A program made the position numbers and the translations under genes. The notes beneath the pieces are model-generated. The model was not told the DNA's origin. It saw only the letters and a program-made list of their open reading frames with translations, and searched no databases. Source: Rhodospirillaceae bacterium SYSU D60007 (lineage in GTDB: Bacteria > Pseudomonadota > Alphaproteobacteria > Reyranellales > Reyranellaceae). From it: DNA of 64,000 bases. Shown one piece after another: positions 1 through 64,000 of this stretch. The stretch is taken from contig QOCQ01000006.1 in NCBI GenBank assembly GCA_003574685.1, forward strand, positions 124,001-188,000, given 5' to 3'. Numbering within the stretch: position 1 is the first letter of the stretch; the number at the start of each line of letters is the position of its first letter.

Positions 1-535
1 TACCGTGCTGGTCGTCGTGGAAGACCGGAATGTCCATCAGCTCGCGCAGGCGCTGCTCGATGATGAAGCACTCCGGTGCCTTGATGTCTTCCAGATTGAT
101 GCCGCCGAAGCTGGGCCCCAGCAGTTTGATGCAATTGATGAAGGCATCCGCGTCCCTGGTGTCGACCTCCAGGTCGATGCCGTCGACATCGGCGAAGCGT
201 TTGAACAGGACCGCCTTGCCTTCCATGACGGGCTTGCCGGCCAGCGCGCCCAGATCGCCCAGCCCCAGCACGGCGGTGCCGTTCGAGATGATGGCGACCA
301 GATTGCCCTTGGAGGTGTAGTCATAGGCGGTGGAGGGATCGCGCTGGATCTCCAGGCAGGGCGCGGCGACGCCCGGCGAATACGCCAGCGACAGATCGCG
401 CTGCGTGGTCAGCGGCTTGGTCGGAATGATCTCGATCTTGCCCGGCCGGCCGCTGGCATGCATGCGCAGCGAGTCCACCGCCAGGTCTCCCGACTCGACC
501 TGTTTCGGCTCGACAATGAAGGTGGTTTCGGCCAC
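1..535 (-). CDS. maeB: NADP-type malic enzyme, N-terminal part (cut by window edge)
   Basis: Oxidative decarboxylation of malate to pyruvate in the cytosol. Only the first 178 residues are inside the window. Visible family motifs are the segment [12 protein letters not shown] near residue 49, the [13 protein letters not shown] segment near residue 84 and the stretch ending VFHDDQHG at the edge, all typical of bacterial malic enzymes. The GTG start at 535 is preceded by a purine-rich GGGGGAAA. Whether it carries the usual C-terminal phosphotransacetylase-like domain cannot be seen. It is transcribed away from mutS. Confidence 0.9.
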
Positions 536-704
536 GGGTTTCCCCCTCGAACCCTACGTCTCTATGCGCAGTGTGCTGCCAGACCTGTGCCAGCCGCAGC
601 CGCACCGCTTGTCCCCAGCGTTCTAGCCGACATGCATCGACGTGGAAACTCCCGCCGTGCTAGGGTGAGATCATAAATCCTTTGACATCAAGGCGTTGGT
701 TCCC

Positions 705-3410
705 GTGCCCGATACGCGCACGCCAGATGGCCTGTCCCGGCCAACCCCGCACCCCGCCGAGCCGGCCACTGTCACCCCGATGATGGCCCAGTATCTGGCC
801 ATCAAGCGGCGCCATCCCGAGCATTTGCTCTTTTATCGCATGGGCGATTTCTACGAGCTGTTCTTCGACGATGCCGTCAGGGCTTCGGCGGCCCTCGACA
901 TCGCCTTGACGAAGCGCGGCCAGCATCTCGGCGACGACATTCCGATGTGCGGCGTGCCCGTGCACAGCCACGAGGCCTATCTCTCGCGGCTGATCCGGCT
1001 GGGCTTCAAGGTCGCCGTCTGCGAGCAGACCGAGGACCCTGCCGAGGCGCGCAAGCGCGGCACCAAATCGGTGGTGAACCGGGAGGTGGTGCGCGTCATC
1101 ACGCCGGGCACGCTGACCGAAGACGCGCTGCTGGATGCGCGCACCCATAACTATCTCGCGGCGCTGTCCGAGGCGCAGGGAGCGCTCGGCCTGGCCTGGC
1201 TCGATCTTTCGACGGGGGCGTTCGCGGTGCAGCCGGTCGCAGCGGCCGGACTGGCGGCGGCCCTGGCGCGGCTGGAACCGGGCGAGATCCTGCTGCCCGA
1301 CCGCCTACTGGCGCGGCCGGAAATCTCCACGTCGCTGACGGACTGGAAGAACGCGCTTTCGCCCCTGCCGTCGGCGCGCTTCGACAGTGACAATGCGCGC
1401 CAGCGATTGCAGCGCCTCTTCGAGGTCGGCGCCCTGGACGGGTTCGGCAATTTTGGCCGCGCCGAAATCGCGGCCTGTGGTGCCCTGGTCGATTATGTCG
1501 AGCTGACGCAAGCGGGCAAGGTGCCGGCATTGCAGCCGCCGCGCCGCGAGAGTGCCGCCGGCACCATGGAGATCGATCCGGCGACGCGGCGCAACCTGGA
1601 GCTGGCGCGCGCACTGGATGGCCGCCGCGACGGCAGCCTGCTGGGCACCATCGACCTGACCCTGACCGGGCCGGGCGCGCGCTTGCTGGCGGAGCGGCTG
1701 GCAGCACCGCTGACTGATCCGGCGGCGATCGAGGCGCGGCTTGATCTCGTCCAGTTCTGCGTCGAGCAGCCGGCGTTGCGCGAGGAGCTGCGCCAGCGGC
1801 TGCGGCGCGTGCCGGACATCGAGCGCGCCCTGCAACGCCTCTCTGTTGGCCGCGGCGGTCCGCGCGATCTCGCGGCTATGCGCGACGGTCTCGCGCAGGC
1901 GGGCGGCATCGCTGCCCTGTTGGAGGGTACGACGGCGCTGCGCCGGCCGGTGCAACTCGCTGACATGACGGCCTGTTTGCAAGACCATGACGCGCTGGTC
2001 GGCACGCTGGCGGCGGCGCTTGCCGACGAGTTGCCGCTGCTGGCGCGCGACGGCGGCTTTATCCGCGCCGGCCACACGCCCGAGCTGGACGAGCTGCGCA
2101 CGCTGCGCGACGACAGCCGCAAGACCATCGCGGCCCTTGAGGCGAAGTACCGCGCGGCGACAGGCGTGGCCTCGCTGAAGATCCGCCACAACAATGTGAT
2201 CGGCTATCACATCGAGATCACCCAGACCAACCACGGCCGCTTCGAGCCGCAGGCGCACGGCTTCATTCACCGCCAGACCATGGCCAGCGCCACGCGCTAC
2301 AGCACGGTTGAACTGGGCGATCTGGAAGCGAAGATCGGCCGCGCCGCGGACGCTGCCCTGCAACTGGAGCTGAAGCTCTTTGCCACACTGTCTGAAGCGA
2401 TGCTGGAACAGGCCGCGCGCATCACGGCGGCGGCGCAGGCGCTGGCGGCGCTCGATGTAGCCGCGGCCCTTGCCGAGCTTGCAGTCAACGAGCGCTGGAC
2501 GCGCCCCTCGATCGTCGAGACTCCGGCGTTCAGCATCCAGGGTGGCCGTCATCCCGTGGTCGAGGCCGCCTTGCGGCGCAGCCGCACCGGCAGTTTCGTC
2601 GCCAATGATTGCGAGCTGGGCGAAGGCCAGCGGCTGTGGCTGCTGACCGGCCCGAACATGGCCGGGAAATCGACCTTCCTGCGCCAGAACGCGCTGATTG
2701 CCATCTTGGCGCAGACCGGTGCCTGGGTGCCGGCCGAGCATGCGACCATCGGCATCGTCGACCGTCTGTTCAGCCGGGTTGGCGCCGCCGACGATCTGGC
2801 ACGCGGTCGGTCGACCTTCATGGTCGAGATGATCGAGACAGCCGCCATTCTCAACCAGGCCACGGAACGCAGCCTGGTGATCCTCGACGAAATCGGCCGC
2901 GGCACGGCGACCTTCGACGGGCTCTCGATTGCCTGGGCAACGCTCGAACATTTGCACGAGGTCAATCGCTGCCGCGCGCTGTTCGCCACGCACTATCACG
3001 AGCTGGGGGCGCTGGCCGCGCGGATGGCAGCGCTCAGGCCCTGGACCATGCGGGTGAAGGAATGGCAGGGCGAGGTGGTCTTTCTGCACGAGGTGGCGCC
3101 CGGCGCTGCCGACCGGTCCTACGGCATCCACGTCGCCCGGCTGGCCGGGCTGCCTGCCACCGTCCTTGCCCGCGCCGAGGAAGTGCTGGCGGCCCTGGAG
3201 AAGGGCGAACAGTCGGGCGCGGTCACCCGGCTGGCCGACGATTTGCCGCTGTTCGCCGCGGCACCCGCCCGGCCGCTATCGGCCATGCCGATGCGCGTCT
3301 CGGACGTCGAGAAGGAGCTGGCGGCCATCAATCCGGACGAGCTGACACCGCGGCAGGCACTGGAGGTACTCTATGCCTTGCGCAGCCGGATGCGGGGCCG
3401 CGACACATAA
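705..3410 (+). CDS. mutS: DNA mismatch repair ATPase MutS
   Basis: Recognises mismatches and short loops and recruits MutL. About 901 residues, normal for MutS1. The N-terminal mismatch-binding domain has [15 protein letters not shown], containing the Phe-x-Glu reading head (FYE). The C-terminal ATPase has Walker A GPNMAGKS at about residues 649-656, Walker B ILDEIGRG at about 726, and the THYHEL switch segment. I prefer the GTG at 705 because AAGG lies 11 bases upstream; a TTG at 696 in the same frame is the alternative. It stands alone, divergent from the malic enzyme gene, and ends just before a convergent membrane protein gene. Confidence 0.97.
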
Positions 3411-3426
3411 CCCGCTGGCACAGAGA

Positions 3427-4266
3427 TCAGCCGCGTGTCGGCGCCGCTCTGTCGTCGGTAACGGCGAGCCGGATCGGCCCCGTCTGGCTGGCCCGGCGCA
3501 GCAGAAAATCCACGAAGATCAGCAGGCCGACCATCTCCAGTCCTTCTTCTACCTGCACCATCAGGACGTAGTCGAAGGATTTCTTCCACGTCACATCGGC
3601 CGTGTCGAACATGGCGGCGGTCATCATTTCGACGCCAATTGAACCGCCGACGAAGATGATGGCAGCGGCAGCAATCTGTAGCTGATCGGCTCGACTGAGA
3701 TGCAGGAAGAAGCGCAGGTAGAGCAGCGCAACACTGGCGACTGCGGCCATGCCGAGGATCACCCAGCTTGGCGACCAGATGCCCGTCGGCCTGAGACTGA
3801 AGTAAATGGGATCGATCGTGCGCTCGTGCAGGCTCGCGACCTCGTCCAGCGACAGGCCGACACAGATCGTGGCCAGCACCAGCCAGTGACTGGCGAACGG
3901 CGCACCGGACGATCGGGCGCCCAGGCCGATGATGCTGAGCAGTCCGCCGGCCAGCAGGAACACCGCCGACTGATACCAGGTCGGCACGCTGTTCTCCTCG
4001 TCGAGGTAAAACAGGTCGACGAGCCCGAGCACGGTTGGATACCCGAGGTGATAGCGTGCGATCTGGCCTGCGAGGCTGAGCAGGAACAGGACAGCGACGC
4101 TCAACCCGAGCAGCTTCATGATCCTGCCGCGCGGCAGGATGAGACGCGGATGCGCGTCGGCGCCGGACGCTGTCTTGGCCTGCTGGTGTTGTGGTCCGGC
4201 CTGGCCGGACACGGCCTCCTCGCCGACCGGGGCCGTGCGGCGACTCCCTAATGCGTTGAGGGCCAT
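3427..4266 (-). CDS. Multi-pass membrane protein of unknown function
   Basis: Unrecognised. From the ATG at 4266 it has 279 residues: a polar N-terminus of about 49 residues, then six or so hydrophobic segments. Conserved-looking polar motifs are SLDEVASLHE and VQVEEGLEMVG, with acidic and His residues placed between membrane segments, a pattern that often marks a conserved family rather than a chance ORF. Start choice is uncertain: ATG 4266 has AAGGG upstream, GTG 4293 is possible, and ATG 4119 begins exactly at the first hydrophobic helix but has its AGGA only two bases away. A perfect 20-bp palindrome (4121-4140) lies within the reading frame next to that internal ATG. Convergent with mutS. 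Confidence 0.7.
   Translation of the reverse strand: MALNALGSRRTAPVGEEAVSGQAGPQHQQAKTASGADAHPRLILPRGRIMKLLGLSVAVLFLLSLAGQIARYHLGYPTVLGLVDLFYLDEENSVPTWYQSAVFLLAGGLLSIIGLGARSSGAPFASHWLVLATICVGLSLDEVASLHERTIDPIYFSLRPTGIWSPSWVILGMAAVASVALLYLRFFLHLSRADQLQIAAAAIIFVGGSIGVEMMTAAMFDTADVTWKKSFDYVLMVQVEEGLEMVGLLIFVDFLLRRASQTGPIRLAVTDDRAAPTRG
4121..4140. repeat. Perfect 20-bp palindrome beside an internal start codon
   Basis: Arms ATCCTGCCGC and GCGGCAGGAT meet without a spacer, so the site is a perfect inverted repeat. It directly abuts the ATG at 4119 of the membrane protein gene. It could be an operator for a dimeric regulator if translation starts at 4119, or plain coding sequence if it starts upstream. 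Confidence 0.5.
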
Positions 4267-4531
4267 CCCTGTTGCCCTTGCCTGTGTTGGCACCCCCGCG
4301 GCGTTCTCACCATCGGCATTTGTAATTGAGTCGACACATTCTTGTAACCGCTGCGCGTACGCGACTGAAACTTGTCACAGAGGCTTCGCCACTGCTTAAA
4401 CGCAGCTCGCGCCGGCCTGTCCTTCCGAATGCGCAGATCCAAGCTGCACCAGCTCTAGCCGGTCCCAAGACATTTCGGCACAAGACCTTGAGCGATTCGG
4501 CGCTTCATTGTGTTCATGATATGTTCTAGCC
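4267..4531. other. Intergenic region, no gene seen
   Basis: 265 bases (412 if the membrane protein starts at 4119) between two divergent genes. The part from about 4310 to 4520 is more AT-rich than the neighbours, as expected for divergent promoters, and contains the 10-bp palindrome CGCGTACGCG near 4352. I could not assign a clear promoter to either gene. Confidence 0.5.
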
Positions 4532-5020
4532 ATGGAACGGCACTTCGATCCAACCTTCCTCCCGGCATCCGGCGCCATCGATGTCGAGTGCCATGCCTGC
4601 GGTGGGTTTTCGAAAGTGCCTGCCAGCGAAGAGCGGGCGTTGCGTTGCGGCAGATGCGGGGCGACCGGCGAAAAGGTGCGAGAGCGTTTCGCCTCGCGCC
4701 TGTTCTGCGACCGGGATGGCAGGCCGCTGCGGCTGCGCGCCCTCTACGGGGCCGGACAGGAGCTGCGCCTGTGGTGCTCCCATTGCCGCCCGGCGCACGA
4801 AGTTCGCTTCACCAGCCCGCGCGAGGTGGAGGCGCTGGTAGGCGCCATCGATCCGACCATCGCCGAGGCCTGCCGCTATCTGGTGTGCCCGCAATCCGGC
4901 GCCTGGGGCATGGCGGCGGTCGCCGCTGCGCCGCGTGCGGCGGCGCAAATGCGCCTGCCGTTCGGCCGTGCCCGGCATCGACTATCACCACATCAGGAGA
5001 CATCCCGATGGCCATCATGA
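4532..5020 (+). CDS. Small zinc-ribbon-like protein, function unknown
   Basis: 162 residues, not recognised as a named family. Two Cys-x-x-Cys pairs at residues 20/23 and 39/42 look like a zinc ribbon, and a third CSHC pair follows near residue 82. The C-terminal 40 residues are Ala/Arg-rich and low in complexity. No good ribosome-binding site precedes the ATG at 4532, so it may be leaderless or weakly translated. It overlaps the next small gene by 13 bases, suggesting co-transcription. A role in nucleic-acid binding is possible but only inferred from the Cys pairs. Confidence 0.6.
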   Translation: MERHFDPTFLPASGAIDVECHACGGFSKVPASEERALRCGRCGATGEKVRERFASRLFCDRDGRPLRLRALYGAGQELRLWCSHCRPAHEVRFTSPREVEALVGAIDPTIAEACRYLVCPQSGAWGMAAVAAAPRAAAQMRLPFGRARHRLSPHQETSRWPS

Positions 5021-5199
5021 TCAGGTTCGCGAGCGGCAATGAGCCACCGAAGCTGGATGCAGACGAGGTCCGCCGGCTGGAGGCCGCCGCTGAAATCCTG
5101 CAATGGCGCCTGGCGCTCGGCATGGACGAACCCGCGGCGCAATGCCGCCTGAGCTCCGCCATCGCCACCCTCCACGCCATGCTGCATGCAAGCTCCTAG
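5008..5199 (+). CDS. Small protein of 63 residues, function unknown
   Basis: Starts at ATG 5008 with an AGGAGA site eight bases upstream, a better initiation signal than that of the gene it overlaps. The protein is mostly helical by composition (LDADEVRRLEAAAEIL and further Ala/Leu-rich stretches) with no membrane segment or metal motif. It overlaps the upstream zinc-ribbon gene by 13 bases in another frame and the convergent lactonase gene by 4 bases. No family is recognised. Confidence 0.55.
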   Translation: MAIMIRFASGNEPPKLDADEVRRLEAAAEILQWRLALGMDEPAAQCRLSSAIATLHAMLHASS

Positions 5200-6125
5200 C
5201 CGTGCGAGAACATCGGCTTGCCGGCGACGGGCATTTCGGCGCGCAGGATGCTGCCGGCGCCGATCTCCTCGGTGCCGCGCGATATCACCATGAACAGCGA
5301 CCGGTTTGCGGCGCCGCCGAAGGCGATGTTGGTGCAGAACAGCTCGTGCTGGCCATCGACCTGATGCGTAGGCCGGCCTAGCGCATCGAACCGCCACACG
5401 CCGGTGCCGATATGGCACACCAGCAGTCCGCCCTCCTGGTCGAGCGCCAGTCCGTCGGGACCGCCATGGCCCCCGGACATCTGGATGAACAGGCCAACCT
5501 TGCTGGCCGTGCCGTCGGGCATCAGCGGCACGCGCCAGATGGCGTTGGCGCGGGTGACGCCGACATAGAGCGCCATCTCGTTGCGGTTCATCACCAGGCC
5601 GTTGGGGCTGGGCACGGTGTCGACCAGGCAGGTGAGCCGGCCGGCGGTATCATAGCGATAGACGCGGCCGGTGGGATCGTGCAGGCCGGTCTGGCCCTGG
5701 TCGGTGAAGTACAGGTCCCCCGAAGCGGCGAAGAACAGGTCGTTCACGCCCTTGAAGCCTTCGGACTTCACGGTTTCGATCAGCGGCGTCACCTTGCCGC
5801 TCGCCGGGTCGAGCAGCACGACGCCGCGCTTGTAGTCGGTGATGAAGATGCGCCCGTCGCGGTGGATCTTCAGGCCGTTGGGCCAGCCATCGTACTCGGC
5901 GACCTGTGTCCACTCTCCTTGCGGTGAGATCCGGAAGATGCGGCCGAAGGGAATGTCCGTGACATAGAGATTGCCGGCGCGGTCGAAGGCAGGCCCTTCC
6001 AGGAAGCAGTCGAGCTCGGCGCCGGCGGCATTGATATCGCCCCAGGCCGTGCGCCGCGGCTTGCGGAACGACGCGGGCAGGTGCGTGAACAGGGTGGCAG
6101 GAACAGGCGCTGGTGGCGGGTACAT
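5196..6125 (-). CDS. SMP-30/gluconolactonase family protein
   Basis: A six-bladed beta-propeller lactonase of about 309 residues, probably hydrolysing sugar or related lactones with a divalent metal. Family features include the acidic FLEGPAFDRAGNLYVTDI segment near residue 45, VNDLFFAASGDLYFTD in the middle, PSPNGLVM, and the GGPDGLALD segment, which supply metal ligands in this fold. Start taken at ATG 6125 because GGAGAACCGG precedes it and homologues begin close to this point; an upstream in-frame start would overlap hprK. The substrate cannot be inferred from the neighbours. Divergent from the hprK block. Confidence 0.85.
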   Translation of the reverse strand: MYPPPAPVPATLFTHLPASFRKPRRTAWGDINAAGAELDCFLEGPAFDRAGNLYVTDIPFGRIFRISPQGEWTQVAEYDGWPNGLKIHRDGRIFITDYKRGVVLLDPASGKVTPLIETVKSEGFKGVNDLFFAASGDLYFTDQGQTGLHDPTGRVYRYDTAGRLTCLVDTVPSPNGLVMNRNEMALYVGVTRANAIWRVPLMPDGTASKVGLFIQMSGGHGGPDGLALDQEGGLLVCHIGTGVWRFDALGRPTHQVDGQHELFCTNIAFGGAANRSLFMVISRGTEEIGAGSILRAEMPVAGKPMFSHG

Positions 6126-6177
6126 CCGGTTCTCCACGTCCGTTGACGAAATGCCCGTTGGCAGGTGAGCCTTGGGG

Positions 6178-6642
6178 ATGACCGGCATGGCGACCGGCGC
6201 GACGCTCAATATTCATGCGACCTGCGTTGCCTTGGCAATCGGCGGGGCATGGCAGGGCGTGCTGCTGCGCGGACCCTCGGGCGCGGGCAAATCCGACCTG
6301 GCGATCCGTCTGATGGACGAGGGCGCGCGCCTCGTGGCCGACGACCGTACGGAGCTCAGTGTCGAAGCCGGCAGGCTGACGGCCCGGCCGCCGCCGGTAC
6401 TGGCCGGCCTTGTCGAGGCGCGCGGCATCGGTCTCCTGCGCGTGCCGACGGAGAAGCTGGTGGCGACCGCGCCGGTCAGGCTCATCGTCGATCTGGTGGC
6501 GGCCGCGGACGTCGAGCGCCTGCCGGAACCGCAGTTTGAGATGCTGCTGGAGGTGCGGGTGCAGCGGATCTGTCTGCCGGCCTTCGATGCGTCCACTTCG
6601 GCCAAGATTCGCCTTGCCCTCACGGCGACGCGCGCCACATGA
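6178..6642 (+). CDS. hprK: HPr kinase/phosphorylase, short alphaproteobacterial form
   Basis: Phosphorylates HPr on a regulatory serine. At 154 residues it consists only of the catalytic domain; the Firmicutes enzyme is about twice as long and has an extra N-terminal domain. Walker A GPSGAGKS at residues 32-39 is followed by LAIRLMDEGARLVADD. The ATG at 6178 has AGGTGAG upstream; ATG 6187 is the alternative. It heads the rapZ-EIIA-HPr group, and the HPr here keeps the target serine. In many relatives hprK follows the chvG-chvI two-component genes; here the upstream neighbour is an unrelated divergent lactonase gene. Confidence 0.92.
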   Translation: MTGMATGATLNIHATCVALAIGGAWQGVLLRGPSGAGKSDLAIRLMDEGARLVADDRTELSVEAGRLTARPPPVLAGLVEARGIGLLRVPTEKLVATAPVRLIVDLVAAADVERLPEPQFEMLLEVRVQRICLPAFDASTSAKIRLALTATRAT

Positions 6643-6649
6643 TTCGCGC

Positions 6650-7630
6650 GTGGTCCGATCCCGTCCCGTGGCTTTGCGTTCGTCGCCGGTGCGCGCAGGC
6701 CCCCGGGGGGCGCCTGCTTCTGCCGTCCGTCGTCCCGTCATCCTGATCACCGGCCTGTCGGGTGCCGGCCGGGCGAGTGCGTTGCGCGCGCTGGAGGATG
6801 CGGGTTTCGTCGCGGTCGACAACCTGCCGCTGCCCATGGTCGATGCCCTGCTGCGCAGCTCCGCCGCACCTGCCGATGATGCCTATCCCGTCGCCATTGG
6901 CGTGGACGTGCGCACGCGCGGCTTTGACGTGGCGGGCGTGCTGGCGCGGGTGCGCGCCCTGCGTGGCCGTGACGACCTCGATGCGCGGCTACTGTTTCTC
7001 GATTGCGACACGGATGTGCTGCTGCGCCGCTTTACCGAGACGCGCCGCAGCCATCCCCTGGCGATGGATCGTCCGGTGCTGGATGGCATCGTGGACGAGC
7101 GCCGCATGCTGCAGGTGCTGCGCGATCATGCCGACCTGACGATCGATACCTCGATGCTGGGGCCGCATGAGCTGAAGCAGGTGCTGCTCGGGCACTTCGA
7201 CCGGGTGGGCACAGGGCTGCGGCTCGCCATCATGTCGTTCTCGTACCGCCGCGGCCTGCCGCGCGAGGCAGATCTTGTGTTCGACACACGCTTTCTGCGC
7301 AATCCGTATTGGGATGCGAAACTGCGTCCCTTGTCCGGCCGCGATCCGGAAGTGCGGCGGTATGTCGCGCGCGATCCCGATTACCGGGTCTTTTTCGAGG
7401 GAATATTCAACCTGCTTTCCAGCCTCTTGCCGCGCTTCGAAAGTGAGGGCAAGAGTTACCTGACCGTGGCCGTCGGTTGCACGGGGGGCCGCCACCGGTC
7501 GGTGGTGGTGGCCGAACAACTGGCGGCGCGCGTGCGACGGCTGGGCAGACCACTGGCACTGACGCATCGTGACATCGACACAACCCCGGCGGCGCCTGCC
7601 GTACGGCGGCGGACCGGAAGGAAGAGGTAG
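6650..7630 (+). CDS. rapZ: RapZ (YvcJ-type) RNase adapter / nucleotide-binding protein
   Basis: In enterobacteria RapZ binds small RNAs and controls amino-sugar synthesis; in alphaproteobacteria the role is less clear. The P-loop is GLSGAGRAS, with Arg in the usual Lys position. The VDNLPLPMVDALL segment and the C-terminal VAVGCTGGRHRSVVVAE segment are family signatures. The start is uncertain: GTG 6650, GTG 6668 or TTG 6674 all lie in a Pro/Arg-rich leader before the conserved start around VRRPVILITG, and none has a strong ribosome-binding site. Lies between hprK and the EIIA gene, as in related genomes. Confidence 0.9.
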   Translation: MVRSRPVALRSSPVRAGPRGAPASAVRRPVILITGLSGAGRASALRALEDAGFVAVDNLPLPMVDALLRSSAAPADDAYPVAIGVDVRTRGFDVAGVLARVRALRGRDDLDARLLFLDCDTDVLLRRFTETRRSHPLAMDRPVLDGIVDERRMLQVLRDHADLTIDTSMLGPHELKQVLLGHFDRVGTGLRLAIMSFSYRRGLPREADLVFDTRFLRNPYWDAKLRPLSGRDPEVRRYVARDPDYRVFFEGIFNLLSSLLPRFESEGKSYLTVAVGCTGGRHRSVVVAEQLAARVRRLGRPLALTHRDIDTTPAAPAVRRRTGRKR

Positions 7631-7634
7631 GCGC

Positions 7635-8042
7635 ATGATCGGCATCGTGCTGGTGACGCACGGCAAGCTTGCGCGCGAATTTCTGGCAGCACTGGAACAT
7701 GTCGTGGGGCCGCAGCGCCAGGCTGCCGCGGTCTGCATCGAGGCCGACGACGACATGGAACGGAAGCGCGCCGAAATCCTGCAACAGGTCGCGGCGTGCG
7801 ACAGCGGCCAGGGCGTGGTGGTGCTGACGGACATGTTCGGGGGCACGCCGTCCAATCTCGCGATCTCGATCATGGACCGCGCCCGCGTCGAGGTGATCGC
7901 CGGCGTCAACCTGCCCATGCTGATCAAGCTGGCCAGCGTGCGCATCGACCGCCCCATGGCGGAAACGGTAGCGGCCTGCCAGGACGCCGGCCGCAAGTAC
8001 ATCACCGTCGCCTCGCGTCTGCTGGCGAAGGACGCCAGCTAG
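7635..8042 (+). CDS. PTS EIIA component, mannose type
   Basis: A soluble phosphocarrier of 135 residues; the phosphorylated histidine is His9 in LVTHGKLA. The DMFGGTPSNLAI segment is typical of the mannose-family EIIA fold. There is no sugar-specific EIIB/EIIC permease here, so the protein likely acts in regulation rather than sugar uptake, as in the incomplete PTS of alphaproteobacteria. ATG 7635 has GAGG eight bases upstream and starts four bases after the rapZ stop, indicating co-transcription. Confidence 0.92.
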   Translation: MIGIVLVTHGKLAREFLAALEHVVGPQRQAAAVCIEADDDMERKRAEILQQVAACDSGQGVVVLTDMFGGTPSNLAISIMDRARVEVIAGVNLPMLIKLASVRIDRPMAETVAACQDAGRKYITVASRLLAKDAS

Positions 8043-8053
8043 CGGATGCACCG

Positions 8054-8329
8054 ATGGTGAACTCCGCGCCGCGCACCATGACCATCGCCAACAAGCGGGG
8101 CCTGCATGCGCGGGCGGCTGCGAAGTTCGTGCGTGTCGTGGCGCAATACGATGCCGCGGTGAAGGTGGCGCATGGCGGGCAGGAGGTGTCCGGCCTTTCG
8201 ATCATGGGCCTGATGATGCTGTCGGCGGCGAAGGGCGCGCGGATCGAGATTTCCGCCACCGGCCGCGAGGCGCCGGAAGCGCTGGATGCCCTGGCGAAGC
8301 TGATCGAAAGCCGCTTCGGCGAGGAATAG
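8054..8329 (+). CDS. ptsH: HPr phosphocarrier protein
   Basis: 91 residues. Catalytic His18 lies in RGLHARAAAKF, and the regulatory serine is Ser49 in LSIMGLMML. The His-Ser distance of 31 matches His15/Ser46 of classical HPr, so both phosphorylation sites are intact, consistent with the hprK upstream. The N-terminus is a few residues longer than usual if ATG 8054 is used; ATG 8078 would give the usual length but sits too close to the fold. No ptsI/ptsP for Enzyme I is in the window. Last gene of the phosphotransfer block. Confidence 0.93.
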   Translation: MVNSAPRTMTIANKRGLHARAAAKFVRVVAQYDAAVKVAHGGQEVSGLSIMGLMMLSAAKGARIEISATGREAPEALDALAKLIESRFGEE

Positions 8330-8433
8330 CCGCACATATGCGGCCATAAGCATGCCTTTATACGGCTTGCGTTGTCGGCCTCCGGGTGCGCTGGTATAGA
8401 GCGCACCCCGCTTTACGGCTGACAGGATACCCC
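8330..8433 (+). promoter_or_regulatory. Likely sigma70 promoter with overlapping inverted repeat, upstream of ahcY
   Basis: TTGTCG (8372-8377), 17 bases, then TATAGA (8395-8400) forms a good promoter match, placing the transcript start about 25 bases before ahcY. A 9-bp perfect inverted repeat GGGTGCGCT / AGCGCACCC (8384-8392 and 8400-8408, 7-base spacer) spans the -10 and start region, where an operator would be expected. A smaller CCGCA-CATA-TGCGG palindrome lies at 8330-8343 at the HPr stop. Confidence 0.5.
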
Positions 8434-9837
8434 ATGGCCAGCGACAAGCCCGACTACGTGGTCAAGGACATCGGCCTGGCCGACTGGGGCCGCAAGGAAA
8501 TCGCCATCGCCGAGACCGAGATGCCGGGGCTGATGGCAATCCGCAGCGAGTTCGGCAAGCAGCAGCCGCTGAAGGGCGCGCGCGTGGCGGGCTCCCTGCA
8601 CATGACCATTCAGACGGCGGTGCTGATCGAGACGCTGAAGGCGCTGGGTGCCGACGTGCGCTGGGCGTCGTGCAACATCTACTCGACGCAGGACCATGCC
8701 GCCGCCGCCATTGCCGCCAGCGGCACGCCTGTCTTCGCCATCAAGGGCGAGTCGCTCACCGATTACTGGGAATATACGCATCGCATCTTCGAGTGGGGCG
8801 ATGGCGGCACGCCCAACATGATCCTCGACGATGGCGGCGACGCCACCCTGCTGGTCCATCTCGGCATGCGGGCCGAGAAGGATGCGTCCGTCATCGCAAA
8901 GCCGACTAATGAGGAAGAGGAAGTCCTTTTCGCCGCGATCGGCAAGCGCCTGAAATCGCAACCGGGCTGGTACAGCCGCAACGGCGCCAATATTCGCGGC
9001 GTGACCGAGGAGACCACCACCGGTGTGCACCGGCTCTACATGATGGAGAAGGAAGGCCGCCTGCTGTGGCCGGCGATCAACGTCAACGATTCGGTCACCA
9101 AGTCGAAGTTCGACAATCTCTATGGCTGCCGCGAGTCGCTGGTCGATGGCATCCGCCGCGGCACCGACGTGATGATGGCCGGCAAGGTGGCGATGGTTGC
9201 CGGCTTCGGTGACGTGGGCAAGGGTTCGGCGGCGTCGCTGCGCAACGCCGGTTGCCGGGTGCTGGTGTCGGAAATCGATCCGATCTGTGCCCTGCAGGCG
9301 GCGATGGAAGGCTACGAAGTCACGACCATGGAGGATGCGGCACCGCGCGCCGACATCTTTGTGACGGCCACGGGCAACGTCGACGTGATCACCGTCGAGC
9401 ACATGCGGCAGATGAAGCACCGCGCCATCGTCTGCAACATTGGCCATTTCGACAGCGAGATCCAGGTTGCTGGCCTGCGGAACTTCAAATGGCAGAACGT
9501 CAAGCCGCAGGTCGACGAGATCGAGTTTCCCGACGGCAAGCGGATCATCCTGCTGTCGGAAGGCCGGCTGGTGAATCTCGGCAATGCCACCGGCCATCCC
9601 AGCTTTGTGATGTCGTCGTCGTTCTCCAACCAGACGCTGGCGCAGATCGAGCTGTGGACCAATCCCGGCAAGTACGAGCGCAAGGTCTACACCCTGCCCA
9701 AGCAACTCGACGAAAAGGTCGCCGCCCTGCATCTCGAGAAGATCGGCGTCAAGCTCACGAAGCTGCGCCCCGACCAGGCAACCTATATCGGCGTCGCCGA
9801 ATCCGGCCCCTTCAAACCCGACCACTACCGCTACTGA
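8434..9837 (+). CDS. ahcY: S-adenosylhomocysteinase
   Basis: Reversibly hydrolyses S-adenosylhomocysteine to adenosine and homocysteine, completing the methyl cycle; NAD-dependent. 467 residues, the usual bacterial length. Visible motifs: [31 protein letters not shown], the NAD-binding [10 protein letters not shown] at about residues 254-263, and the C-terminal PDHYRY. ATG 8434 is preceded by AGGA seven bases upstream. In alphaproteobacteria ahcY commonly follows the PTS genes as here; the sequence upstream suggests its own promoter. Confidence 0.98.
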
Positions 9838-9863
9838 CCCGCTCGCTCCCTTATTCCCTTCTC

Positions 9864-9899
9864 CTTCCCTTCTCCCCGCCTGCGCGGGCAGAAGGGAAG
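9864..9899. repeat. Strong intergenic hairpin between ahcY and tsaE
   Basis: A 10-bp perfect arm CTTCCCTTCT / AGAAGGGAAG encloses one mismatch and a further CCCGC / GCGGG stem with a four-base loop. No T-run follows on the plus strand, so it is not an obvious intrinsic terminator. Its purine/pyrimidine-rich arms resemble the outer arms of the palindromic elements at 53368 and 58416. Confidence 0.6.
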
Positions 9900-9964
9900 A
9901 TGCGGCACTAGCCCATTAGCCGTTGCACTTCCCGGGGTGAGTCGGGGGGTGATAGAAGGCGGCG

Positions 9965-10441
9965 ATGGATGTTGTCCTTGAGCTGCCTGACCTCGATGCC
10001 ACGATTCGGCTGGGCGCAGCGCTTGCCCGGCACCTGCGGGTGGCCGATGTGGTGGCGCTGCACGGCGATCTCGGCGCCGGCAAGACGGAGCTGGCGCGCG
10101 CCGTCATCCGTGCCGCGGCGGGCGATGCGGAGCTGATCGTGCCCAGCCCGACCTTCACGCTGGTCGAGGTCTACGAAACGCCGCGCGGCAGCATCTGGCA
10201 CTTCGATCTCTACCGGATCGAGACGCCGGAGCAGGTCTGGGAACTCGGGTTCGAGGAAGCGCTGGCCGATGGCATCAGCCTTGTCGAGTGGCCCGAACGC
10301 ATGGCCCCGCTGCTGCCAACCGGGCGGCTGCACCTCGCGCTGGAGATCGTCGCGGGCGATGCGCGCCGGGCACGGCTGAAGGGTACGCCAGACTGGAGCG
10401 CGCGGCTGTCCACGCTGGCGCGCGAGGCCGCGCATGGCTGA
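9965..10441 (+). CDS. tsaE: tRNA threonylcarbamoyladenosine synthesis ATPase TsaE
   Basis: Part of the TsaBDE machinery that makes t6A37 on ANN-decoding tRNAs. 158 residues with the P-loop GDLGAGKTELAR near residue 40, the SPTFTLVEVY segment and HFDLYRI, all diagnostic of TsaE. Start ATG 9965. The stop overlaps the start of amgK by 8 bases, so translation of the two is probably coupled. First gene of the long plus-strand operon that runs to trxA. Confidence 0.95.
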   Translation: MDVVLELPDLDATIRLGAALARHLRVADVVALHGDLGAGKTELARAVIRAAAGDAELIVPSPTFTLVEVYETPRGSIWHFDLYRIETPEQVWELGFEEALADGISLVEWPERMAPLLPTGRLHLALEIVAGDARRARLKGTPDWSARLSTLAREAAHG

Positions 10442-11450
10442 GCCTCAGCGGCGGGCGCAGCGCCGTGGTTTTGCCCGGCGCGCCGGCTGGGGCGATGCGC
10501 GCGAATCGCTGCTGGCCGGCGATGCCTCCTTCCGCCGCTATTACCGGCTGACGCGCGGCACCGAGAGCGCTGTCCTGATGGATGCGCCGCCGCCGCAGGA
10601 GGATGTCCGCCCGTTCGTGACCGTGGGGCGCCATCTCGGGGCGCTGGGCTTCAGCGCGCCCGCCATCCTTGCCGAGGACGCAGCGGCCGGCTTCCTGCTG
10701 ATCGAAGATCTGGGAGATGACACCTACGCGCGCGTCCTCGCCCGGAAACCGCCGCCGCCCGGCGGCGACGAGACATCGCTCTATGCATTGGCGACCGACG
10801 TTCTGGTCCATCTCCACGGGTTCGGTGCGCGCGCCTTGCTGCCGGGGCTGACCGCCTATGCCGGCGACGCCCTGATCGAGGCGGCCATGCTGTTGCCGGA
10901 GTGGTGGCTGCCGGCGGTCGAGGGCCGGCCCGCCACCGAGGGCGAGCTGGAGTCGTATCGTGGCGCCTGGCACGCCGTCCTGGCAGCGATGCCGGCCGCG
11001 CGGCACACCCTGCTGCTGCGCGACTTCCACCAGGACAACCTGATGTGGCTGCCGCAGCGGCCGGGTATCCGAGCCTGCGGGCTGCTCGACTTCCAGGATG
11101 CGCAGCTCGGCCATCCCGCCTACGACCTGGTGTCGCTGATCGAGGATGCACGGCGCGATATCGCACCAACGCTGCATGCCACCATGCTGGACCGTTATTG
11201 TGTGGGCGCGGGCGCTGCCGACCGTAAAGATTTCAAGGCCGCGTTCGCCATCCTGGCGGCGCAGCGCCATGCCCGCGTGATCGGCTTGTTCGTGCGCCTG
11301 CTGAAGCGCGACGGCAAGCCGGACTATCTCCAGCATCTGCCGCGCGTCTGGCGGCTGTTCGAGCAGGCACTGGCACACGAAACGTTGACGCCGCTGCGAG
11401 TCTGGGTAGATCGTCACGTGCCGCCGCTCCGGAGGGTTCTCACGACATGA
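10434..11450 (+). CDS. amgK: Anomeric N-acetylmuramate/N-acetylglucosamine kinase
   Basis: Aminoglycoside-phosphotransferase fold kinase of 338 residues. Catalytic motif LRDFHQDNLMWL (HxDxxxxN type) and the metal-binding LLDFQDAQLGHPAYDL segment are clear. Adjacency to murU identifies it as the AmgK kinase of the peptidoglycan recycling route that bypasses de novo UDP-MurNAc synthesis and confers fosfomycin tolerance in pseudomonads. Overlaps tsaE by 8 bases and murU by 4 bases (ATGA). The assignment rests on family plus context; substrate use is inferred. Confidence 0.88.
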   Translation: MAEPQRRAQRRGFARRAGWGDARESLLAGDASFRRYYRLTRGTESAVLMDAPPPQEDVRPFVTVGRHLGALGFSAPAILAEDAAAGFLLIEDLGDDTYARVLARKPPPPGGDETSLYALATDVLVHLHGFGARALLPGLTAYAGDALIEAAMLLPEWWLPAVEGRPATEGELESYRGAWHAVLAAMPAARHTLLLRDFHQDNLMWLPQRPGIRACGLLDFQDAQLGHPAYDLVSLIEDARRDIAPTLHATMLDRYCVGAGAADRKDFKAAFAILAAQRHARVIGLFVRLLKRDGKPDYLQHLPRVWRLFEQALAHETLTPLRVWVDRHVPPLRRVLTT

Positions 11451-12190
11451 AGGGCAAGGTCAGGCAGGCGATGATCCTCGCTGCGGGCCGCGGCGAGCGT
11501 ATGCGGCCGATCACCGACACGACGCCCAAGGTGCTGGTGGAGGTGGCCGGCCGCACGCTGCTGGATCACGCGCTGGATGCGCTGGCGGCGGCCGGGGTCG
11601 AGATGTGCGTGGTCAATACGCATCATCTTGGCGATCGTGTCGCAGCCCAGCTTGCCAGGCGGCGCACGCCGCGCATCGTGCTGTCGCCCGAGACGCGATT
11701 GCTCGATACGGGTGGCGGCGTGAAGCGCGCGCTGTCCCATTTCGGCAGCGAGCCGTTTTACACCCTTAATGGCGATGCGCTGTGGCTGGACGGCCCGACG
11801 CGCATGCTGGCCCGGATGGCGCAGCACTGGGATCCTGCCCGCATGGAGGCGCTGCTGCTGCTGCATCCTGTTGTTGCCGCCCATGGCTACGATCCGGGCG
11901 CCATGGGCGACTACCATCTGGCGCCGGATGGACGCGCCCGCTGGCGTGGCCGCGACGGCGTGGCGCCGTTCGTTTTCGCCGGCGTCACGATATGCGACGT
12001 GCGCCTGTACCGGACGGCACCGGACGGGCCCTTCTCGCAGCTCGTGCTGTGGAACGAGGCGCAGGCGCGCGAGCGGCTCTACGGCCTGCGGCACGACGGC
12101 GAATTCTTCCACGTCGGCACGCCGGCGGCCTTGCAGGAAGCCGAGGCGTATTTCGCGCGCGGCGGCGGCAGCCGTCGCACCATGGAGTAG
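11447..12190 (+). CDS. murU: N-acetylmuramate alpha-1-phosphate uridylyltransferase
   Basis: Nucleotidyltransferase that converts MurNAc-1-phosphate to UDP-MurNAc, the step after AmgK. 247 residues; N-terminal signature MILAAGRGERMRPITDTTPKVL carries the nucleotide-binding G-x-G-x-R and the later Lys. DTGGGVKRAL and LNGDALW supply further substrate and metal contacts. ATGA overlap with amgK. The stop is three bases before the addB start, so the recycling and repair genes sit in one operon. Confidence 0.9.
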   Translation: MKGKVRQAMILAAGRGERMRPITDTTPKVLVEVAGRTLLDHALDALAAAGVEMCVVNTHHLGDRVAAQLARRRTPRIVLSPETRLLDTGGGVKRALSHFGSEPFYTLNGDALWLDGPTRMLARMAQHWDPARMEALLLLHPVVAAHGYDPGAMGDYHLAPDGRARWRGRDGVAPFVFAGVTICDVRLYRTAPDGPFSQLVLWNEAQARERLYGLRHDGEFFHVGTPAALQEAEAYFARGGGSRRTME

Positions 12191-12193
12191 GCC

Positions 12194-15100
12194 ATGGCTG
12201 CACCGTTGCCGCGCGGTCTCTACGCCATCCCGCCGGACGTGGGCTTTGTCAATGCGCTGGCGCAGGGTCTGCTCGATGTGTGGGGCGACGATGCGCTGGG
12301 CTTCGCCGATGTGCTGGTGCTGCTGCCCACCCGCCGCGCCGTGCGTTCCCTGCGCGAAGCCTTCCTGCGCGCCACGTCGGGCCGCCCGCTGTTGCTGCCG
12401 CGCATGCGCCCGATCGGCGATGTCGAGGATGATGACGAAGCCGTCGCTGTCGCGGCCGTGGGCGAAGACATCGATGAAGCGGCTTCGGTGCCGCCGGCCA
12501 TCGCCCCGCTCGAACGCGACGCCCTGCTGACGCAACTTGTTCTGAAGTTCCGCACTGCCTCCGGCACGCCCGTCGCGACCTCGATGGCGCAGGCGCTGGG
12601 GCTGGCGCGGGAACTGGGCCGGCTTGTGGACGAGCTGCACATCGAGGGCGTGCCGTTCGACAGGCTGAAGACGGTCGTCGATGACGGCTTCGCGGAGCAC
12701 TGGCGGCACACCCTGGAATTCCTGCGCATCATCGGCGAGAACTGGCCGGCCATTCTCGCCGGGCGCGGTGTCATCGATGCCGTGGACCGGCGCAACCGTC
12801 TGCTGCGCCTGCAGGCGGCGCGCTGGCGCAAGGCACCGCCGGGCCATCCTGTTGTGGCGGCCGGCTCGACCGGCACGCAGCCGGCCACGCGCGAGCTGCT
12901 GGCCGTGGTGGCGTCGCTGCCGGCCGGCTGCGTCGTCCTTCCCGGCCTTGACCAGATGCTGGATGCGGCAAGCTGGCAGGCGCTTGACACCAGCCACCCC
13001 CAGGCCGGCCTGCGCGAGCTGCTGACGGCCCTGGGTGCCGAGCGGCTGGCGGTACCGACATGGCCGGCCGCAACCGGGCGCGAGTCGCCGGCGCGCCGGC
13101 TGTTGTCCGCCATCATGCGGCCGGCGGAAACCAGCGAGGGTTGGCGTGATGAAACGCCCGTCGATGTCGCGGGGCTGACGCATGTCACGCGGGTAGACTG
13201 CGCGACCGCGCACCACGAGGCGGTGGTTGCCGCCATGGCGCTGCGCGAGGCGCTGGAAACGCCACGCCGCACGGCCGCGCTGGTGACGCCGGACCGTGGT
13301 CTGGCACGGCGCGTTGCCGCTGAACTGCGCCGCTGGGGCATTGCCATTGACGACTCCGCCGGCGTGCCGCTGGCGCAGACCCCGGCGGCCGTCTTTCTTC
13401 GTCTCTTGTCACAGGCGCTGGCCGGCGGCTTTGCGCCGGTCGATCTGCTGGCGCTGCTCAAGCATCCGATGACAGGGCTGGGTCTCTCGCGTGCGGCGCT
13501 GCTGCGCGCCACGCGGTTGCTTGACCGCCGTTTGCTGCGCGGACCCCGGCCGGACCCGGGGCTGGCGTCGCTGGCGGTGCTGCTCGGCAAAGCGAAACTC
13601 CCAGAAGATGACCAGACCGCCATCGCCGATCTTCTGGCGCGTCTGTCGGAATACACTGCGCCGCTTGTGGCACAGGACGACGCGACGCTGGCGGCCGCCC
13701 GACTGGATACCCTGGCGCGCGTCGCCGAAACCATGGCTTCCACCAGCGATACTGCCGGCGCCCAACGGCTATGGCGCGGCGATGCCGGCGAGGCGCTGGC
13801 GCAGGCCGTGCTCGACTGGCGCCGCGATCTGGCTGTGCTGCCGGCGCTGCCGCTGGCGGAGGTGCCGGCGCTGCTGGAGGCGCTGCTGTCCGGTACGGTC
13901 GTGCGGCCAAGGCACGGAACGCATCCGCGGCTGGCGGTGCTGGGTCCGCTGGAGGCGCGCCTGCAGCGGCCTGATCTTGTCGTGCTGGGTGGGCTGAACG
14001 AGGGGACCTGGCCGGCCGCGGTCGATACCGGCCCTTGGCTGAACCGGCCCATGCGCGCTGCCCTCGGGTTGCCGCAGCCGGAGCGGCGCATCGGCCTCGC
14101 AGCGCACGACTTCGCGCAGGCGTTCGCCGCCTCCGCGGTGCTAGTCACGCGCGCCGGGCGGCTCGAAGGCGCGCCAACAGTGCCAAGCCGGTGGCTGGCC
14201 CGGCTCGATGCCCTGCTGGGCTATCGCGCCGATGATGCACGCACGCGGCCGGCCTATCTGTGCCGCGGCGACACGCGCGCCGCATGGGCCGAGCTGCTGG
14301 ATGAGGCGTCAGCCTACGGTCCGTGGCCATGCCCAGAGCCCAGACCGCCGCTGGAGGCGCGCCCGCGTGAGCTGCCGGTATCCGCCATCGAGCTCTGGCG
14401 GCGCGACCCCTATGGCCTCTATGCCCGGCGTATCCTGAAGCTGCGGGCGCTTGATCCGCTGGAGGCCAGGCCGGGCGCCGCCGAGCGCGGCAGCGCCCTG
14501 CACAAGACGCTGGAAACCTTCCTCTCGTGCTACCCGGAAACGCTGCCGGCCGACGCGGTCAGCCGGCTCCTGGAGATCGGCAGGCAGGCCCTGGCTGAAT
14601 TGCTGAAGTCGCCCGCGGAGCGCGCGTTCTGGTGGTCGCGTTTCGAACGTCTCGCCGCCTGGCTGGTGCGCGAGGAGAGCAGGCGGCGGGCGGAGGGTGT
14701 GCGGACGTTGGGGCACGAGACGCCCGGCCGCTTCACGATCAATGCCGGGGGCGGACCCTTTATCGTGACGGCACGGGCCGACCGCATCGATCGTCGGGCT
14801 GACGGGAGCTGGGAGATCATCGACTACAAGACCGGCCGCATTCCGCAGCCCAAGGAACTGAACGCGCTCTTCGCGCCGCAGCTTTTGCTGGAAGCCGAGA
14901 TGGCGCGCAGGGGCGGTTTCGAGCTGGCGGCTGCCGGGCCGCAGAAGCTCGAGGTTTCCTACTGGCAGATCCACGGGCGTGGCGAGGGCGGGGAAACCAG
15001 GGAGATCGCCGACAGCGACGCGCTTGCCGACAGGATGCTCGACCTGCTGACGCAGATGATCGCCCGCTTTGATGATCCGAACGTGCCTTACGCGCCTTTG

Positions 15101-15202
15101 CCGTGGCCGGAGTACGGCCCCTTCTTCAACGACTACGAGCACCTCGAACGGGTTACCGAATGGTCGACGGGCAGCAAGGGTGACGAGCCGTGGGGAATGT
15201 AG
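12194..15202 (+). CDS. addB: Double-strand break repair nuclease/helicase subunit AddB
   Basis: Partner of AddA in the heterodimer that processes double-strand ends and loads RecA. 1002 residues, the alphaproteobacterial AddB type. The N-terminal half is an inactivated helicase-like fold starting LLPTRRAVRSLREAF; the C-terminal nuclease domain has ALHKTLETFL and the catalytic IIDYKTG at about residues 875-881 (PD-(D/E)XK). Starts three bases after murU and overlaps addA by 13 bases. Confidence 0.95.
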   Translation: MAAPLPRGLYAIPPDVGFVNALAQGLLDVWGDDALGFADVLVLLPTRRAVRSLREAFLRATSGRPLLLPRMRPIGDVEDDDEAVAVAAVGEDIDEAASVPPAIAPLERDALLTQLVLKFRTASGTPVATSMAQALGLARELGRLVDELHIEGVPFDRLKTVVDDGFAEHWRHTLEFLRIIGENWPAILAGRGVIDAVDRRNRLLRLQAARWRKAPPGHPVVAAGSTGTQPATRELLAVVASLPAGCVVLPGLDQMLDAASWQALDTSHPQAGLRELLTALGAERLAVPTWPAATGRESPARRLLSAIMRPAETSEGWRDETPVDVAGLTHVTRVDCATAHHEAVVAAMALREALETPRRTAALVTPDRGLARRVAAELRRWGIAIDDSAGVPLAQTPAAVFLRLLSQALAGGFAPVDLLALLKHPMTGLGLSRAALLRATRLLDRRLLRGPRPDPGLASLAVLLGKAKLPEDDQTAIADLLARLSEYTAPLVAQDDATLAAARLDTLARVAETMASTSDTAGAQRLWRGDAGEALAQAVLDWRRDLAVLPALPLAEVPALLEALLSGTVVRPRHGTHPRLAVLGPLEARLQRPDLVVLGGLNEGTWPAAVDTGPWLNRPMRAALGLPQPERRIGLAAHDFAQAFAASAVLVTRAGRLEGAPTVPSRWLARLDALLGYRADDARTRPAYLCRGDTRAAWAELLDEASAYGPWPCPEPRPPLEARPRELPVSAIELWRRDPYGLYARRILKLRALDPLEARPGAAERGSALHKTLETFLSCYPETLPADAVSRLLEIGRQALAELLKSPAERAFWWSRFERLAAWLVREESRRRAEGVRTLGHETPGRFTINAGGGPFIVTARADRIDRRADGSWEIIDYKTGRIPQPKELNALFAPQLLLEAEMARRGGFELAAAGPQKLEVSYWQIHGRGEGGETREIADSDALADRMLDLLTQMIARFDDPNVPYAPLPWPEYGPFFNDYEHLERVTEWSTGSKGDEPWGM

Positions 15203-18200
15203 CCGTTCTGGCCGTTGATCCGCGTGTTGAAGCCAGCCGTCGGCAGCGCCGCGCCAGCGATCCGCAGGCCTCGGCATGGGTGGAAGCCAATGCGGGCACC
15301 GGCAAGACCAAGGTGCTGACCGACCGCATCGTGCGGCTGCTTCTGAATGGCGCCGCCCCGCAGCGTATCCTTTGTCTTACGTTCACCAAGGCAGCCGCCG
15401 CCGAGATGCGCAACCGCCTGTCCGCGTTGCTGGGCGGCTGGACGCTGGCCGAGGACGCCCAGCTTGCTGCAGCATTGGCCGCGCTGATGGACCGCGCACC
15501 CACGGCGGCGGATATGGCCACGGCGCGGCGGCTCTTCGCGCGCGTTCTCGATGCGCCAGGCGGCGTCAACATCCAGACCATCCATTCGTTCTGCCAGGCG
15601 CTGCTGCAGCGCTTTCCGCTCGAGGCGGGCGTGGCGCCGAATTTCACCGTGCTCGACGAGGGGCAGGCGGGCGAGCTGCTGCAGCAGGCACAGGACGCGC
15701 AGCTCGCCCTGCTGGTCGGCGACCATCCGCCGGCAGAATTGGCCGCGGCGCTGGGCGCCGTGGCCGCGCGCGTATCGGAGGCCGAGTATGTCGAGATCAT
15801 GGGCAAGCTGCTGGCGGAACGCAGCCGCGTTGCCCGGCTGGCGCGCGATGATGCGACACTTGCCGACTACATAAAGCGCCTGCGTCGCCAACTGGCGTTG
15901 CCCGAAGATGGCACTGCGGCTGAGCTCCTCGCGGCGGGTTGTGCCGATGCGGCCTTCGAGCGCGAGACGCTGATGCGTGCGGCTCAGGCTTTGGCGCGGG
16001 GAGGGGCGGGGGATCAGAAACGCAGCGTCTGTATTGCGTCATGGCTGTCCGATGCCGCAGGCCGCGCTGACACGTTCGATGCCTATCTCCCGGCTTTTCT
16101 TACCAGGAAGCGCGAGATCCTGAATAACCTCGCTGGTGCGGGCGCTCGACAGGCGATGCCCGACATCGTCGAGGTGCTGACGCGCGAGGCCGTGCGGCTT
16201 CAGGCGCTGGACAATACCTGCCGCAGCCTGCGGCTGGTCGAGCTTACGGAAGCGCTGCTGCGGCTTGGCGCCGACATTCTTGCCCGCTATGAGGCCGCCA
16301 AGCGTGGCCGCGCCGCGCTCGACTACGAGGATCTCGTGCTGTGCGCGCGCGACCTGCTGAGCCGCGCCGGGGCTGCGGCCTGGGTGCTCTACAAGCTCGA
16401 TGGCGGAATCGACCATGTGCTGATTGACGAGGCGCAGGACACCAATCCGGACCAGTGGGAGGTGGTGCGCCTGCTGACCGGGGAGTTCTTCGCCGGAGAG
16501 GGCGCGCTGGAACGCGCGCGCACTGTGTTCGCCGTGGGCGATGCCAAGCAGTCGATCTTCGGCTTCCAGCGCGCCGATCCGGCCAAACTGGCGAAAATGC
16601 GCGATCTGTTTGCGACCCACGCGCACCAGGCCGGCCAGCGCTTCGAGCAAGTTGAGTTGATTGACTCGTATCGCTCGGTCGGCGCAGTGCTGGACGCCGT
16701 CGATCATGTGTTCGCCGCACCGCCGGCGGCCAACGGCGTCGCGCCATCGGACCATCCGCTGCGGCACATCCCGATACGCGTCGGCCAACCGGGCGTCGTG
16801 GAGGTCTGGCCGGTGGTGAAAGCGCGGGAGAGCGAGGGCGATCCGACCGACATCGCCTCAAGCGACAACCGGCTGACGCCGCCGGACGAGCGTCTGGCCA
16901 GGGCGATCGCGAAGCATGCACACGGTCTCATTGCCAGCGGCGAGCGTCTGGCCAACACCGGCGCCCTGATCAATGCCGGCCATATCATGGTGCTGGTGCG
17001 CCGGCGCAACGCGCTGGTCCGAGCGCTGGTGCGGGAGTTCAAGAAGGTAGAGCTGCCGGTGGCCGGCGTCGATCGCATGACGCTGCTCGACGAGCTGGCG
17101 GTGCAGGATCTCATGGCTCTGGGGCGCTTCGTGCTGCTGCCGCAGGACGATCTGAACCTCGCCTGCCTGCTGAAATCGCCACTGATCGGGCTCGACGAAC
17201 AGGCGCTGTTCGACCTTGCCTGGAAGCGCGAGGGCCGGTTGTGGGCTGTGTTGCGCACCCGGGCGGAGGCTGGCGAGGAGCCCTGTGCAGCGGCATACGC
17301 GACGCTCAGCGACTGGCTTGCCCGCGCCGATTACACGCCTGCGTTCGAATTCTTCTCCGGCATCCTCGGCGCCGAACGCGGCCGCGAAAAGCTGCAGGCA
17401 CGGCTGGGCCGCGAAGCCGCCGAGCCGATCGACGAGTTCCTGTCGCTGGCGCTGGAGGAACAGAGGCACGGTGCGCCATCCTTGCAGGGTTTCCTGCGCG
17501 CGCTGGAACAGGGCGGCAGCGAAATCAAGCGCGAGCTGGATGAGAATCGCCGCGCCGAGGTGCGCATCCTGACGGTGCACGGCGCCAAGGGCCTGCAGGC
17601 GCCCGTCGTTTATCTGCCCGATACCACGCGCGTACCGCGGCCGCTCCATCGCCTGCTCTGGTCGGACGATGGCGAGACACTGCTGTGGCTGCCGCGTGCG
17701 GATGATGCCAGCGACGCGGCGGCCAAACTGCAAGAGGACGTGAAGCGGCGGGAAACCCTGGAGCAGAACCGGTTGCTCTATGTTGCGATGACGCGTGCGG
17801 CCGACCGGCTCTATATCGGCGGCTGGGTCGGCGCCACGGCACCCGACCGCGAGTGCTGGCACAATCTGGTGATGCAGTCCTTTGGCCGCGACGGGCCGGC
17901 CGACGCGCCGGAGCGGGCGCGTCCACAACCGCATGCATTCGATTTTGCCACCTTGCTTGATGAGCGTGACGGATGGTCTGGCGACGGCTGGCGCATCCGG
18001 AGCGGCGACAGGCCCTTGCCGGCCGGCGAAACGTCGCCACCGCGCCCGGCGCGAGAGCCGCTGGAGGACTGGGCCCGCCGTCCGCCGTCGCCGGAACCCG
18101 ATCCGCCGGTGCCGCTCGCGCCGTCGCGTCCCTTCGCGGAGGATGCGCCGGATGCTGCACGCCGGCCGGTGTTCGAGCCGACAGTGGCGAGTCCTTTCGC

Positions 18201-18720
18201 ACCGGACCGCGATACGCGCTTCCGCCGCGGCAATGTGATTCATAGTCTGCTGCGCGTGCTGCCGGAGGTGCCGGCAGCAGAGCGCGGCGCGGCCGGCGGG
18301 CGCCTACTGGCGTCGCTCGCCGCCGATGTTGATGATGCAACGCGCGCGCAATGGCTGGCCGAGACGCTGGCTGTGCTGGCGATGCCGGACGCTGCCGTCC
18401 TGTTCGGCCGGGATTCGCGCGCTGAAGTGCCGATCGTCGGCACCGTGCGGCTGACGGCGGGGCCCTATACGGTGAGCGGCCAGATCGACCGGCTGGCCGT
18501 GAGCGAGCGCGAGGTGCTGGTCGTCGACTTCAAGACCAACCGCCCGCCGCCGGCCGATGCCGCCGGCGTGCCGCTGCTCTACCGCCGCCAGATGGCGCTC
18601 TACCAGGCCTTGCTGCGCCAGATCTATCCGCGGCACGCAGTACGTTGCCTGTTGTTGTGGACCGACGGGCCGCGGCTGATGTCCCTGCCCGATGCGGGGC
18701 TATCGGCGGCGCTGCCTTGA
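15190..18720 (+). CDS. addA: Double-strand break repair helicase AddA
   Basis: UvrD-type superfamily 1 helicase with nuclease, 1176 residues. Walker A ANAGTGKT at residues 33-40, helicase motif [15 protein letters not shown] near residue 412, the motif III region [13 protein letters not shown], motif [15 protein letters not shown], motif [19 protein letters not shown], and C-terminal nuclease [11 protein letters not shown] near residue 1113. GTG start at 15190 inside the end of addB, with AAGGG upstream, indicates coupling. Confidence 0.96.
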
Positions 18721-18794
18721 CCCGTCTTCCCGCCATTCCTAGATTCCACGCTGGCGAGACAGGGGCATTCCCGCCCCGGATTTGGAGAGAGTCC

Positions 18795-19115
18795 ATGGCA
18801 ACCCAGAAGGCGACCGACAGCACCTTCGAAGAGGAAGTGCTGAAGTCCGACACGCCCGTTCTGGTCGATTTCTGGGCGGAGTGGTGTGGGCCCTGCAAGA
18901 TGATCGGCCCGTCGCTGGAGCAGATTTCCGAAGAGATGGCCGGCAAGCTCAAGGTGGTGAAGGTCAACATCGACGAGAACCCGATGTCGCCGGGCAAGTA
19001 CGGCGTGCGCTCGATTCCCACGCTTCTGGTCTTCAAGGGCGGCCAGGTCGCCGCCACCAAGATCGGCGCCGCACCCAAGCAGCAACTGGCGCAGTGGCTG
19101 AACTCGGTGGTCTAG
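18795..19115 (+). CDS. trxA: Thioredoxin
   Basis: Protein disulfide reductase of 106 residues. Active site WCGPCK with Cys31 and Cys34; cis-Pro in [11 protein letters not shown] 18795 is preceded by GGAGAGA. It lies 74 bases after addA, as in many Rhodospirillales, and is followed by a strong hairpin terminator, so it closes the operon and may also have its own promoter in the gap. Confidence 0.97.
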
Positions 19116-19143
19116 CGCCGCCTGCCTTCGTCTTTCCCGACAC

Positions 19144-19184
19144 GAAGCGCGCACCCGCCGCCCGCGGGTGCGCGCTTCGGCTTT
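19144..19184 (+). terminator. Rho-independent terminator after trxA
   Basis: A perfect 15-bp stem (19144-19158 with 19164-19178) and a 5-base loop, followed by GGCTTTCT. The very stable GC-rich stem 28 bases after the trxA stop fits an intrinsic terminator although the T-run is short. It may also stop transcripts arriving from the opposite-strand gene at 19210. Confidence 0.8.
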
Positions 19185-19209
19185 CTGGGCGCCCGCGCTC
19201 TCAGTGGAC

Positions 19210-20199
19210 TCACGCTTTGAAGCGATCCGGTGAGACGAACCTCGCGAAGCTTTCGCCGACCCTGCCGACAACGTCGAAGTTGCCTTCCTGCTTTTGCCGT
19301 CGCACCCGGAACAGGTTCACCTGCGGGCCACCATGAACCATGGTGGCCGTCCTCGACTCGGCGAGTGCGACCTGCATCTCGTTATCGGAAAAGGGCATCA
19401 CCTGACTCACCATGGCGACGTGATGATATCGGCCGCCCTTGTTGAACACGGCCGTGTCATTCACCGCGATCTCAGCGACGGTCTTGCGCAGGTAAGGTAT
19501 GTCGGCAACCGGCTTGCGGAGATCAGCCGTCCTGCTCACATAGGCTTCCTCCTCGGTGTCGGGACTGACATTCAGCGAGGGAAATTTCGCCTTCAGATAA
19601 CGTCCGGTGAAGCCGTTACAGTCGACACCAAGGTAGCTGTCGACCATGGTCTGCAGGTCATCGATCTCGTACGCATGCTCAAAGGGCACCTTACGCTTGT
19701 CCTCTCCTTTTCCTGTCGTGAACGTGCCCTTCAAGACTTTTTTGTCCTGGTTGAGGATCTCGGCGCGAAACACGGTCCAAAGACCAAGCAGTTCGATTGC
19801 CTGCGCCAGCATCGCGGGCGAGCCCTTGCCATAGAAGCAACTGCCGACCGCCAGCTTGTTGACCGAAAGGATGGTTGCGCCGCCTTTGCTGATGGTCAGA
19901 ACGTTGCCCTGAGTGTCGACTTCGAAATGCCCCTTGAAGAGGTAACTCAGGTCAATAGACAGCAGGTGATCCTTCAAGCGGCGCCGCACGTGCGGCGCCA
20001 GGCCGGCACGATTCGTGTGCCGGTTGTTGAGGTACTCGCGAACAGGCGTGTTGATCATGGTCGAGGTCTTCTCGATCTGCCCCGAGACGACCCGATATTC
20101 CGGAACCTGAATGCTGTGATAGTTGCGGACATAGTCGGATGCAGTGCTGAACAACAGCCGCGAGACAGCGTGGGCCGTCACCATGTGGATCGTGCTCAT
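19210..20199 (-). CDS. Unknown protein with an NlpC/P60-like cysteine-peptidase segment
   Basis: 329 residues, function unknown. In the middle YLGVDCNGFTGRYL resembles the Cys-containing DCSGF motif of NlpC/P60 amidases and peptidases, and about 80 residues later GGRYHHVAMVSQV supplies a His in the right kind of beta-strand context, with VALAESR after it. The N-terminal 130 residues match nothing I know and include HTNRAGLAPHVRRRLKDHL. No signal peptide or membrane segment. GC content is clearly lower than in the flanking genes, suggesting transfer. It lies 87 bases downstream of another orphan on the same strand, probably one transcript. The peptidase assignment is an inference from short motifs. 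Confidence 0.55.
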   Translation of the reverse strand: MSTIHMVTAHAVSRLLFSTASDYVRNYHSIQVPEYRVVSGQIEKTSTMINTPVREYLNNRHTNRAGLAPHVRRRLKDHLLSIDLSYLFKGHFEVDTQGNVLTISKGGATILSVNKLAVGSCFYGKGSPAMLAQAIELLGLWTVFRAEILNQDKKVLKGTFTTGKGEDKRKVPFEHAYEIDDLQTMVDSYLGVDCNGFTGRYLKAKFPSLNVSPDTEEEAYVSRTADLRKPVADIPYLRKTVAEIAVNDTAVFNKGGRYHHVAMVSQVMPFSDNEMQVALAESRTATMVHGGPQVNLFRVRRQKQEGNFDVVGRVGESFARFVSPDRFKA

Positions 20200-20286
20200 G
20201 GATGTCTCCGGAACTGAAAGGCATGGTTTGACATAGATTTCAGATCATGGCCTGCACTGGGTCCGTCCTACTGGCGACTGACCGTT

Positions 20287-20922
20287 TCACTGGGAGAGCG
20301 GTACAGAATCTGTCCAAGTGGTCCACTGTGACTCAGTAGGCCGAATGCCGAGTTTTCCATGCGCAAGGGTTACAGTCTTGAGTGAGGCATGCTCCGGGGT
20401 CGTGGCCCTGCGGAAATCAAACTCGAATCGCAGCATGCGAAAAAGACCAGTTCCGTCCCAAAATTTCGGGGCCGGCCGTCGTTGGTCAACCGTGCGTGCT
20501 GCCAAGCCTCCTGCGAGGGTTGCCGTATTGTTACGAGCAAAGCCTGTAAGAGGTTCATCGTAGAATGCGGCTACCGCCTGGTAGATCATCAGGCCTGTGC
20601 TGGCGCGGGGGAAGAGCTTAAAAAAGAAGTCGTTGCAGGGTCTGTGGAAGCGTGGGTCCGCGTTGCTGGAAGGAAGCACCTGTCCAAGTGACCAGAGATC
20701 GCCGCTGACAGCATCTGCGTAGTTGACAGACCAGGCTTCCATGTAATGATACATCACCTGACTTGTGCCACCCAATACTATATGGACTTCCTGTAGAATA
20801 TGTCCGCCTTTAGGAACACCCGTCGGAAGAATAAAGGTCACACCCCAAGCGAAACCGAGCGGCAGTTTCATTGGTCCTACTTGTGAAACATTATCAAGGA
20901 CGGGAATTAGCTTTGTCGCCAT
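20287..20922 (-). CDS. Unknown protein, first gene of a low-GC two-gene unit
   Basis: 211 residues from ATG 20922, which has AGGTG a few bases upstream. No family recognised. The composition is that of a soluble, beta-rich protein with many aromatic residues (LPLGFAWGVTFILPTG, VMYHYMEAWSVNY, GLFRMLRFEFDFRR). No membrane segment or signal peptide. It precedes the NlpC/P60-like gene on the same strand, and both have lower GC than the conserved genes around them. A secreted-enzyme/partner or toxin/immunity relation is conceivable, but nothing in the sequence proves it. Confidence 0.5.
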   Translation of the reverse strand: MATKLIPVLDNVSQVGPMKLPLGFAWGVTFILPTGVPKGGHILQEVHIVLGGTSQVMYHYMEAWSVNYADAVSGDLWSLGQVLPSSNADPRFHRPCNDFFFKLFPRASTGLMIYQAVAAFYDEPLTGFARNNTATLAGGLAARTVDQRRPAPKFWDGTGLFRMLRFEFDFRRATTPEHASLKTVTLAHGKLGIRPTESQWTTWTDSVPLSQ

Positions 20923-21179
20923 TGGACACCTACCCGCATTCGGGTGGCACACTGGTTACAGGATCGCGATTACAACTTGAAAGGTGCGATTGCTTAGCTG
21001 ATCAGCGCCACGGGACGTCCGAACAATAAACGTACGTGGCTCGGCCCATCTATCCGCTGCCGGCAAGCGCTATCCGCCGATGGCAATTTTTGAAGAAGCG
21101 CTCACGCTTCTGTGGCAGCGCCCGTCCGTTTTTGGCATACTTTGTCCGTTGCTTGCCGATTCCCAGGCCGGAGCCCGCC

Positions 21180-22160
21180 ATGCACGCGCCTGCCGATCGC
21201 AGCCCGCTGCACCGCCACCCGGAGCTGCACTGCAGTGAGCCATCGCGCGTTGCCGACTTGCTGGCGGCCAAGGGTTTCGACCTGGTCCTGCCGCAAAGCC
21301 GGGACGGCACGGGCAATGGCATGCACATCAATGCCATCGATCTGCCCAGCATCCATATGTGCTACGTCAGCTACGGCACCGAAGCAGTGGCCAGGACGAC
21401 GCCGGCGCGCACCGACTATCGTATCCAGTTACCGCTGGCCGGCCGGTCGGTGTCGGTGATGGAACGCACGGAAGTCAGCTGCACCGGCAGCCAGGGTGTT
21501 GTCAGCTCGCCGGTGTGGGACCAGACGATCCGCTCGGCCGCCGATTCGCAGCGCCTGATGATGTACTTCGCTGGCGATGCGCTGATCCGGCACATGAGCG
21601 CCATGCTGGGCGAAGCCGTGACGCAAACCGTTTGCTTTCAGCCGGCACTCGATCTTGCCGGCGGCTTCGGCCGCAGCCTGCGCAGGTGGGTGATGCTCGC
21701 CGTCGACGAGCTCGACCAGAGCGATGCGCTGCTGGCTAATCCCCTGGCCGTGGCGCAGTTCGAGCAAATGCTGCTGACCGGCCTGGTCTGCGGCCAGCCG
21801 CACAACTACTCCGAGCGGCTGATGCGGCATGCCACGGTCTCGCCGAAGAGCGTGCGGCGCGCGATGGACTACATCCACGCCCACCTGCAGGAACCGATCA
21901 CGGCCGGGCAGCTTGCGTCGGCGGCCGGCGTGCCGGGACGCACGCTCTATTCGCATTTCCGGCGGGCCACCGGGCTGGCGCCGCTAGCCTATGTCCGCAA
22001 GGCACGCTACGAGCGCGTGTACCGCGAGCTGCTGTCCGGCACCGGCGAGCACCTCACCGACATCGCCTCGCGCTGGGGCTTCGAACACATGGGCCGCTTC
22101 GCGCAGGGCTATCGCGCGCTGTTCGGCGAACGCCCGTCAGACACGATCCGCCGGAAGTAG
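21180..22160 (+). CDS. AraC-family transcriptional regulator
   Basis: 326 residues. The N-terminal two-thirds resembles the AraC-binding-like domain of OruR/XylS-type regulators (cupin-like ligand domain). The C-terminal 100 residues contain the double helix-turn-helix: ITAGQLASAAGVPGRTLYSHFRRATG and then HLTDIASRWGFEHMGRFAQGYRALFGERPS. Start at ATG 21180 because CGGAG lies six bases upstream and an AT-rich stretch with promoter character precedes it. No obvious target operon is adjacent; the inducer is unknown. Confidence 0.9.
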   Translation: MHAPADRSPLHRHPELHCSEPSRVADLLAAKGFDLVLPQSRDGTGNGMHINAIDLPSIHMCYVSYGTEAVARTTPARTDYRIQLPLAGRSVSVMERTEVSCTGSQGVVSSPVWDQTIRSAADSQRLMMYFAGDALIRHMSAMLGEAVTQTVCFQPALDLAGGFGRSLRRWVMLAVDELDQSDALLANPLAVAQFEQMLLTGLVCGQPHNYSERLMRHATVSPKSVRRAMDYIHAHLQEPITAGQLASAAGVPGRTLYSHFRRATGLAPLAYVRKARYERVYRELLSGTGEHLTDIASRWGFEHMGRFAQGYRALFGERPSDTIRRK

Positions 22161-22174
22161 AACGATCCGCGTGA

Positions 22175-22510
22175 CTAGCAGGGATGGGGCGGCGGCTGAT
22201 GGCCGGCAGGCACACCCCGGCGCCAGCGGCGGCATTCGCCCGGCGGCGGCAGATGGCCGGGCGGCATCGCGTCGTAGGAGCGGCGGGGATAGGCAATGGC
22301 CGGATAGGGTGGCGGCGGCAGCGGGACGGTCACCCTGATGTCCGGCGGGGCGACATAGACCGGCGGCGGTCCGTAAAGCGGGTAGTACGATGGCGGGGAC
22401 GGCCGCCGGCCGTGACCGCTTTCATCCTTCCAAGGATCGGCGTTGGCCGCCGACGGCAAAAGCAGGCAGGCCCCCACGGCAGCCGTAGCGAACAGTCCGC
22501 GCACGCCCAT
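22175..22510 (-). CDS. Small proline-rich exported protein
   Basis: 111 residues from ATG 22510 (GGGAG upstream). A signal peptide of about 24 residues (MGVRGLFATAAVGACLLLPS then ANA cleavage-like site) is followed by a Pro/Tyr-rich region. The C-terminal PPGHLPPPGECRRW with GHQPPP recurs, to my knowledge, in many small exported alphaproteobacterial proteins. Function unknown; probably periplasmic or surface. It ends 14 bases from the convergent AraC gene. Confidence 0.7.
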   Translation of the reverse strand: MGVRGLFATAAVGACLLLPSAANADPWKDESGHGRRPSPPSYYPLYGPPPVYVAPPDIRVTVPLPPPPYPAIAYPRRSYDAMPPGHLPPPGECRRWRRGVPAGHQPPPHPC

Positions 22511-22685
22511 TGCCTGCTCCCTCAACCAGTCCGATGCAGCATCAGGCCCGATGATTGTGGCTGAATGCGGCCCAAACCCGTCCATCACCGGGGCAGAGGC
22601 TTGTGGCGAGGGTGGCGAAAACGCCGGGAGCGCGGGCATTCCGCCCGCTCATGTCGTCCTTCACTCTCGCTGCGGGCGCTGCGCG

Positions 22686-23981
22686 CTAGCCGTTCTTCGC
22701 CAGCACCGTGCCGGCGAGGTAGAGCGAGCCGCAGATCAGGACGCGGAACGGGGGGTGGACGTTGGCCAGCAGGTCCTCGATCGCGTCGGGCACGCTGGCG
22801 GCAGGCAGGCAATGCAGGCCGACATCGTCGGCGCGGTTGCAGGCTTCCCCGGGCGTGTAGCTGGCATGGCCCTCCACCGGCACGGCGCGTGCCGAGGTGG
22901 CATGCCGTGCCAGCGGCCGCAGGAAGCCGCCCGCATCCTTGGTCGTGAGCATGCCGAAGACCAGATAGAGCGGCAGCGCGCCCGGCTCCTGCGCCCAGGT
23001 TCGAGCCTGCGCCGCCAGCACCAGGCCGCAATCCTCGTTGTGCCCGCCGTCCAGCCACAGCTCGCATCCCGGCGGCAAGGCGTCAGCCAGCGGTCCGCGG
23101 GTGAGCTGCTGAAGCCTGGCGGGCCAGTCCACGGTCTCAAGTCCCTTGCGGATCGCCTCGTCGCCGATGCGCAGGCCTTGCGCGCGCAGCCGTTCGATGA
23201 CGGCAATCGCGGTGGCCGCGTTGTCAAGCTGATGCGCGCCCACCAGCTTCGGGCGCGGCAGATCCAGGGACAGCGACGGGCTCTGATAGCGGAAGCCGTC
23301 GTTGGCGGGCGTGACGTGCCATTCGTGGCCCATACGGAACAGCGGCACGTCCAGCGCCGCGGCGTCCTGCACGAACACCGCCGCGGGTTCGGCGCGCTGG
23401 CGGCCGATCACCGCCGGCACGCCGGGCTTGAAGATGCCGGATTTTTCATGGGCGATCTTGCTGAGCGTATCGCCGAAGAATTGCGTGTGGTCGATGCCGA
23501 TCGGCGTGACCGCCGTGACGGCGGGCCGCCGCACCACGTTGGTGGCATCGAAGCGGCCGCCCAGCCCGACTTCCAGCGCCAGCAGATCGGCGGGGTGGCG
23601 CGCGAAGGCGAGGAAGGCAGCGGCGGTGGTGATCTCGAAATAGGTGATGGGCTCGCCTTCGTTGGCGAGCTCGCATTCCTCGAGCACGGCTTCGAGCTCG
23701 AGGTCGTCGATCAGGCTGCCGGCCAGCCGGATGCGCTCGTTGAACCGCACCAGATGGGGCGAGATGTAGGCGTGCACCCTGAGCCGCGCCGCCTCGGCCA
23801 TGGCACGGGTATAGGCGACCAGCGAGCCCTTGCCGTTGGTGCCGGCGACATGCACCACCGGCGGCAGCCTGCGCTCGGGGTTGCCCAGCGCATCGAGCAG
23901 CCGCTGGATGCGTGTCAGCTCCAGATCGATGACGCGCGGATGCAGCGTCATCAGCCGTGCAAGGATGGCGTCGGTGGTCAT
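22686..23981 (-). CDS. folC: Folylpolyglutamate synthase/dihydrofolate synthase
   Basis: Adds glutamate to dihydropteroate and to folates. 431 residues from ATG 23981. ATP-binding P-loop VAGTNGKGSLVAY near residue 46, the YISPHLVRFNERI folate-loop segment, the VGLGGRFDATN metal segment and the C-terminal LDGGHNEDCG domain are all present. Downstream partner of accD on the minus strand, separated from it by a palindromic repeat element. The start codon has no clear ribosome-binding site. Confidence 0.95.
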   Translation of the reverse strand: MTTDAILARLMTLHPRVIDLELTRIQRLLDALGNPERRLPPVVHVAGTNGKGSLVAYTRAMAEAARLRVHAYISPHLVRFNERIRLAGSLIDDLELEAVLEECELANEGEPITYFEITTAAAFLAFARHPADLLALEVGLGGRFDATNVVRRPAVTAVTPIGIDHTQFFGDTLSKIAHEKSGIFKPGVPAVIGRQRAEPAAVFVQDAAALDVPLFRMGHEWHVTPANDGFRYQSPSLSLDLPRPKLVGAHQLDNAATAIAVIERLRAQGLRIGDEAIRKGLETVDWPARLQQLTRGPLADALPPGCELWLDGGHNEDCGLVLAAQARTWAQEPGALPLYLVFGMLTTKDAGGFLRPLARHATSARAVPVEGHASYTPGEACNRADDVGLHCLPAASVPDAIEDLLANVHPPFRVLICGSLYLAGTVLAKNG

Positions 23982-23988
23982 CGGCAGC

Positions 23989-24092
23989 GCTGGGGGCGCG
24001 CCACTCCGGTGGCGCGTCTTTCGTCGCGGCCAGCCCATGACGCGCCACTGGAACGGTGTTCGCTTCGCGAACACCGGAGGCGCGCCCCCAGC
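23989..24092. repeat. Palindromic repeat element, copy downstream of accD
   Basis: Terminal inverted repeats GCTGGGGGC / GCCCCCAGC bound a 104-bp element. It matches the element at 25036-25115 over most of its length in the same orientation (CCACTCC-GTGGCGCGTCTT and ATGACGCGCCACTGGA) but carries an extra hairpin, GGTGTTCGC / GCGAACACC at 24055-24075, inserted near its right end. Lies entirely between folC and accD. Confidence 0.8.
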
Positions 24093-24126
24093 CTTCGCTG
24101 CATTGGGGATGGCATGTGGCGCAAGC

Positions 24127-25008
24127 CTACGCCGCGGCCGGCAGGTCCTCTTCAGCCGGCCGCTTGAGGAGCAGGTTGACGAGGCGGATCAGCGTATCGC
24201 GCATCTTGTGGCGGTGCACGATCATGTCGACCATGCCGTGGTCGAACTGGTATTCCGCGCGCTGGAAGCCCGGCGGCAGCGTTTCACGGATCGTGTCCTG
24301 GATCACGCGCTGGCCGGAGAAGCCGATCAGGGCGCCGGGCTCGGCGATGTGGATGTCGCCCAGCATGGCGAAGGATGCGGTGACGCCGCCGGTGGTCGGG
24401 TCGGTCAGCACGACGATGTAGGGCAGGCCGGCTTCCTTGACCCGCTGCACGGCGATGGTGGTGCGCGGCATCTGCATCAGCGAAAGGATGGCCTCCTGCA
24501 TGCGCGCCCCGCCCGAGGCCGAGAACACGATCAGCGGCGCCTGGTTGTCGATCGCCAGCCCTGCGGCCATCAGCAGGCCTTCGCCCACGGCGATGCCCAT
24601 CGAACCGCCCATGAAGGCGAAGTCGCAGACGCTGACCACGGCCTGATAGCCGCCCAGCTTGCCGCTGGCCACGACCAGCGCCTCGGCGTTGGCGCCGTTC
24701 TCGGCCTGCGCTTCCTTCAGCCGGTCCGTGTAGCGCTTGCGGTCGCGGAACTTCAGTGGATCCAGCACGGTGCGCGGCAGCGCATGCGTTTCATACTTGC
24801 CGTCGTCGAACAGTTGTGAGAGCCGCGCCGCGGGCTTGATGCGCAGGTGGTGATTGCACTGGTTGCAGACCTGCTGGTTGGCCTCGAGGTCGCGGTGGAA
24901 CAGCATCTGCTCGCAGTTCGGACATTTGAGCCAGAGGTTCTCGGGCGCTTCCTTGCGTGCCACCAGCGCCCGCAGCTTGGGGCGCACGAAGTTGGTCAGC
25001 CAGTTCAT
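24127..25008 (-). CDS. accD: Acetyl-CoA carboxylase carboxyltransferase beta subunit
   Basis: Transfers the carboxyl group from carboxybiotin to acetyl-CoA with AccA, the first step of fatty acid synthesis. 293 residues. N-terminal zinc ribbon from CPNC (near residue 29) and CNQC; crotonase-like core with [25 protein letters not shown] and [17 protein letters not shown]. Start at ATG 25008 with GGAAGG upstream. Usually next to trpA and folC; here folC follows but trpA is 5 kb away. Both flanks hold copies of the same palindromic element. Confidence 0.97.
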
Positions 25009-25035
25009 GGCGCAGCCTTCCGCGTTTGGTTGTCC

Positions 25036-25115
25036 GCTGGGGGCAGGCCACTCCAGTGGCGCGTCTTCCATCGGCGCCAGCGCATGACGCGCCACTGGAG
25101 TGGCGCGCCCCCAGC
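25036..25115. repeat. Palindromic repeat element, copy upstream of accD
   Basis: 80-bp element with the same ends GCTGGGGGC / GCCCCCAGC as the copy at 23989-24092 and the same internal ATGACGCGCCACTGGAGTGG core. The shorter, simpler form, lacking the extra hairpin. It sits 28 bases upstream of accD, in the position of a promoter or leader. Confidence 0.8.
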
Positions 25116-25187
25116 GTGCCCGGCTCGCTTCGTATGGCACGATTCGGGGCGGCCGGCAAAGACAGAATAGTTCTGTGAATCAAGTAC

Positions 25188-26018
25188 TTAGAACGCAGCC
25201 AGCGAGACGACCCGGCCGCCGAAGAAGGTCTGCGGGTAAGACGGTGGCGTGCTCTCGTGCTGCTCGCGGCGTTCGACGCAGGCGGTGATGCGCATGGCGA
25301 TGGCACGCCAGGGCTTGCCGCGGTCCAGCGAGCTCAGCAGGCACTGGTCGTAGAATGTGTAGCGTTCGTCGACGCTGCAGCCGAACGAGGGCAGGTCCTG
25401 CCGTGCCGCGGTGAGGATGATCCGGTTGGGGCGGCGCATGGCGGCATCCGCGGCATAGATGCCGGAGAAGCAGCCCGAGGTGATCACCACGGTTGGCCGG
25501 TTGGCGCAGGCCCCCTCCAGCGCCTGTGCGAGATAAGCCGGTGGCAGCACACCATTGGCGCGCGTGACGACCAGACCGCCATTGCGCATGCCGTGCGAGG
25601 TGATGAAGACGAAGCAGCCGGCGGAGGGAGGACCGGCGAGCCTCGCGATCTGGATGTCGAAATTGGCCTTGTCGGCGACGGACGCGGGTGCCCGCGCGTC
25701 AGCCTTCAGCACGCCGATATCGGCAGGTGCCACGTCGAACGCGGCAAGGCGCTGGCGCAGCGCATCAACGGCGTTGCTGAAGACCGGCTGGGCGTTGTCC
25801 GCAGCCATCAGCAAGGCTTTCCACGACGTTGGCTGGACTGCCGGTTCCGACGGCGACACCGGCAAGGATGGCGAGGGTGCGGGTGGCGACGGTGCCTGCT
25901 CCGTCCGCGGCGTGCGCCAGGGCAGCGCCTTGATCTCCTGCGCCAGCGCCGGAGATGCGAGCAAGAGCCCGGCAATGCAGGCCACCAGAAGGCCAGTCGG
26001 CAAGCGGTGCCTCCACAT
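25188..26018 (-). CDS. Secreted C13-family (legumain-like) cysteine peptidase
   Basis: 276 residues with a clear signal peptide (about 26 residues, ending ASPALAQ). After a Pro/Ser-rich linker the caspase/legumain fold has the catalytic dyad: His141 in FVFITSHGMRNGG and Cys182 in TVVITSGCFSGIY. The spacing and beta-strand settings fit peptidase family C13. Probably periplasmic; substrate unknown. It lies seven bases from the D,D-carboxypeptidase gene on the same strand, so the two exported enzymes are likely co-expressed. Part of the block that separates trpA from accD. Confidence 0.82.
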   Translation of the reverse strand: MWRHRLPTGLLVACIAGLLLASPALAQEIKALPWRTPRTEQAPSPPAPSPSLPVSPSEPAVQPTSWKALLMAADNAQPVFSNAVDALRQRLAAFDVAPADIGVLKADARAPASVADKANFDIQIARLAGPPSAGCFVFITSHGMRNGGLVVTRANGVLPPAYLAQALEGACANRPTVVITSGCFSGIYAADAAMRRPNRIILTAARQDLPSFGCSVDERYTFYDQCLLSSLDRGKPWRAIAMRITACVERREQHESTPPSYPQTFFGGRVVSLAAF

Positions 26019-26025
26019 GGGCCGC

Positions 26026-27246
26026 CTAGCGCCAGAGATTGTGGAACGGCCGCACGATCTGCTGCGGCTTCACGACCTGGCAGAACTGGTGCGCTGCCTG
26101 GTAGAGCGCGCACAGCTTGCCGGCTTCGCCCGGCTGGAGGTCGGCGACCACCGTCGCGTATTTGCGCTGCTTGCCCTTGACGATGTCCACGATCCACTCG
26201 CGGCCCAGCCAGCTCTGCCCCGCCGTGGCCAGCTTTGCTTGCGCGGCCAGGTGGGCCTGGCGCGCCGCCGGGATGCCGGCAAAGGTCCCCAGCCAGGCGC
26301 CGTCGCCGGGATAGTCATAGCGGGCCGGCACGCAATCGCCATTGCCCAAGATGGTTGCCGGTCGCCCGCCGGTATTGTCGATCTGCCAGACCTTCACACG
26401 TGAGCCGCCGGTGCGCGCCTGAAGCGCCTCGTCGAACAGCCGCACGGCATATTCGTCGCGCAGATCGGCGCGGCGGAAACCCGCCACCACGCCGACCAGG
26501 CGGCGGCCGTCGCGCACGGCCGAAGCCAGGAGGTTGAAGCCGGAGGCGCAGAGAAAGCCGGTCTTCAGCCCGTCGGCCCCGGGATACATCTCGATGAACT
26601 TCACCGTGTGGCGGATGCGTGTGCCGTTGATCAGCACCTCGGGCGCACTGAAATAGGGGTAGAACTGCGGGAAATCGCGGATCAGCGCGATGGTGAGCAG
26701 CGCCATGTCGCGCGCCGTCGTCATCTGCTCCGGATCTTTCCAGCCGCTGGGATTGCGGAAATGGCTGCCGGTCATGCCCAGCCGCCGTGCCGTGGTGTTC
26801 ATGCGCTGGGCGAAGGCCGCTTCGGAGCCGGCAAGCCGCTCGCCCACGGCGACGGCAACATCGTTGGCCGAGCGCAGGATCAGCGCCAGGATCGCCTGCT
26901 CGACGGTGATCTGATAGCCGCGCGGCAGCACCAGCTTCGAGGGCAACTGGTTGAAGGCATATTCCGAAAACCCGATCTTGTCGTGCAGCCCGATGCGGCC
27001 GGCCTTGAGGTCCTCGAACAGGAGGTAAAGCGTCATCACCTTGGTGATGGACGCCGGGTAGAACGGCGCGCCGGCCTCGCGCTGGTGCAGCACCTCCCCC
27101 GTTTTGGCATCGACGATGATGGAGGGTCCCGCGACAAGCGGCCCGGTCGGCGTCTGGATGGTCGAGAGCTGGGCGGCGGACGGCAGGGCCGTCAACGCCG
27201 CAAGCGCACCAGAACCAAGAGCAAGAAACCAACGCAGCAGACGCAT
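26026..27246 (-). CDS. Serine-type D-alanyl-D-alanine carboxypeptidase (PBP5/6 type)
   Basis: Removes the terminal D-Ala from peptidoglycan pentapeptides. 406 residues from ATG 27246; signal peptide of about 25 residues. All three penicillin-binding motifs are present: Ser66-x-x-Lys69 in PASITKVM, Ser126-x-Asn128 in RSAND, and Lys228-Thr-Gly in DGLKTGF. The C-terminal 120 residues after the catalytic domain are longer than a plain PBP5 tail and not clearly assigned. A GTG nine codons upstream is an alternative start. Confidence 0.93.
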   Translation of the reverse strand: MRLLRWFLALGSGALAALTALPSAAQLSTIQTPTGPLVAGPSIIVDAKTGEVLHQREAGAPFYPASITKVMTLYLLFEDLKAGRIGLHDKIGFSEYAFNQLPSKLVLPRGYQITVEQAILALILRSANDVAVAVGERLAGSEAAFAQRMNTTARRLGMTGSHFRNPSGWKDPEQMTTARDMALLTIALIRDFPQFYPYFSAPEVLINGTRIRHTVKFIEMYPGADGLKTGFLCASGFNLLASAVRDGRRLVGVVAGFRRADLRDEYAVRLFDEALQARTGGSRVKVWQIDNTGGRPATILGNGDCVPARYDYPGDGAWLGTFAGIPAARQAHLAAQAKLATAGQSWLGREWIVDIVKGKQRKYATVVADLQPGEAGKLCALYQAAHQFCQVVKPQQIVRPFHNLWR

Positions 27247-27338
27247 GACCCAACTATAGCGCAAACCTCGCATGCCGTCTGCACTGCGGCATCGTCAGGG
27301 CTTTGCAAGCCGCGCAGCAGGCCCTAGGAAAGGCGGCG

Positions 27339-27995
27339 ATGATCAAGATTGCGGTCGTTCCGGTTACGCCGTTCCAGCAGAACTGCTCGCTCGTCTGGTG
27401 CGAGGCCACGGGCCAGGGCGCCCTGGTTGATCCCGGCGGCGATGTCGAGCGGCTGAAGGCGGCCGTGGCCGAGACCGGCATGCAGGTCTCGAAGGTGCTG
27501 CTGACCCATGGCCATGTCGACCATGCCTCGGGCGCGGGGGCGCTTGCGGCGCACTATGGCGTTGGCATCGAGGGTCCGCATGAGGACGACCTGTTCCTGA
27601 TCGAGGGCCTGCCCGAGTCCAACCGCAAGTATGGCTTCCCGGTCCCCGAGCCGTTCCGGCCCGACCGCTGGCTGCACGACGGGGACAGCGTGATGCTGGG
27701 CGAGCAGAGGCTGGATGTCGTGCATTGCCCCGGCCATACGCCCGGCCATGTCGTCTTCGTGCATCCCGAAGCGCGCGTGGCCTTCGTGGGCGACGTGCTG
27801 TTCCGCGGCTCGGTGGGGCGCAGCGACTTCCCGCGCGGCAACCAGGAGCAGCTCTTCCACTCCATCCGCAAGAAGCTCTTTCCGCTGGGCGACGATATCG
27901 GCTTCGTGCCCGGCCACGGTCAGACCTCGACCTTCGGCTGGGAGCGCAAGACCAATCCCTTCGTTTGCGACATGCTGTTCGAGGACGAGGCGTAG
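27339..27995 (+). CDS. Metallo-beta-lactamase-fold hydrolase, glyoxalase II-like
   Basis: 218 residues. The metal motif THGHVDHASG, then His in VHCPGHTPGH, Asp in FVGDVLFRGSVGRSD and a late PGHGQTS give the full di-metal set of the YcbL/glyoxalase II branch. ATG 27339 has AGGAAAGG upstream. Single plus-strand gene within a minus-strand block: it is divergent from the carboxypeptidase gene and convergent, three bases apart, with the methyltransferase fusion. Substrate unknown, possibly a thioester such as S-lactoylglutathione. Confidence 0.92.
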   Translation: MIKIAVVPVTPFQQNCSLVWCEATGQGALVDPGGDVERLKAAVAETGMQVSKVLLTHGHVDHASGAGALAAHYGVGIEGPHEDDLFLIEGLPESNRKYGFPVPEPFRPDRWLHDGDSVMLGEQRLDVVHCPGHTPGHVVFVHPEARVAFVGDVLFRGSVGRSDFPRGNQEQLFHSIRKKLFPLGDDIGFVPGHGQTSTFGWERKTNPFVCDMLFEDEA

Positions 27996-27998
27996 CGG

Positions 27999-30134
27999 CT
28001 ACTGGGCGGCAGCCCCGAGCATGCCCGCCAGCCGGAAGGCGGCGATCAGAAGGTGCCCGTCCCGCACTGTCTCCGCGCGTGAGAGGATGTGCCGCAGCGG
28101 CACGAAGGCCAGCGAGCGGCGCAGGTCTGGCGGCAGCGCACCGGCAGGGACAACGAAGGGCTGCACGCGTTCGGGCGTGATGCCCAGGCTGGGGTAGTAG
28201 GGCGCACCCAGCCTGACCAGCGAATCGGCGGCGCAACCAGCCGATGCGGCTGCCGCCATCGCCAGCGGGTCCGCGGCGTCGGGCAGGATCGCCACGCGCC
28301 AGGCCGGCACGCAGGGCAGGGCGGCATCGCCGAAGCGCAATTGTGCGGCCGGCAGGACCCGGCGTTCGATGCCGACCAGGATCTCGCCTTCGGGATTGCG
28401 GCAGGCGGCCAGCACGGAGACCGTCCAGGTGCTATGCCGCGCAGGGATCGCCATCTCCAGGGCCTGCCGGGCGCCCGGCTCTGACCCGCGCAGGCCTGCG
28501 ACCTCCTCGCTGATGAGGGATCGCACACGGCGCAGGAAGCCGGCGTCCGACGCGGCGGGCGCGAAGGGCGAACCGGCGGGGCGCGCGACGTCCTCCCATG
28601 CGGTCACCGGCAATTCGGCAAGGGCCGGCGTGAAGGAGTCGCCGACCCAGTTTCCTGCGGGCAAGCCGAGGCGAAAGGACAGGGCGCGGATCATCAGCTC
28701 GAGGCGGCCTTCCGGCAGCATGCCGATCTCGGCGGCGCGCAGCAGCCCCTGCGCGTCGAAGGCCTGCACCATCCCGGCATCGAACGCCAGCCCCGGCGGC
28801 TGCGGCGCGGGGAAGGCCGCCGGCAGCGCGTCGAGCTTCACGGCGATGCCGCGGGACGTCTCATCGACCATGCCGGCCGAGGACAGAAACTCCAGCAGCG
28901 GCTCGAAGCGCGTGTCCGGCGGCAGGGCAAGGCCGGCGCGCGAGCGGAAGTCGGCGGCGGGGTCATCGCCGTCGGAGGCCAGCGAGATCATCTCCACGAC
29001 ATGGCCGGAGCGCAGCTCCGCGCTGACATCGCCGCCGCGGCGCATCATGACCATGGCCGGCCGCGGCCAGCCGTTGCGGGCCAGCACCCGCAACCGCCCA
29101 TCGACCAGCGTCCAGGGCAGGAAATCCACGGCGCCTGTCGGTCGCTGGATCAGGTCGTAGAGCTCGCCGTCGCCGGCCCAGGCCGTTTGCCGCAGGTAAG
29201 CGGGCGGGGCGTCATCCAGACGCTGCTCGCGCAGGCGGATGGCGCGGCCGGGGGCCAGGCGCTGCGCCACCAGCACCATGTTGGTGGCGGGCCACGGCAG
29301 CGGCCGCAGGCGTTCGTCGAAGCGCCTGGCCTGGCCTGCGAAGCGGTTTTGCACGATCCAGGGGTTGTGCACCGGGGCGGCACGGATCACGCGCGCGCCG
29401 GCCGCCTCGGCGATGCGGGCGAATTGCGCGAGTGTCCAGAAGGCGTATTGCTCGCGCAGCTCGATCTCCCAGTCGGTGCGATAGTCCTTGCGCAGCAGGA
29501 ATTCGGCCGACCAGCGCCGCGGCAGGCGGAAGCGGCGCCATCCGTCGGCCGTCCCGCCCAAATCCTCCAGCGGGAAGCCGCTGCCCAGCGGATCGAGCGG
29601 GCGGGCGCGCAGGGCGAAGTCGCGCAGCAGGCCGATGTCGGCCCCGCCGAGGTCAAGCAGGCAGGTCTCGTCCGCCGCGCCATCGACGCAGAAGTCGCGC
29701 AGCACCAGCAACCCGCCCGGCCGCAGCGAGGCGATATGGGCGCGCACCGCCCGTTCGGCGGCCTCTTCGTCATAGGGCCGCGGCGCATAGGTGTAGATGT
29801 GGTGCAGCATCGAGCAGGAGACGACGGCATCTGCAGCATCATGCACTGCCGCCGCGTCGCCGGTCTCGAACGAGAGGTTGGGCAGCGGATATTTCTCGCG
29901 CGCCAGCGCCACGCTCTGCGGGTCGATGTCGATGCCCGTCACGTGCGCGCCGGGCGCCAACGCTGCGAGACGCGCCGACAATGCGCCAGAGCCGCAGCCC
30001 AGATCGAGAATGCGCGCGCCAGGATCGGTGACCAGATGCGCCGACAGGAACGCCGCCTTCTGGTCCATCGACGCATCCATGCCCGCGAAGTAACGCTGAT
30101 AGGCGTCAACATCGCCCCGCGCCGGATGCTCCAT
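27999..30134 (-). CDS. SAM-dependent methyltransferase with a long unassigned C-terminal half
   Basis: 711 residues from ATG 30134 (AGGAAAG upstream). Residues 1 to about 310 form a class I methyltransferase: SAM motif ILDLGCGSG at 42-50, GIDIDPQSVALA, and VVSCSMLHHIYTY. The remaining 390 residues are unusual. Two stretches, around 350-440 (TLVDGRLRVLARNGWPRP) and 590-690 (VSVLAACRNPEGEILVG), have the strand pattern of Nudix-fold domains, but no Nudix box is visible, so any pyrophosphatase activity is doubtful. Substrate unknown. It sits 19 bases downstream of trpA on the same strand and may be co-transcribed with the trp genes. Confidence 0.75.
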   Translation of the reverse strand: MEHPARGDVDAYQRYFAGMDASMDQKAAFLSAHLVTDPGARILDLGCGSGALSARLAALAPGAHVTGIDIDPQSVALAREKYPLPNLSFETGDAAAVHDAADAVVSCSMLHHIYTYAPRPYDEEAAERAVRAHIASLRPGGLLVLRDFCVDGAADETCLLDLGGADIGLLRDFALRARPLDPLGSGFPLEDLGGTADGWRRFRLPRRWSAEFLLRKDYRTDWEIELREQYAFWTLAQFARIAEAAGARVIRAAPVHNPWIVQNRFAGQARRFDERLRPLPWPATNMVLVAQRLAPGRAIRLREQRLDDAPPAYLRQTAWAGDGELYDLIQRPTGAVDFLPWTLVDGRLRVLARNGWPRPAMVMMRRGGDVSAELRSGHVVEMISLASDGDDPAADFRSRAGLALPPDTRFEPLLEFLSSAGMVDETSRGIAVKLDALPAAFPAPQPPGLAFDAGMVQAFDAQGLLRAAEIGMLPEGRLELMIRALSFRLGLPAGNWVGDSFTPALAELPVTAWEDVARPAGSPFAPAASDAGFLRRVRSLISEEVAGLRGSEPGARQALEMAIPARHSTWTVSVLAACRNPEGEILVGIERRVLPAAQLRFGDAALPCVPAWRVAILPDAADPLAMAAAASAGCAADSLVRLGAPYYPSLGITPERVQPFVVPAGALPPDLRRSLAFVPLRHILSRAETVRDGHLLIAAFRLAGMLGAAAQ

Positions 30135-30153
30135 GGTGATGGTCTTTCCTGCC

Positions 30154-30981
30154 CTACTTGCGGACGCTGCGTACGCCGTCAGCGAGGGTGCGGATGAACG
30201 AGAGAACACCTGGCACCAGATCGGCTTTCGGCCTGCCGTCCTTATCCAGTCCAACCTTCACGCGATCGACGATGGCGGAGCCGACGACGGCGGCATCGGC
30301 ATGGCGGGAAACGGCTGCGGCCTGCTCCGGCGTCTTGATGCCGAAGCCGACCGCGATCGGAAGTCTGGTCTGCGTCCGCAGTCGCGCCACGTGGTTTGCC
30401 ACTGCGTCCTCGGTCGCCGAACGGGTGCCGGTGATGCCGAGAATCGAGACGAAGTAGATGAAGCCGGAGGCATACTTGAGGATTGCAGGCAGCCGCTTGT
30501 TGTCGGTCGTCGGTGCGGTCAGCAGCACCGTGTCGAGGCCGGCCTTGCTGGCGTGCGGTTTCAGTTCGTCCGCTTCCTCGGGCGGCAGGTCGACGATGAT
30601 CAAGCCATCGACACCGGCGGTGGCGGCATCTCGGCAGAAGCGCTCCACGCCGCGCTGATAGATCATGTTGTAGTAGCCCATCAGCAGCACGGGTGTTTCC
30701 TGGTCCGTCTCCGCCCTGAAACGCCGCACCATGTCGAAGGTCCTGTCCATGGTGATGCCGGCCTTCAGCGCCCGCTGTCCGGCGGCCTGGACGGACGGGC
30801 CATCGGCCATCGGATCCGTAAAGGGCATGCCGAACTCGATCAGATCGGCGCCGGCCGCCGGCAAGCCCTTGAGGATCTCAAAGGACAGATCGGGATCGGG
30901 ATCGCCCGCGCTCACATAGGCGACGAGACCAGCGCGCTTCTCGGCAGCCAGCCTGGCAAAACGCGCAGCAATGCGGCTCAC
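30154..30981 (-). CDS. trpA: Tryptophan synthase alpha subunit
   Basis: Cleaves indole-3-glycerol phosphate to indole and glyceraldehyde 3-phosphate. 275 residues; the catalytic pair Glu49 and Asp60 fall exactly at the positions known from Salmonella in [27 protein letters not shown] and the phosphate-binding [10 protein letters not shown] and VVGSAIV segments are present. Overlaps the trpB stop by four bases, so the two subunits are translationally coupled. Confidence 0.98.
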
Positions 30982-32189
30982 AGCTTCACTCCCAGCCGTT
31001 CGGCGACGGCGAAGACGTCCTTGTCGCCACGGCCGCAGAGATTCATCACCAGCAGATTGTCAGTCGGCAACGTCGGCGCGAGCTTCATCACATGCGCCAG
31101 CGCATGCGCCGGCTCCAGCGCCGGGATGATGCCCTCGAGCTTGCACAGGAGCTGGAAGGCCTCGAGCGCCTCGTCGTCGGTCGCGGCCACATATTCGACG
31201 CGGCCGGCTTCCTTCAGCCACGCGTGCTCGGGACCGATGCCGGGATAATCGAGCCCGGCCGAGATCGAATGCGCCTCGGTGATCTGCCCGTCGGCATCCT
31301 GCAGCAGGTAGGTGCGATTGCCGTGCAACACGCCCGGCCTGCCACCGGTCAGCGAGGCAGCGTGTTCGCCCGTGTCGATGCCCTTGCCGGCCGCCTCCAC
31401 GCCGACGATGCGCACGCCGGGATGGTCCAGGAAGGGATGGAACAGGCCCATGGCGTTGCTGCCGCCGCCGATGCAAGCCACCAGCGTGTCGGGCAAGCGT
31501 CCTTCGGCCTCCATCATCTGCGCCCGCGTCTCATTGCCGATAACGGACTGGAAATCGCGCACCATCGCGGGATACGGGTGGGGACCGGCCACCGTACCGA
31601 TGCAGTAGAACGTGGTCTCCACGGTGGCGACCCAGTCGCGCAGGGCCTCGTTCATCGCGTCTTTCAGGGTCGCCGAGCCCGAGGTGACAGGCCGCACCTC
31701 GGCGCCCAGCAGCTTCATGCGGAACACGTTGGGCGCCTGGCGCGCCACATCGACCGCGCCCATGAAGACGACGCAGGGCAGGTTGAACAGGGCGCACGCG
31801 GTCGCGGTGGCCACACCATGCTGGCCGGCGCCTGTTTCGGCGATCACCCGGGTCTTGCCCATGCGTTTGGCCAGCAGGACCTGGCCCAGCACGTTGTTGA
31901 TCTTGTGCGAGCCCGTGTGGTTGAGCTCGTCGCGCTTGAAGTAGATCTTCGCGCCGCCGAGATGCTGCGTCAGGCGTTCGGCGTGATAGAGCGGGCTTGG
32001 CCTTCCGGCGTAGTGCGCCAGCAGGCGGTCGAGCTCGTCGCGGAAGGATTGATCCTTGCGGGCCGTATCATAGGCGCGCTCCAGCTCCAGGATCAGCGGC
32101 ATCAGCGTCTCGGCGACATAGCGGCCGCCGAAGATGCCGAAATGACCGCGCTCGTCCGGGCCGCCGCGGTAGGTGTTCACGACCTTCAT
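30978..32189 (-). CDS. trpB: Tryptophan synthase beta subunit
   Basis: PLP enzyme joining indole and serine. 403 residues; the PLP lysine is Lys96 in HTGSHKINN, and GGGSNAMG binds the phosphate. [14 protein letters not shown] is the substrate loop. Start ATG 32189 shares an ATGA overlap with the RidA-like gene upstream and has AAGGA before it, so the order trpF, RidA-like, trpB, trpA forms one unit. Confidence 0.98.
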
Positions 32190-32719
32190 GATTTCCTTGC
32201 TGCCTTCTTCTTTGCCGCCTTCTTTCTGGCGGCAGGGCGTGCCGCGCGCGCCGGAGCCGCACCGCCTGCAACCTCGATGATGCACTCGATCTCGACCGGG
32301 ATGCCGTTGGGCAGCGACGACATGCCGACCGCCGAGCGGGCGTGCCGGCCGCGATCGCCGAACACCTCGACGAACAGGTCCGAACAACCGTTAATCACCT
32401 TCGGCTGATCGCCGAACTCCGGCGTGCAATTCACCATGCCCAGCACCTTGACGATGCGCCTGACGCGATCGAGGTCGCCCAGCTCCGCCTTCATCACGGC
32501 AATCAGGTTGAGTCCCGTCGAGCGGGCATGGGTCTTTGCCTGCTCCCATGTCATGTCGGCGCCGACCTTGCCGCGCACCTGGCTGGCGCCGTAACCCGGG
32601 CCCTTGCCGGAAAGGAACATCAGATTGCCGCTGCGCACGGCATTGACGTAGTTGGCCACCGGGCTGCTGGCTGGCGGCAAATCGATTCCCAGCTCCTTCA
32701 GGCGCTTCTCGGTTTTCAT
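32186..32719 (-). CDS. RidA/YjgF-family protein with a lysine-rich C-terminal tail
   Basis: 177 residues. RidA-type proteins hydrolyse reactive enamine/imine intermediates such as 2-aminoacrylate. Key residues are kept: an Arg in [12 protein letters not shown] (Arg128) that matches the catalytic Arg105 of enterobacterial RidA, and the acidic EIE triplet that follows. The family normally ends about here, but this copy adds about 25 residues, rich in Ala, Arg and Lys ([13 protein letters not shown]), like histone H1-type tails. ATGA overlap with trpB and GGGAGAGA upstream of ATG 32719. TrpB generates an aminoacrylate intermediate, so a protective role is a reasonable inference. Confidence 0.88.
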
Positions 32720-32738
32720 GTGTTTTCTCTCCCGATTC

Positions 32739-33389
32739 CTACAGCTTCGCCATTTCCGCCAGGAATGCCCTGATCCGCTCCACCGACTTGACGCCGCGCG
32801 CGCTTTCGACGCCCGACGAGACATCGACCGCCCTGGCACCGGTGGCGCGCACCGCGGCAGCCACGTTCTCCGGTGTGAGTCCGCCCGACAGTATCCACGG
32901 CCGAGGCACATTGACGTTCTCAAGAATCCGCCAGTCAAAGGGCACGCCATTGCCGCCCGGCAAGGCCTGGACGTCTCCTGCAGCAGGGGCTGCATCGAAC
33001 ATCAGCCGGTCGACAATCGGGCCATAGACATCGATCGCCTGGACCACGTCCTCGCGCGTGGCTACACGGATGGCTTTCATCACCGGGAGATCTGCGCTTT
33101 CCCGGATCTGCGCGACTCGCTTGGCGGACTCGCTGCCGTGCAATTGCAGCATGTCGAGCGACCCGCCCTCCAGCCATTCGCCAAGCAGGTTGTCATCGGG
33201 ATCGACGAACAGGCCGACGCGCAGCACGTGAGCCGGCACCAGCCCGGCCAGCCTCTCGACCTCGTGAAAGGTGATGTGGCGCGGCGAGGGCGGATAGCAG
33301 ACGAAGCCGACATAACGTGCGCCGCCTTCGACGGCTGCCCGCACCGCCTCCTCCGACCGCAGCCCGCAGATCTTGGCGACGATTGCCAC
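32739..33389 (-). CDS. trpF: Phosphoribosylanthranilate isomerase
   Basis: Third step after anthranilate in tryptophan synthesis. 216 residues, TIM barrel. Catalytic Cys in AKICGLRSEEA near residue 8 and Asp in LMFDAAPA, plus phosphate-binding ILSGGLTPENV and VDVSSGVE. First gene of the trpF-RidA-trpB-trpA unit; 19 bases precede the RidA-like gene. The intergenic space upstream holds a dispersed palindromic repeat and the presumed promoter. Confidence 0.96.
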   Translation of the reverse strand: MAIVAKICGLRSEEAVRAAVEGGARYVGFVCYPPSPRHITFHEVERLAGLVPAHVLRVGLFVDPDDNLLGEWLEGGSLDMLQLHGSESAKRVAQIRESADLPVMKAIRVATREDVVQAIDVYGPIVDRLMFDAAPAAGDVQALPGGNGVPFDWRILENVNVPRPWILSGGLTPENVAAAVRATGARAVDVSSGVESARGVKSVERIRAFLAEMAKL

Positions 33390-33422
33390 CTCAGCACTCC
33401 CGCCTGCACGCGCCCGCAGCGC

Positions 33423-33497
33423 CTGTCATTCCGAGCGCAGCGAGGAATCTTTCCGCGCTGCCAGACACAAGATCCCTCGCTTCGCTCGGGATGACAG
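33423..33497. repeat. Intergenic palindromic repeat between trpF and pyrF
   Basis: 75-bp imperfect palindrome, with ends CTGTCATTCCGAGCG and CGCTCGGGATGACAG and inner arms GAGGAATC / GATCCCTC. The TGTCATTCCGAGCG type of end is seen in intergenic repeats of many unrelated bacteria. It lies in the spacer between two minus-strand genes. Confidence 0.75.
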
Positions 33498-33511
33498 CGC
33501 TTCTGTTCGAA

Positions 33512-34261
33512 TCAGACATTGTTGACGCCCACCTCGCGGGCGATGGCTTCGGCGGCGGCACACGGGTCTGCCGCTTGCGTGATCGGCCTTCCGACCACCA
33601 GGTGCGAGGCGCCCAGTTCGACCGCCTGGCGCGGTGTCATGATGCGCTTCTGATCGCCGCTGGCGCTACCGGCCGGCCGGATGCCCGGCACCATCAGCAC
33701 GAAATCCGGACCGCAGGCTTCGCGCAGCGGTGCAATTTCGTGCGGCGAGCAGATGACGCCGTCAAGCCCGCTCTCGCGGGCCAGCAGCGCCAGGCGCCGC
33801 ACCTGGGCTGGAGCCGCGCCGGTAATGCCGGTCGCTTCGAGGTCGCTGTCGTCGAGCGATGTCAGCACGGTGACGCCCAGCAGCTTCGGTCGTGGCAGCC
33901 CCAGCTTCAGGGCCTGGGCGCCGGTTTCCTCGACCGCGGCCCGCATCATCGCCTTGCCGCCTGCCGTATGCAGGGTGATGTAGCTCGGCGCCAGCCCGAT
34001 GACGGCCCGGATGCCGCCCGCCACCGTGTTGGGGATGTCGTGCAGCTTGAGATCAAGAAAGAACCCCAGCCCGGTCAACCGGATCGGGTCGGGAAAGGCA
34101 TAACGGACGCCGGGTGCCCCATGGGCGAGGAAAAACTCAAGCCCCAGCTTGATGCCGCCCACGGCCGGCCGCACGCCGCCCGCAACCTGGCGGATCAGGC
34201 GGGCGGCCTCGGCCAGGTCGATGGTATCGACGGCGCAATAGACAGGATTGGGGCGACTCAT
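33512..34261 (-). CDS. pyrF: Orotidine 5'-phosphate decarboxylase
   Basis: Last step of UMP synthesis. 249 residues. The catalytic Lys/Asp array is in FLDLKLHDIPNTV, and the phosphate-binding end is MVPGIRP and VVGRPITQA. Start ATG 34261. It ends 122 bases before trpF with a repeat element between, and nhaA ends 12 bases upstream on the same strand. Confidence 0.97.
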   Translation of the reverse strand: MSRPNPVYCAVDTIDLAEAARLIRQVAGGVRPAVGGIKLGLEFFLAHGAPGVRYAFPDPIRLTGLGFFLDLKLHDIPNTVAGGIRAVIGLAPSYITLHTAGGKAMMRAAVEETGAQALKLGLPRPKLLGVTVLTSLDDSDLEATGITGAAPAQVRRLALLARESGLDGVICSPHEIAPLREACGPDFVLMVPGIRPAGSASGDQKRIMTPRQAVELGASHLVVGRPITQAADPCAAAEAIAREVGVNNV

Positions 34262-34273
34262 GGCAGGCTGCTT

Positions 34274-35500
34274 CTAGGGGCGCGCCGCATCAGGGGCAAG
34301 GCCCGCCTCTTGCCGCGCGGGCCTGTCCAGCGGTTCGGGCGCCGCCCGGGCGGTCCGCAGCACGGCATAACCCAGCACGGCCGATAGCAGCGATCCGGTC
34401 AGCACCCCGATGCGCAACGGCGCGGCATAGGCCGGATCCTCCCAGGCAAGCGTGCCGATGAACAGGCTCATTGTGAAGCCGATGCCGGCGCAGAGCGACA
34501 CGCCATAGAGCTTTGGCCAGGTGCCGCCGGCCGGCATGGCGGCAAGTCGCAGCAGGATGAGCAGGGCAGCACCACCGAACACGCCGATCTGCTTGCCGAC
34601 GAACAGCCCGGCCGCGATGCCCAGTGTGACCGGCTGCGCCAGATGAGCAAGCGTCAGGCCGGCGAACGACACGCCGGCATTGGCGAAAGCGAAGGCCGGC
34701 ATGATGAAGAACGACGTCCAGGGCTGCAGCGCGTGCTCAAGGCGGATGAAAGCACGCTCCTCGTGCGGCTCGGTGCCGCCCCGCAGGGGCAGGCACAGCG
34801 CCGTTACCACACCGGCAAGGGTGGCATGGACGCCCGACTTCAGTACGCACACCCAGAGCGCGGTGCCGATCAACAGATAGGGGCCGGCGCTGCGCACGCC
34901 GAGCACGTTCAGCGCCACCATTCCCGCCACGCAGATGGCGGCCAGCATCAGCGCCATGCCCGAGAGTTCGGCGGTGTAGAACGCGGCGATGACCACGATC
35001 GCCCCCAGATCGTCAACGATCGCGAGCGTGGTGAGAAACAGCTTCAGTGCCAGCGGCACCCGCCGGCCAAGGACCGCAAGCACACCGATCGAAAAAGCGA
35101 TGTCGGTCGCGGCGGGGATGGCCCAGCCCCGCAGTGCCGTCGCATCGCCCAGGTTCAGGGCGGCATAGATCGCGGCCGGCACGAACATGCCGCCGGCTGC
35201 CGCGACGATTGGCATAACGATCTGCGAGGGCTGCGACAGCGCGCCTTCGAGTGCCTCGCGCTTGATCTCCAGACCCACCAGCAGGAAGAAGACGGCCATC
35301 AGCCCGTCATTGATCCACAGCACCAGCGGCTTGCTGAGGCCCAGCTCGCCGAAGCTCAGCGTCAGTTTCGTGCCGAGGAAGCCGGCGACGGCCGGCGCCA
35401 GCGGCGTGTTGGCCAGCACGATCGCGACCGCGGCAGCGGCGATCAGCACGATGCCGGGTGCAGCGTCAGAGTTGAACAGGCGGCGAAGTGCGGATCGCAT
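34274..35500 (-). CDS. nhaA: Na+/H+ antiporter NhaA
   Basis: Inner-membrane antiporter exchanging sodium for protons, 408 residues, about 12 hydrophobic segments. Key residues match E. coli numbering: Asp133 in ATDIAF, and Asp163/Asp164 in IVDDLGA. A Pro/Arg-rich cytoplasmic tail of about 25 residues follows the last helix. Start ATG 35500. The terminator of the Bax-inhibitor-like gene lies immediately upstream, so nhaA probably has its own start of transcription in a short gap. Confidence 0.96.
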   Translation of the reverse strand: MRSALRRLFNSDAAPGIVLIAAAAVAIVLANTPLAPAVAGFLGTKLTLSFGELGLSKPLVLWINDGLMAVFFLLVGLEIKREALEGALSQPSQIVMPIVAAAGGMFVPAAIYAALNLGDATALRGWAIPAATDIAFSIGVLAVLGRRVPLALKLFLTTLAIVDDLGAIVVIAAFYTAELSGMALMLAAICVAGMVALNVLGVRSAGPYLLIGTALWVCVLKSGVHATLAGVVTALCLPLRGGTEPHEERAFIRLEHALQPWTSFFIMPAFAFANAGVSFAGLTLAHLAQPVTLGIAAGLFVGKQIGVFGGAALLILLRLAAMPAGGTWPKLYGVSLCAGIGFTMSLFIGTLAWEDPAYAAPLRIGVLTGSLLSAVLGYAVLRTARAAPEPLDRPARQEAGLAPDAARP

Positions 35501-35535
35501 GACAGCGTCTTACACCACGAGCCTGGCCCACCAAA

Positions 35536-35563
35536 ACGAAACACCCGGACCTTGCGGTCCGGG
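35536..35563 (-). terminator. Rho-independent terminator of the Bax-inhibitor-like gene
   Basis: Perfect 8-bp stem CCCGGACC / GGTCCGGG (35544-35551, 35556-35563) with a TTGC loop. Read on the minus strand it is followed by TGTTTCGTTTT, a T-rich tail, 30 bases after the stop codon at 35593. Confidence 0.85.
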
Positions 35564-35592
35564 CGTCCTTTGAGCCTTACGGCTTGTCGGCG

Positions 35593-36369
35593 CTATTCGC
35601 GATCGCCGATCAGCGCCAGCAGGAACTGGAACATGTTGACGAAGTCCAGGTACAGGCTCAGCGCGCCGAAGATGGCGATCTTCTCCTGCACGTCCGTGCC
35701 GTAGCTCTCCGAATACTGCTCCTTGATCCGCTGCGTATCATACGCTGTCAGCCCGGCGAAGATCAGCACGCCCGCCGAGGCGATGATGAAATGCAGCATC
35801 GAGGACTGCACGAAGATGTTCACGACGCCGGCGATCAGAATGCCGATCAGGCCCATGAACAGGAACGTGCCCATGCCCGACAGGTCGCGCTTCGTCGTGT
35901 AGCCGTAGAGGCTCAGCGCACCGAAGGCGGCCGCGGTGATAAAGAACGTCCGGGCAAGGCTGACGCCGGTGTAGCGATAGAGCAGGATGGTGAAGCCAAC
36001 GCCGTTGAGCGCCACGATACCCCAATAGACAGCCTGCACCGTTCGCACGCTCATGGCATGCGACCGGAAGGACGCCCACAGGATCAGGCCGATCGGCGCC
36101 AGGACGGCAACCCAGCCCAGCAGGGTGAGGCCCATCGCGGGGCCGCGAGCCGTCTGCGTGACGCTGAAGAACAGCGCGTTCAGCGCCGGCACCTGATGCA
36201 CCAGGATCGCGACGATGCCCGACAGGGCGAGGCCGGACGCCATGTAGTTGTAGACCCGCAGCATGTGCGTGCGCAGACCGGCGTCGAAAGTCGCCCGATC
36301 GACGGTGGTCGCGCCGTACGCCTGCCGTGGCTGGCCGTAGGCGTTCGCGTTGTTATCCCATTGAGCCAT
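35593..36369 (-). CDS. Bax inhibitor-1/YccA family membrane protein
   Basis: 258 residues with seven hydrophobic segments and the family pattern: a polar N-terminus (first 35 residues), FMGLIGILIAGVVNIFVQSS, and ending GALSLYLDFVNMFQFLLALIGDRE. The conserved YDTQRIKEQY segment contains the Asp pair region associated with the pH-sensitive calcium leak in this family. AGGAGG lies just upstream of ATG 36369. Single gene with its own terminator. Physiological role in bacteria is uncertain. Confidence 0.93.
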   Translation of the reverse strand: MAQWDNNANAYGQPRQAYGATTVDRATFDAGLRTHMLRVYNYMASGLALSGIVAILVHQVPALNALFFSVTQTARGPAMGLTLLGWVAVLAPIGLILWASFRSHAMSVRTVQAVYWGIVALNGVGFTILLYRYTGVSLARTFFITAAAFGALSLYGYTTKRDLSGMGTFLFMGLIGILIAGVVNIFVQSSMLHFIIASAGVLIFAGLTAYDTQRIKEQYSESYGTDVQEKIAIFGALSLYLDFVNMFQFLLALIGDRE

Positions 36370-36555
36370 TGCGTAGCCTCCTAGGCACGGTTTTCCGCCG
36401 TGTCGAATTTGTCGTCGAACATATTGGCAAGAGAGCCAGATTTATCAATACCCCTGTTGGCGGGTCGGCATCTGGCCGGCGGTTTCGGCGTCTCCTGCAG
36501 GCGTTCCGGAAAAGCAAGGCGAATCAACGTGCTTGCTGGTGGCGATCCGTCCCTG

Positions 36556-36714
36556 TCAGGCGAAGTACAGCCACGCCAGGAACAGGCAGATGACCGCGCC
36601 TGCCATCGACAGCGTCAGCACATAGCGCATCACACCGGTCTTGACTGCCGAGCGCGCTTCGTCGGGAGTAAGGACGGCCGGCTTGTCATCATGGCTCTGG
36701 GAGTGCGGCGTCAT
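36556..36714 (-). CDS. Small single-span membrane protein, 52 residues
   Basis: Reads MTPHSQSHDDKPAVLTPDEA, then a linker, then a hydrophobic helix MAGAVICLFLAWLYFA at the very C-terminus. The organisation (polar N-terminus, one C-terminal membrane helix) and a clean frame from ATG 36714 to TGA 36556 support a real gene. A GGAAAG lies 14 bases upstream, further than ideal. It precedes the Bax-inhibitor-like gene on the same strand by 186 bases and is divergent from glk. Function unknown. Confidence 0.6.
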   Translation of the reverse strand: MTPHSQSHDDKPAVLTPDEARSAVKTGVMRYVLTLSMAGAVICLFLAWLYFA

Positions 36715-36817
36715 GGGATAGGGAGCTTTCCGGAATGTCGCACGCTATATGCTTGCCAACGGCCAGCCGTGCGCAAAGGTTCCGGCCGCGCCACACAACA
36801 GGAGGGCTGAAGCGGCG

Positions 36818-37771
36818 ATGCGATATCTGCTGGCCGACATCGGCGGCACCAACGCCCGTTTTGCGCTGCTGAAGAACGGTGCGACTGGTGCCATCGAGAA
36901 GCTGAAAGTCGCCGACTATGCGCAGGCGGGCGATGCGATCGCGGCGTTTCTGAACCGGCATCAGGCGTTGGGCGAGATTGTCGGGGCGGCTGTTGGCGTC
37001 GCCGGACCCGTCGAGAACGGCCGCTGCGACTTCACCAACAGCGACTGGGTGGTCGATGCGGCCGAACTGAAAGCCGCGTTCGGTCTTCGTACGGTCCATG
37101 TCGTCAATGATTTCGCGGCCATTGCCCTGTCGCTGCCTCACCTGGCCGGCGCTGACCTGTCCGGCGTCGGTGGTGGCGCACGAGATGGCGACGCGCCGGA
37201 AGTGGTGCTCGGTCCCGGCACGGGGCTAGGGGTTGCCTGCCTCCTGCGGCGCCAGCCGCCTGAGGTCGTGGCGAGCGAGGGTGGTCACGTGACGCTGGCC
37301 AGCACGGATGCACGGCAGGACGCGGTGCTCTCCTGGTTGCGCCGCCGCTTCGAGCACGTCTCGGCCGAGCGGGCCCTGTCGGGCGACGGGCTTGTCTGTC
37401 TGTACGATGCAATTGCCGACATCGACGGATGCCGCGTGCCGTCGCGCAGCCCGGCCGATATCGCCGAAGCGGGCCTGACAGGCCGTTGTCCCGTCAGCCG
37501 CGAGGCCCTGGACATGTTCTGCGCACTGCTGGGATCGTTTTCCGGCGACATGGCGCTGACCTTCGGCGCCGCCGGCGGGGTCTACATCGCCGGTGGAATC
37601 GTGCCGCGCTTCGCCGGGTATCTGGCGCGTTCAGGATTTCGCACGGCGTTCGAGGCCAAGGGCCGTTTCCGCGACTGGCTGGCGGGCATTCCCGTGCATG
37701 TGATCATGCGCCCTGATCCCGCATTTGTTGGTCTCGCGGCGCTGGCCCGAACTGACGCGCCGGTGCCGTAG
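36818..37771 (+). CDS. glk: Glucokinase
   Basis: Phosphorylates glucose with ATP. 317 residues. Phosphate-binding DIGGTNARFALL at residue 7, catalytic Asp in TNSDWVVD (near residue 71) and VVNDFAAIA, GPGTGLGVACLL, and EGGHVTLAS identify the bacterial Glk (ROK-independent) family. ATG 36818 follows AGGAGGG. Its last 68 bases overlap the end of the convergent phospholipase D-like gene. Confidence 0.95.
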   Translation: MRYLLADIGGTNARFALLKNGATGAIEKLKVADYAQAGDAIAAFLNRHQALGEIVGAAVGVAGPVENGRCDFTNSDWVVDAAELKAAFGLRTVHVVNDFAAIALSLPHLAGADLSGVGGGARDGDAPEVVLGPGTGLGVACLLRRQPPEVVASEGGHVTLASTDARQDAVLSWLRRRFEHVSAERALSGDGLVCLYDAIADIDGCRVPSRSPADIAEAGLTGRCPVSREALDMFCALLGSFSGDMALTFGAAGGVYIAGGIVPRFAGYLARSGFRTAFEAKGRFRDWLAGIPVHVIMRPDPAFVGLAALARTDAPVP

Positions 37772-39434
37772 CGACGGGAGTGGCGCCTGGGTCGAACACG
37801 CAACGGGCCGTCTCCGTGCCGGAGATGGCCGCATGCCGCGACCAGTTCCAGAGAGGTTTCCACCAGACGCGCAGCAATTCGGCGGCGGCGCCGCGGTTAT
37901 CCACGATGTAGCCGAACTCCTGCAGATCGACCGGATAGAGATTGTCCGAGCCGATGTAGAACAGCCGGTCGTCGACCATCCAGAACTTGACGTGGCTGCC
38001 GAAGGGCTTGCGATCGGGCCAGGCATCATCGGGTCCGAAGCGCAGCGTGGCAAGATGCAGGCGGCGACACAGCAGTGCATCGAGTGCCGCATCCGGCATT
38101 GGCGTGCGCTGACGCGCCACCTGGCGGATTTTGGCCGCGACGGCCTCGGGACTGACACCGTTGCTGTAGCTGGACTTGCTGTTGCCGACCGCCCCGAAAT
38201 TGGACAGCACGATATGCAGATCGCCACGGTCCCTGAGCAGGAAATCGGCCAGCCGTTCCAGCGTGCTCTCGGGCCAGAGCGGATCGACGCGGCCCAGCGT
38301 GAAGGCGAGATCCTGCTGAACGATGCGGATGCTGCGCCGCGCCGCGCCCAGCAGCAGATCGCGCGCCATATCGCTCTGATTGGCGAAATCAGGCGTGATG
38401 CCCGATGCCAGACGGCCCACCGAAAGCACGGAGACGCCGCCGGCAGGGGCGGGCCGTGGCGGTGCGGGAAGCGGCAGGCAGGCGGCATCAGGCGCGGTGC
38501 CGCCCGCCCGCAGGCTCGCCACGGCGACGTCGCGGCGCGTGCCATTGGCCCGGCAGGCGAAGCGCCACAGCGCATCCATGAACGCCGCCGCATCGCCGGC
38601 AGCCGGCCCGCGCACGTCCATCGACAGGTCATGCACGGGGTGGTCGATCAGATAGTCGCGGCTCCACATGTTATGGCCGCCGACCAGCGCCTGTTGCCGG
38701 TCAATGGTGACAATCTTGGCGTGGCTCCAGGAGTAGCTCTCGCAGTCCGCGTGGCCGGCGCAGGACCGTACCGCCGCCACCTGCAGCGTGACGGCCGATC
38801 GCGGCGCGTGCACCAGATCGCGCGCCAGCCCGGCGAGCACGACTTTCGGATCGACACCTGTCAGCGGGTAGTGACCCACAATGACCCGTACATGAACCGG
38901 CCGGCCGTTGCGCGCGAGGAATGTCAGGGCATCACGCAATGCCTCAAGGAAGCGGCCGTCGGGCGGGGGTTGAAGCACCGCAATGTCCACGCTGCGCCGC
39001 GCGGTGCTCACCAGGCGATAGATTCGATCAGGTAGTCCATCGGAATGACCCGCTGGCAGGTCGCCGGCGTGGCGGCCCCAGAGCGCCGGCGTCTGGACCA
39101 CCCAACCGGATTGCAGCGCATTGCCGCGGGTCAGGCTGTAGGTGATGCCGGCATAGCGGTGACCCTCATCCGTCTTGCGCAACTCGCGCACGGCCTGCTC
39201 CAGCAGCGGGATGCGCGATGCGGGATTCAGCGGCCGGATGTTCCGCTCGCGCACGATCGCGGCGATGGGCGTTCCGGCATTGACGGCGCCGAAATGGCGC
39301 TCGGCCAGGCTCTCGGGGATGGCGGTGCCGGGCAGGCGTCCGGCACAGGCGGTCAGCAGCGCGCCCATCAGCAGATTTGTCAGAGTGGATGCGGCGATGA
39401 GATACGGGTGCCGTTGCGACCGCTCGCCGGCCAT
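37704..39434 (-). CDS. Phospholipase D-like lipoprotein
   Basis: 576 residues. N-terminal lipobox LLTAC with Cys30 indicates a lipoprotein, likely periplasmic or outer-membrane facing. Two complete HKD motifs: His238, Lys240, Asp245 in SHAKIVTID and His481, Lys483, Asp488 in SHVKFWMVD, each followed by a GG/GS-N segment, so the enzyme is expected to be active as a phosphodiesterase. Substrate unknown. The final 68 bases overlap the 3' end of glk in antisense. Confidence 0.9.
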   Translation of the reverse strand: MAGERSQRHPYLIAASTLTNLLMGALLTACAGRLPGTAIPESLAERHFGAVNAGTPIAAIVRERNIRPLNPASRIPLLEQAVRELRKTDEGHRYAGITYSLTRGNALQSGWVVQTPALWGRHAGDLPAGHSDGLPDRIYRLVSTARRSVDIAVLQPPPDGRFLEALRDALTFLARNGRPVHVRVIVGHYPLTGVDPKVVLAGLARDLVHAPRSAVTLQVAAVRSCAGHADCESYSWSHAKIVTIDRQQALVGGHNMWSRDYLIDHPVHDLSMDVRGPAAGDAAAFMDALWRFACRANGTRRDVAVASLRAGGTAPDAACLPLPAPPRPAPAGGVSVLSVGRLASGITPDFANQSDMARDLLLGAARRSIRIVQQDLAFTLGRVDPLWPESTLERLADFLLRDRGDLHIVLSNFGAVGNSKSSYSNGVSPEAVAAKIRQVARQRTPMPDAALDALLCRRLHLATLRFGPDDAWPDRKPFGSHVKFWMVDDRLFYIGSDNLYPVDLQEFGYIVDNRGAAAELLRVWWKPLWNWSRHAAISGTETARCVFDPGATPVATAPARQFGPAPRDQQMRDQGA

Positions 39435-39505
39435 GGGTGCCTCGCTTGTGTCGTTGCGGTACGCGTGCTACCCGACCGCCACGCCCCTCGCTGACAGGAC
39501 TTTGC

Positions 39506-39976
39506 ATGAGCGACACCCAGCCCGCCGACGCCCAGCAGCAAGCGCCGCTTACGGTGCACGCGCAGTACATCAAGGATCTGTCGTTCGAGAATCCGCGCTC
39601 GCCCCACAGCCTGATGGAACAGGGGCAGCCCCAGCTCGGTCTCAACGTGCTCGTCAAGACACGCCAGCTTGAAGGGAGCACGTACGAGGTGGCGCTGGTC
39701 ATCGAGGCGGATGCCAAGACCGACAAGGGCGAGGTCGTGTTCGTGCTGGAGCTGGTCTATGGCGGCGTCTTCACCCTGGGCCAGATCCCGCAGGAAGCTG
39801 TCGGTCCGATGCTGCTCATTGAATGCCCGCGGCTCCTGTTTCCGTTCGCGCGCGCTGTTGTAGCCAACGCGACACGCGAAGCAGGGTTCCCGCCGCTGCA
39901 AATAGCGCCGGTGGATTTCGCCGCGCTGTACCGCCAGCAACTCGAACAGTCCGGCCCGCAGGTGGGAACGGCCTAA
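39506..39976 (+). CDS. secB: Protein-export chaperone SecB
   Basis: Tetrameric chaperone that delivers unfolded preproteins to SecA. 156 residues. Family segments are LTVHAQYIKDLSFENPRSP near residue 15, KGEVVFVLELVYGGVFTL and LLFPFARAVVANATREAGFPPL. Start ATG 39506. In alphaproteobacteria secB commonly faces dnaQ-coaE, as it does here, although a 1.6-kb low-GC scar now lies between them. Confidence 0.97.
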   Translation: MSDTQPADAQQQAPLTVHAQYIKDLSFENPRSPHSLMEQGQPQLGLNVLVKTRQLEGSTYEVALVIEADAKTDKGEVVFVLELVYGGVFTLGQIPQEAVGPMLLIECPRLLFPFARAVVANATREAGFPPLQIAPVDFAALYRQQLEQSGPQVGTA

Positions 39977-40307
39977 CCAACGCGCGCACGTTGCGCGGGG
40001 CGCGGTGACGTCTGGCCCGGAGCGACAGCGAAAGGAACGGGTCCGCGCAAGTGCCGGACCGAGCGGCATGTAGACCCTTGGCGTCAATCCGTCGGGCGGC
40101 CGCCACTTCCGGACCTACATTCAGGCCCTACTAGTTGAACGCGGACGATACGAGCGCTTGACTCATCTAGCTGGCAGAAGAAATTTGCGGTACAGTTTTA
40201 ACAGGTATAAGGCTGATGTGACCGCAGATGTAGTGGTCATCGCGTGCGTGTAATCAAAGACAAGGGCATGGGCGGTCATCTGCCCAAACAACTGTATGGG
40301 GGAGCGG
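39977..40307. other. Intergenic region, left edge of a low-GC scar
   Basis: 331 bases with no gene that I can support. The first 150 bases are GC-rich like secB; from about 40125 the composition becomes AT-richer and stays so to about 41760. A GGTCCG / CGGACC inverted repeat with a nine-base loop lies near 40039-40059 but no T-run follows. A weak TTGCGG / TATAAG pair (spacing 15) near 40189-40215 could serve the truncated gene at 40308. Confidence 0.5.
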
Positions 40308-40772
40308 ATGAATGTGAGTTTCGATGACTTCAGGGCAAGCTGGCTGGAGCCGGTTACTTCCGGAAATCCAACAACCGTTCAGCTCGCCCAACGGTTCACC
40401 CACAAGATTGTCAGCCAATGGCTGGATATTGATGAAGAATCGCTCGACGTGACATATTGCGATGGCTCGGGTGACGGCGGTATCGACATTGCGGTTCTAG
40501 AGCGTGCCGGCGTAGCAAGTAGCGATGAAGAACCGGAGGGCGATACTTGGTACCTTGTCCAAAGCAAGTTTGGCTCGGCCTTCTCGGGGACCGGCACCCT
40601 GCTTGTGGAAGGCCAGAAGGTAATCGAGACGCTCGAAGGAAAGCGCACCAATCTCTCCTCCCTGGCCCAAGGTATGTTGGAGAAATTAACCAATTTTCGC
40701 GGTTCCGCGACTGATCACGATCAGATCTGTTTAGTCTATGCCACTGTCGATCCCCTTATCGGCATCCCCTGA
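40308..40772 (+). pseudogene. AIPR-type anti-phage protein, N-terminal fragment
   Basis: 154 residues. The segment GDGGIDIAVLE, then DTWYLVQSKFG, then GTGTLLVEGQKVIETLEGKRT matches the N-terminal nuclease domain of AIPR (abortive infection phage resistance) proteins; Asp60 with Gln85-Ser-Lys87 forms a PD-(D/E)XK-like site. Complete family members are, as I recall, several times longer. Homology runs to about ATVDPL and the frame then ends within four residues, so the C-terminal bulk is gone. GGGGGAGCGG precedes ATG 40308. Lower GC than the neighbours. The fragment might still be expressed but is very unlikely to work as the original protein. Confidence 0.7.
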
Positions 40773-41320
40773 TAACAGACGCAGTTGACCGCTTCCCAAC
40801 CAGGTTCGCCGAAAATTACGACATGCCGAATAGTACTATATGATTCTATGTCGCCAACGAATCGATGACTCAAGCAATATGACGCTGCTTTCGAAGCTGA
40901 GATGTCTGGAGCTGCATAGTTGTACTTTCCATTTACTTTAAGACAGCATTTAACCAATGAAGTTGTGAATATATCGTCACTCTCGTTCAGATCTAATGGA
41001 GTTTTAATTTTAAGCGCATCGAGAAAGCCGTGCGCGATTACAAGGCGCTTGATTGTATCCTGGGCTCCTGCAAAAGCCGATCTCCTTGCAGCAGTCTCAA
41101 CATCAGTATGTCGCATCATGCTGATGAACTTTTTCGATTGAGCGCCAGGAGTTATGCCGACTAGCGCGAGCTTCGGGAAACGCGGTTGATTGCCCAGCGG
41201 TGAGAATATCAGCTCGCGATTCACTTCTCGCGAAATGATCAAATCGGCTTCTGAAAAGCCCTGATCAATGATCTTGTCGCGACCTTGGCAACAAAAATCT
41301 GCCAGGGAAACTTTGCGCAT
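40736..41320 (-). pseudogene. Uracil-DNA-glycosylase-like protein, C-terminally truncated
   Basis: 194 residues. LALVGITPGAQ resembles the first active-site motif of the uracil-DNA-glycosylase superfamily (GxxPG), and VVIFGEPGWEAVN resembles the strand before the last motif, where the active-site His should follow about 20 to 30 residues later. Here the frame ends 13 residues after that point, without the His. It is convergent with, and overlaps by 37 bases, the equally truncated AIPR fragment. Lower GC and more AT-rich codons than its neighbours. I read it as a partner gene cut by the same deletion. Confidence 0.6.
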
Positions 41321-41769
41321 TACGACTGTGCTCCTCGCTCTGGTTCGAATGGATAGGCACTGGTGCTCGTTGGATAGATGTCACACGGGCACCGCGTCCA
41401 AAGCACAACCTTCAAGCAACTTGGGGCCGGGCCGACGTACGGGCAAACTGAAAGGCGGCGTCCGCCTTCACCAAGGTCTTCCACCGACCATTTTTCGCAC
41501 TCCGTTTCGATGAGTTCGGGCGTGTATTCACCGCGTCGGTGGAAACGCGCACAGCGTCACGCGTCTGATGCCAAGATCCTGCCTTGGGGTACACACCAAG
41601 AGGTGCCGGGCACTTACCGTCCGTAGTCTACGGACACCGACCGATCTCACGACGACCCAACGGCCGCAGACAACCACCGGGCACAGCGAATCGGAACAGC
41701 GGTGGCAAATGGGAGCAGGGCAGCGCATTTGCGCTACCGCCTTGTATATCCTGGGCGATGCGCGCCATG
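41321..41769. other. Intergenic region, right part of the low-GC scar
   Basis: 449 bases without a supportable gene. Short open stretches exist on the minus strand but none has a start, length or composition that persuades me. A perfect inverted repeat lies at 41619-41635. No transposase remnant, tRNA fragment or clear flanking direct repeat was recognised. Confidence 0.5.
41619..41635. repeat. 8-bp perfect inverted repeat with one-base centre
   Basis: GTCCGTAG and CTACGGAC separated by a single T. It stands in otherwise gene-free DNA about 150 bases from the dnaQ stop codon. Could be an operator, a recombination site remnant or chance. Confidence 0.45.
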
Positions 41770-42450
41770 TTATGCCGCGGCGCGCAGCCAGATAGGGCTC
41801 TTCAGCTTGCTGAGGAAGGCGATGTGGGCGGCGAGCTCGGCGTCGCTGGGTGTGTGCGGTCGCGGCGGGCGCACCTCGATGGTCGTCGAGACGAATGTGA
41901 CCTGCACCTCGGCGGTGGCGCTGATCAGGTCGAAGCCGCGCTGCCGGCCACCGGTCAGCTCGATGTAGACGTCGGCCAGCAGCTCCGCATCCAGCAGCGC
42001 GCCATGCTTCGTGCGGTGTGCGTTGTCGACGCCCATCCGCTCGCACAGGGCATCGAGGCTCACGCGCTGGCCCGGAAACCTGCGCCGCGCCAGGGTGATC
42101 GTGTCGATCACCTCGTTCTTCAGCGCCGGCAGGCCCAGCCGGTCCAGCTCGGCGTTGATGAAGCCCATGTCGAACTGCGCGTTGTGGATCACCAGCCGGG
42201 CATCGCCGACGAAGGCCATGAAGCGCTCGGCGATGTCGGCAAAGAGCGGTTTGTCTTCCAGAAATTCAGCGGAGAGGCCGTGGATCTGAAAGGCCTCGTC
42301 CGGCATGTCGCGCTGGGGGTTAAGCCAGGTGTGGAACGTGTTGCCGGTGGGCAGGCCATTGACCATCTCGACGCAGCCGATCTCCACCAGCCGGTGGCCG
42401 GCGCGCGGGTCGAGCCCGGTGGTTTCCGTATCGAATACGATCTCCCGCAT
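41770..42450 (-). CDS. dnaQ: DNA polymerase III epsilon subunit (3'-5' proofreading exonuclease)
   Basis: 226 residues from ATG 42450, preceded by AGGGGGG. DEDD exonuclease: Asp7-x-Glu9 in FDTETTGLDP, the middle Asp in HNAQFDMGFIN, and HGALLDAELLADVY with the general-base His and final Asp. The C-terminal 40 residues (PPRPHTPSDAELAAH) are the tail that contacts the polymerase subunit. Immediately downstream of coaE with an eight-base gap, the usual order in this group. Confidence 0.96.
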   Translation of the reverse strand: MREIVFDTETTGLDPRAGHRLVEIGCVEMVNGLPTGNTFHTWLNPQRDMPDEAFQIHGLSAEFLEDKPLFADIAERFMAFVGDARLVIHNAQFDMGFINAELDRLGLPALKNEVIDTITLARRRFPGQRVSLDALCERMGVDNAHRTKHGALLDAELLADVYIELTGGRQRGFDLISATAEVQVTFVSTTIEVRPPRPHTPSDAELAAHIAFLSKLKSPIWLRAAA

Positions 42451-42458
42451 CGGCCCCC

Positions 42459-43121
42459 CTATCGCCGGCGCTGCCGGGCCAGCGCCGCCGTCCAGCGTTC
42501 GCGCCACGGCCTGGGCGGCCAGACGGTGCCCGGCCGGTGCGCCATCGCTCGGAGTGCAGACTCAAGGGCATCGCGCGTCGGCGCAATGCCGGCGTTTGTG
42601 GGAATCACAAAATCCGCCAGCCGCCGTTTGACGGAGTCGGGTACTTGCCGGGTGACGATGTCGTTGAACTTCGCTTCCGTCATGCCGGGCCGTGCTAGCA
42701 CGCGGCGCTTCTGCAGGAAGTATGGCGCGCTGACCACCAGGGTCGCATCGACGCGGTACTGGCCATTGCCTTCGAACAGCAGGGGGATATCGAGCACGAC
42801 GATCGGCGTGCGCCGCGCCGCGTGGCGCTTGATGAAGCGGCGCTGCCGCGCTTGCACCAGCGGGTGAACGATGCCTTCCAGCCGCCGCAAGGCCGCGGGA
42901 TCGGCGAAGACCCGGGCCCCCAGTGCTGCACGGTCGAGCACGCCGTTCTTTACGCTGCCGGGGAAGGCCGCCTCGATCGCCGGCAGCGCTTCGCCGCCGG
43001 GCGCCTGCACGGCGTGCACGGCGGCATCGGCGTCATAAACCGGCACGCCCATGCGGCGCAGCAGCCTCGTCGCCGTCGACTTGCCCATGCCGATCGAGCC
43101 GGTCAGTCCCACGATCAGCAT
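42459..43121 (-). CDS. coaE: Dephospho-CoA kinase
   Basis: Last step of coenzyme A synthesis. 220 residues, slightly longer than typical because of an Arg-rich tail. P-loop GSIGMGKS at residues 8-15, VYDADAAVHAV, and the lid-like HPLVQARQRRF and LDIPLLFEGNG segments. Its start is only five bases from the mazF-like toxin stop, so the essential gene is probably read from the toxin-antitoxin promoter. Normally aroE stands at this position. Confidence 0.96.
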   Translation of the reverse strand: MLIVGLTGSIGMGKSTATRLLRRMGVPVYDADAAVHAVQAPGGEALPAIEAAFPGSVKNGVLDRAALGARVFADPAALRRLEGIVHPLVQARQRRFIKRHAARRTPIVVLDIPLLFEGNGQYRVDATLVVSAPYFLQKRRVLARPGMTEAKFNDIVTRQVPDSVKRRLADFVIPTNAGIAPTRDALESALRAMAHRPGTVWPPRPWRERWTAALARQRRR

Positions 43122-43126
43122 GACGC

Positions 43127-43477
43127 CTATTCGTCCTCGCCCAGCGCCTCGCGCAGGGCACGGCGTACTGCCTTGGCGTCCTTCTTCGCCAGCGTTCCCA
43201 GGCGTCCCAGCGGGATGCCATTGTCCAGCGTGAAGATTTTGAGCCGCACCACCGATGGTGCCGGAAGGCCGGCTGTCTCGATGTCACCAATCGCGATGTC
43301 CGTGGCCCAGCCCGCGGTTTCCGCCGACGTGATCATTGCAAAAACGGTGTGGCCCTGCGCAAGGTTGAGTGGCCGGGTGGTGAGAGCCAGCGCCGGCCGC
43401 CGCCCGACGGGCGAAGCAGAACCCAGCGGATAGGGAACCGCCACGACGTCGAAACGGTCACAGATCACGATAGGCAT
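43127..43477 (-). CDS. MazF/PemK-type toxin (growth inhibitor)
   Basis: 116 residues. FDVVAVPYPLGSASPVGRRPALALTT matches the N-terminal strands of the MazF/PemK fold, including the Arg-Pro-Ala of the active-site region, and SVVRLKIFTLDNG covers the conserved later strand. Such proteins cut RNA or target ribosome-linked functions. It overlaps the antitoxin gene by 20 bases. Short spacing to coaE implies co-transcription. Whether it is active cannot be told from sequence. Confidence 0.85.
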   Translation of the reverse strand: MPIVICDRFDVVAVPYPLGSASPVGRRPALALTTRPLNLAQGHTVFAMITSAETAGWATDIAIGDIETAGLPAPSVVRLKIFTLDNGIPLGRLGTLAKKDAKAVRRALREALGEDE

Positions 43478-43688
43478 CCGAGTCGGCGGTACCGCTCCAT
43501 TCGTCGAGCTGGGCGTTGGCGGCGTCGCGGTCGCTGACCTCTATGGTCATTGCGATCCGGCGCATGACAGCGTGACCGTCCTCAACGGTGAACGCTACAA
43601 GATCGCCTTCGTTGAGCGACAAGGCCGTGCGTACTGCCTTGGGAATTGTAATCTGGCCCTTGGAGGTGAGACGGCTGATCTCCCGCAT
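43458..43688 (-). CDS. AbrB/SpoVT-type antitoxin
   Basis: 76 residues. N-terminal swapped-hairpin DNA-binding domain: SRLTSKGQITIPKAVRTALSLNEGDLV, a textbook AbrB pattern. The acidic C-terminal tail (DRDAANAQLDEWSGTADSDAY) would bind and block the toxin. Overlaps the toxin gene by 20 bases. A near-perfect inverted repeat lies directly upstream, over the ribosome-binding site, as expected for autoregulation. Confidence 0.88.
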   Translation of the reverse strand: MREISRLTSKGQITIPKAVRTALSLNEGDLVAFTVEDGHAVMRRIAMTIEVSDRDAANAQLDEWSGTADSDAYRDL

Positions 43689-43690
43689 TC

Positions 43691-43716
43691 CTGACTTCCT
43701 GCGTAAGGAAGTTCAG
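43691..43716 (-). promoter_or_regulatory. Inverted repeat, probable operator of the toxin-antitoxin pair
   Basis: ACTTCCT / AGGAAGT (43694-43700 and 43706-43712) are 7-bp perfect arms around GCGTA, and the symmetry extends outward with CTG / TTCAG after a one-base shift. It ends a few bases from the antitoxin ATG and covers its AGGAAG ribosome-binding site, so binding could affect both transcription and translation. Confidence 0.6.
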
Positions 43717-43754
43717 AGTAGCCAGAACGCCATGGCTCAACAAGGAAGGCCGCC

Positions 43755-44477
43755 ATGAAACTCACAGATTTCGCCGCGCTGACGTTTGACTGCTACGGCA
43801 CGCTCATCGACTGGGAGCGCGGCATCCTCGCAGAGCTGCGGCCATGGGTGACGAAGCACGCCTGCAATCTGGCCGACGAGGAAATCCTCGAAGCCTTTGG
43901 GACCGAGGAGACGCGCTGCGAAACGGCCACGCCCGGAAAGCTCTACCCGGACATACTGGCCGATGTCTTTCGCGCCCTGGCACAGCAATGGAATTTGCCG
44001 GCCAGCGACGAGGAAGCGCGCAGCTTCGGCGCTTCGGTTGGCCGCTGGCCGGCCTTTGCCGACAGCGCCGCGGCGCTTCAGTACCTGAAGCAGCACTACA
44101 AGCTGGTGATTCTCTCCAATGTCGATCGCGCTTCTTTTGCGCACAGCAATGAAAAGCTGCAGGTCATGTTCGATCGGGTGATCACGGCGCAGGATGTCGG
44201 TTCCTACAAGCCGGATCACCGCAACTTCGAGCATTTGGTACGCGAGCTGGCGGCGATGGGCATCGCGAAGGAGAAGATCCTGCACACCGCCCAAAGCCTG
44301 TTCCACGATGTGGCGCCAGCCCGCGCCATGGGGCTGGCCACGATGTGGGTGAACCGCCGCAAAGGGCTGGGCGGCTGGGGGGCCACGCCCGCTGCGGCGA
44401 GCACGGTCCAGCCCGACGCCGAGGTGGCCAGCATGGCCGACCTTGTCGCTTTGCATCAGGCCGGGGTGCGTCGCTAG
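43755..44477 (+). CDS. HAD hydrolase, haloacid dehalogenase type II-like
   Basis: 240 residues. Nucleophile Asp12 in LTFDCYGTLIDWE, second motif LVILSNVDRASF, motif III Lys in SYKPDHRNFEHL, and the late acidic motif in LFHDVAPARAMGLATMWVNR. This arrangement matches L-2-haloacid dehalogenases and related phosphatases; true substrate unknown. Divergent from the antitoxin gene and convergent with the flavoprotein gene, whose stop it overlaps by four bases. Confidence 0.88.
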   Translation: MKLTDFAALTFDCYGTLIDWERGILAELRPWVTKHACNLADEEILEAFGTEETRCETATPGKLYPDILADVFRALAQQWNLPASDEEARSFGASVGRWPAFADSAAALQYLKQHYKLVILSNVDRASFAHSNEKLQVMFDRVITAQDVGSYKPDHRNFEHLVRELAAMGIAKEKILHTAQSLFHDVAPARAMGLATMWVNRRKGLGGWGATPAAASTVQPDAEVASMADLVALHQAGVRR

Positions 44478-45724
44478 ACAGTTGCCAGCAGCGCGCGCCA
44501 GCGGTCGGCGAGCGCCTCGGGTCCGACGGCGGGCAGGGGAGTCGGATCGGCCGCTTGCAGGGCGCGGTCGGCGTCGGCTGGCGGCGGGGCGATGATGCGG
44601 CCGTTGATGATGCGCTTGACCGCCTTGGCCTCGGCCCCTGTCCATAGCACCGATCGCTCCCAGCCATGGGTCACGAGACCACCCGCCGGGCCCAGGTCGA
44701 GGCAGGTGACGTACATGGGCTGGGCGTAGGTGATCGGCTCGGCGCCGGCCAGCACGCGCAATGCGTTGTGGCCGGCAGTGCGGCCGGTCGGCATGGCATG
44801 CTGGCAGGACATCAGCGTGGCATGTCCCGGCGCTGCGGCGGCTTTGGCCATATCTCCGGCCGCGAAGATACGAGGCTGGCCGTTCACGCGCAGCATCACA
44901 TCGACGCTGAGCCGTCCCTCGGTATCCGTGTGTCCGATCGTGGCCCCCAGCGGATGGGCGCGCATGCCGGCCGCCCACACGATGGTCGCGGCCGCGATGG
45001 TTTCGCCGCACTCGAGCAGGATTCCCTCCGGACCGACCCGGCGGATCGATGCGGCCGCCCGGAAGGACACGCCGGTCAGCGCCAGCGCTTCGGCGATGGC
45101 CTCCCGGGGACCCTCCCCGAGCGTGGCGCCGGCACTTGCAGCACGGTCCAGCAGCACGACACGGGCGGCTTCCCCGGACTCGCGGGCGAGGTCGCCCAGC
45201 CAGCCGGCCAGTTCGGTCGCGATCTCAAGGCCGGTGAAGCCGGCACCGATCACCGCCGCCGCGTATCGATCCGGTGACGGTTGCCGCTGCGGCAGAGCTG
45301 TTACATGGCGGTGCAGGTCCAGCGCATCGGCGGTGCTGTCCAGCATCCTGATATGCGCGCGCCATGCGGCGGGCGGCGGCACGGTGTGGCTGCCCATCGC
45401 CAGCACCAGGCTGTCATACGCTTCCTGGCGTGTGGCACTGTCGGGCATACGCACCGTGACCCGCCCGGCGGGCGCATCGATGGCTTCGACCGTACCGGCG
45501 ACATAGCCAACGTTTGCCGCCGCCAGCAGTGGTGCGATATCGGTCTCGAAAGCCGCGGCATGCCGTTCATAAAGCCGCGGCTTCAGACACAGCCTGGGCG
45601 TAGGGGCCACCACATCGATGTGTATGTCCGCCGCCGCGGCACCCAGATCCCGCCGTGCCCGCGCGGCGCCCAGGGCCGCCCACATGCCGGCAAAACCGGC
45701 GCCTGCAATCAATACCCGAGCCAT
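44474..45724 (-). CDS. NADH dehydrogenase type II-like FAD flavoprotein
   Basis: 416 residues. N-terminal FAD-binding VLIAGAGFAGMWAALGA, second nucleotide-binding AAVIGAGFTGLEIATELA near residue 160, and the FAD-contacting RIFAAGDMAKA near 290 with AMPTGRTAGHNALRVL after it. The layout is that of NDH-2 and related pyridine nucleotide-disulfide reductases; a C-terminal amphipathic membrane helix is not obvious. Likely oxidises NAD(P)H with a quinone or other acceptor. Convergent with the HAD gene. Confidence 0.85.
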   Translation of the reverse strand: MARVLIAGAGFAGMWAALGAARARRDLGAAAADIHIDVVAPTPRLCLKPRLYERHAAAFETDIAPLLAAANVGYVAGTVEAIDAPAGRVTVRMPDSATRQEAYDSLVLAMGSHTVPPPAAWRAHIRMLDSTADALDLHRHVTALPQRQPSPDRYAAAVIGAGFTGLEIATELAGWLGDLARESGEAARVVLLDRAASAGATLGEGPREAIAEALALTGVSFRAAASIRRVGPEGILLECGETIAAATIVWAAGMRAHPLGATIGHTDTEGRLSVDVMLRVNGQPRIFAAGDMAKAAAAPGHATLMSCQHAMPTGRTAGHNALRVLAGAEPITYAQPMYVTCLDLGPAGGLVTHGWERSVLWTGAEAKAVKRIINGRIIAPPPADADRALQAADPTPLPAVGPEALADRWRALLATV

Positions 45725-45797
45725 CAGCCGTCTCCGCGTTGAAATAGATACGCAGCAGACGCATGGACGCGAGAGATTGTGACAGGCATGCGCGGTT

Positions 45798-46772
45798 TCA
45801 GGGCAGCAGCACAGTCTGGCCGGTGGTCTTGCGGCTCTCCAGATCGCTATGGGCCTGGGCGGCTTCCTGCAGCGGATAGGTCTGGTCGATGTGGATCTTG
45901 ACCTTGCCGCTCTTGACCATCTTGAACAGCGCCTTGGCGCTGTCCTCCAGCTCCTTGCGCGTCGCCGTATAGGCCATCAGGGATGGCCGGGTGAGGTACA
46001 GCGAGCCCTTGGCCCCCAGCACGGCCGGCGCCACCGGCGGCACTGGACCGGAAGCGTTGCCGAAGGACACCATCAGCCCGCGTGGCGCCAGGCAATTGAG
46101 CGAGATTTCCCATGTGTCCTTGCCGACGCCGTCATAGACCACCGGCACGCCCTTGCCGTTGGTGATCTCCTTTACACGGGCGGCAACATCCTCCCGGGTA
46201 TAGTCGATCACCCAGGCGTAACCGTTCTTGCGCGCCAGCGCCGCCTTTTCGGGCGAGGAAACGGTGCCGATCGCCTTGACGCCAAGCGCCTTCGCCCATT
46301 GCCCGAACATCAGCCCCACACCCCCGGCGGCAGCGTGGAACAACACGATCTCGCCCTCGCGGCACTTGTACGTGCGCCGGATCAGGTACTCGGTCGTCAT
46401 GCCCTTGAGCATCATTGCCGCCGCTTCCTGGTCTGAGACGCCCTTGGGCACCGGCACCAGAATGTCGGCCGGCAGGTTGCGCTCCTCGCAATAGGCGCCG
46501 GGGGCGCTGCCGGCATAGGCGACGCGATCGCCCTTCTTCAGTCCCTTCACCTTCTTGCCAACGGCCACCACCACGCCCGCCGCTTCGCGACCGATCGCGT
46601 TGGGAGTCGGTACCGGATAAAGGCCGGTGCGGGTGTAGATATCGATGAAATTGAGTCCGATGGCCGTGTGCCGGACCCGCACCTCGCCCGGTCCGGGATC
46701 GCCCACTTCGACGTCCTCGTAAACCATCTTCTCCGGACCGCCGGTCTCGTGGATACGGACGGCTTTGACCAT
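45798..46772 (-). CDS. NADPH:quinone oxidoreductase (zinc-independent MDR family)
   Basis: 324 residues. MDR fold without the catalytic zinc Cys: early GEVRVRHTAIGLNFIDIYTRTGLYP, cofactor-binding HAAAGGVGLMFGQWAKALG near residue 149, and the C-terminal HSDLESRKTTGQTVLLP, all typical of Qor. Reduces quinones by one electron using NADPH. Divergent from the copper chaperone gene with a 134-base spacer. Confidence 0.94.
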   Translation of the reverse strand: MVKAVRIHETGGPEKMVYEDVEVGDPGPGEVRVRHTAIGLNFIDIYTRTGLYPVPTPNAIGREAAGVVVAVGKKVKGLKKGDRVAYAGSAPGAYCEERNLPADILVPVPKGVSDQEAAAMMLKGMTTEYLIRRTYKCREGEIVLFHAAAGGVGLMFGQWAKALGVKAIGTVSSPEKAALARKNGYAWVIDYTREDVAARVKEITNGKGVPVVYDGVGKDTWEISLNCLAPRGLMVSFGNASGPVPPVAPAVLGAKGSLYLTRPSLMAYTATRKELEDSAKALFKMVKSGKVKIHIDQTYPLQEAAQAHSDLESRKTTGQTVLLP

Positions 46773-46906
46773 GGCGCTGTTCTCCTCGGTTCCTTCGTCG
46801 AGCGCGCTTCGACGCTCCCCATTGACGCGCGGCGGCAGCCTAGTATGCCGGTGGCCCGTGGCGCTACCGCAGCCGTCGCTTTTGTTTCAGAGGACAGGTG
46901 CCTTTC

Positions 46907-47389
46907 ATGTCTTTCGGTTTTCGCCTGGCCGCTCTTGTGCTGGCCATTCTGCTCGCCGCCCCATTGGTGCAAGCGCGCGACTATACCCATGGCAGCCTCA
47001 AGATCGGCCATCCCTGGGCGCGCGAGACGCCGCGCATGGCGCGTGCCGGCGGCGCATTCCTGGTGATCGAAAACACCGGCGACGCGGCCGACCGGCTGCT
47101 GAAGGCCAGCTCGCCTGCCGCTGCCCGCACGGAAGTGCACAGCGTCACCATGGACGGCAACGTGATGCGCATGCGCGAGGTGGAGGCGATCGACCTCGCG
47201 GCCAAATCCAAAGTCGAACTGAAGCCCGGCGGCTATCACATCATGCTGATGGAGCTGAAGGCGCCGCTGAAGGCCGGCGACAAATTTCCGTTAACGCTTA
47301 CCTTCGAGAAGGCCGGCGACGTTACCGTGGAAGTCGCGGTCGAGAAGATGGCGGGTCCGTCCGGCGGCCATGGCGGGATGAAGCACTGA
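46907..47389 (+). CDS. PCu(A)C periplasmic copper chaperone
   Basis: 160 residues. Signal peptide of about 20 residues ending VQARD. The copper-binding pattern His-x-x-Met ... Met ... His-x-Met is visible in HSVTMDGNVMRMRE and YHIMLMEL. Delivers Cu(I) for assembly of the CuA centre of cytochrome oxidase. Start ATG 46907 with AGGACAGG nine bases upstream; GTG 46898 is possible. It ends 17 bases before the next gene, and a His/Met-bearing tail (GHGGMKH) may also bind copper. Confidence 0.93.
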   Translation: MSFGFRLAALVLAILLAAPLVQARDYTHGSLKIGHPWARETPRMARAGGAFLVIENTGDAADRLLKASSPAAARTEVHSVTMDGNVMRMREVEAIDLAAKSKVELKPGGYHIMLMELKAPLKAGDKFPLTLTFEKAGDVTVEVAVEKMAGPSGGHGGMKH

Positions 47390-47406
47390 AACAGACCGGA
47401 GGCGAG

Positions 47407-48537
47407 ATGATGCGACGCAGGGCGGTAACGACGGGTGCCATCGCGAGCGTGGCGTTGCTGGCAGCGCCGGCGGTCCTGCGTGCCCAGGGCAAGGTTTTTC
47501 GCAGCCAGAAGGCGTCCTGCCGTCTCGTGACACTGGCGCAGGGCCTGGAGCAGCCCTGGGGTCTGGCGTTCCTGCCCGATGGCCGGATGCTGATCACCGA
47601 ACGCGAGGGACGCCTGCGTCTGTTCGCCAATGGCCGTCTGGAGTCGCGGCCCTTGTCTGGCGTGCCCGAGGTTCGCGCGCGCGGCCAGGGCGGGTTGCTC
47701 GACATCTGCCTGCATCCGGACTTCGCACGCAACAGCACGCTCTATCTGTCCTACGCCGCGCCCGTGCAGGGCGGCGCGCTCACACGCGTGGCGCGCGGCC
47801 GCTTCGGCGAAGGCGGACTGACGGAAGTGACGCCGATCTTCGACGCCGCACCGGCCAGCAGCGGCGGCAACCACTTCGGCTCGCGCATCGCCTTCGACAA
47901 GGCCGGGCAGATGTACGTGACCGCCGGCGAGCGGTACCAGAAGGAGCGCGCGCAGAAGCTCGATGATCTTGCCGGCAAGGTCCTGAGGCTGCGCGACGAC
48001 GGCAGCGTGCCGCGCGACAATCCCTTCGTCGGCCGTGCCGGCGCGCGGCCGGAGATTTTCACCTATGGCCATCGCAACCCGCAGGGTCTGGCGCTGCACC
48101 CCATGAGCGGACGCATGTGGTCTGTCGAGCATGGCCCGCGCGGTGGTGACGAGCTCAATCTGCTGAAGCCGGGCGCCAATTACGGTTGGCCACTGGCGAC
48201 GCACGGCATCGACTATTCCGGCGCCACGATCAGCGAGCACAAGTCGCGGCCCGGCATGGAGGATCCGGTACGGGTCTGGACGCCGTCGATCTCGCCGTCC
48301 GGACTGATGATTTACGATGGCAACGCCTTCCCGGCGTGGCGCGGCTCCATCTTCTGCGGCGCGCTCACGGCCGAGGCCCTGTTCCGCATCGAGCTGGACA
48401 GCGAACGCTACAAGAGCGAAGAGCGCCTGCTTCCCGACGCCCTGCCTGATATCCGCGACGTGCGCCAGGGTCCTGACGGGTTCATCTACCTGCTGACCCG
48501 CAACGACGGCGGCCTGTATCGGCTGGAGCCTGCGTAA
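47407..48537 (+). CDS. PQQ-dependent sugar dehydrogenase-like protein (YliI type)
   Basis: 376 residues, exported by a Tat-like signal (MMRRRAVTTGAIASVALLAA). Soluble glucose dehydrogenase-type propeller: LEQPWGLAFLPDGRMLITEREGRL, the catalytic-His region GNHFGSRIAFD, YGHRNPQGLALHP and EHGPRGGDELN. GGAGG precedes ATG 47407. Acts on an unidentified aldose in the periplasm if PQQ is available; no PQQ synthesis genes are in the window. Same strand and close behind the copper chaperone. Confidence 0.9.
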   Translation: MMRRRAVTTGAIASVALLAAPAVLRAQGKVFRSQKASCRLVTLAQGLEQPWGLAFLPDGRMLITEREGRLRLFANGRLESRPLSGVPEVRARGQGGLLDICLHPDFARNSTLYLSYAAPVQGGALTRVARGRFGEGGLTEVTPIFDAAPASSGGNHFGSRIAFDKAGQMYVTAGERYQKERAQKLDDLAGKVLRLRDDGSVPRDNPFVGRAGARPEIFTYGHRNPQGLALHPMSGRMWSVEHGPRGGDELNLLKPGANYGWPLATHGIDYSGATISEHKSRPGMEDPVRVWTPSISPSGLMIYDGNAFPAWRGSIFCGALTAEALFRIELDSERYKSEERLLPDALPDIRDVRQGPDGFIYLLTRNDGGLYRLEPA

Positions 48538-48585
48538 GAAGTCTCCCAGGTTGCTTGCGCCTGCTTCGGCCGCTAGAAGCGCGGC

Positions 48586-49206
48586 ATGGTGGAACCGGGT
48601 CTTTTGCAGCAGGCAGCGCCGGCGGTCGTGCTGGCGTCGGTCAGCGTCAGCCGGCGTCTGCTGGTCGGCAGTGCCGGCATCTGCTTCGAAGCCGTGGCGC
48701 CCGGTGTCGATGAAGCGGCGGTGAAGCGCGAGCTGGCCGGTGCCGATGGCGCGACGCTGGCCGCAGCGCTGGCTGATCGCAAGGCACTCGCCGTATCGGC
48801 CCAGCGGCCTGACGCCGTGGTGATCGGCGGCGACCAGACGCTGATGTGCGAGGGGCGGCTGTTCGACAAGCCGGCCGATATCGAGACCGCGCACCGGCAA
48901 TTGCGCGAGCTGCGCGGACGCGTCCACGAGCTCCACTCGGCCGTCAGCGTGGCCCGCAATGGCGTCATCGAATGGCGCCATGTCGCCAGTGCGCGGCTCT
49001 GGATGCGCACATTCTCCGACGAGTTTCTCGTGCGCTACGTCGAGGCCTGCCATGACTGGCTCACCAGTTCCGTCGGCGGTTACCGCCTGGAGGGACTGGG
49101 CGCCCAGCTCTTTGACCGGATCGAGGGCGACTACTTCACCATTCTCGGCTTGCCGCTGCTGCCCCTGCTGGGCTGGCTGCGCGAGGCCGGCGTGTTGCGG
49201 AGCTGA
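48586..49206 (+). CDS. maf: Maf-family nucleotide pyrophosphatase
   Basis: 206 residues. House-cleaning hydrolase of non-canonical nucleoside triphosphates. N-terminal VVLASVSVSRRLLV, the catalytic Asp region VVIGGDQTLMCEG, the RELRGRVHELHSAV segment and SSVGGYRLEGLGAQLFDRIEGDYFTILGLPL define the family. The TCC-type motif at the start reads ASVSVSRR. Its stop overlaps the aroE start by one base. Confidence 0.94.
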   Translation: MVEPGLLQQAAPAVVLASVSVSRRLLVGSAGICFEAVAPGVDEAAVKRELAGADGATLAAALADRKALAVSAQRPDAVVIGGDQTLMCEGRLFDKPADIETAHRQLRELRGRVHELHSAVSVARNGVIEWRHVASARLWMRTFSDEFLVRYVEACHDWLTSSVGGYRLEGLGAQLFDRIEGDYFTILGLPLLPLLGWLREAGVLRS

Positions 49207-50108
49207 TGGTGGACCGCCCGGATACCGCAGCCTTGCTGGCCGAGGCGGCAGGCCGTTCCTTCGCCTTCATTGTGGGATGGCCGGTGAAGCACTCGCGTTC
49301 GCCGCTGCTGCACGGGTTCTGGCTCAAGGAGCACAGCATCGAGGGGCACTATGGCCGGCTCGCCGTCGCGCCGGGTGGCCCGGCGCTGCGGGCAACATTC
49401 GACTTCATTCGTGCTACGGCGCATGCGCGGGGCTGTAACCTCACCCTGCCGCACAAGATCGATGCGTTGGCGCTGCTCGATCGCCTGACGCCCGCGGCCC
49501 GCCGCATCGGTGCGGTGAACACGGTGGTCAAACAGCCCGACGGCAGCCTGCTGGGCGACAACACCGACGCGTTCGGCTTCATCGAGGCCCTGCGGACTGG
49601 CGCACCCCATTGGCAGCCGGCGGCGGCACCTGCCGTCGTACTGGGCGCGGGTGGTGCTGCCCGCGCGGTCGTGAGCGCCCTTGTCGATGCCGGCGTTCCC
49701 GAAACCCGGCTCGTGAACCGGACCCGCCAGACCGCGATTGATCTGGCAACACGCTTCGTGCCGGGCGACGGCCGCACGGTGGTCATTGATGACTGGAGCC
49801 GTCGCGCCGCGGCACTGGCCGGCGCAGGTCTGCTGGTCAACACCACGTCTCTGGGCATGGATGGCCAGCCGCCGCTGGAGCTGGCGCTGGACGCCCTGCC
49901 GCGCACTGCCGTGGTGAATGACGCCGTCTACGTGCCGCTGCGGACGGATCTGCTGCGCCGCGCGGCGGCGCGCGGCAATCGGACCGTGGACGGGCTCGAC
50001 ATGTTGCTGCACCAGGGTCGCCCCGGCTTCGCCGCCTGGTTCGGCTGTGAGCAGCCGGCCGTGACGCCAGCGCTGCGCCGCGCCGTCGCGGGGGATCTGG
50101 GCGCCTAG
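49206..50108 (+). CDS. aroE: Shikimate dehydrogenase
   Basis: Reduces 3-dehydroshikimate with NADPH in aromatic amino acid synthesis. 300 residues, longer than usual by about 20 at the N-terminus. Substrate site VKHSRSPLLHGFW and catalytic Lys in NLTLPHKIDAL; NADP-binding VVLGAGGAARAVVSAL and VNRTRQTA, ending GLDMLLHQGRPGFAAWFG. Tightly coupled to maf. In relatives coaE and dnaQ follow aroE; here they are 6 kb upstream on the other strand. Confidence 0.95.
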   Translation: MVDRPDTAALLAEAAGRSFAFIVGWPVKHSRSPLLHGFWLKEHSIEGHYGRLAVAPGGPALRATFDFIRATAHARGCNLTLPHKIDALALLDRLTPAARRIGAVNTVVKQPDGSLLGDNTDAFGFIEALRTGAPHWQPAAAPAVVLGAGGAARAVVSALVDAGVPETRLVNRTRQTAIDLATRFVPGDGRTVVIDDWSRRAAALAGAGLLVNTTSLGMDGQPPLELALDALPRTAVVNDAVYVPLRTDLLRRAAARGNRTVDGLDMLLHQGRPGFAAWFGCEQPAVTPALRRAVAGDLGA

Positions 50109-50117
50109 GCCGGACGT

Positions 50118-50137
50118 GCGCCACTGGAGTGGTGCGC
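50118..50137. repeat. Short core copy of the accD-flanking palindromic element
   Basis: Contains CGCCACTGGAGTGG, the same core found at 25091-25103, with GCGC on both flanks, but lacks the GCTGGGGGC ends. Lies in the 53-base gap between aroE and the ABC-type gene. Confidence 0.55.
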
Positions 50138-50161
50138 TGCCTGCGGGTAATCTGGCGGCGT

Positions 50162-52876
50162 ATGGAAAAGAACCTGTTCAAATACATCTGGCGGCACAGC
50201 CGCCACGAGCAGCTCATCATCCTGCTGCTGGTGGTGGTGGCGCAGGTCTTTTATTTCGCCTCCCTGAACCTGCCCAAGGCGATCGTCAACGACGGCATCG
50301 AAGGCAAGGCGTTCCAAAATCAGGCCGAAGTGCCGTTTCTGCGTCTTAGCGTACCGGTCCCCGCGTTCGTGTCGGAGTCCGGCTCGGTTACGCTGTTCGA
50401 GGGCATCCCGCTGACGCAATGGCCGTACCTGGTTGGCATGAGCTGCCTGTTCCTGGTGATGGTCACTGTGAACGGGCTCTTCAAGAAGACGATCAACACC
50501 CAGAAGGGCCGCATGGGCGAGCGCATGCTGCGGCGCCTGCGCTACGAGCTCTATGACCGCATCCTGCTGTTCCCCAGCGCGCATTTTCGCAAGGTCAAGG
50601 CGGCCGAGCTCAGCGGCATGATCAAGGACGAGGTGGAGCCGCTGGGCGGCTTCATCGGCGATGCCTACGTGCAGCCGGCCTTTCTCGGCGGCCAGGCGCT
50701 GACGGCGCTACTCTTCATCATGCTGCAGAGCGTCTGGCTGGGCATGGTGGTGATTGCCGTGCTGGCCGTGCAGGCGTTCATCATACCGCGCCTGCGCCGG
50801 CGCATCCTCGTTCTCTCCCGCCAGCGACAGATCACGGCACGCCAGCTCGCCGGCCGCATCGCCGAGTCGGTCGATGGTATCCACGAGCTGCACACCAATG
50901 CCACCACCAACTACGAGCGCGCCGATATCGTGCAGCGCCTGGGAACAATCTTCAAAATCCGCTTCGAGCTCTTCCAGCGCAAGTTCACTGCCAAGTTCCT
51001 CAACAACCTGTTGGCCCAGACCACGCCCTTCATGATCTATCTGATCGGCGGCTATCTGGTGCTGTTCGGCGACATGCAGATCGGCAGCGTGGTGGGCGTC
51101 CTGCTGGCCTACAAGGACCTGCCCGGTCCGGTGAAGGAGCTGATCGACTGGGACCAGCAGCGCCAGGACGTGCAGCAGAAATACGAGCAGGTCGCCGAGC
51201 AGTTCGAGCCCGATGGCATGTTGGCCCGCGAGCTGCAAGTCGTGCCCGACGGGCCGCTCGCGCCACTCTCCGGCGAGGTTGTGCTCTCGAACGTCACCGT
51301 CGCCGAAGACGGTGGCGCAAAACCGATCGACGGGGTGAGCCTCGCCGCGCCGCTGGGCCGGCGGGTGGCGCTGGTGGGCCCGCCGGGCGGCGGCAAGGAA
51401 GTCGTGACGCAGGTGATCGCGCGGCTGGTACGGCCCTCTGGCGGGACAGTGCGGATCGGGGATGCCGATCTCGCGAACCTGCCGGAGGCGGTCAGCGGCG
51501 CGCGTATCTCCTATGTCGGGCAGGACGTCTATCTGTTCCCCGTCAGCGTGCGCGACAACATTCTCTATGGCCTGAAGCGGCGGCCCCTGAAACCGGCCGT
51601 GTACGAGGGGGCGGCGCAACGCGAATGGGGGCGTTTCTTCGCCGAAGCGCGGCGCGCCGGCAATCCTGAACTGGATGCCGGCGCCGACTGGATCGACTAC
51701 GAGGCGGCCGGTGCGTCGGGAGCAGAAGACATTGACCAGCGCATCATCGAGGTGTTGCGCGTCGTCGAGATAGACGAGGACATCTACCAGTTCGGGCTGC
51801 GCGGCACGATCGATGCCAAAGCGCGGCCGGCCGTCGCCCGATCGATCCTGCTGGCGCGCGACGAGCTGCACGCAAGGCTCGCCGATCCGGCGCTGTCGGC
51901 GCTGGTCGAACCGTTCGACCGGGCGCGCTACAATCGCAACATGTCGGTCGCCGAGAATCTGCTGTTCGGCGTGCCGATCGACAAGACGTTCGATCCTGAC
52001 AATATCGCCGCCAATCCGCATATCCGCGCGGCGCTGGAGCGCGTCGGGCTCACTGACGACCTGCTGCAGATGGGCGCCAGCATCGCGGAGACCATGGTCG
52101 AGCTGTTCGCCGACCTGCCGGCTGGCCATCCGTTCTTCGAGCAGTTCAGCTTCATCGCGGCCGAGGATCTGCCGGACTTCCGCACCATTCTCACGCGGCT
52201 TGCCGGCCGGAGTCTCGCCGATCTCGATGCGGCGGCACGTGCCCGGCTGGCGGCCCTGCCGTTCCGCTACATCGAGGCGCGCCATCGCCTGGGATTGATC
52301 GACACCGCGATGGAAGAGCGGTTGCTCGCGGCCCGGCGGGCCTTCGCCGAGAACCTGCCGGCCGAGGATGCGGACGCCATCGAGTTCTACGACCGGCACA
52401 GCTACAACAGTGCCGCGACGCTGCAGGACAACATTCTGTTTGGCCGCATCGTTTATGGGCAGGCGCAGGGGCCGCAGCGCATCAGTGCGCTGATTGCCGA
52501 AGTGCTGGAGGGGCTCGGCCTGCGCACGGCGGTGATCGAGGTCGGGCTGGACTACAATGTCGGCGTGGCCGGCAAGCGCCTGTCCGCCGCCCAGCGTCAG
52601 AAGGTGGGTCTGGCGCGGGCGCTGGTGAAACGGCCGGACCTGCTGGTGCTGAACGAGGCCACGGCGCTGTTCGACAACGCGGCGCAGCAGCGGCTGCTGG
52701 ATACCATCCTGGAAGCCTGCAAGGGGCGCGGCGTGATCTGGGCGCTGAGCCGCGCTAATCTTGCCGACCGGTTTGACCAGGTGATCGTGCTTCAGGGCGG
52801 CAGGGTGGCAGCCAGGGGCGCACCGGAGGAGTTGTCCGCGGACAAGACTTTTGCCGACCTGCTGGCGGCGGGCTGA
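50162..52876 (+). CDS. ABC exporter-like membrane protein with degenerate ATPase motifs and a large internal insertion
   Basis: 904 residues from ATG 50162. Residues 1-330 form an exporter-type membrane domain (hydrophobic segments from LIILLLVVVAQVFYF on, with a periplasmic loop of about 55 residues after the first). The ATPase follows but its motifs are altered: Walker A is GPPGGGKE (406-413; Lys kept, Ser/Thr replaced by Glu), Walker B ends LLVLNEAT (Asp to Asn at 831, Glu832 kept), the signature is LSAAQ (807-811) instead of LSGGQ, and WALSRANLAD has no H-loop His. Between Q-loop (YVGQD) and signature there are about 345 residues instead of about 60, with three DNI-type motifs at 461-470, 594-603 and 752-761. 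Likely low or no ATP turnover; possibly a sensor or regulated transporter. Followed 18 bases later by a cyclic-nucleotide-binding gene. Confidence 0.85.
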   Translation: MEKNLFKYIWRHSRHEQLIILLLVVVAQVFYFASLNLPKAIVNDGIEGKAFQNQAEVPFLRLSVPVPAFVSESGSVTLFEGIPLTQWPYLVGMSCLFLVMVTVNGLFKKTINTQKGRMGERMLRRLRYELYDRILLFPSAHFRKVKAAELSGMIKDEVEPLGGFIGDAYVQPAFLGGQALTALLFIMLQSVWLGMVVIAVLAVQAFIIPRLRRRILVLSRQRQITARQLAGRIAESVDGIHELHTNATTNYERADIVQRLGTIFKIRFELFQRKFTAKFLNNLLAQTTPFMIYLIGGYLVLFGDMQIGSVVGVLLAYKDLPGPVKELIDWDQQRQDVQQKYEQVAEQFEPDGMLARELQVVPDGPLAPLSGEVVLSNVTVAEDGGAKPIDGVSLAAPLGRRVALVGPPGGGKEVVTQVIARLVRPSGGTVRIGDADLANLPEAVSGARISYVGQDVYLFPVSVRDNILYGLKRRPLKPAVYEGAAQREWGRFFAEARRAGNPELDAGADWIDYEAAGASGAEDIDQRIIEVLRVVEIDEDIYQFGLRGTIDAKARPAVARSILLARDELHARLADPALSALVEPFDRARYNRNMSVAENLLFGVPIDKTFDPDNIAANPHIRAALERVGLTDDLLQMGASIAETMVELFADLPAGHPFFEQFSFIAAEDLPDFRTILTRLAGRSLADLDAAARARLAALPFRYIEARHRLGLIDTAMEERLLAARRAFAENLPAEDADAIEFYDRHSYNSAATLQDNILFGRIVYGQAQGPQRISALIAEVLEGLGLRTAVIEVGLDYNVGVAGKRLSAAQRQKVGLARALVKRPDLLVLNEATALFDNAAQQRLLDTILEACKGRGVIWALSRANLADRFDQVIVLQGGRVAARGAPEELSADKTFADLLAAG

Positions 52877-52894
52877 GCTCGCGAGGAGAATCTC

Positions 52895-53341
52895 ATGAGC
52901 ATCCACGAGGAAGTCGAGCTGCTGAAGACCGTGCCGATCTTCTCCAAGATCGAGCCGGCGAAACTGAAGCTTCTGGCGTTCACCAGCGAGCGGCTGACCT
53001 TCGAGCCGGGCCAGGAAGTGTTCCACCAGGGAGACGTCGGGGATGCCATGTACGTCATCCTGGGCGGCTCGGCCGACGTGATCATCGAGTCGCCGGCGGG
53101 GCCCATCAAGGTGGCGGAGCTGCAGCGCAACGGCTTCGTCGGCGAAACCGCCATCCTGTGCGACATGCCGCGCAATGCCACCATCAGGGCGCATGAGCGG
53201 CTGACGGCGCTGAAGATCCCCAAGGAGATGCTGTTTCAGTTGATCGACCAGTTTCCGCAGGTGGCGATCGAGATGATGCGCGAGCTGGCACACCGCGTGG
53301 AGGACATGAACGTCAAGCTGCGCGAAGCCCGCGCCGCGTAG
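52895..53341 (+). CDS. Cyclic-nucleotide-binding domain protein
   Basis: 148 residues consisting almost only of one CRP/cNMP-type beta-roll: LLKTVPIFSKIEPAKLKLLAF, FEPGQEVFHQGDVGDAMYVILGGSADVII, and FVGETAILCDMPRNATIRA at the phosphate-binding cassette (Glu and Arg present). There is no DNA-binding helix-turn-helix and no kinase domain, only a C-terminal helix (RELAHRVEDMNVKLREA). It starts 18 bases after the ABC-like gene with a GAGGAG site, so the two are one transcription unit; it is probably a separate ligand-sensing subunit for that protein. Confidence 0.88.
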   Translation: MSIHEEVELLKTVPIFSKIEPAKLKLLAFTSERLTFEPGQEVFHQGDVGDAMYVILGGSADVIIESPAGPIKVAELQRNGFVGETAILCDMPRNATIRAHERLTALKIPKEMLFQLIDQFPQVAIEMMRELAHRVEDMNVKLREARAA

Positions 53342-53367
53342 AGGCAGGGAGTGCGGCCGAAGAACAA

Positions 53368-53506
53368 CCTTCCCCCGGAGGGGGAAGGTGCCCGAAGGGC
53401 GGAAGGGGGATGTCCCAACCCGCTCGGCGTTTCGTCTTTGACGCCGTGCTTGTTGAGGCATCCCCCTTCCGGCGCTGGCGCGCCACCTTCCCCCTCCGGG
53501 GGAAGG
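53368..53506. repeat. 139-bp palindromic intergenic element, copy A
   Basis: Outer arms CCTTCCCCCGGAGGGGGAAGG and its near-complement at the right end, inner arms GGAAGGGGGATG / CATCCCCCTTCC, and a central part of about 50 bp. The centre matches the reverse complement of the element at 58416-58555. Occupies nearly the whole gap between the cyclic-nucleotide-binding gene and the VOC/hydrolase fusion; the fusion frame is open through it, but its ATG lies beyond the repeat. Confidence 0.85.
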
Positions 53507-53520
53507 AAAGGACGGCGGCC

Positions 53521-54666
53521 ATGACCGAGCTGCCGGCGGCTGCGCTGCGGGGGCCGTCGGGGTATGCCGGCGTGGCGGTGGGGGTGGCGGATCTCGCGGC
53601 ATCGGTCGCCTTTCACCGGCAGTGGCTGCCGCTGCTGGGCTTCCGCCGCGTCGGCAGCGATGAGCAGCGCACGCTTTTCATGCGGCGCTACGATCACCTG
53701 ATGCTGCGCCAGATGGCGGACGCGCGGCCGCAGCCAGGCGGCATTACGATCGCGCTTGCAGCCGATAGCCGCGCGCAGGTCGACCAGGTGTACGAGCGGC
53801 TTGTGGAGCTTGGCGCGGACATTCTGAATCCTCCCAAGGAACAGGCTTACTTCGCGCCGGGCTACTATTCCTGTGCGGTGCGCACGCCCGACGGGCTGCG
53901 CTTCGACATCGTGCACCGCTGGACCGATTTGCCGGAGATCGCCGGCGCGGAGCGGGTACGTCTGGAAGGTGCTGATGGCGTCCCTTTGGGCGGCTATCTG
54001 TTCAGGCCCGAGGCCGGCAAGCCGCCCTATCCGGCGCTGGTGCTGCTGCACGGCTTCGGCCGCAACGCCTGGACGGAGCGGCATCTGGCCGAGCTGGCGG
54101 CCGCCTCCGGTTACAAGGTGCTGGTGCTGGCCTTGCGCGGCTGGCTGGGCTCGGAAGGCGACAGCGATCAGGGCCTGCGCCAGCCCGATGACGTCGTCGC
54201 CGCCATCGACTGGCTCCGCCGGTTGCCCTCCGTCGATCCCGGGCGGATCGGCCTGATCGGCGCCTCGATGGGTGGCCAGGTAGCGCTGCTGGCGGCCGCG
54301 CGACGGCCGGCGATCCGCTGCGTGGCGGCGCTGTTCCCGCCGACCGACCTGGAGCAGTGGTATCTCGCCAACCCCCACATGCAGCCTTACCTCGACGACC
54401 TCGACAATGCGGCCGGTCTGCGAGCACGCTCGCCGGTCCATCATGTGGACGAGATCGAGGCCCCGGTGCTGCTGATGCACGGCGATGCCGACGAGAACGT
54501 CCCGCTTGAGCAGAGCCTGCGCATGACGGAGACGCTGCGCGCGGCCGGCAAGGAGGCGGAACTGCTGATCGTATCGGGCGCCAGCCACTTCTTCTCGGTG
54601 CGGGAGAACGCCATCGCCCGCCAGAGCCTGTTCGCCTTCCTGCGCCAGCACCTGGGCCGACGCTAG
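53521..54666 (+). CDS. Fusion of a VOC (glyoxalase-like) domain and an alpha/beta hydrolase
   Basis: 381 residues from ATG 53521. Residues 10-135 are a VOC domain: GVAVGVADLAASVAFHRQWLPLLGF, and ending TPDGLRFDIVHRW, with candidate metal ligands. Residues 150-381 are an alpha/beta hydrolase of the dienelactone hydrolase/prolyl oligopeptidase kind: LVLLHGFGRNAW, nucleophile Ser in IGLIGASMGGQVALL, acid in LLMHGDADENVPLEQ, and His in GASHFFSVRENA. All triad members are visible. A two-step lactone or ester-degrading function is possible but unproven. Single gene; GGAAGG lies some 15 bases upstream, partly in the repeat. Confidence 0.88.
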   Translation: MTELPAAALRGPSGYAGVAVGVADLAASVAFHRQWLPLLGFRRVGSDEQRTLFMRRYDHLMLRQMADARPQPGGITIALAADSRAQVDQVYERLVELGADILNPPKEQAYFAPGYYSCAVRTPDGLRFDIVHRWTDLPEIAGAERVRLEGADGVPLGGYLFRPEAGKPPYPALVLLHGFGRNAWTERHLAELAAASGYKVLVLALRGWLGSEGDSDQGLRQPDDVVAAIDWLRRLPSVDPGRIGLIGASMGGQVALLAAARRPAIRCVAALFPPTDLEQWYLANPHMQPYLDDLDNAAGLRARSPVHHVDEIEAPVLLMHGDADENVPLEQSLRMTETLRAAGKEAELLIVSGASHFFSVRENAIARQSLFAFLRQHLGRR

Positions 54667-54736
54667 AATCAGGTAGCGGGGAAGGGATTACCCGCCACGG
54701 TGTTGATCACCCCGAACCAGGAGCGGGGCCCGATCC

Positions 54737-55444
54737 ATGAGCGAACCGACCTTCGGCTTTCAGCCGCGCCGGCCATTGTTTCCCGAGTTGCAGCTCAAGC
54801 TCGATCCCGAGGTCGAGCGCATGATGCTGGAGATCGAGGCCAGGATGCGGGCCCGGCAGCTCATCCAGCAATGGCTTCAGCCGGATTTCCAGCTTCTGTT
54901 GCCGCACTGGAGCGCGCTGATCGCCGCGCCGCCGCCCAACCCGTTCACCGCGCCCATGCCGGCGCCGGCAAAGCCGGCCTTCAAGCCGGGCGCCGGTCCG
55001 GCGACGCCGCGGCCGGCGGAATTCTCCGACCTCGCCAAGGCGATCTACAAGCTGCCGGCCGTGCAGAAGCTGGTCGAGCAGGCGCATGACAAGGCGACCG
55101 AGCAGCTTGGGCTGCTGCGCCAGGACTGGAAGCGGGCCGGCACCGGCGAGCGCATCGCCATGGTGTCGCTGACCGGCCTGGTCGTCGGCACCACGGTGAC
55201 CGGCATTCTCGCCAACCAGCCCACGCGCAAGCTTGCCTTCGACCTGCTCAAGGGCAAGGACATCCCGGTTCCGAAGGTGGATGGTCTGTCTTTCAAGCTG
55301 ATGGATCGCGGCGCTGGCGCGACCGTACCGCTGGGCGTTCCCGGCCTTTCCGCCTCCGGCCACTACGCGGCGCCGGCAGGCAAGCCGGTCGACTACGGCG
55401 TCACCGTCAATTTCGACCTGATGCAGTACCTGAAGAAAAAATAG
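54737..55444 (+). CDS. Unknown protein with one central hydrophobic segment
   Basis: 235 residues, not recognised. Helical N-terminal third (LDPEVERMMLEIEARMRARQ), a Pro/Ala-rich linker (PPPNPFTAPMPAPAKPAFK), a helical region, one membrane-length segment IAMVSLTGLVVGTTVTGILA near residue 140, and a C-terminal beta-like part of Gly-rich strands ending FDLMQYLKKK. GGAGCGGGG lies upstream of ATG 54737. Single gene between the fusion hydrolase and the monooxygenase. The layout suggests a membrane-anchored protein with a folded C-terminal domain; no function can be given. Confidence 0.65.
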   Translation: MSEPTFGFQPRRPLFPELQLKLDPEVERMMLEIEARMRARQLIQQWLQPDFQLLLPHWSALIAAPPPNPFTAPMPAPAKPAFKPGAGPATPRPAEFSDLAKAIYKLPAVQKLVEQAHDKATEQLGLLRQDWKRAGTGERIAMVSLTGLVVGTTVTGILANQPTRKLAFDLLKGKDIPVPKVDGLSFKLMDRGAGATVPLGVPGLSASGHYAAPAGKPVDYGVTVNFDLMQYLKKK

Positions 55445-55471
55445 CCCTCATTGCGCGTCTGCCCTAGAAAT

Positions 55472-55495
55472 TCCCTTTCCCCTCCGGGGAAGGCC
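55472..55495. repeat. Short hairpin related to the 140-bp elements
   Basis: CCTTTCCCCTCCGGGGAAGG forms a stem with one bulged base; sequence resembles the outer arm of the elements at 53368 and 58416. It lies 30 bases after the gene ending at 55444 and could act as a weak terminator, though no T-run follows. Confidence 0.5.
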
Positions 55496-55515
55496 TATGA
55501 AGGGATAGGGCACGG

Positions 55516-56892
55516 TTGGCGGGCGGACAGCGGGTCTGCATCATTGGTGCGGGGCCGAGCGGGCTTGCCGCGGCGCGCAATTGCGCGCTGTTCGGGCTGG
55601 AGCACGTCGTCTTCGAGAAGAACGACAAGGTCGGCGGGAACTGGGTGTTCGACGCCCGCACCGGGCATTCCAGCGTCTACGAGAATACGCACATCATCAG
55701 CTCGAGAAGGATGTCGGGATATGAAGACTTCCCGATGCCTGACACCTGGCCCGACTATCCCGATCATCGTCTGGTGCAGGCCTATTTTGAATCCTACGCC
55801 CGGCATTTCGGGCTGATGGCGCGGATACGCTTCCGGCACACCGTCGAGCACGCAGAGCCCACCCCGGCCGGCGCCTGGGACGTGCGCTATACCGATGCGG
55901 AGGGCAGGCCGCGCAACGAGACATTCGACGTGCTGATGGTCGCGAACGGCCATCACTGGGATCCCCGGCATCCCGAGTACGAAGGCCAGTTCAGCGGCCG
56001 CTACCTGCATTCACACGACTTCAAGCGTGCGACCGACGACTGGCGCGGCCGCAACGTGCTGGTGATCGGTGCTGGCAATTCCGCCTGCGACGTCGCGGTT
56101 GAGACGTCGCGCATCGCTGCCAGGGTCTGCCTGTCGATGCGCGGCCCACAGTGGTTCATGCCGAAGTTTGTCTTCGGCAAGCCCGCCGATGTGGTAGCCG
56201 CTGGCTCGGCGTGGATGCCGGCAATCATGCGCCAGCTCGGCGTGGCGGCCATGCTGCGTCTGCTGCAGGGCTCGTACCGGCAATACGGGCTGCCGGTGAA
56301 CCGGCGGCTGCCGTTCAGCCAGCATCCCACGTTGAACAGCGAACTTCTCGACCTGATCCGCCACGGGCGCATCCAGCCGCGGCCGGCCATTCGCCGCCTG
56401 TGTGGCGAGGAAGTCGAATTCGTCGATGGCACGCGTGAGCCGTTCGATATCCTGTGTGCCTGCACCGGCTTCTGGATCAGCTTTCCGTTCTTCGACAGGG
56501 CGCTCATCGATTTCAGGGACGCGGAAAGACTGCCGCTCTATCGCAAGATGATGCATGCGCGCTGGCGCAACCTCTACTTTATCGGCCTCTTCCAGCCGAT
56601 CGGCTGCATCTGGCCGCTGGCGGACTTCCAGGCGAAGCTTGCCTGTGCCGAGATCACCGGCCGTTACCGGCGGCCCGCCGATATGGAACGGGCCATCCAG
56701 CGCGAGATGCAGAGGCCGCATTTCGGATTCGAGCGCGGCGGGCGCCATGCCGCGGAGGTTGATTATCACAGGCTGAGATCAGAGCTGCGGGCGGAGCTGA
56801 AGACGGCAGGCATCGATATCGGCCGGTTCCGCTTGCCCCGCAACGTCAGTGCGCGCCGGCCGCCAGCACCTCAACACGAATCTCTTCAGTGA
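55516..56892 (+). CDS. Flavin-containing monooxygenase (FMO type)
   Basis: 458 residues. FAD-binding CIIGAGPSGLAAARN at residues 8-22, the FMO signature F-x-G-x-x-x-H-x-x-x-(Y/F) as FSGRYLHSHDF near residue 160, and the NADP-binding VIGAGNSACDVAVE. Also ACTGF near residue 315, a conserved late motif. Oxygenates nitrogen, sulfur or carbonyl carbon of small molecules; substrate unknown. TTG start at 55516 with AGGG upstream. The last 47 bases overlap the end of the convergent transporter ATPase gene. Confidence 0.9.
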   Translation: MAGGQRVCIIGAGPSGLAAARNCALFGLEHVVFEKNDKVGGNWVFDARTGHSSVYENTHIISSRRMSGYEDFPMPDTWPDYPDHRLVQAYFESYARHFGLMARIRFRHTVEHAEPTPAGAWDVRYTDAEGRPRNETFDVLMVANGHHWDPRHPEYEGQFSGRYLHSHDFKRATDDWRGRNVLVIGAGNSACDVAVETSRIAARVCLSMRGPQWFMPKFVFGKPADVVAAGSAWMPAIMRQLGVAAMLRLLQGSYRQYGLPVNRRLPFSQHPTLNSELLDLIRHGRIQPRPAIRRLCGEEVEFVDGTREPFDILCACTGFWISFPFFDRALIDFRDAERLPLYRKMMHARWRNLYFIGLFQPIGCIWPLADFQAKLACAEITGRYRRPADMERAIQREMQRPHFGFERGGRHAAEVDYHRLRSELRAELKTAGIDIGRFRLPRNVSARRPPAPQHESLQ

Positions 56893-57628
56893 GACGTGCC
56901 TTCAGCGCGGAGAAATCCGCCGTTGTCTTCATCGTGTAGTGGCGGGGATGCGGCAGGTCGATCGGCACGTCGCTCTTTATACGGCCGGGCCGTGCCGACA
57001 TCACCACCACGCGTGACGCGAGGAAGATCGCTTCTTCGATATCGTGCGTCACGAACAGCACGGTTTTGCGCTCGCGTTCCCAGATGTCGAGCAAAAGCTC
57101 CTGCATCAGCGAGCGCGTTTGCGTATCGAGCGCGCCGAAGGGTTCGTCCAGCAGCATGATCTCGGGGTTGTTGGCCAGCGCCCGGGCAATCGCCGTGCGC
57201 TGCTGCATGCCACCCGACAACTGCCGCGGCCAGTGCCGCTCGAAGCCCTTCAGCCCGACGCGCTCGACATACTGGGCCACGATCGCCTGGCGGTCGGTTT
57301 CCGGCACGCCCCGCTCGCGCAATCCGAAGGCAATGTTCTGGGCCACCGTGAGCCAGGGGAAGAGCGTGTAGGACTGGAAGACCATGCCGCGGTCGGCGCC
57401 CGGTCCCTGTACTGCGCGGCCGTCCAGCAGCACGCGGCCTGATGTCGGCCGGTCAAGGCCGGCGACGATGCGCAGCAGCGTGGACTTGCCGCAGCCGGAG
57501 GGCCCGAGGATGGCGATGAAATCGTTGGCCGCGACGGACAGGCTGATCGGTTCCAGCGCGCGGGTGGGCGCGCCACCGTGCACACCGGGGAAGACGCGCG
57601 ATACCCCCTCGATCAACAGCTTGCTCAC
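56846..57628 (-). CDS. ABC importer ATPase, nitrate/sulfonate/taurine type
   Basis: 260 residues. Complete motifs: Walker A GPSGCGKS near residue 43, Q-loop VFQSYTLFPWLTV, signature LSGGMQQR, Walker B IMLLDEPFGALD, H-loop FVTHDIEEAIFL. The closest subgroup is SsuB/TauB/NrtD. Its GTG start (57628) shares a GTGA overlap with the permease stop, so translation is coupled. Convergent overlap of 47 bases with the monooxygenase gene. Its normal catalytic motifs contrast with the degenerate ABC protein at 50162. Confidence 0.95.
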   Translation of the reverse strand: MSKLLIEGVSRVFPGVHGGAPTRALEPISLSVAANDFIAILGPSGCGKSTLLRIVAGLDRPTSGRVLLDGRAVQGPGADRGMVFQSYTLFPWLTVAQNIAFGLRERGVPETDRQAIVAQYVERVGLKGFERHWPRQLSGGMQQRTAIARALANNPEIMLLDEPFGALDTQTRSLMQELLLDIWERERKTVLFVTHDIEEAIFLASRVVVMSARPGRIKSDVPIDLPHPRHYTMKTTADFSALKARLTEEIRVEVLAAGAH

Positions 57629-58401
57629 GCGAGCTTCCACGGAAACAGGGCGCGGTTGGCCGCCTTGAAGAGGAAATCGGAAACCAGCCCGATCAGGCCG
57701 ATGACGATGATGCCGAAGATCATCTGACCCGTTGCCAGCAATGCCTGGCTGTCGATGATCATGTGGCCGATGCCGGAGGACGAGCCGATCAGCTCGGCGA
57801 CGATGACATAGGTCCAGGCCCAGCCCAGGACCAGCCGCAGGATCTCGGCGATCTCCGGCGCATTGGCCGGGACCAGGACGCGGCGCACGACGGAGCGTTC
57901 GCCGCAGCCCAGCGTGTAGGCCGCCTCGACGAGATCGCGCCGCGTCTGTCCCACGGCGACCGCCACCATCAGGATGATCTGGAACACCGAGCCGATGAAG
58001 ATGACCAGCAGCTTCTGTGTCTCGCCGATGCCGGCCCACAGGATCAGCAGCGGCACGAAGGCGGAGGCCGGCAGATAGCGCGCGAAAGAGACGAAGGGCT
58101 CGAGGAAGGCCTCCACCGGCTTGTAGGCGCCCATCAGAATGCCAACAGGCACGGCGACGGCCGCCGCCAGCACGAAGCCGCCGACCACCCGCCAGACCGT
58201 AATGGCGATATCGCCTGCAAAGCCGAAACGTGTCAGCAGGGTCCAGCCATCAGCCAGCATCGTCAGCGGATCGGCAAGAAAGGTCGCCGACACGAAGCCG
58301 CCCAGCGTGGCGATCGCCCACCCCGCCACGAACAGCACAAAAAAGGCAATGCCCAGCCCGATCCGACTGGCATTGCCGACCGGTTCAAGCGGCCGCGGCA
58401 T
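57625..58401 (-). CDS. ABC importer permease, nitrate/sulfonate/taurine type
   Basis: 258 residues with six or so membrane segments. The EAA loop that contacts the ATPase is VEAAYTLGCGERSVVRRVLVPANAPEIAEILR, and ATGQMIFGIIVIGLIG closes the protein. Works with the ATPase gene downstream (four-base overlap) and the binding protein gene upstream; a 140-bp palindromic element separates it from the latter. Confidence 0.94.
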   Translation of the reverse strand: MPRPLEPVGNASRIGLGIAFFVLFVAGWAIATLGGFVSATFLADPLTMLADGWTLLTRFGFAGDIAITVWRVVGGFVLAAAVAVPVGILMGAYKPVEAFLEPFVSFARYLPASAFVPLLILWAGIGETQKLLVIFIGSVFQIILMVAVAVGQTRRDLVEAAYTLGCGERSVVRRVLVPANAPEIAEILRLVLGWAWTYVIVAELIGSSSGIGHMIIDSQALLATGQMIFGIIVIGLIGLVSDFLFKAANRALFPWKLA

Positions 58402-58415
58402 GGACAGTACGCTGG

Positions 58416-58555
58416 CCTTCCCCCGGAGGGGGAAGGTGGCGCGCAGCGCCGGAAGGGGGATGCCTCCACAGGCGCAGCGTCAAAGGCGACACTCCGGGCG
58501 TGTTGAGACATCCCGCTTCCGCGCCTTCGGCGCACCTTCCCCCTCCGGGGGAAGG
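58416..58555. repeat. 140-bp palindromic intergenic element, copy B
   Basis: Same outer arms and inner GGAAGGGGGATG arm as the element at 53368-53506, but the central ~50 bp runs in the opposite direction: it aligns with the reverse complement of that copy (shared GCGTCAAAG, CATCCC, GTTG positions). Inserted within the ABC importer operon between binding-protein and permease genes. Confidence 0.85.
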
Positions 58556-58577
58556 AGGTTTTGCATGACGATGTGCG

Positions 58578-59528
58578 TCACTGCAGGAATCGGGTGTCGG
58601 CCAGCGTGGCGATGTCGGGGGTCTGCTTGATGATGCCGATCTCCAGCAGCAGGGCGGCCGCCTCCTTCGAGAAGGTCTGGAACTCGCCGGCGAAAAACTT
58701 CTTGTTGGCGGCCCGATCCTGCCAGCGAAGGTATTTGGCCGAATTGCCGAACTGTTCCGCGGACTGCTTCACGTCGGCGCCCATGATCTCGTAGGCCTTC
58801 GTCTGGTCGCTGGCGATCAGCTCCAGCGCGGCGAAGTAGCTGTCGGCCAGCGCCTTGGCTGCTTTGGGGTTCTCGTCGAGGAACTTCGGCGTGCAGCCGA
58901 ACGTGTCCATGACCATCGGATAGTCGAGAGTCGTGGCGATGATCTTGCCGGCCTGCGGTGCGGCGCGCACTGCCGACAGGTAGGGCTCGTAGGTCATGGC
59001 CGCATCGTTCTGTCCGGCGATGAAGGCCTGCGCGGCCGGACCGGGCTCCATGTTGACCACGGTGACATCCTTCACCGACAGGCCGTTCTTCTTCAGGAAC
59101 CAGGCCAGCGTGAAGTAGGGCGCGGTGCCGGGCGCCGAGGCTGCCACCTTCTTGCCTTTCATGTCGGCGATCGACTTGATGTCGTTGCGCACCACCATGC
59201 CGTCGGCGCCGTAGGACTTGTCGAGCTGGAAGATCTGTTTGGTGGCGATGCCGCTGGCGTTCCACACGATCCACGTCTCGACCGTGGTGGCGGCGCACTG
59301 GATGTCGCCCGAAGCGATGGCGAGATGCCGGCTGGCCTGCGGGATCTTCCTGATGGTGACGTCGAGGCCGTTCTTCTTGAAGATGCCGGCCTCTTTGGCC
59401 AGGGTCAGCGGCGCGAAGCCGGTCCAGCCGCTGATGCCGACAGCGACCCGGGTTTCCTGCGCCATCGCCGCTACCGGGATGGTCTGGCTTGCGAGCGCGA
59501 GCGCCGCGATGACCCAACGTGCTTTCAT
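58578..59528 (-). CDS. ABC importer substrate-binding protein, nitrate/sulfonate/taurine type
   Basis: 316 residues with a signal peptide of about 22 residues (MKARWVIAALALASQTIPVA). The mature protein starts RVAVGISGWTGFAPLTLAKEAGIFKKNGLDV, the typical opening of SsuA/TauA/NMT1-like proteins, and contains SIADMKGKKVAASAPGTAPYF. Probably binds a small sulfonate, nitrogen compound or similar; ligand not inferable. GGGGGAGAGG precedes ATG 59528. First gene of the importer operon. Confidence 0.93.
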   Translation of the reverse strand: MKARWVIAALALASQTIPVAAMAQETRVAVGISGWTGFAPLTLAKEAGIFKKNGLDVTIRKIPQASRHLAIASGDIQCAATTVETWIVWNASGIATKQIFQLDKSYGADGMVVRNDIKSIADMKGKKVAASAPGTAPYFTLAWFLKKNGLSVKDVTVVNMEPGPAAQAFIAGQNDAAMTYEPYLSAVRAAPQAGKIIATTLDYPMVMDTFGCTPKFLDENPKAAKALADSYFAALELIASDQTKAYEIMGADVKQSAEQFGNSAKYLRWQDRAANKKFFAGEFQTFSKEAAALLLEIGIIKQTPDIATLADTRFLQ

Positions 59529-59644
59529 TGCCCTCTCCCCCACCGATGCAACAGCAAGGATCGCACCATGCGGCTCCGGGGGCTGTCAAATGCGGCCGAT
59601 TGTGCTAGCGGCCTGCATCCTGCCGACGGCGAATGGGGTACACG

Positions 59645-60313
59645 ATGAAGGTTTCGGAGGCCGTACTGACACGCCGCTCGATGCGCGCCTTCAAGCCTGA
59701 CCCGGTGCCGCGCCAGATCGTGGAATGGATCATCACCACCGCCAGCCGCGCCGCCTCCAACGGCAACCTGCAGCCGTGGAAGCTGCACGTCGCCATGGGC
59801 ACGGCGCGCCAGCGGCTGTCGCAGGCCATCCTTGCGGCCATCGATGCCGGAGAGGCGGACACGCGCGAGTATGAGGTCTACCCCCGGGCCTTCACCCCCG
59901 AATATGACCGCCGCCGCAAGACGGTGGGCAAGCAGCTCTACACCCTGCTGGGTGTGCCGCGCGGCGATGCGGCCGGCATGGCGCGCCAGTTCCGCAAGAA
60001 CTATGAGTTCTTCGGCGCGCCTGTGGGCATGATCCTGTGCGTCGATCGCGAGATGGGCGACGGGCAGTGGATCGACTGCGGCATCTTTCTTGACCAGTTG
60101 ATGCTGCTCGCCCGGGAGAAGGGACTGCACACCTGTCCGCAGGCCGCGTTCAGCCGCTATCAGCGGGTCGTGCGGCGGGAACTTGGCATACCGGATGAAG
60201 AGGTCGTGATCTGCGGACTGGCCCTGGGCTACGCCGACGTCGGTGAGGTGCCCAACAATCTCTGGACCGAGCGGGTGTCGCTCGCCGACTTCACCCGCTG
60301 GCACGACCGATGA
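59645..60313 (+). CDS. Nitroreductase-family FMN enzyme
   Basis: 222 residues. N-terminal AVLTRRSMRAFKPDPVPRQIVEWIITTASRAASNGNLQPWKLHV carries the FMN-binding Arg-x-x-Arg and the Ser-Asn-x-Gln-Pro-Trp motif, and the C-terminal IPDEEVVICGLALGYAD segment completes the fold. Reduces nitro groups, quinones or related electron acceptors with NAD(P)H. Divergent from the ABC importer operon, so a shared xenobiotic or nitrogen role is possible but unproven. Confidence 0.93.
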   Translation: MKVSEAVLTRRSMRAFKPDPVPRQIVEWIITTASRAASNGNLQPWKLHVAMGTARQRLSQAILAAIDAGEADTREYEVYPRAFTPEYDRRRKTVGKQLYTLLGVPRGDAAGMARQFRKNYEFFGAPVGMILCVDREMGDGQWIDCGIFLDQLMLLAREKGLHTCPQAAFSRYQRVVRRELGIPDEEVVICGLALGYADVGEVPNNLWTERVSLADFTRWHDR

Positions 60314-60470
60314 ACGCCCGCGGGTTGCGACATTTGAGGCAGGGCGAGCAGCCAGATTCCGCTGGCGGGGTACGCTTTTTCTGATAAATCACGCCTGCCA
60401 AATCACCCGGGCCGCTGTGCGAACGACGCGAAGCGGCCCGCAATCATGCAAATCTTCCGGGAGGGCTTCA

Positions 60471-61085
60471 GTGGGAGGTCTTCTGAAGCTGAGCGCGCTC
60501 GCGGACCGGCTGAACACGGCCGTCGGCCGCACGGTCTATTGGCTCGTTCTTGTCGTGGTGCTGATCAGCGCGACCAACGCCCTGGTGCGGAAGTTCTTTG
60601 ACATGAGCTCGAACGCCTGGCTGGAAGCGCAGTGGTACCTGTTCAGCGTGATCTTCCTGTTTTGTGCCGGCTACACGCTGCTGCGCAACGAGCATATCCG
60701 CATCGATATCGTGAATAGCGGGCTGAGCAAGACGACACGCAACTGGATCGACGTGGCGGGTCATGTGCTGTTTCTGCTGCCGCTCTGCGTCATCGTGCTG
60801 ATCGAGAGCTGGCCCTACTTCATGCAGGGCTTCACGCTGGAAAGCCACGGGTTCTTCCAGGACGTACGGCGCCTCATCCTGATCGCCTTCGGCGCCTCAG
60901 GCGAAGGCTACACCATCGAGATGTCGAGCAATGCCGGCGGGCTGGCGCGCTGGCCGGCCAAGCTGCTCATCGTCATCGGCTTTGCCCTGCTGCTGCTGCA
61001 GGCCGTCTCGGAGCTGATCAAGCGCATCGCCGTGATGGCCGGCCGCCTGCCGGATCCGCACGAGCAGAAGAGCGGACCGCACTGA
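60471..61085 (+). CDS. TRAP transporter small permease (DctQ type)
   Basis: 204 residues, GTG start at 60471 preceded by GGGAGGG. Four hydrophobic segments beginning RTVYWLVLVVVLISATNALVRK; the interhelical WLEAQWYLFSVIFLFCAGYTLLRNEHIRIDI contains the DctQ family pattern. A 30-residue cytoplasmic loop and tail are longer than average. Pairs with the large permease 18 bases downstream. Confidence 0.93.
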   Translation: MGGLLKLSALADRLNTAVGRTVYWLVLVVVLISATNALVRKFFDMSSNAWLEAQWYLFSVIFLFCAGYTLLRNEHIRIDIVNSGLSKTTRNWIDVAGHVLFLLPLCVIVLIESWPYFMQGFTLESHGFFQDVRRLILIAFGASGEGYTIEMSSNAGGLARWPAKLLIVIGFALLLLQAVSELIKRIAVMAGRLPDPHEQKSGPH

Positions 61086-61103
61086 GGCGGGGAATTCGAA
61101 CCC

Positions 61104-62831
61104 ATGGTCATCGTCCGATCGCTCTTCATCGTTGCCGTCCTCGCCTTCCTTGGCCTGGTCACCGCCGCTTTCATCAGCCCCACGGGTGCCGCCGCCGCTT
61201 TCCTGAAGGCGGAGATGGCGCCGATCATGTTCATCAGCATGATCGTGTTCCTGCTGCTGGGCTATCCGGTGGCCTTCTCGCTGGGCGCCTGCGGGCTGCT
61301 CTACGGCCTGGTCGGAATCGAGATCGGCCTGTTCACGCCGGCCCTGCTGCAGGCACTGCCCAACCGTATCTTCGGCGTGATGGAGAACGACACGCTGCTG
61401 GCCATCCCCTTCTTCACCTTCATGGGGCTGATCCTCGAGCGCAGCGGCATGGCCGAGGACCTGCTGGACACCGTCGGCCAGCTCTTCGGTCCGGTGCCGG
61501 GTGGGCTGGCCTACGCCGTGGTCTTCGTCGGCGCCGTGCTGGCGGCCACCACCGGTGTGGTTGCGGCGTCGGTGATCTCCATGGGCCTGATCTCGCTGCC
61601 GATCATGCTGCGCTACGGCTACGACCGGCAGCTCGCCGCCGGCACCATCGCCGCCTCGGGGACGCTGGCCCAGATCATTCCACCCAGCCTGGTGCTGATC
61701 GTGCTGGCCGACCAGCTCGGCCGGTCGGTGGGCGACATGTACCAGGGCGCCTTCATCCCCGGCTTCGTGCTGACGTCGCTCTACGCCCTCTATGTCGTCG
61801 GGCGCACGATCATCAACCCCCGGTGCGCACCTGCGCTGCCGCTGGAGGCACGCACCATCCGCGAGGTCGAAGGCAAGAGTCCCTATCGCTCGCTGGTGGC
61901 GGTGATTGTTCTGGCGGTGGCCGCGGCGTGGCTGCTGAGCCGCTGGATGCATCCCATCTGGGCGTGCGCCCTTGTTGGCCTCGTCGTCTACGCGCTGGCG
62001 CAGGTCAACCGGCTGCTGAAGCTGGGCGTGCTCAGCAACATGGGCCAGCAGGTGGTCATCGTCATGATGCCGCCGCTGGCCCTGATCTTCCTGGTGCTGG
62101 GCACCATCTTCGTGGGCATCGCCACGCCGACCGAAGGCGGCGCCATGGGCGCCACCGGCGCGCTGCTGATGGCGCTGGCCTACCGGCGGCTGAACTGGTC
62201 GCTGCTGAAGCAGGCGCTGGACAGTACGGCCAAGCTGACAGCCTTCGTGGTCTTCATCCTGGTCGGCGCGCGCGTCTTCAGCCTGACCTTCTACGGCGTC
62301 GATGGAGACAAGTGGGTCGAGGAGCTGCTGCTGGGCTTGCCCGGCGGCAAGTACGGCTTCCTGATCCTGGTGAACGTGCTGGTTTTCCTGCTGGCGTTCT
62401 TCCTCGACTTCTTCGAGCTGGCCTTCATCATCGTGCCGCTGCTGGCCGGGCCGGCCGAAAAGCTTGGCATCGACCTGATCTGGTTCGGCGTGCTGCTGGG
62501 CGTCAACATGCAGACCTCGTTCATGCATCCGCCCTTTGGTTTTGCGCTCTTTTATCTGCGCAGCGTCGCACCGCAGGAGCCGTACCCGGACAAGGTGACC
62601 GGCAAGATGATCGAGGGTGTCACCACCGCCCAGATCTACTGGGGTGCGGTGCCCTACGTCTGCATCCAGGTGGTTATGGTGGCGATCCTGATTGCCCTGC
62701 CCGAGCTGGTCACCTTCGGGCTGGATCAGGGACCCAAGGTTGATCCCAGCAAGATCCAGATCGACATCCCCTCGCCGATGCAGGAGGAGGGACCGCCGCC
62801 ACCGATCATCATTCCACCGGCGAAAAACTAG
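61104..62831 (+). CDS. TRAP transporter large permease (DctM type), extended
   Basis: 575 residues, well above the roughly 430 of a basic DctM, with an extra membrane region around 245-320 and a Pro-rich tail (EEGPPPPIIIPPAKN). Family motifs include FFTFMGLILERSGMAEDLLD, AASGTLAQIIPPSLVLIVLA and FIGVATPTEGGA-like GIATPTEGGAMGATGALL. About 14 membrane segments, using the sodium gradient. Substrate probably a carboxylate of the 2-oxo acid or mannitol-type branch; uncertain. The binding protein gene is convergent, six bases away. Confidence 0.93.
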   Translation: MVIVRSLFIVAVLAFLGLVTAAFISPTGAAAAFLKAEMAPIMFISMIVFLLLGYPVAFSLGACGLLYGLVGIEIGLFTPALLQALPNRIFGVMENDTLLAIPFFTFMGLILERSGMAEDLLDTVGQLFGPVPGGLAYAVVFVGAVLAATTGVVAASVISMGLISLPIMLRYGYDRQLAAGTIAASGTLAQIIPPSLVLIVLADQLGRSVGDMYQGAFIPGFVLTSLYALYVVGRTIINPRCAPALPLEARTIREVEGKSPYRSLVAVIVLAVAAAWLLSRWMHPIWACALVGLVVYALAQVNRLLKLGVLSNMGQQVVIVMMPPLALIFLVLGTIFVGIATPTEGGAMGATGALLMALAYRRLNWSLLKQALDSTAKLTAFVVFILVGARVFSLTFYGVDGDKWVEELLLGLPGGKYGFLILVNVLVFLLAFFLDFFELAFIIVPLLAGPAEKLGIDLIWFGVLLGVNMQTSFMHPPFGFALFYLRSVAPQEPYPDKVTGKMIEGVTTAQIYWGAVPYVCIQVVMVAILIALPELVTFGLDQGPKVDPSKIQIDIPSPMQEEGPPPPIIIPPAKN

Positions 62832-62837
62832 CGGGCG

Positions 62838-63935
62838 TTACAGCTTGTTCTGGGCGGATTGGGTGGCCATGAAGCTGTCGAAGCCGCCTTCGGCAATGCG
62901 GAACCATTGCGCCTGTTCCCGGCGGTAGGACTTCCACGAGGCGTAGATCCGGGCGAAGGCGGGATTCCTGGCCGCGATCTCGTCATAGAGCTGGCTGGCC
63001 GCCGCGATGCTGGCCTCAAGCACGGGGATGGGAAACGCGGCCAGCCGGGTGCCCCCTTCGACCAGCTTGCGCAGGGCGGCGGGATTGCCGTGATCGTATC
63101 GCGCGATCGTCCACAGCGTGACATCCATGCAGGCGACCTCGACGGCCTTGCGGTATGCGGGCGGCAGCGCGGTCCATGCCTTGGCTCCGATGTAGAGCGT
63201 CACCGCCGCCCCGCCTTCCCACCAGCCGGGGGCGTAGTACCAGGGCGCGACCCGGTTGAGGCCGAGCCTTTCATCGTCGTAGGGGCCGACCCATTCGGCG
63301 GCATCGATCGTACCCTTCTCCAGTGCTCCATAGATTTCGGCCGCCGCAATTTGCTGCGGCATCACGCCCAGCCGCGCCAGCACCTGGCCCGCCAGGCCGC
63401 CCACGCGCATCTTGAGGCCCTGAAGGTCCTCGACAGACCGGATCTCCTTGCGGAACCAGCCGCCCATCTGCGCGCCCGTGCCGCCGAAGAGGAGCCCGAC
63501 GACGCCATGCGCCTTGTAGAACTCGTTCATGGCTTCCCGGCCGCCGCCATGCAGCCACCACGCCATGTGTTGGCGGGTGTTCAGTCCGAAAGGAATCGCG
63601 GTATCGAAGGCGAAGGTGACGTCCTTGCCGACGTAGTAGTAGGCCGCCGTCTGGCCCATCTCGACCGTGCCGCCCTGCACCGCGTCGAGCACCTGCAAGC
63701 CCGGCACGATCTCGCCGGCGGCGAAGGGCAGAATCGTCAGCCGGCCATCGGTCAGCTCGCCGACGCGCCGGCAGAACAACTCAAGCGCGCCGAACAGCGT
63801 ATCCAGCGATTTGGGGAAGCTCGAGATCGCCCGCCATCGCAGCGCCGGGGCGGGCTGTGCGATCGCCGGCGCCGCTACGGCCGCAGGGGCGGCAACGCCC
63901 AGTCCCGCGGCCCGCACGAATCGCCGGCGCTTCAT
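62838..63935 (-). CDS. TRAP transporter substrate-binding protein (DctP/TakP type)
   Basis: 365 residues with a Tat-like signal (KRRRFVRAAGLGVAAPAAVA). The ligand-anchoring Arg lies in LQGLKMRVGGLAGQVLARLG near residue 177, and WVGPYDDERLGLNRVAPWYYAPGWWEGG resembles TakP-type 2-oxo acid binding proteins. It faces the permease genes, ending six bases from the large permease, so it is transcribed separately on the opposite strand. GGGAGGATC precedes ATG 63935. Confidence 0.92.
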   Translation of the reverse strand: MKRRRFVRAAGLGVAAPAAVAAPAIAQPAPALRWRAISSFPKSLDTLFGALELFCRRVGELTDGRLTILPFAAGEIVPGLQVLDAVQGGTVEMGQTAAYYYVGKDVTFAFDTAIPFGLNTRQHMAWWLHGGGREAMNEFYKAHGVVGLLFGGTGAQMGGWFRKEIRSVEDLQGLKMRVGGLAGQVLARLGVMPQQIAAAEIYGALEKGTIDAAEWVGPYDDERLGLNRVAPWYYAPGWWEGGAAVTLYIGAKAWTALPPAYRKAVEVACMDVTLWTIARYDHGNPAALRKLVEGGTRLAAFPIPVLEASIAAASQLYDEIAARNPAFARIYASWKSYRREQAQWFRIAEGGFDSFMATQSAQNKL

Positions 63936-64000
63936 GGCTGATCCTCCCGCCGTCCCTGTTCGCCGCAGGTGTATGGCTGGCCATTGCGGCAGTCCAGTGA

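Follow-up and report, generated by a model that had tools for sequence, protein, structure and literature searches.

In the current view, ABC exporters are machines driven by ATP, and one may ask what remains of such a machine when its ATPase has lost the residues of catalysis. This question is raised by a gene in the window analysed here, i.e., a stretch of 64,000 nucleotides from Rhodospirillaceae bacterium SYSU D60007 (contig QOCQ01000006.1, positions 124,001 to 188,000 of the forward strand). The gene product, termed here the pseudo-exporter, is composed of the following parts:

50162..52876, plus strand: pseudo-ABC exporter gene, 904 aa (open frame; ATG start kept in homologues)
50162..51196, plus strand: exporter transmembrane domain, residues 1-345 (Pfam PF00664, AlphaFold2 model, fold matches, entropy)
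51377..51400, plus strand: degenerate Walker A GPPGGGKE, residues 406-413, Ser/Thr replaced by Glu (sequence, homologue alignment)
52580..52594, plus strand: degenerate signature LSAAQ, residues 807-811 (sequence, alignment)
52640..52657, plus strand: degenerate Walker B LLVLNE, residues 827-832, Asp replaced by Asn, Glu retained (sequence, alignment)
52748..52750, plus strand: H-loop position, Ser863, no His (sequence, alignment)

The nucleotide-binding domain (NBD) is fused to the exporter transmembrane domain, which is the architecture of type I (type IV-fold) exporters. Pfam places ABC_membrane (PF00664) at residues 20-313 with 52.7 bits and detects ABC_tran (PF00005) with 66.7 bits, the ATPase being recovered by Pfam and phmmer as two separate pieces. 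The catalytic features of type I exporters, namely Walker A, the Walker B Asp-Glu pair, the signature and the H-loop His, are not found in canonical form in the window protein. The first-pass annotation had listed these substitutions together with the remaining Lys412 and Glu832, and the sequence bears out each of them: G406-PPGGG-K412-E413 in Walker A, L807-SAAQ in the signature, L827-LVL-N831-E832 in Walker B and no His in the H-loop. Canonical paralogues and half-exporters with normal motifs are encoded in the same genome, e.g., L082 with GPSGAGKTT, LSGGQ, LLLDEAT and VAHRL. An open frame of 964 codons runs antisense to the exporter gene (window 50708-53602, minus strand); no evidence for a real gene was found in this frame, which is probably a shadow of GC-rich coding DNA.

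Are these losses a property of one gene or of a family? Eighty relatives with identity from 83 to 47% came out of a scan of genome contigs, and the pseudo-exporter is present, nearly always in a single copy, in 98 of 289 alphaproteobacterial genomes, i.e., in about one third of the sample, which rules out a single-copy oddity. At the level of the phylum 31 of 398 genomes matched, all within the class Alphaproteobacteria, and the named genera of plasmid-borne members are likewise all alphaproteobacterial; homologues include RHE_RS24195 on plasmid p42e of Rhizobium etli and one on pSymB of S. meliloti. None of the papers covered by the literature search describes the family, and the database name of its genes, "ABC transporter ATP-binding protein", is probably misleading.

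Homologues with standard motifs, which would have made the window gene a single degraded copy as the first-pass annotation allowed, were sought in an alignment of 140 sequences, and none carries all seven canonical features. The same annotation had proposed to follow Glu413, Asn831 and the missing His: position 413 is Asp or Glu in 122/140 (Ser or Thr in 3/140), position 831 is Asn in 104/140 (Asp in 14/140), and at position 863 the His is gone in 113/140 and present in 27/140. The signature residues Ser808 and Gly810 occur together in five homologues, with the signature Ser changed to Pro in 50/140, and the Q-loop Gln is found in 73/140. Lys412 is retained in 107 homologues and replaced in 33 (Arg in 28), which gives Lys or Arg in 135/140, and Glu832 is present in 93/140. 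The combination of Lys, Ser/Thr, Asp and Glu is seen in one homologue of the 140, L126 (L126:4941-8252, plus strand; genome G267), which has Walker A GSSDSGKS and Walker B VVDE and is fused to a cyclic-nucleotide domain. L126 has no H-loop His and its signature is degenerate; its near-canonical ATP-binding residues could be retained ancestry or a reversion. Divergent paralogues of about 1000-1050 aa, up to three per genome, were also observed (L129, L130 and L132 in G154, L131 in G022), and in these most divergent members Walker A is no longer recognisable. The ATPase of Rhodobacterales-type members does not exceed the cut-off for recognition by Pfam. The ATPase of the family thus appears to lack the chemistry for normal ATP hydrolysis.

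Residues that persist could still serve an unusual chemistry, in that the protein would be an ATP-driven glycan exporter with atypical catalysis, performing slow and regulated hydrolysis with a cyclic-nucleotide protein as the brake. The basic residue at 412, the frequent Glu832, the RQK that is conserved after the signature across homologues and the complete NBD fold all agree with such an enzyme. We nevertheless regard it as unlikely, since no member holds the canonical set, Pro often takes the place of the signature Ser, the Walker A acid is expected to clash with Mg-phosphate, the H-loop His is mostly lost and the Lys itself is gone in the most divergent members.

The pattern of selection was examined as well. 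With the NG86 method, at synonymous distances of 0.56-0.83, dN/dS is 0.13-0.18 between the window gene and its three closest relatives (83% identity) and 0.11-0.14 among those three relatives themselves. The intact frame without signs of decay, which had been noted from the sequence, is therefore matched by purifying selection (0.11-0.18 overall). Loss of catalytic residues is what a decaying pseudogene would show, but the frame is open in nearly all homologues, invariant residues lie outside the active site and 98 of 289 genomes carry the gene, so that decay is rejected as next to impossible. Mean identity to the window protein, calculated over 72 homologues, is 66.3% in the membrane domain and 53.9% in the ATPase core, whereas in canonical exporters, a small control of two usable pairs, the order is reversed (52.7 vs 66.8 and 45.1 vs 56.4, membrane vs ATPase). 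For distant homologues, in the 40-50% band, the gap narrows to 45.0 in the membrane domain vs 43.4 in the ATPase core. Because the canonical order is inverted, selection is considered to act chiefly on the membrane domain and, within the ATPase, on positions without a catalytic role, and this inversion also speaks against atypical catalysis. The view of a selected pseudo-ATPase with an exporter membrane domain, already put forward in the first-pass annotation, is strengthened by these data together with the family-wide loss of motifs.

What, then, is conserved in a domain that seems to have given up catalysis? The AlphaFold2 model of the window protein is a full exporter (mean pLDDT 81.7, pTM 0.74) and matches exporter structures with Z of 28-30, SUR2B being among the fold matches. 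The modelled ATPase aligns with the ComA NBD over 238 of 239 residues (Z 30.1, rmsd 2.0). Entropy marks residues 115-175 (ICL1) and 321-345 as the best-conserved stretches of the transmembrane domain. The ATPase is split by a large insertion, and the following elements were delineated around it:

51497..51586, plus strand: Q-loop module 1, residues 446-475, ISYVGQDVYLFPVSVRDNILYG (profile comparison)
51587..52531, plus strand: insertion of about 315 residues, 476-790, from the Q-loop module to the signature (Pfam/phmmer split, model, aligned homologues)
51929..51973, plus strand: motif of module copy 2, YNRNMSVAENLLFGV, residues 590-604, Asn599 in 140/140 (alignment, profile comparison)
52400..52444, plus strand: motif of module copy 3, SYNSAATLQDNILFG, residues 747-761, Asn757 and Gly761 in 140/140 (alignment, profile comparison)

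The insertion holds two further copies of an "SVxDNILFG" Q-loop module; in module 1 the motif, SVRDNILYG, follows the Q-loop and lies around residues 461-470. Profile comparison of the modules gave E-values of 5.1e-14 (copy 2 vs 3), 9.7e-7 (1 vs 2) and 2e-5 (1 vs 3), with scores of 76.0, 42.7 and 30.9, respectively, vs 19 at most in 40 column shuffles each. Asn466 of module 1 is retained in 138/140, Arg566 and Arg725, at equivalent places of copies 2 and 3, are invariant in 140, and the Asn, Gly and Phe of the two further copies vary less than the catalytic residues. The corresponding stretch of canonical exporters adjoins the groove which receives the coupling helices; therefore, the repeated modules are likely to serve coupling or docking.

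The gene that follows the exporter gene offers a candidate for the signal:

52895..53341, plus strand: stand-alone cyclic-nucleotide-binding-domain protein of 148 aa, termed here the partner (PF00027, E 4.7e-19; synteny, model)
53138..53185, plus strand: ligand (phosphate-binding) cassette of the partner, VGETAILCDMPRNATI (conservation in 136 sequences)

The partner gene starts 18 nt downstream of the exporter gene and is preceded by a GAGGAG ribosome site. Its product scores 68.6 bits for cNMP_binding (PF00027; cut-off 27.5), and this is the only Pfam domain found in the 148 aa, with no C-terminal helix-turn-helix of the Crp/Fnr type; the name "Crp/Fnr family transcriptional regulator", given in one record, is probably misleading. 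Of 149 loci, 127 have the partner as the same-strand neighbour of the exporter gene and eight have it fused to the exporter C-terminus, i.e., it is adjacent or fused in 135/149; among the other 14, several are truncated at contig ends or have the partner in an overlapping frame. Other neighbours in the window, aroE, Maf and the VOC/alpha-beta hydrolase genes, were rejected as partners, as they were not seen to recur beside the exporter in distant loci. The ligand cassette is intact: Gly83 and Arg93 are present in 136/136 and Glu84 in 123/136 (Asp in 11), and the residue after Arg93 is Thr in 120/136 and Asn in the window copy. The partner model (pLDDT 85) matches the folds of PKG with cGMP and of CRP/GlxR with cAMP, and PKG and PKA are among the best profile matches. 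Thr after the Arg is the PKG residue and is associated with cGMP selectivity, hence cGMP is a possible ligand for most partner members. Sinorhizobium Clr is described as a receptor for both cAMP and cGMP (PMC10127613). The cNMP domain of the HetC exporter binds ppGpp (PMC10986499), which is a further candidate ligand.

Natural single-gene fusions are found in RefSeq in Azospirillum sp. B510 (WP_012978118) and two Ruegeria strains, with cNMP_binding at 51-61 bits, ABC_membrane at 68-84 and ABC_tran at 21-26 (cut-off 25). In these three the cyclic-nucleotide domain appears to persist as the ATPase fades, and an ABC_tran match at or below the cut-off is a further point against atypical catalysis; the fusions L125 and L126 retain ABC_tran at 43-47 bits. 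The fusions bear also on whether the protein is the degenerate half of a heterodimer, for which an unlinked canonical half-transporter would supply a working ATP site. Many heterodimeric type I exporters have a degenerate site (PMC7756269), and several canonical half-exporters are available in the window genome. Yet, fusion to a cyclic-nucleotide domain points to a unit complete in itself, the pseudo-exporter has no recurrent canonical exporter gene as a neighbour over more than 100 loci, and Walker A, Walker B and the signature of the protein itself are all degenerate, so that both composite sites would be hit; a heterodimer half is accordingly quite improbable.

Which process could such a pair serve? 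At most loci a cluster of two to four glycosyltransferases lies upstream, usually divergent, and contains a GT-A protein (YSHDxMGLGHLRRC), GT-B and GT-C proteins (GT4 type) and a GT28-like protein, often with a histidine phosphatase, an annotated polysaccharide deacetylase, a methyltransferase and a YejABEF-like ABC importer. The importer (fused ATPase, 635-aa binding protein and two permeases) repeatedly adjoins the glycosyltransferase cluster, e.g., at L193:619-4700, L194:11817-17798 and L204-L210. The GT-A proteins form a glycosyltransferase-like family for which Pfam gives no match and NCBIfam hardly any (e.g., L156:3364-4572, minus strand; L203:11783-13072, plus strand). Among 289 genomes GT-A is present in 93, the pseudo-exporter in 98 and both in 91 (Fisher p 7e-64, uncorrected for ancestry). 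The two are adjacent in 63 of the 91 genomes and non-adjacent in 28, the window genome included (G000:C14), in which the glycosyltransferases, of which GT-A and GT-B alone were detected, lie on a different contig.

The glycosyltransferase link is a point for an ATP-driven exporter with atypical catalysis, as such products usually need one, and by the same token a dead ATPase in this setting would be odd if the pseudo-exporter were the glycan exporter, because glycan exporters are normally ATP-driven. In G087 and G200 an orthologue of the partner stands beside GT-A, away from the exporter gene (G087:C239:2231-2674 and G200:C58:2699-3142). The partner was also observed beside GT-A at L210:6811-7272, in a genome with a fused copy elsewhere. 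That the partner can adjoin glycosyltransferases instead of the exporter would suit a membrane scaffold or sensor which recruits glycosyltransferases and switches them on cyclic nucleotide without any transport, and so would the better conservation of membrane domain, repeated modules and partner than of the catalytic site. A scaffold, however, would not need the whole transmembrane fold of an exporter with its coupling loops conserved, and we consider a role without transport improbable.

The source of the cyclic nucleotide was considered in the same genomes. A class III cyclase is encoded in 97 of 98 carriers of the pseudo-exporter vs 91 of 191 non-carriers (ancestry uncorrected), these cyclases being common in Alphaproteobacteria (188/289 genomes). 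G108, the only carrier that has none, is listed with a completeness of 100% and is also without the partner gene. About 2 kb past the exporter match in G228 there is a cyclase domain, and at a Mesorhizobium locus a cyclase gene is within 6 kb of the partner gene. A DUF3095 gene (L191:11615-12778, plus strand) and, at some distance from it, an adenylate/guanylate cyclase gene were observed in a Mesorhizobium plasmid neighbourhood of the pseudo-exporter, and the 5.3-Mb window genome encodes 29 class III nucleotide cyclase domains.

Taken broadly, the reading that we favour, with moderate confidence, is a hydrolysis-deficient gate or regulator on the exporter fold, set by cyclic nucleotide and serving an envelope glycan; our confidence is lower for any specific substrate or for a channel over a regulator. 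The pseudo-exporter would form a homodimer and would pass through no ATP-driven cycle. Its membrane domain may be a gate or a conformational partner for an envelope glycan, or for its lipid-linked precursor, which the linked glycosyltransferases would produce. What was once the ATPase would be a docking and transmission scaffold, in which the repeated Q-loop modules touch both the partner and the coupling helices. When cAMP or cGMP binds to it, the partner would switch the pseudo-exporter from one state to another in place of ATP binding and hydrolysis, and the signal would travel from the partner through the former ATPase and the coupling helices to the membrane domain. Against this reading stand Lys412 in 107/140 and Glu832 in 93/140, and L126 with GKS and DE, with which ATP binding or slow hydrolysis is conceivable. 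The role of a sensor or gated channel proposed in the first-pass annotation is possible, and its selected pseudo-ATPase stands; what has to be amended is the mode of action, as a cyclic nucleotide, acting via the partner domain in a glycan setting, is the probable signal. Nucleotide binding, which that annotation held to be probable, is less secure, in view of the 33/140 members with a replaced Walker A Lys and of the Rhodobacterales-type ATPases at the edge of Pfam recognition. The split of the ATPase by about 315 residues, the partner and the glycosyltransferase link were all absent from that first reading.

To our knowledge, bacterial cyclic-nucleotide targets beyond transcription are few. 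If the favoured reading is true, an exporter fold can run on a second messenger in place of ATP, and cyclic-nucleotide signalling is tied to the envelope glycan in alphaproteobacteria, rhizobial symbionts among them. It is a tentative proposal, which we hold with some doubt, that the family is a new class, i.e., a cyclic-nucleotide-gated membrane gate that derives from a dead ABC exporter, has its Q-loop module in triplicate and controls the secretion of an alphaproteobacterial envelope glycan.

How does the pseudo-exporter compare with known systems? It shares transmembrane and nucleotide-binding folds with type I exporters (MsbA, ComA, TmrAB and relatives), ComA being the best match of the NBD fold and MsbA the best NCBIfam match, although the window protein reaches only 175.6 bits of the 602 set as cut-off for the MsbA lipid A exporter (TIGR02203). 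It differs from them in that all catalytic motifs are degenerate, 315 residues are inserted and the Q-loop module is triplicated. CFTR and SUR are examples in which the ABC exporter fold works as a channel or regulator and not as a pump; each retains one ATP site or more and neither is under the control of a cyclic-nucleotide-binding domain. Their likeness to the role proposed here is a functional resemblance only. Degenerate-site exporters, i.e., TAP, TmrAB, TM287/288, Pdr5 and ABCB11, also have changes in Walker B, signature and H-loop, within a conserved nucleotide site, and retain one canonical site per transporter (PMC7756269), whereas a homodimer of the pseudo-exporter would have none. 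The Wzm-Wzt O-antigen exporter is likewise an ABC protein of a glycan pathway and, unlike the pseudo-exporter, forms an ATP-driven channel from separate subunits (PMC6379404). Among exporters that bear a cyclic-nucleotide domain the closest precedent is HetC of Nostoc, in which this domain is N-terminal, binds ppGpp and is needed for function, a C39 peptidase is present and the ATPase catalytic residue is essential in vivo (PMC10986499). In the pseudo-exporter, by contrast, the domain is separate or C-terminal, the Pfam scan of the window protein found no C39 peptidase domain of the HetC/PCAT kind, and the ATPase is dead as far as its sequence tells. The family is homologous to type I exporters yet, judged by its motifs, lacks the catalytic features of the active ones, and the principle by which it is controlled is possibly new.

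Follow-up and report, generated by a model that had tools for sequence, protein, structure and literature searches.

The ABC exporters closest to the protein that we describe here are the homodimeric type IV transporters MsbA, Sav1866, and BmrA, which have one helical subdomain and intact ATP motifs, and the heterodimeric transporters TM287/288, TmrAB, and Pdr5, in which one of the two ATP sites is canonical. Exporters of the NHLM and HetC types are associated with a cyclic-nucleotide-binding (cNMP-binding) domain. In these exporters the cNMP domain is on the N-terminal side, or there is a peptidase domain. ABC proteins are usually taken to have one invariable helical subdomain, and the tandem triplication that we describe below departs from that. 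The gene in question is in a 64,000-nucleotide stretch of the genome of Rhodospirillaceae bacterium SYSU D60007 (this whole stretch is the window).

An exporter fold with three tandem helical subdomains

The gene and the main parts of its product are as follows.

50162..52876, + strand: ABC-exporter-like half-transporter, 904 amino acids (ABC_membrane and split ABC_tran matches; open reading frame; structure model)
50162..51202, + strand: type IV exporter transmembrane domain, residues 1-347 (Pfam, structure match, conservation)
51542..51880, + strand: helical subdomain copy 1, residues 461-573, with N466 and R566 (canonical profile, score 59.2)
51923..52351, + strand: helical subdomain copy 2, residues 588-730, with N599 and R725 and extra helices at 657-708 (self-comparison, insert model, VIA, profile)
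52403..52627, + strand: helical subdomain copy 3, residues 748-822, with N757 and R819, the copy nearest to canonical (profile, score 89.9)

The 904-residue protein has the type IV ABC-exporter fold, with a six-helix membrane domain fused to a C-terminal nucleotide-binding domain (NBD), but it does not have the single helical subdomain expected between the Q-loop and the signature: there are three copies in tandem. We count residues from the ATG at 50162; an alternative GTG start at 50129 is likewise open. Pfam identifies PF00664 (E = 6.5e-14) and PF00005 (E = 4.3e-18), with the ABC_tran match in two stretches. The AlphaFold2 model of the full protein (pLDDT 85.3, pTM 0.78) resembles solved exporters along the whole predicted chain (Z of about 29-30), and the NBD core closes normally around the insert (the ComA NBD matches model residues 367-902 with Z 30.6 and 1.8 A over 238/239 residues). 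In an alignment of 82 family members, residues 1-360 are the most conserved of all regions (2.87 bits per column, versus 2.33 for the N-terminal NBD core), and charged and polar residues of the membrane domain are invariant. The model also has short strands at residues 57-84 (50330-50413), between the first membrane helices, which may be a small periplasmic element.

The original prediction drew attention to three DNI-type motifs, and they are where it placed them: VSVRDNILYG at 461-470, MSVAENLLFG at 594-603, and ATLQDNILFG at 752-761, with spacings from Asn to Asn (N466, N599, and N757) of 133 and 158 residues. The FD..YN or YDR..YN segment before the motif is, as it also noted, present in copies 2 and 3 only. 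These motifs are not due to chance: the protein contains [DE]N[IL]L[YF]G three times, while of 20,000 shuffled versions 11 contained it once and no version contained it twice. All three Asn residues are among the 25 invariant columns of the family alignment, R566 and R725 are also invariant, and R819 is nearly so. An insertion of about 345 residues had been claimed as well. In 56 of 57 members the insert is indeed 321-345 residues long (in the remaining one, 408), but the true excess over a canonical exporter is about 300 (the stretch 471-806 has 336 residues, from which the canonical N-to-signature distance must be subtracted).

The suggestion that these motifs reflect an internal duplication of the helical subdomain is supported by the self-alignment. 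Unit 2 (552-652) and unit 3 (712-805) align with a score of 97.4 over 89 columns, versus 17.3 for the best of 40 shuffles. In profile-profile self-comparison, unit 1 is also similar to unit 2 (36.8; best shuffle 16.6) and to unit 3 (29.3; best shuffle 17.9). We also built a profile of the canonical helical subdomain, from the Q-loop to the signature helix, from 13 canonical exporter NBDs, and used the best of 60 shuffles as a control. Copies 1, 2, and 3 scored 59.2, 32.4, and 89.9 (shuffles: 18.3, 16.5, and 21.0), and two control stretches, one from the middle and one from the membrane domain, scored 11.3 each. In the alignments with this profile, N466, N599, and N757 take the position of the DNI Asn, and R566 and R819 that of the ARA Arg; in copy 1, the Q-loop Gln aligns with Q454.

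Structure prediction agrees. When the insert is modeled alone, AlphaFold2 gives a pLDDT of 92.0 and a repeated strand-helix-strand-helix-helix order. In VIA-align, the best 33 of the 50 listed rows for this model are all ABC proteins (Z of 6.2-3.4), although the separation is modest, as the first unrelated row has Z 3.3. Nearly all of these ABC rows align model residues 118-260, which correspond to residues 588-730 of the protein, with the stretch from the Q-loop to the signature helix. In an example row, residue 588 aligns with MsbA 425 and residue 730 with MsbA 498. By MsbA motif numbering, N599 would then correspond to N436 of MsbA, and R725 to the Arg in the helix of LSGGQ, as judged from the ends of the range only.

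Because the self-comparison, the canonical profile, the AlphaFold2 model, and the VIA rows agree, we are confident that the helical subdomain has been triplicated in tandem, although we did not examine how the copies are oriented relative to each other. Could the insert instead be an unrelated helical domain, with repeated motifs that arose by convergence or chance? Two results would fit such a domain: plain Foldseek, run with the insert alone, gave no hits at E <= 0.001, and solved structures searched by profile gave none at E <= 1. Nevertheless, the shuffle controls, the matches to the canonical profile, and the consistent VIA rows oppose this explanation, and no structure result points to an unrelated domain. 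It was already disfavored, and we consider it extremely improbable.

Whether each repeat includes a signature helix is less simple. Direct comparison of the units with the signature gave only noise (9.3 for unit 2 and 13.9 for unit 3), and on that test we rejected the idea. The canonical profile revived it for copies 1 and 3, by placing R566 and R819 on the ARA Arg. For copy 2, the only basis is the ends of the VIA alignments: a forced global profile alignment puts E643, not R725, at the ARA Arg, and sequence alone does not place R725.

The ATP site across the family

The duplication proposed by the original prediction is supported, but that prediction missed both the degenerate ATP site and the cNMP-binding gene discussed below. 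The altered motifs are in two places.

51377..51400, + strand: degenerate Walker A, GPPGGGKE, with Glu in place of Ser/Thr (Ser/Thr in 9/82 members)
52580..52675, + strand: degenerate signature LSAAQ and Walker B LVLNE, with the D-loop Asp kept, residues 807-838 (82-member alignment)

An active ATPase would be expected to have GK[ST], LSGGQ, DE, and the H-loop His, and the window's protein has GKE, LSAAQ, NE, and no His. Its relatives are similar. Across the 82 aligned members, the Walker A Lys is retained in 49/82, the Walker B Glu in 36/82, and the D-loop Asp in 75/82, so nucleotide may still bind. The Walker A Ser/Thr is present in only 9/82, the Q-loop Gln in 26/82, the Walker B Asp in 20/82, the H-loop His in 14/82, and the signature Gly residues in 4/82 and 7/82, and no aligned member has an intact LSGGQ (0/82). 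When we scored eight canonical ATP-site residues, no member had all of them and the best had five. Thus, degeneracy of the ATP site is a feature of the whole family, and the site probably does not hydrolyze ATP (the lack of hydrolysis is inferred from sequence).

These genes are not decaying, because the frames are open in the genomes searched (except for one row with an internal TAA and one with an internal TAG) and because conservation is higher in the membrane domain than in the NBD core. A different objection is that ATP still drives export by this protein: what remains of ATP binding, or slow hydrolysis, would power transport, and the cNMP-binding protein would only modulate it. The often-retained Lys, Glu, and D-loop Asp, the intact fold of the NBD core, and the GKT and H-loop His that two members (L027 and L028) keep would all fit with this. 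We consider it unlikely because of how rarely the Walker A Ser/Thr, the signature Gly residues, the Walker B Asp, and the H-loop His are found.

In an ABC dimer, a composite ATP site is formed by the Walker motifs of one NBD and the signature of the other (PMC7756269). Neither site of a homodimer of this protein would then be canonical. This also bears on the possibility that the protein is the degenerate half of a heterodimer whose canonical half is encoded elsewhere. Half-transporters with such degeneracy have been described (PMC7756269). But the signature and the Walker motifs are both changed in the same chain, so that neither composite site would be canonical, and the recurrent neighbor clusters contain no second exporter half (we did not seek a partner elsewhere in the genome), while the constant partner is the cNMP gene. 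So, a heterodimer seems very unlikely.

The cyclic-nucleotide-binding partner

Directly downstream of the transporter gene is a small gene that had not been listed; at 148 amino acids, it falls below a 150-aa cutoff for open reading frames.

52895..53341, + strand: stand-alone cyclic-nucleotide-binding protein, 148 amino acids (PF00027, E = 4.7e-19, the sole Pfam match)

It starts 18 nt after the stop codon of the transporter gene and is preceded by GAGGAGA. We searched for its counterparts with a profile of the PF00027 domains of fused members and of the S. meliloti neighbor. In 80 of the 83 non-redundant members, a cNMP-binding domain adjoins downstream or is fused at the C-terminus. By position, and including duplicates, 122 of 137 loci have the partner downstream within 700 nt, 11 were called as fused (one of these, L020, is probably a frameshift), and 4 lack it. 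In the family tree, the fused members are on one side of a branch. Five loci (L038-L042) are from one family of genomes with two or three divergent paralogs, whose cNMP domains are fused.

The Gly-Glu and the Arg of the phosphate-binding cassette make up the ligand motif of cNMP-binding domains. The partner has them, and they are intact across the family: Gly in 80/80, Glu in 73/80 (with Asp in the other 7), and Arg in 80/80. On pSymB of S. meliloti, the transporter and partner genes are side by side, and Sinorhizobium records annotate the counterpart as a Crp/Fnr transcriptional regulator. Pfam finds no helix-turn-helix or other DNA-binding domain in the 148-aa protein, so it does not qualify as a CRP/FNR factor. 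In the 5.3-Mb genome that contains the window, PF00211, the domain of class III nucleotide cyclases, is matched 29 times. We therefore have little doubt that the transporter and the cNMP-binding protein are functional partners, although binding of one to the other is inferred.

As three of the 83 non-redundant members have no partner, a cyclic nucleotide is not needed in every member. Of the eight ATP-site residues scored, they retain 5, 5, and 4, and these counts are among the eight highest of 82. They are on one side of a branch, that is, a single lineage, so the correlation with ATP-site residues is only a lead. Counting all loci, the lineage that lacks the partner and retains more of these residues is L021, L027, L028, and L122; downstream of the last three is a gene that, by eye, resembles tRNA-guanine transglycosylase.

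The degenerate ATP site and the near-constant cNMP partner suggest that a second messenger switches this transporter and that ATP does not drive it. Alternatively, the protein may not transport anything and may be a membrane-bound cyclic-nucleotide sensor or scaffold. SUR, an ABC protein that regulates a channel, is an analogy, and such a role is compatible both with the missing ATP-site residues and with a signaling domain as the constant partner. We think that it is quite unlikely, because conservation is highest in the membrane domain, whose invariant charged and polar residues suggest that transport is conserved.

Distribution, possible function, and comparison with known systems

Strong matches to the protein (E of about 1e-250 or lower) are found in 17 of 21 near genomes, and of the 385 genomes sampled from the class, 128 carry the family (E <= 1e-100), usually once. 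The insert profile has one match in the window's own genome and one to three in nine others. Among 398 genomes drawn from the phylum, 31 match at E <= 1e-5, and all are assigned to the same class. Named carriers include Reyranella, Vineibacter, Dongia, Kiloniella, and Pelagibius, and there are members on plasmids of Rhizobium and Sinorhizobium. Some metagenome-assembled genomes labeled as betaproteobacterial (L102, L106, L108, L110, L112, L115, and L128) carry the family, due to transfer or to mis-binning, which we cannot exclude.

Other neighbors are less constant. (We clustered neighbors from codon-scored gene calls, as antisense frames in GC-rich DNA confounded earlier clustering.) Glycosyltransferases are nearby in 27 of the 50 non-redundant loci with at least 3 kb of upstream sequence (their families were typed in two loci) and are absent near the window's own locus, so we rejected them as a family-wide feature. 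Methyltransf_17 was considered as a constant third gene and was also rejected: it follows in only 37 of 80 non-redundant loci, and in the window's own genome it is elsewhere on the contig. Upstream in the window are a Maf-like gene and a shikimate-dehydrogenase-like gene, and directly downstream (53410-54666) is a glyoxalase-like domain fused to an alpha/beta-hydrolase domain (Peptidase_S9/DLH-like).

How might a second messenger switch such a transporter? Two chains would form a homodimer whose NBDs no longer hydrolyze ATP productively. The extra helical subdomains could be a docking and lever module between the coupling helices of the membrane domain and the cNMP-binding protein. On binding cAMP or a different cyclic nucleotide, this protein would set the conformation that ATP sets in an ordinary exporter, and so might gate the passage of an envelope (glyco)lipid through a transporter or flippase. 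Gating by a cyclic nucleotide is inferred, and we rate its chances as somewhat short of even; the same goes for the combined proposal, in which a cyclic nucleotide takes over from ATP hydrolysis in gating a transporter of envelope (glyco)lipids. It is with less assurance that we picture a former exporter that is independent of ATP, with the three subdomains replacing the ATP sandwich as the force transmitter and the cNMP subunit opening or closing it. That the substrate is a glycolipid or polysaccharide, such as an envelope precursor, is a weak guess and on its own unlikely, especially as there are no glycosyltransferases near the window's locus. We found no biochemistry or model of the complex for any family member.

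The original prediction did not recognize the architecture from characterized transporters, and neither did we find a description of it. We found no Pfam or NCBIfam model for it (among the 25 NCBIfam matches listed, none reaches the cutoff), and in the open-licence PMC literature we recognized no publication on the family, judging by titles and the starts of abstracts. A search by term of PMC5498481, PMC6180224, PMC12239276, PMC3688454, and PMC5596199 found nothing on this gene. Triplication of the helical subdomain within an NBD fold that is otherwise intact, combined with a degraded ATP site in a family that is nevertheless widespread, is a natural case in which to ask what functions this subdomain has besides ATP binding. 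Also, the constant pairing predicts a direct link from cyclic-nucleotide signaling to envelope transport in Alphaproteobacteria, which could be tested in S. meliloti.

In S. meliloti, MsbA2 (SMb21191) has an operon near 938 kb on pSymB (PMC3687685). Like the family's ortholog, MsbA2 is an ABC exporter that is encoded on pSymB next to genes for glycosyltransferases, but the ortholog is at 841.7-845.0 kb, so it is a different gene. SMb20813, which is termed an msbA homolog in PMC10945364, may be the ortholog, but this is unproven as the record has no annotation.

The partner shares PF00027 with the CRP/FNR regulators that it is usually annotated as, but it has only 148 amino acids and no helix-turn-helix match. 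The NHLM and HetC exporters differ in that the family's cNMP domain is C-terminal or is a separate downstream gene, so the family does not fit their definition; no peptidase domain was found in Pfam scans of 8 members. With TM287/288, TmrAB, and Pdr5, the family has in common changed residues in the Walker, signature, and H-loop motifs, but in those transporters the second site remains canonical, whereas in this family a single chain has changes in both halves of the site, and the subdomain is tripled. Finally, the family shares the fold of its membrane domain and the order of its parts with MsbA, Sav1866, and BmrA (Z of about 29-30 with such chains), but in place of their one helical subdomain and intact ATP motifs, it has three helical subdomains, degenerate motifs, and a cNMP-binding partner.
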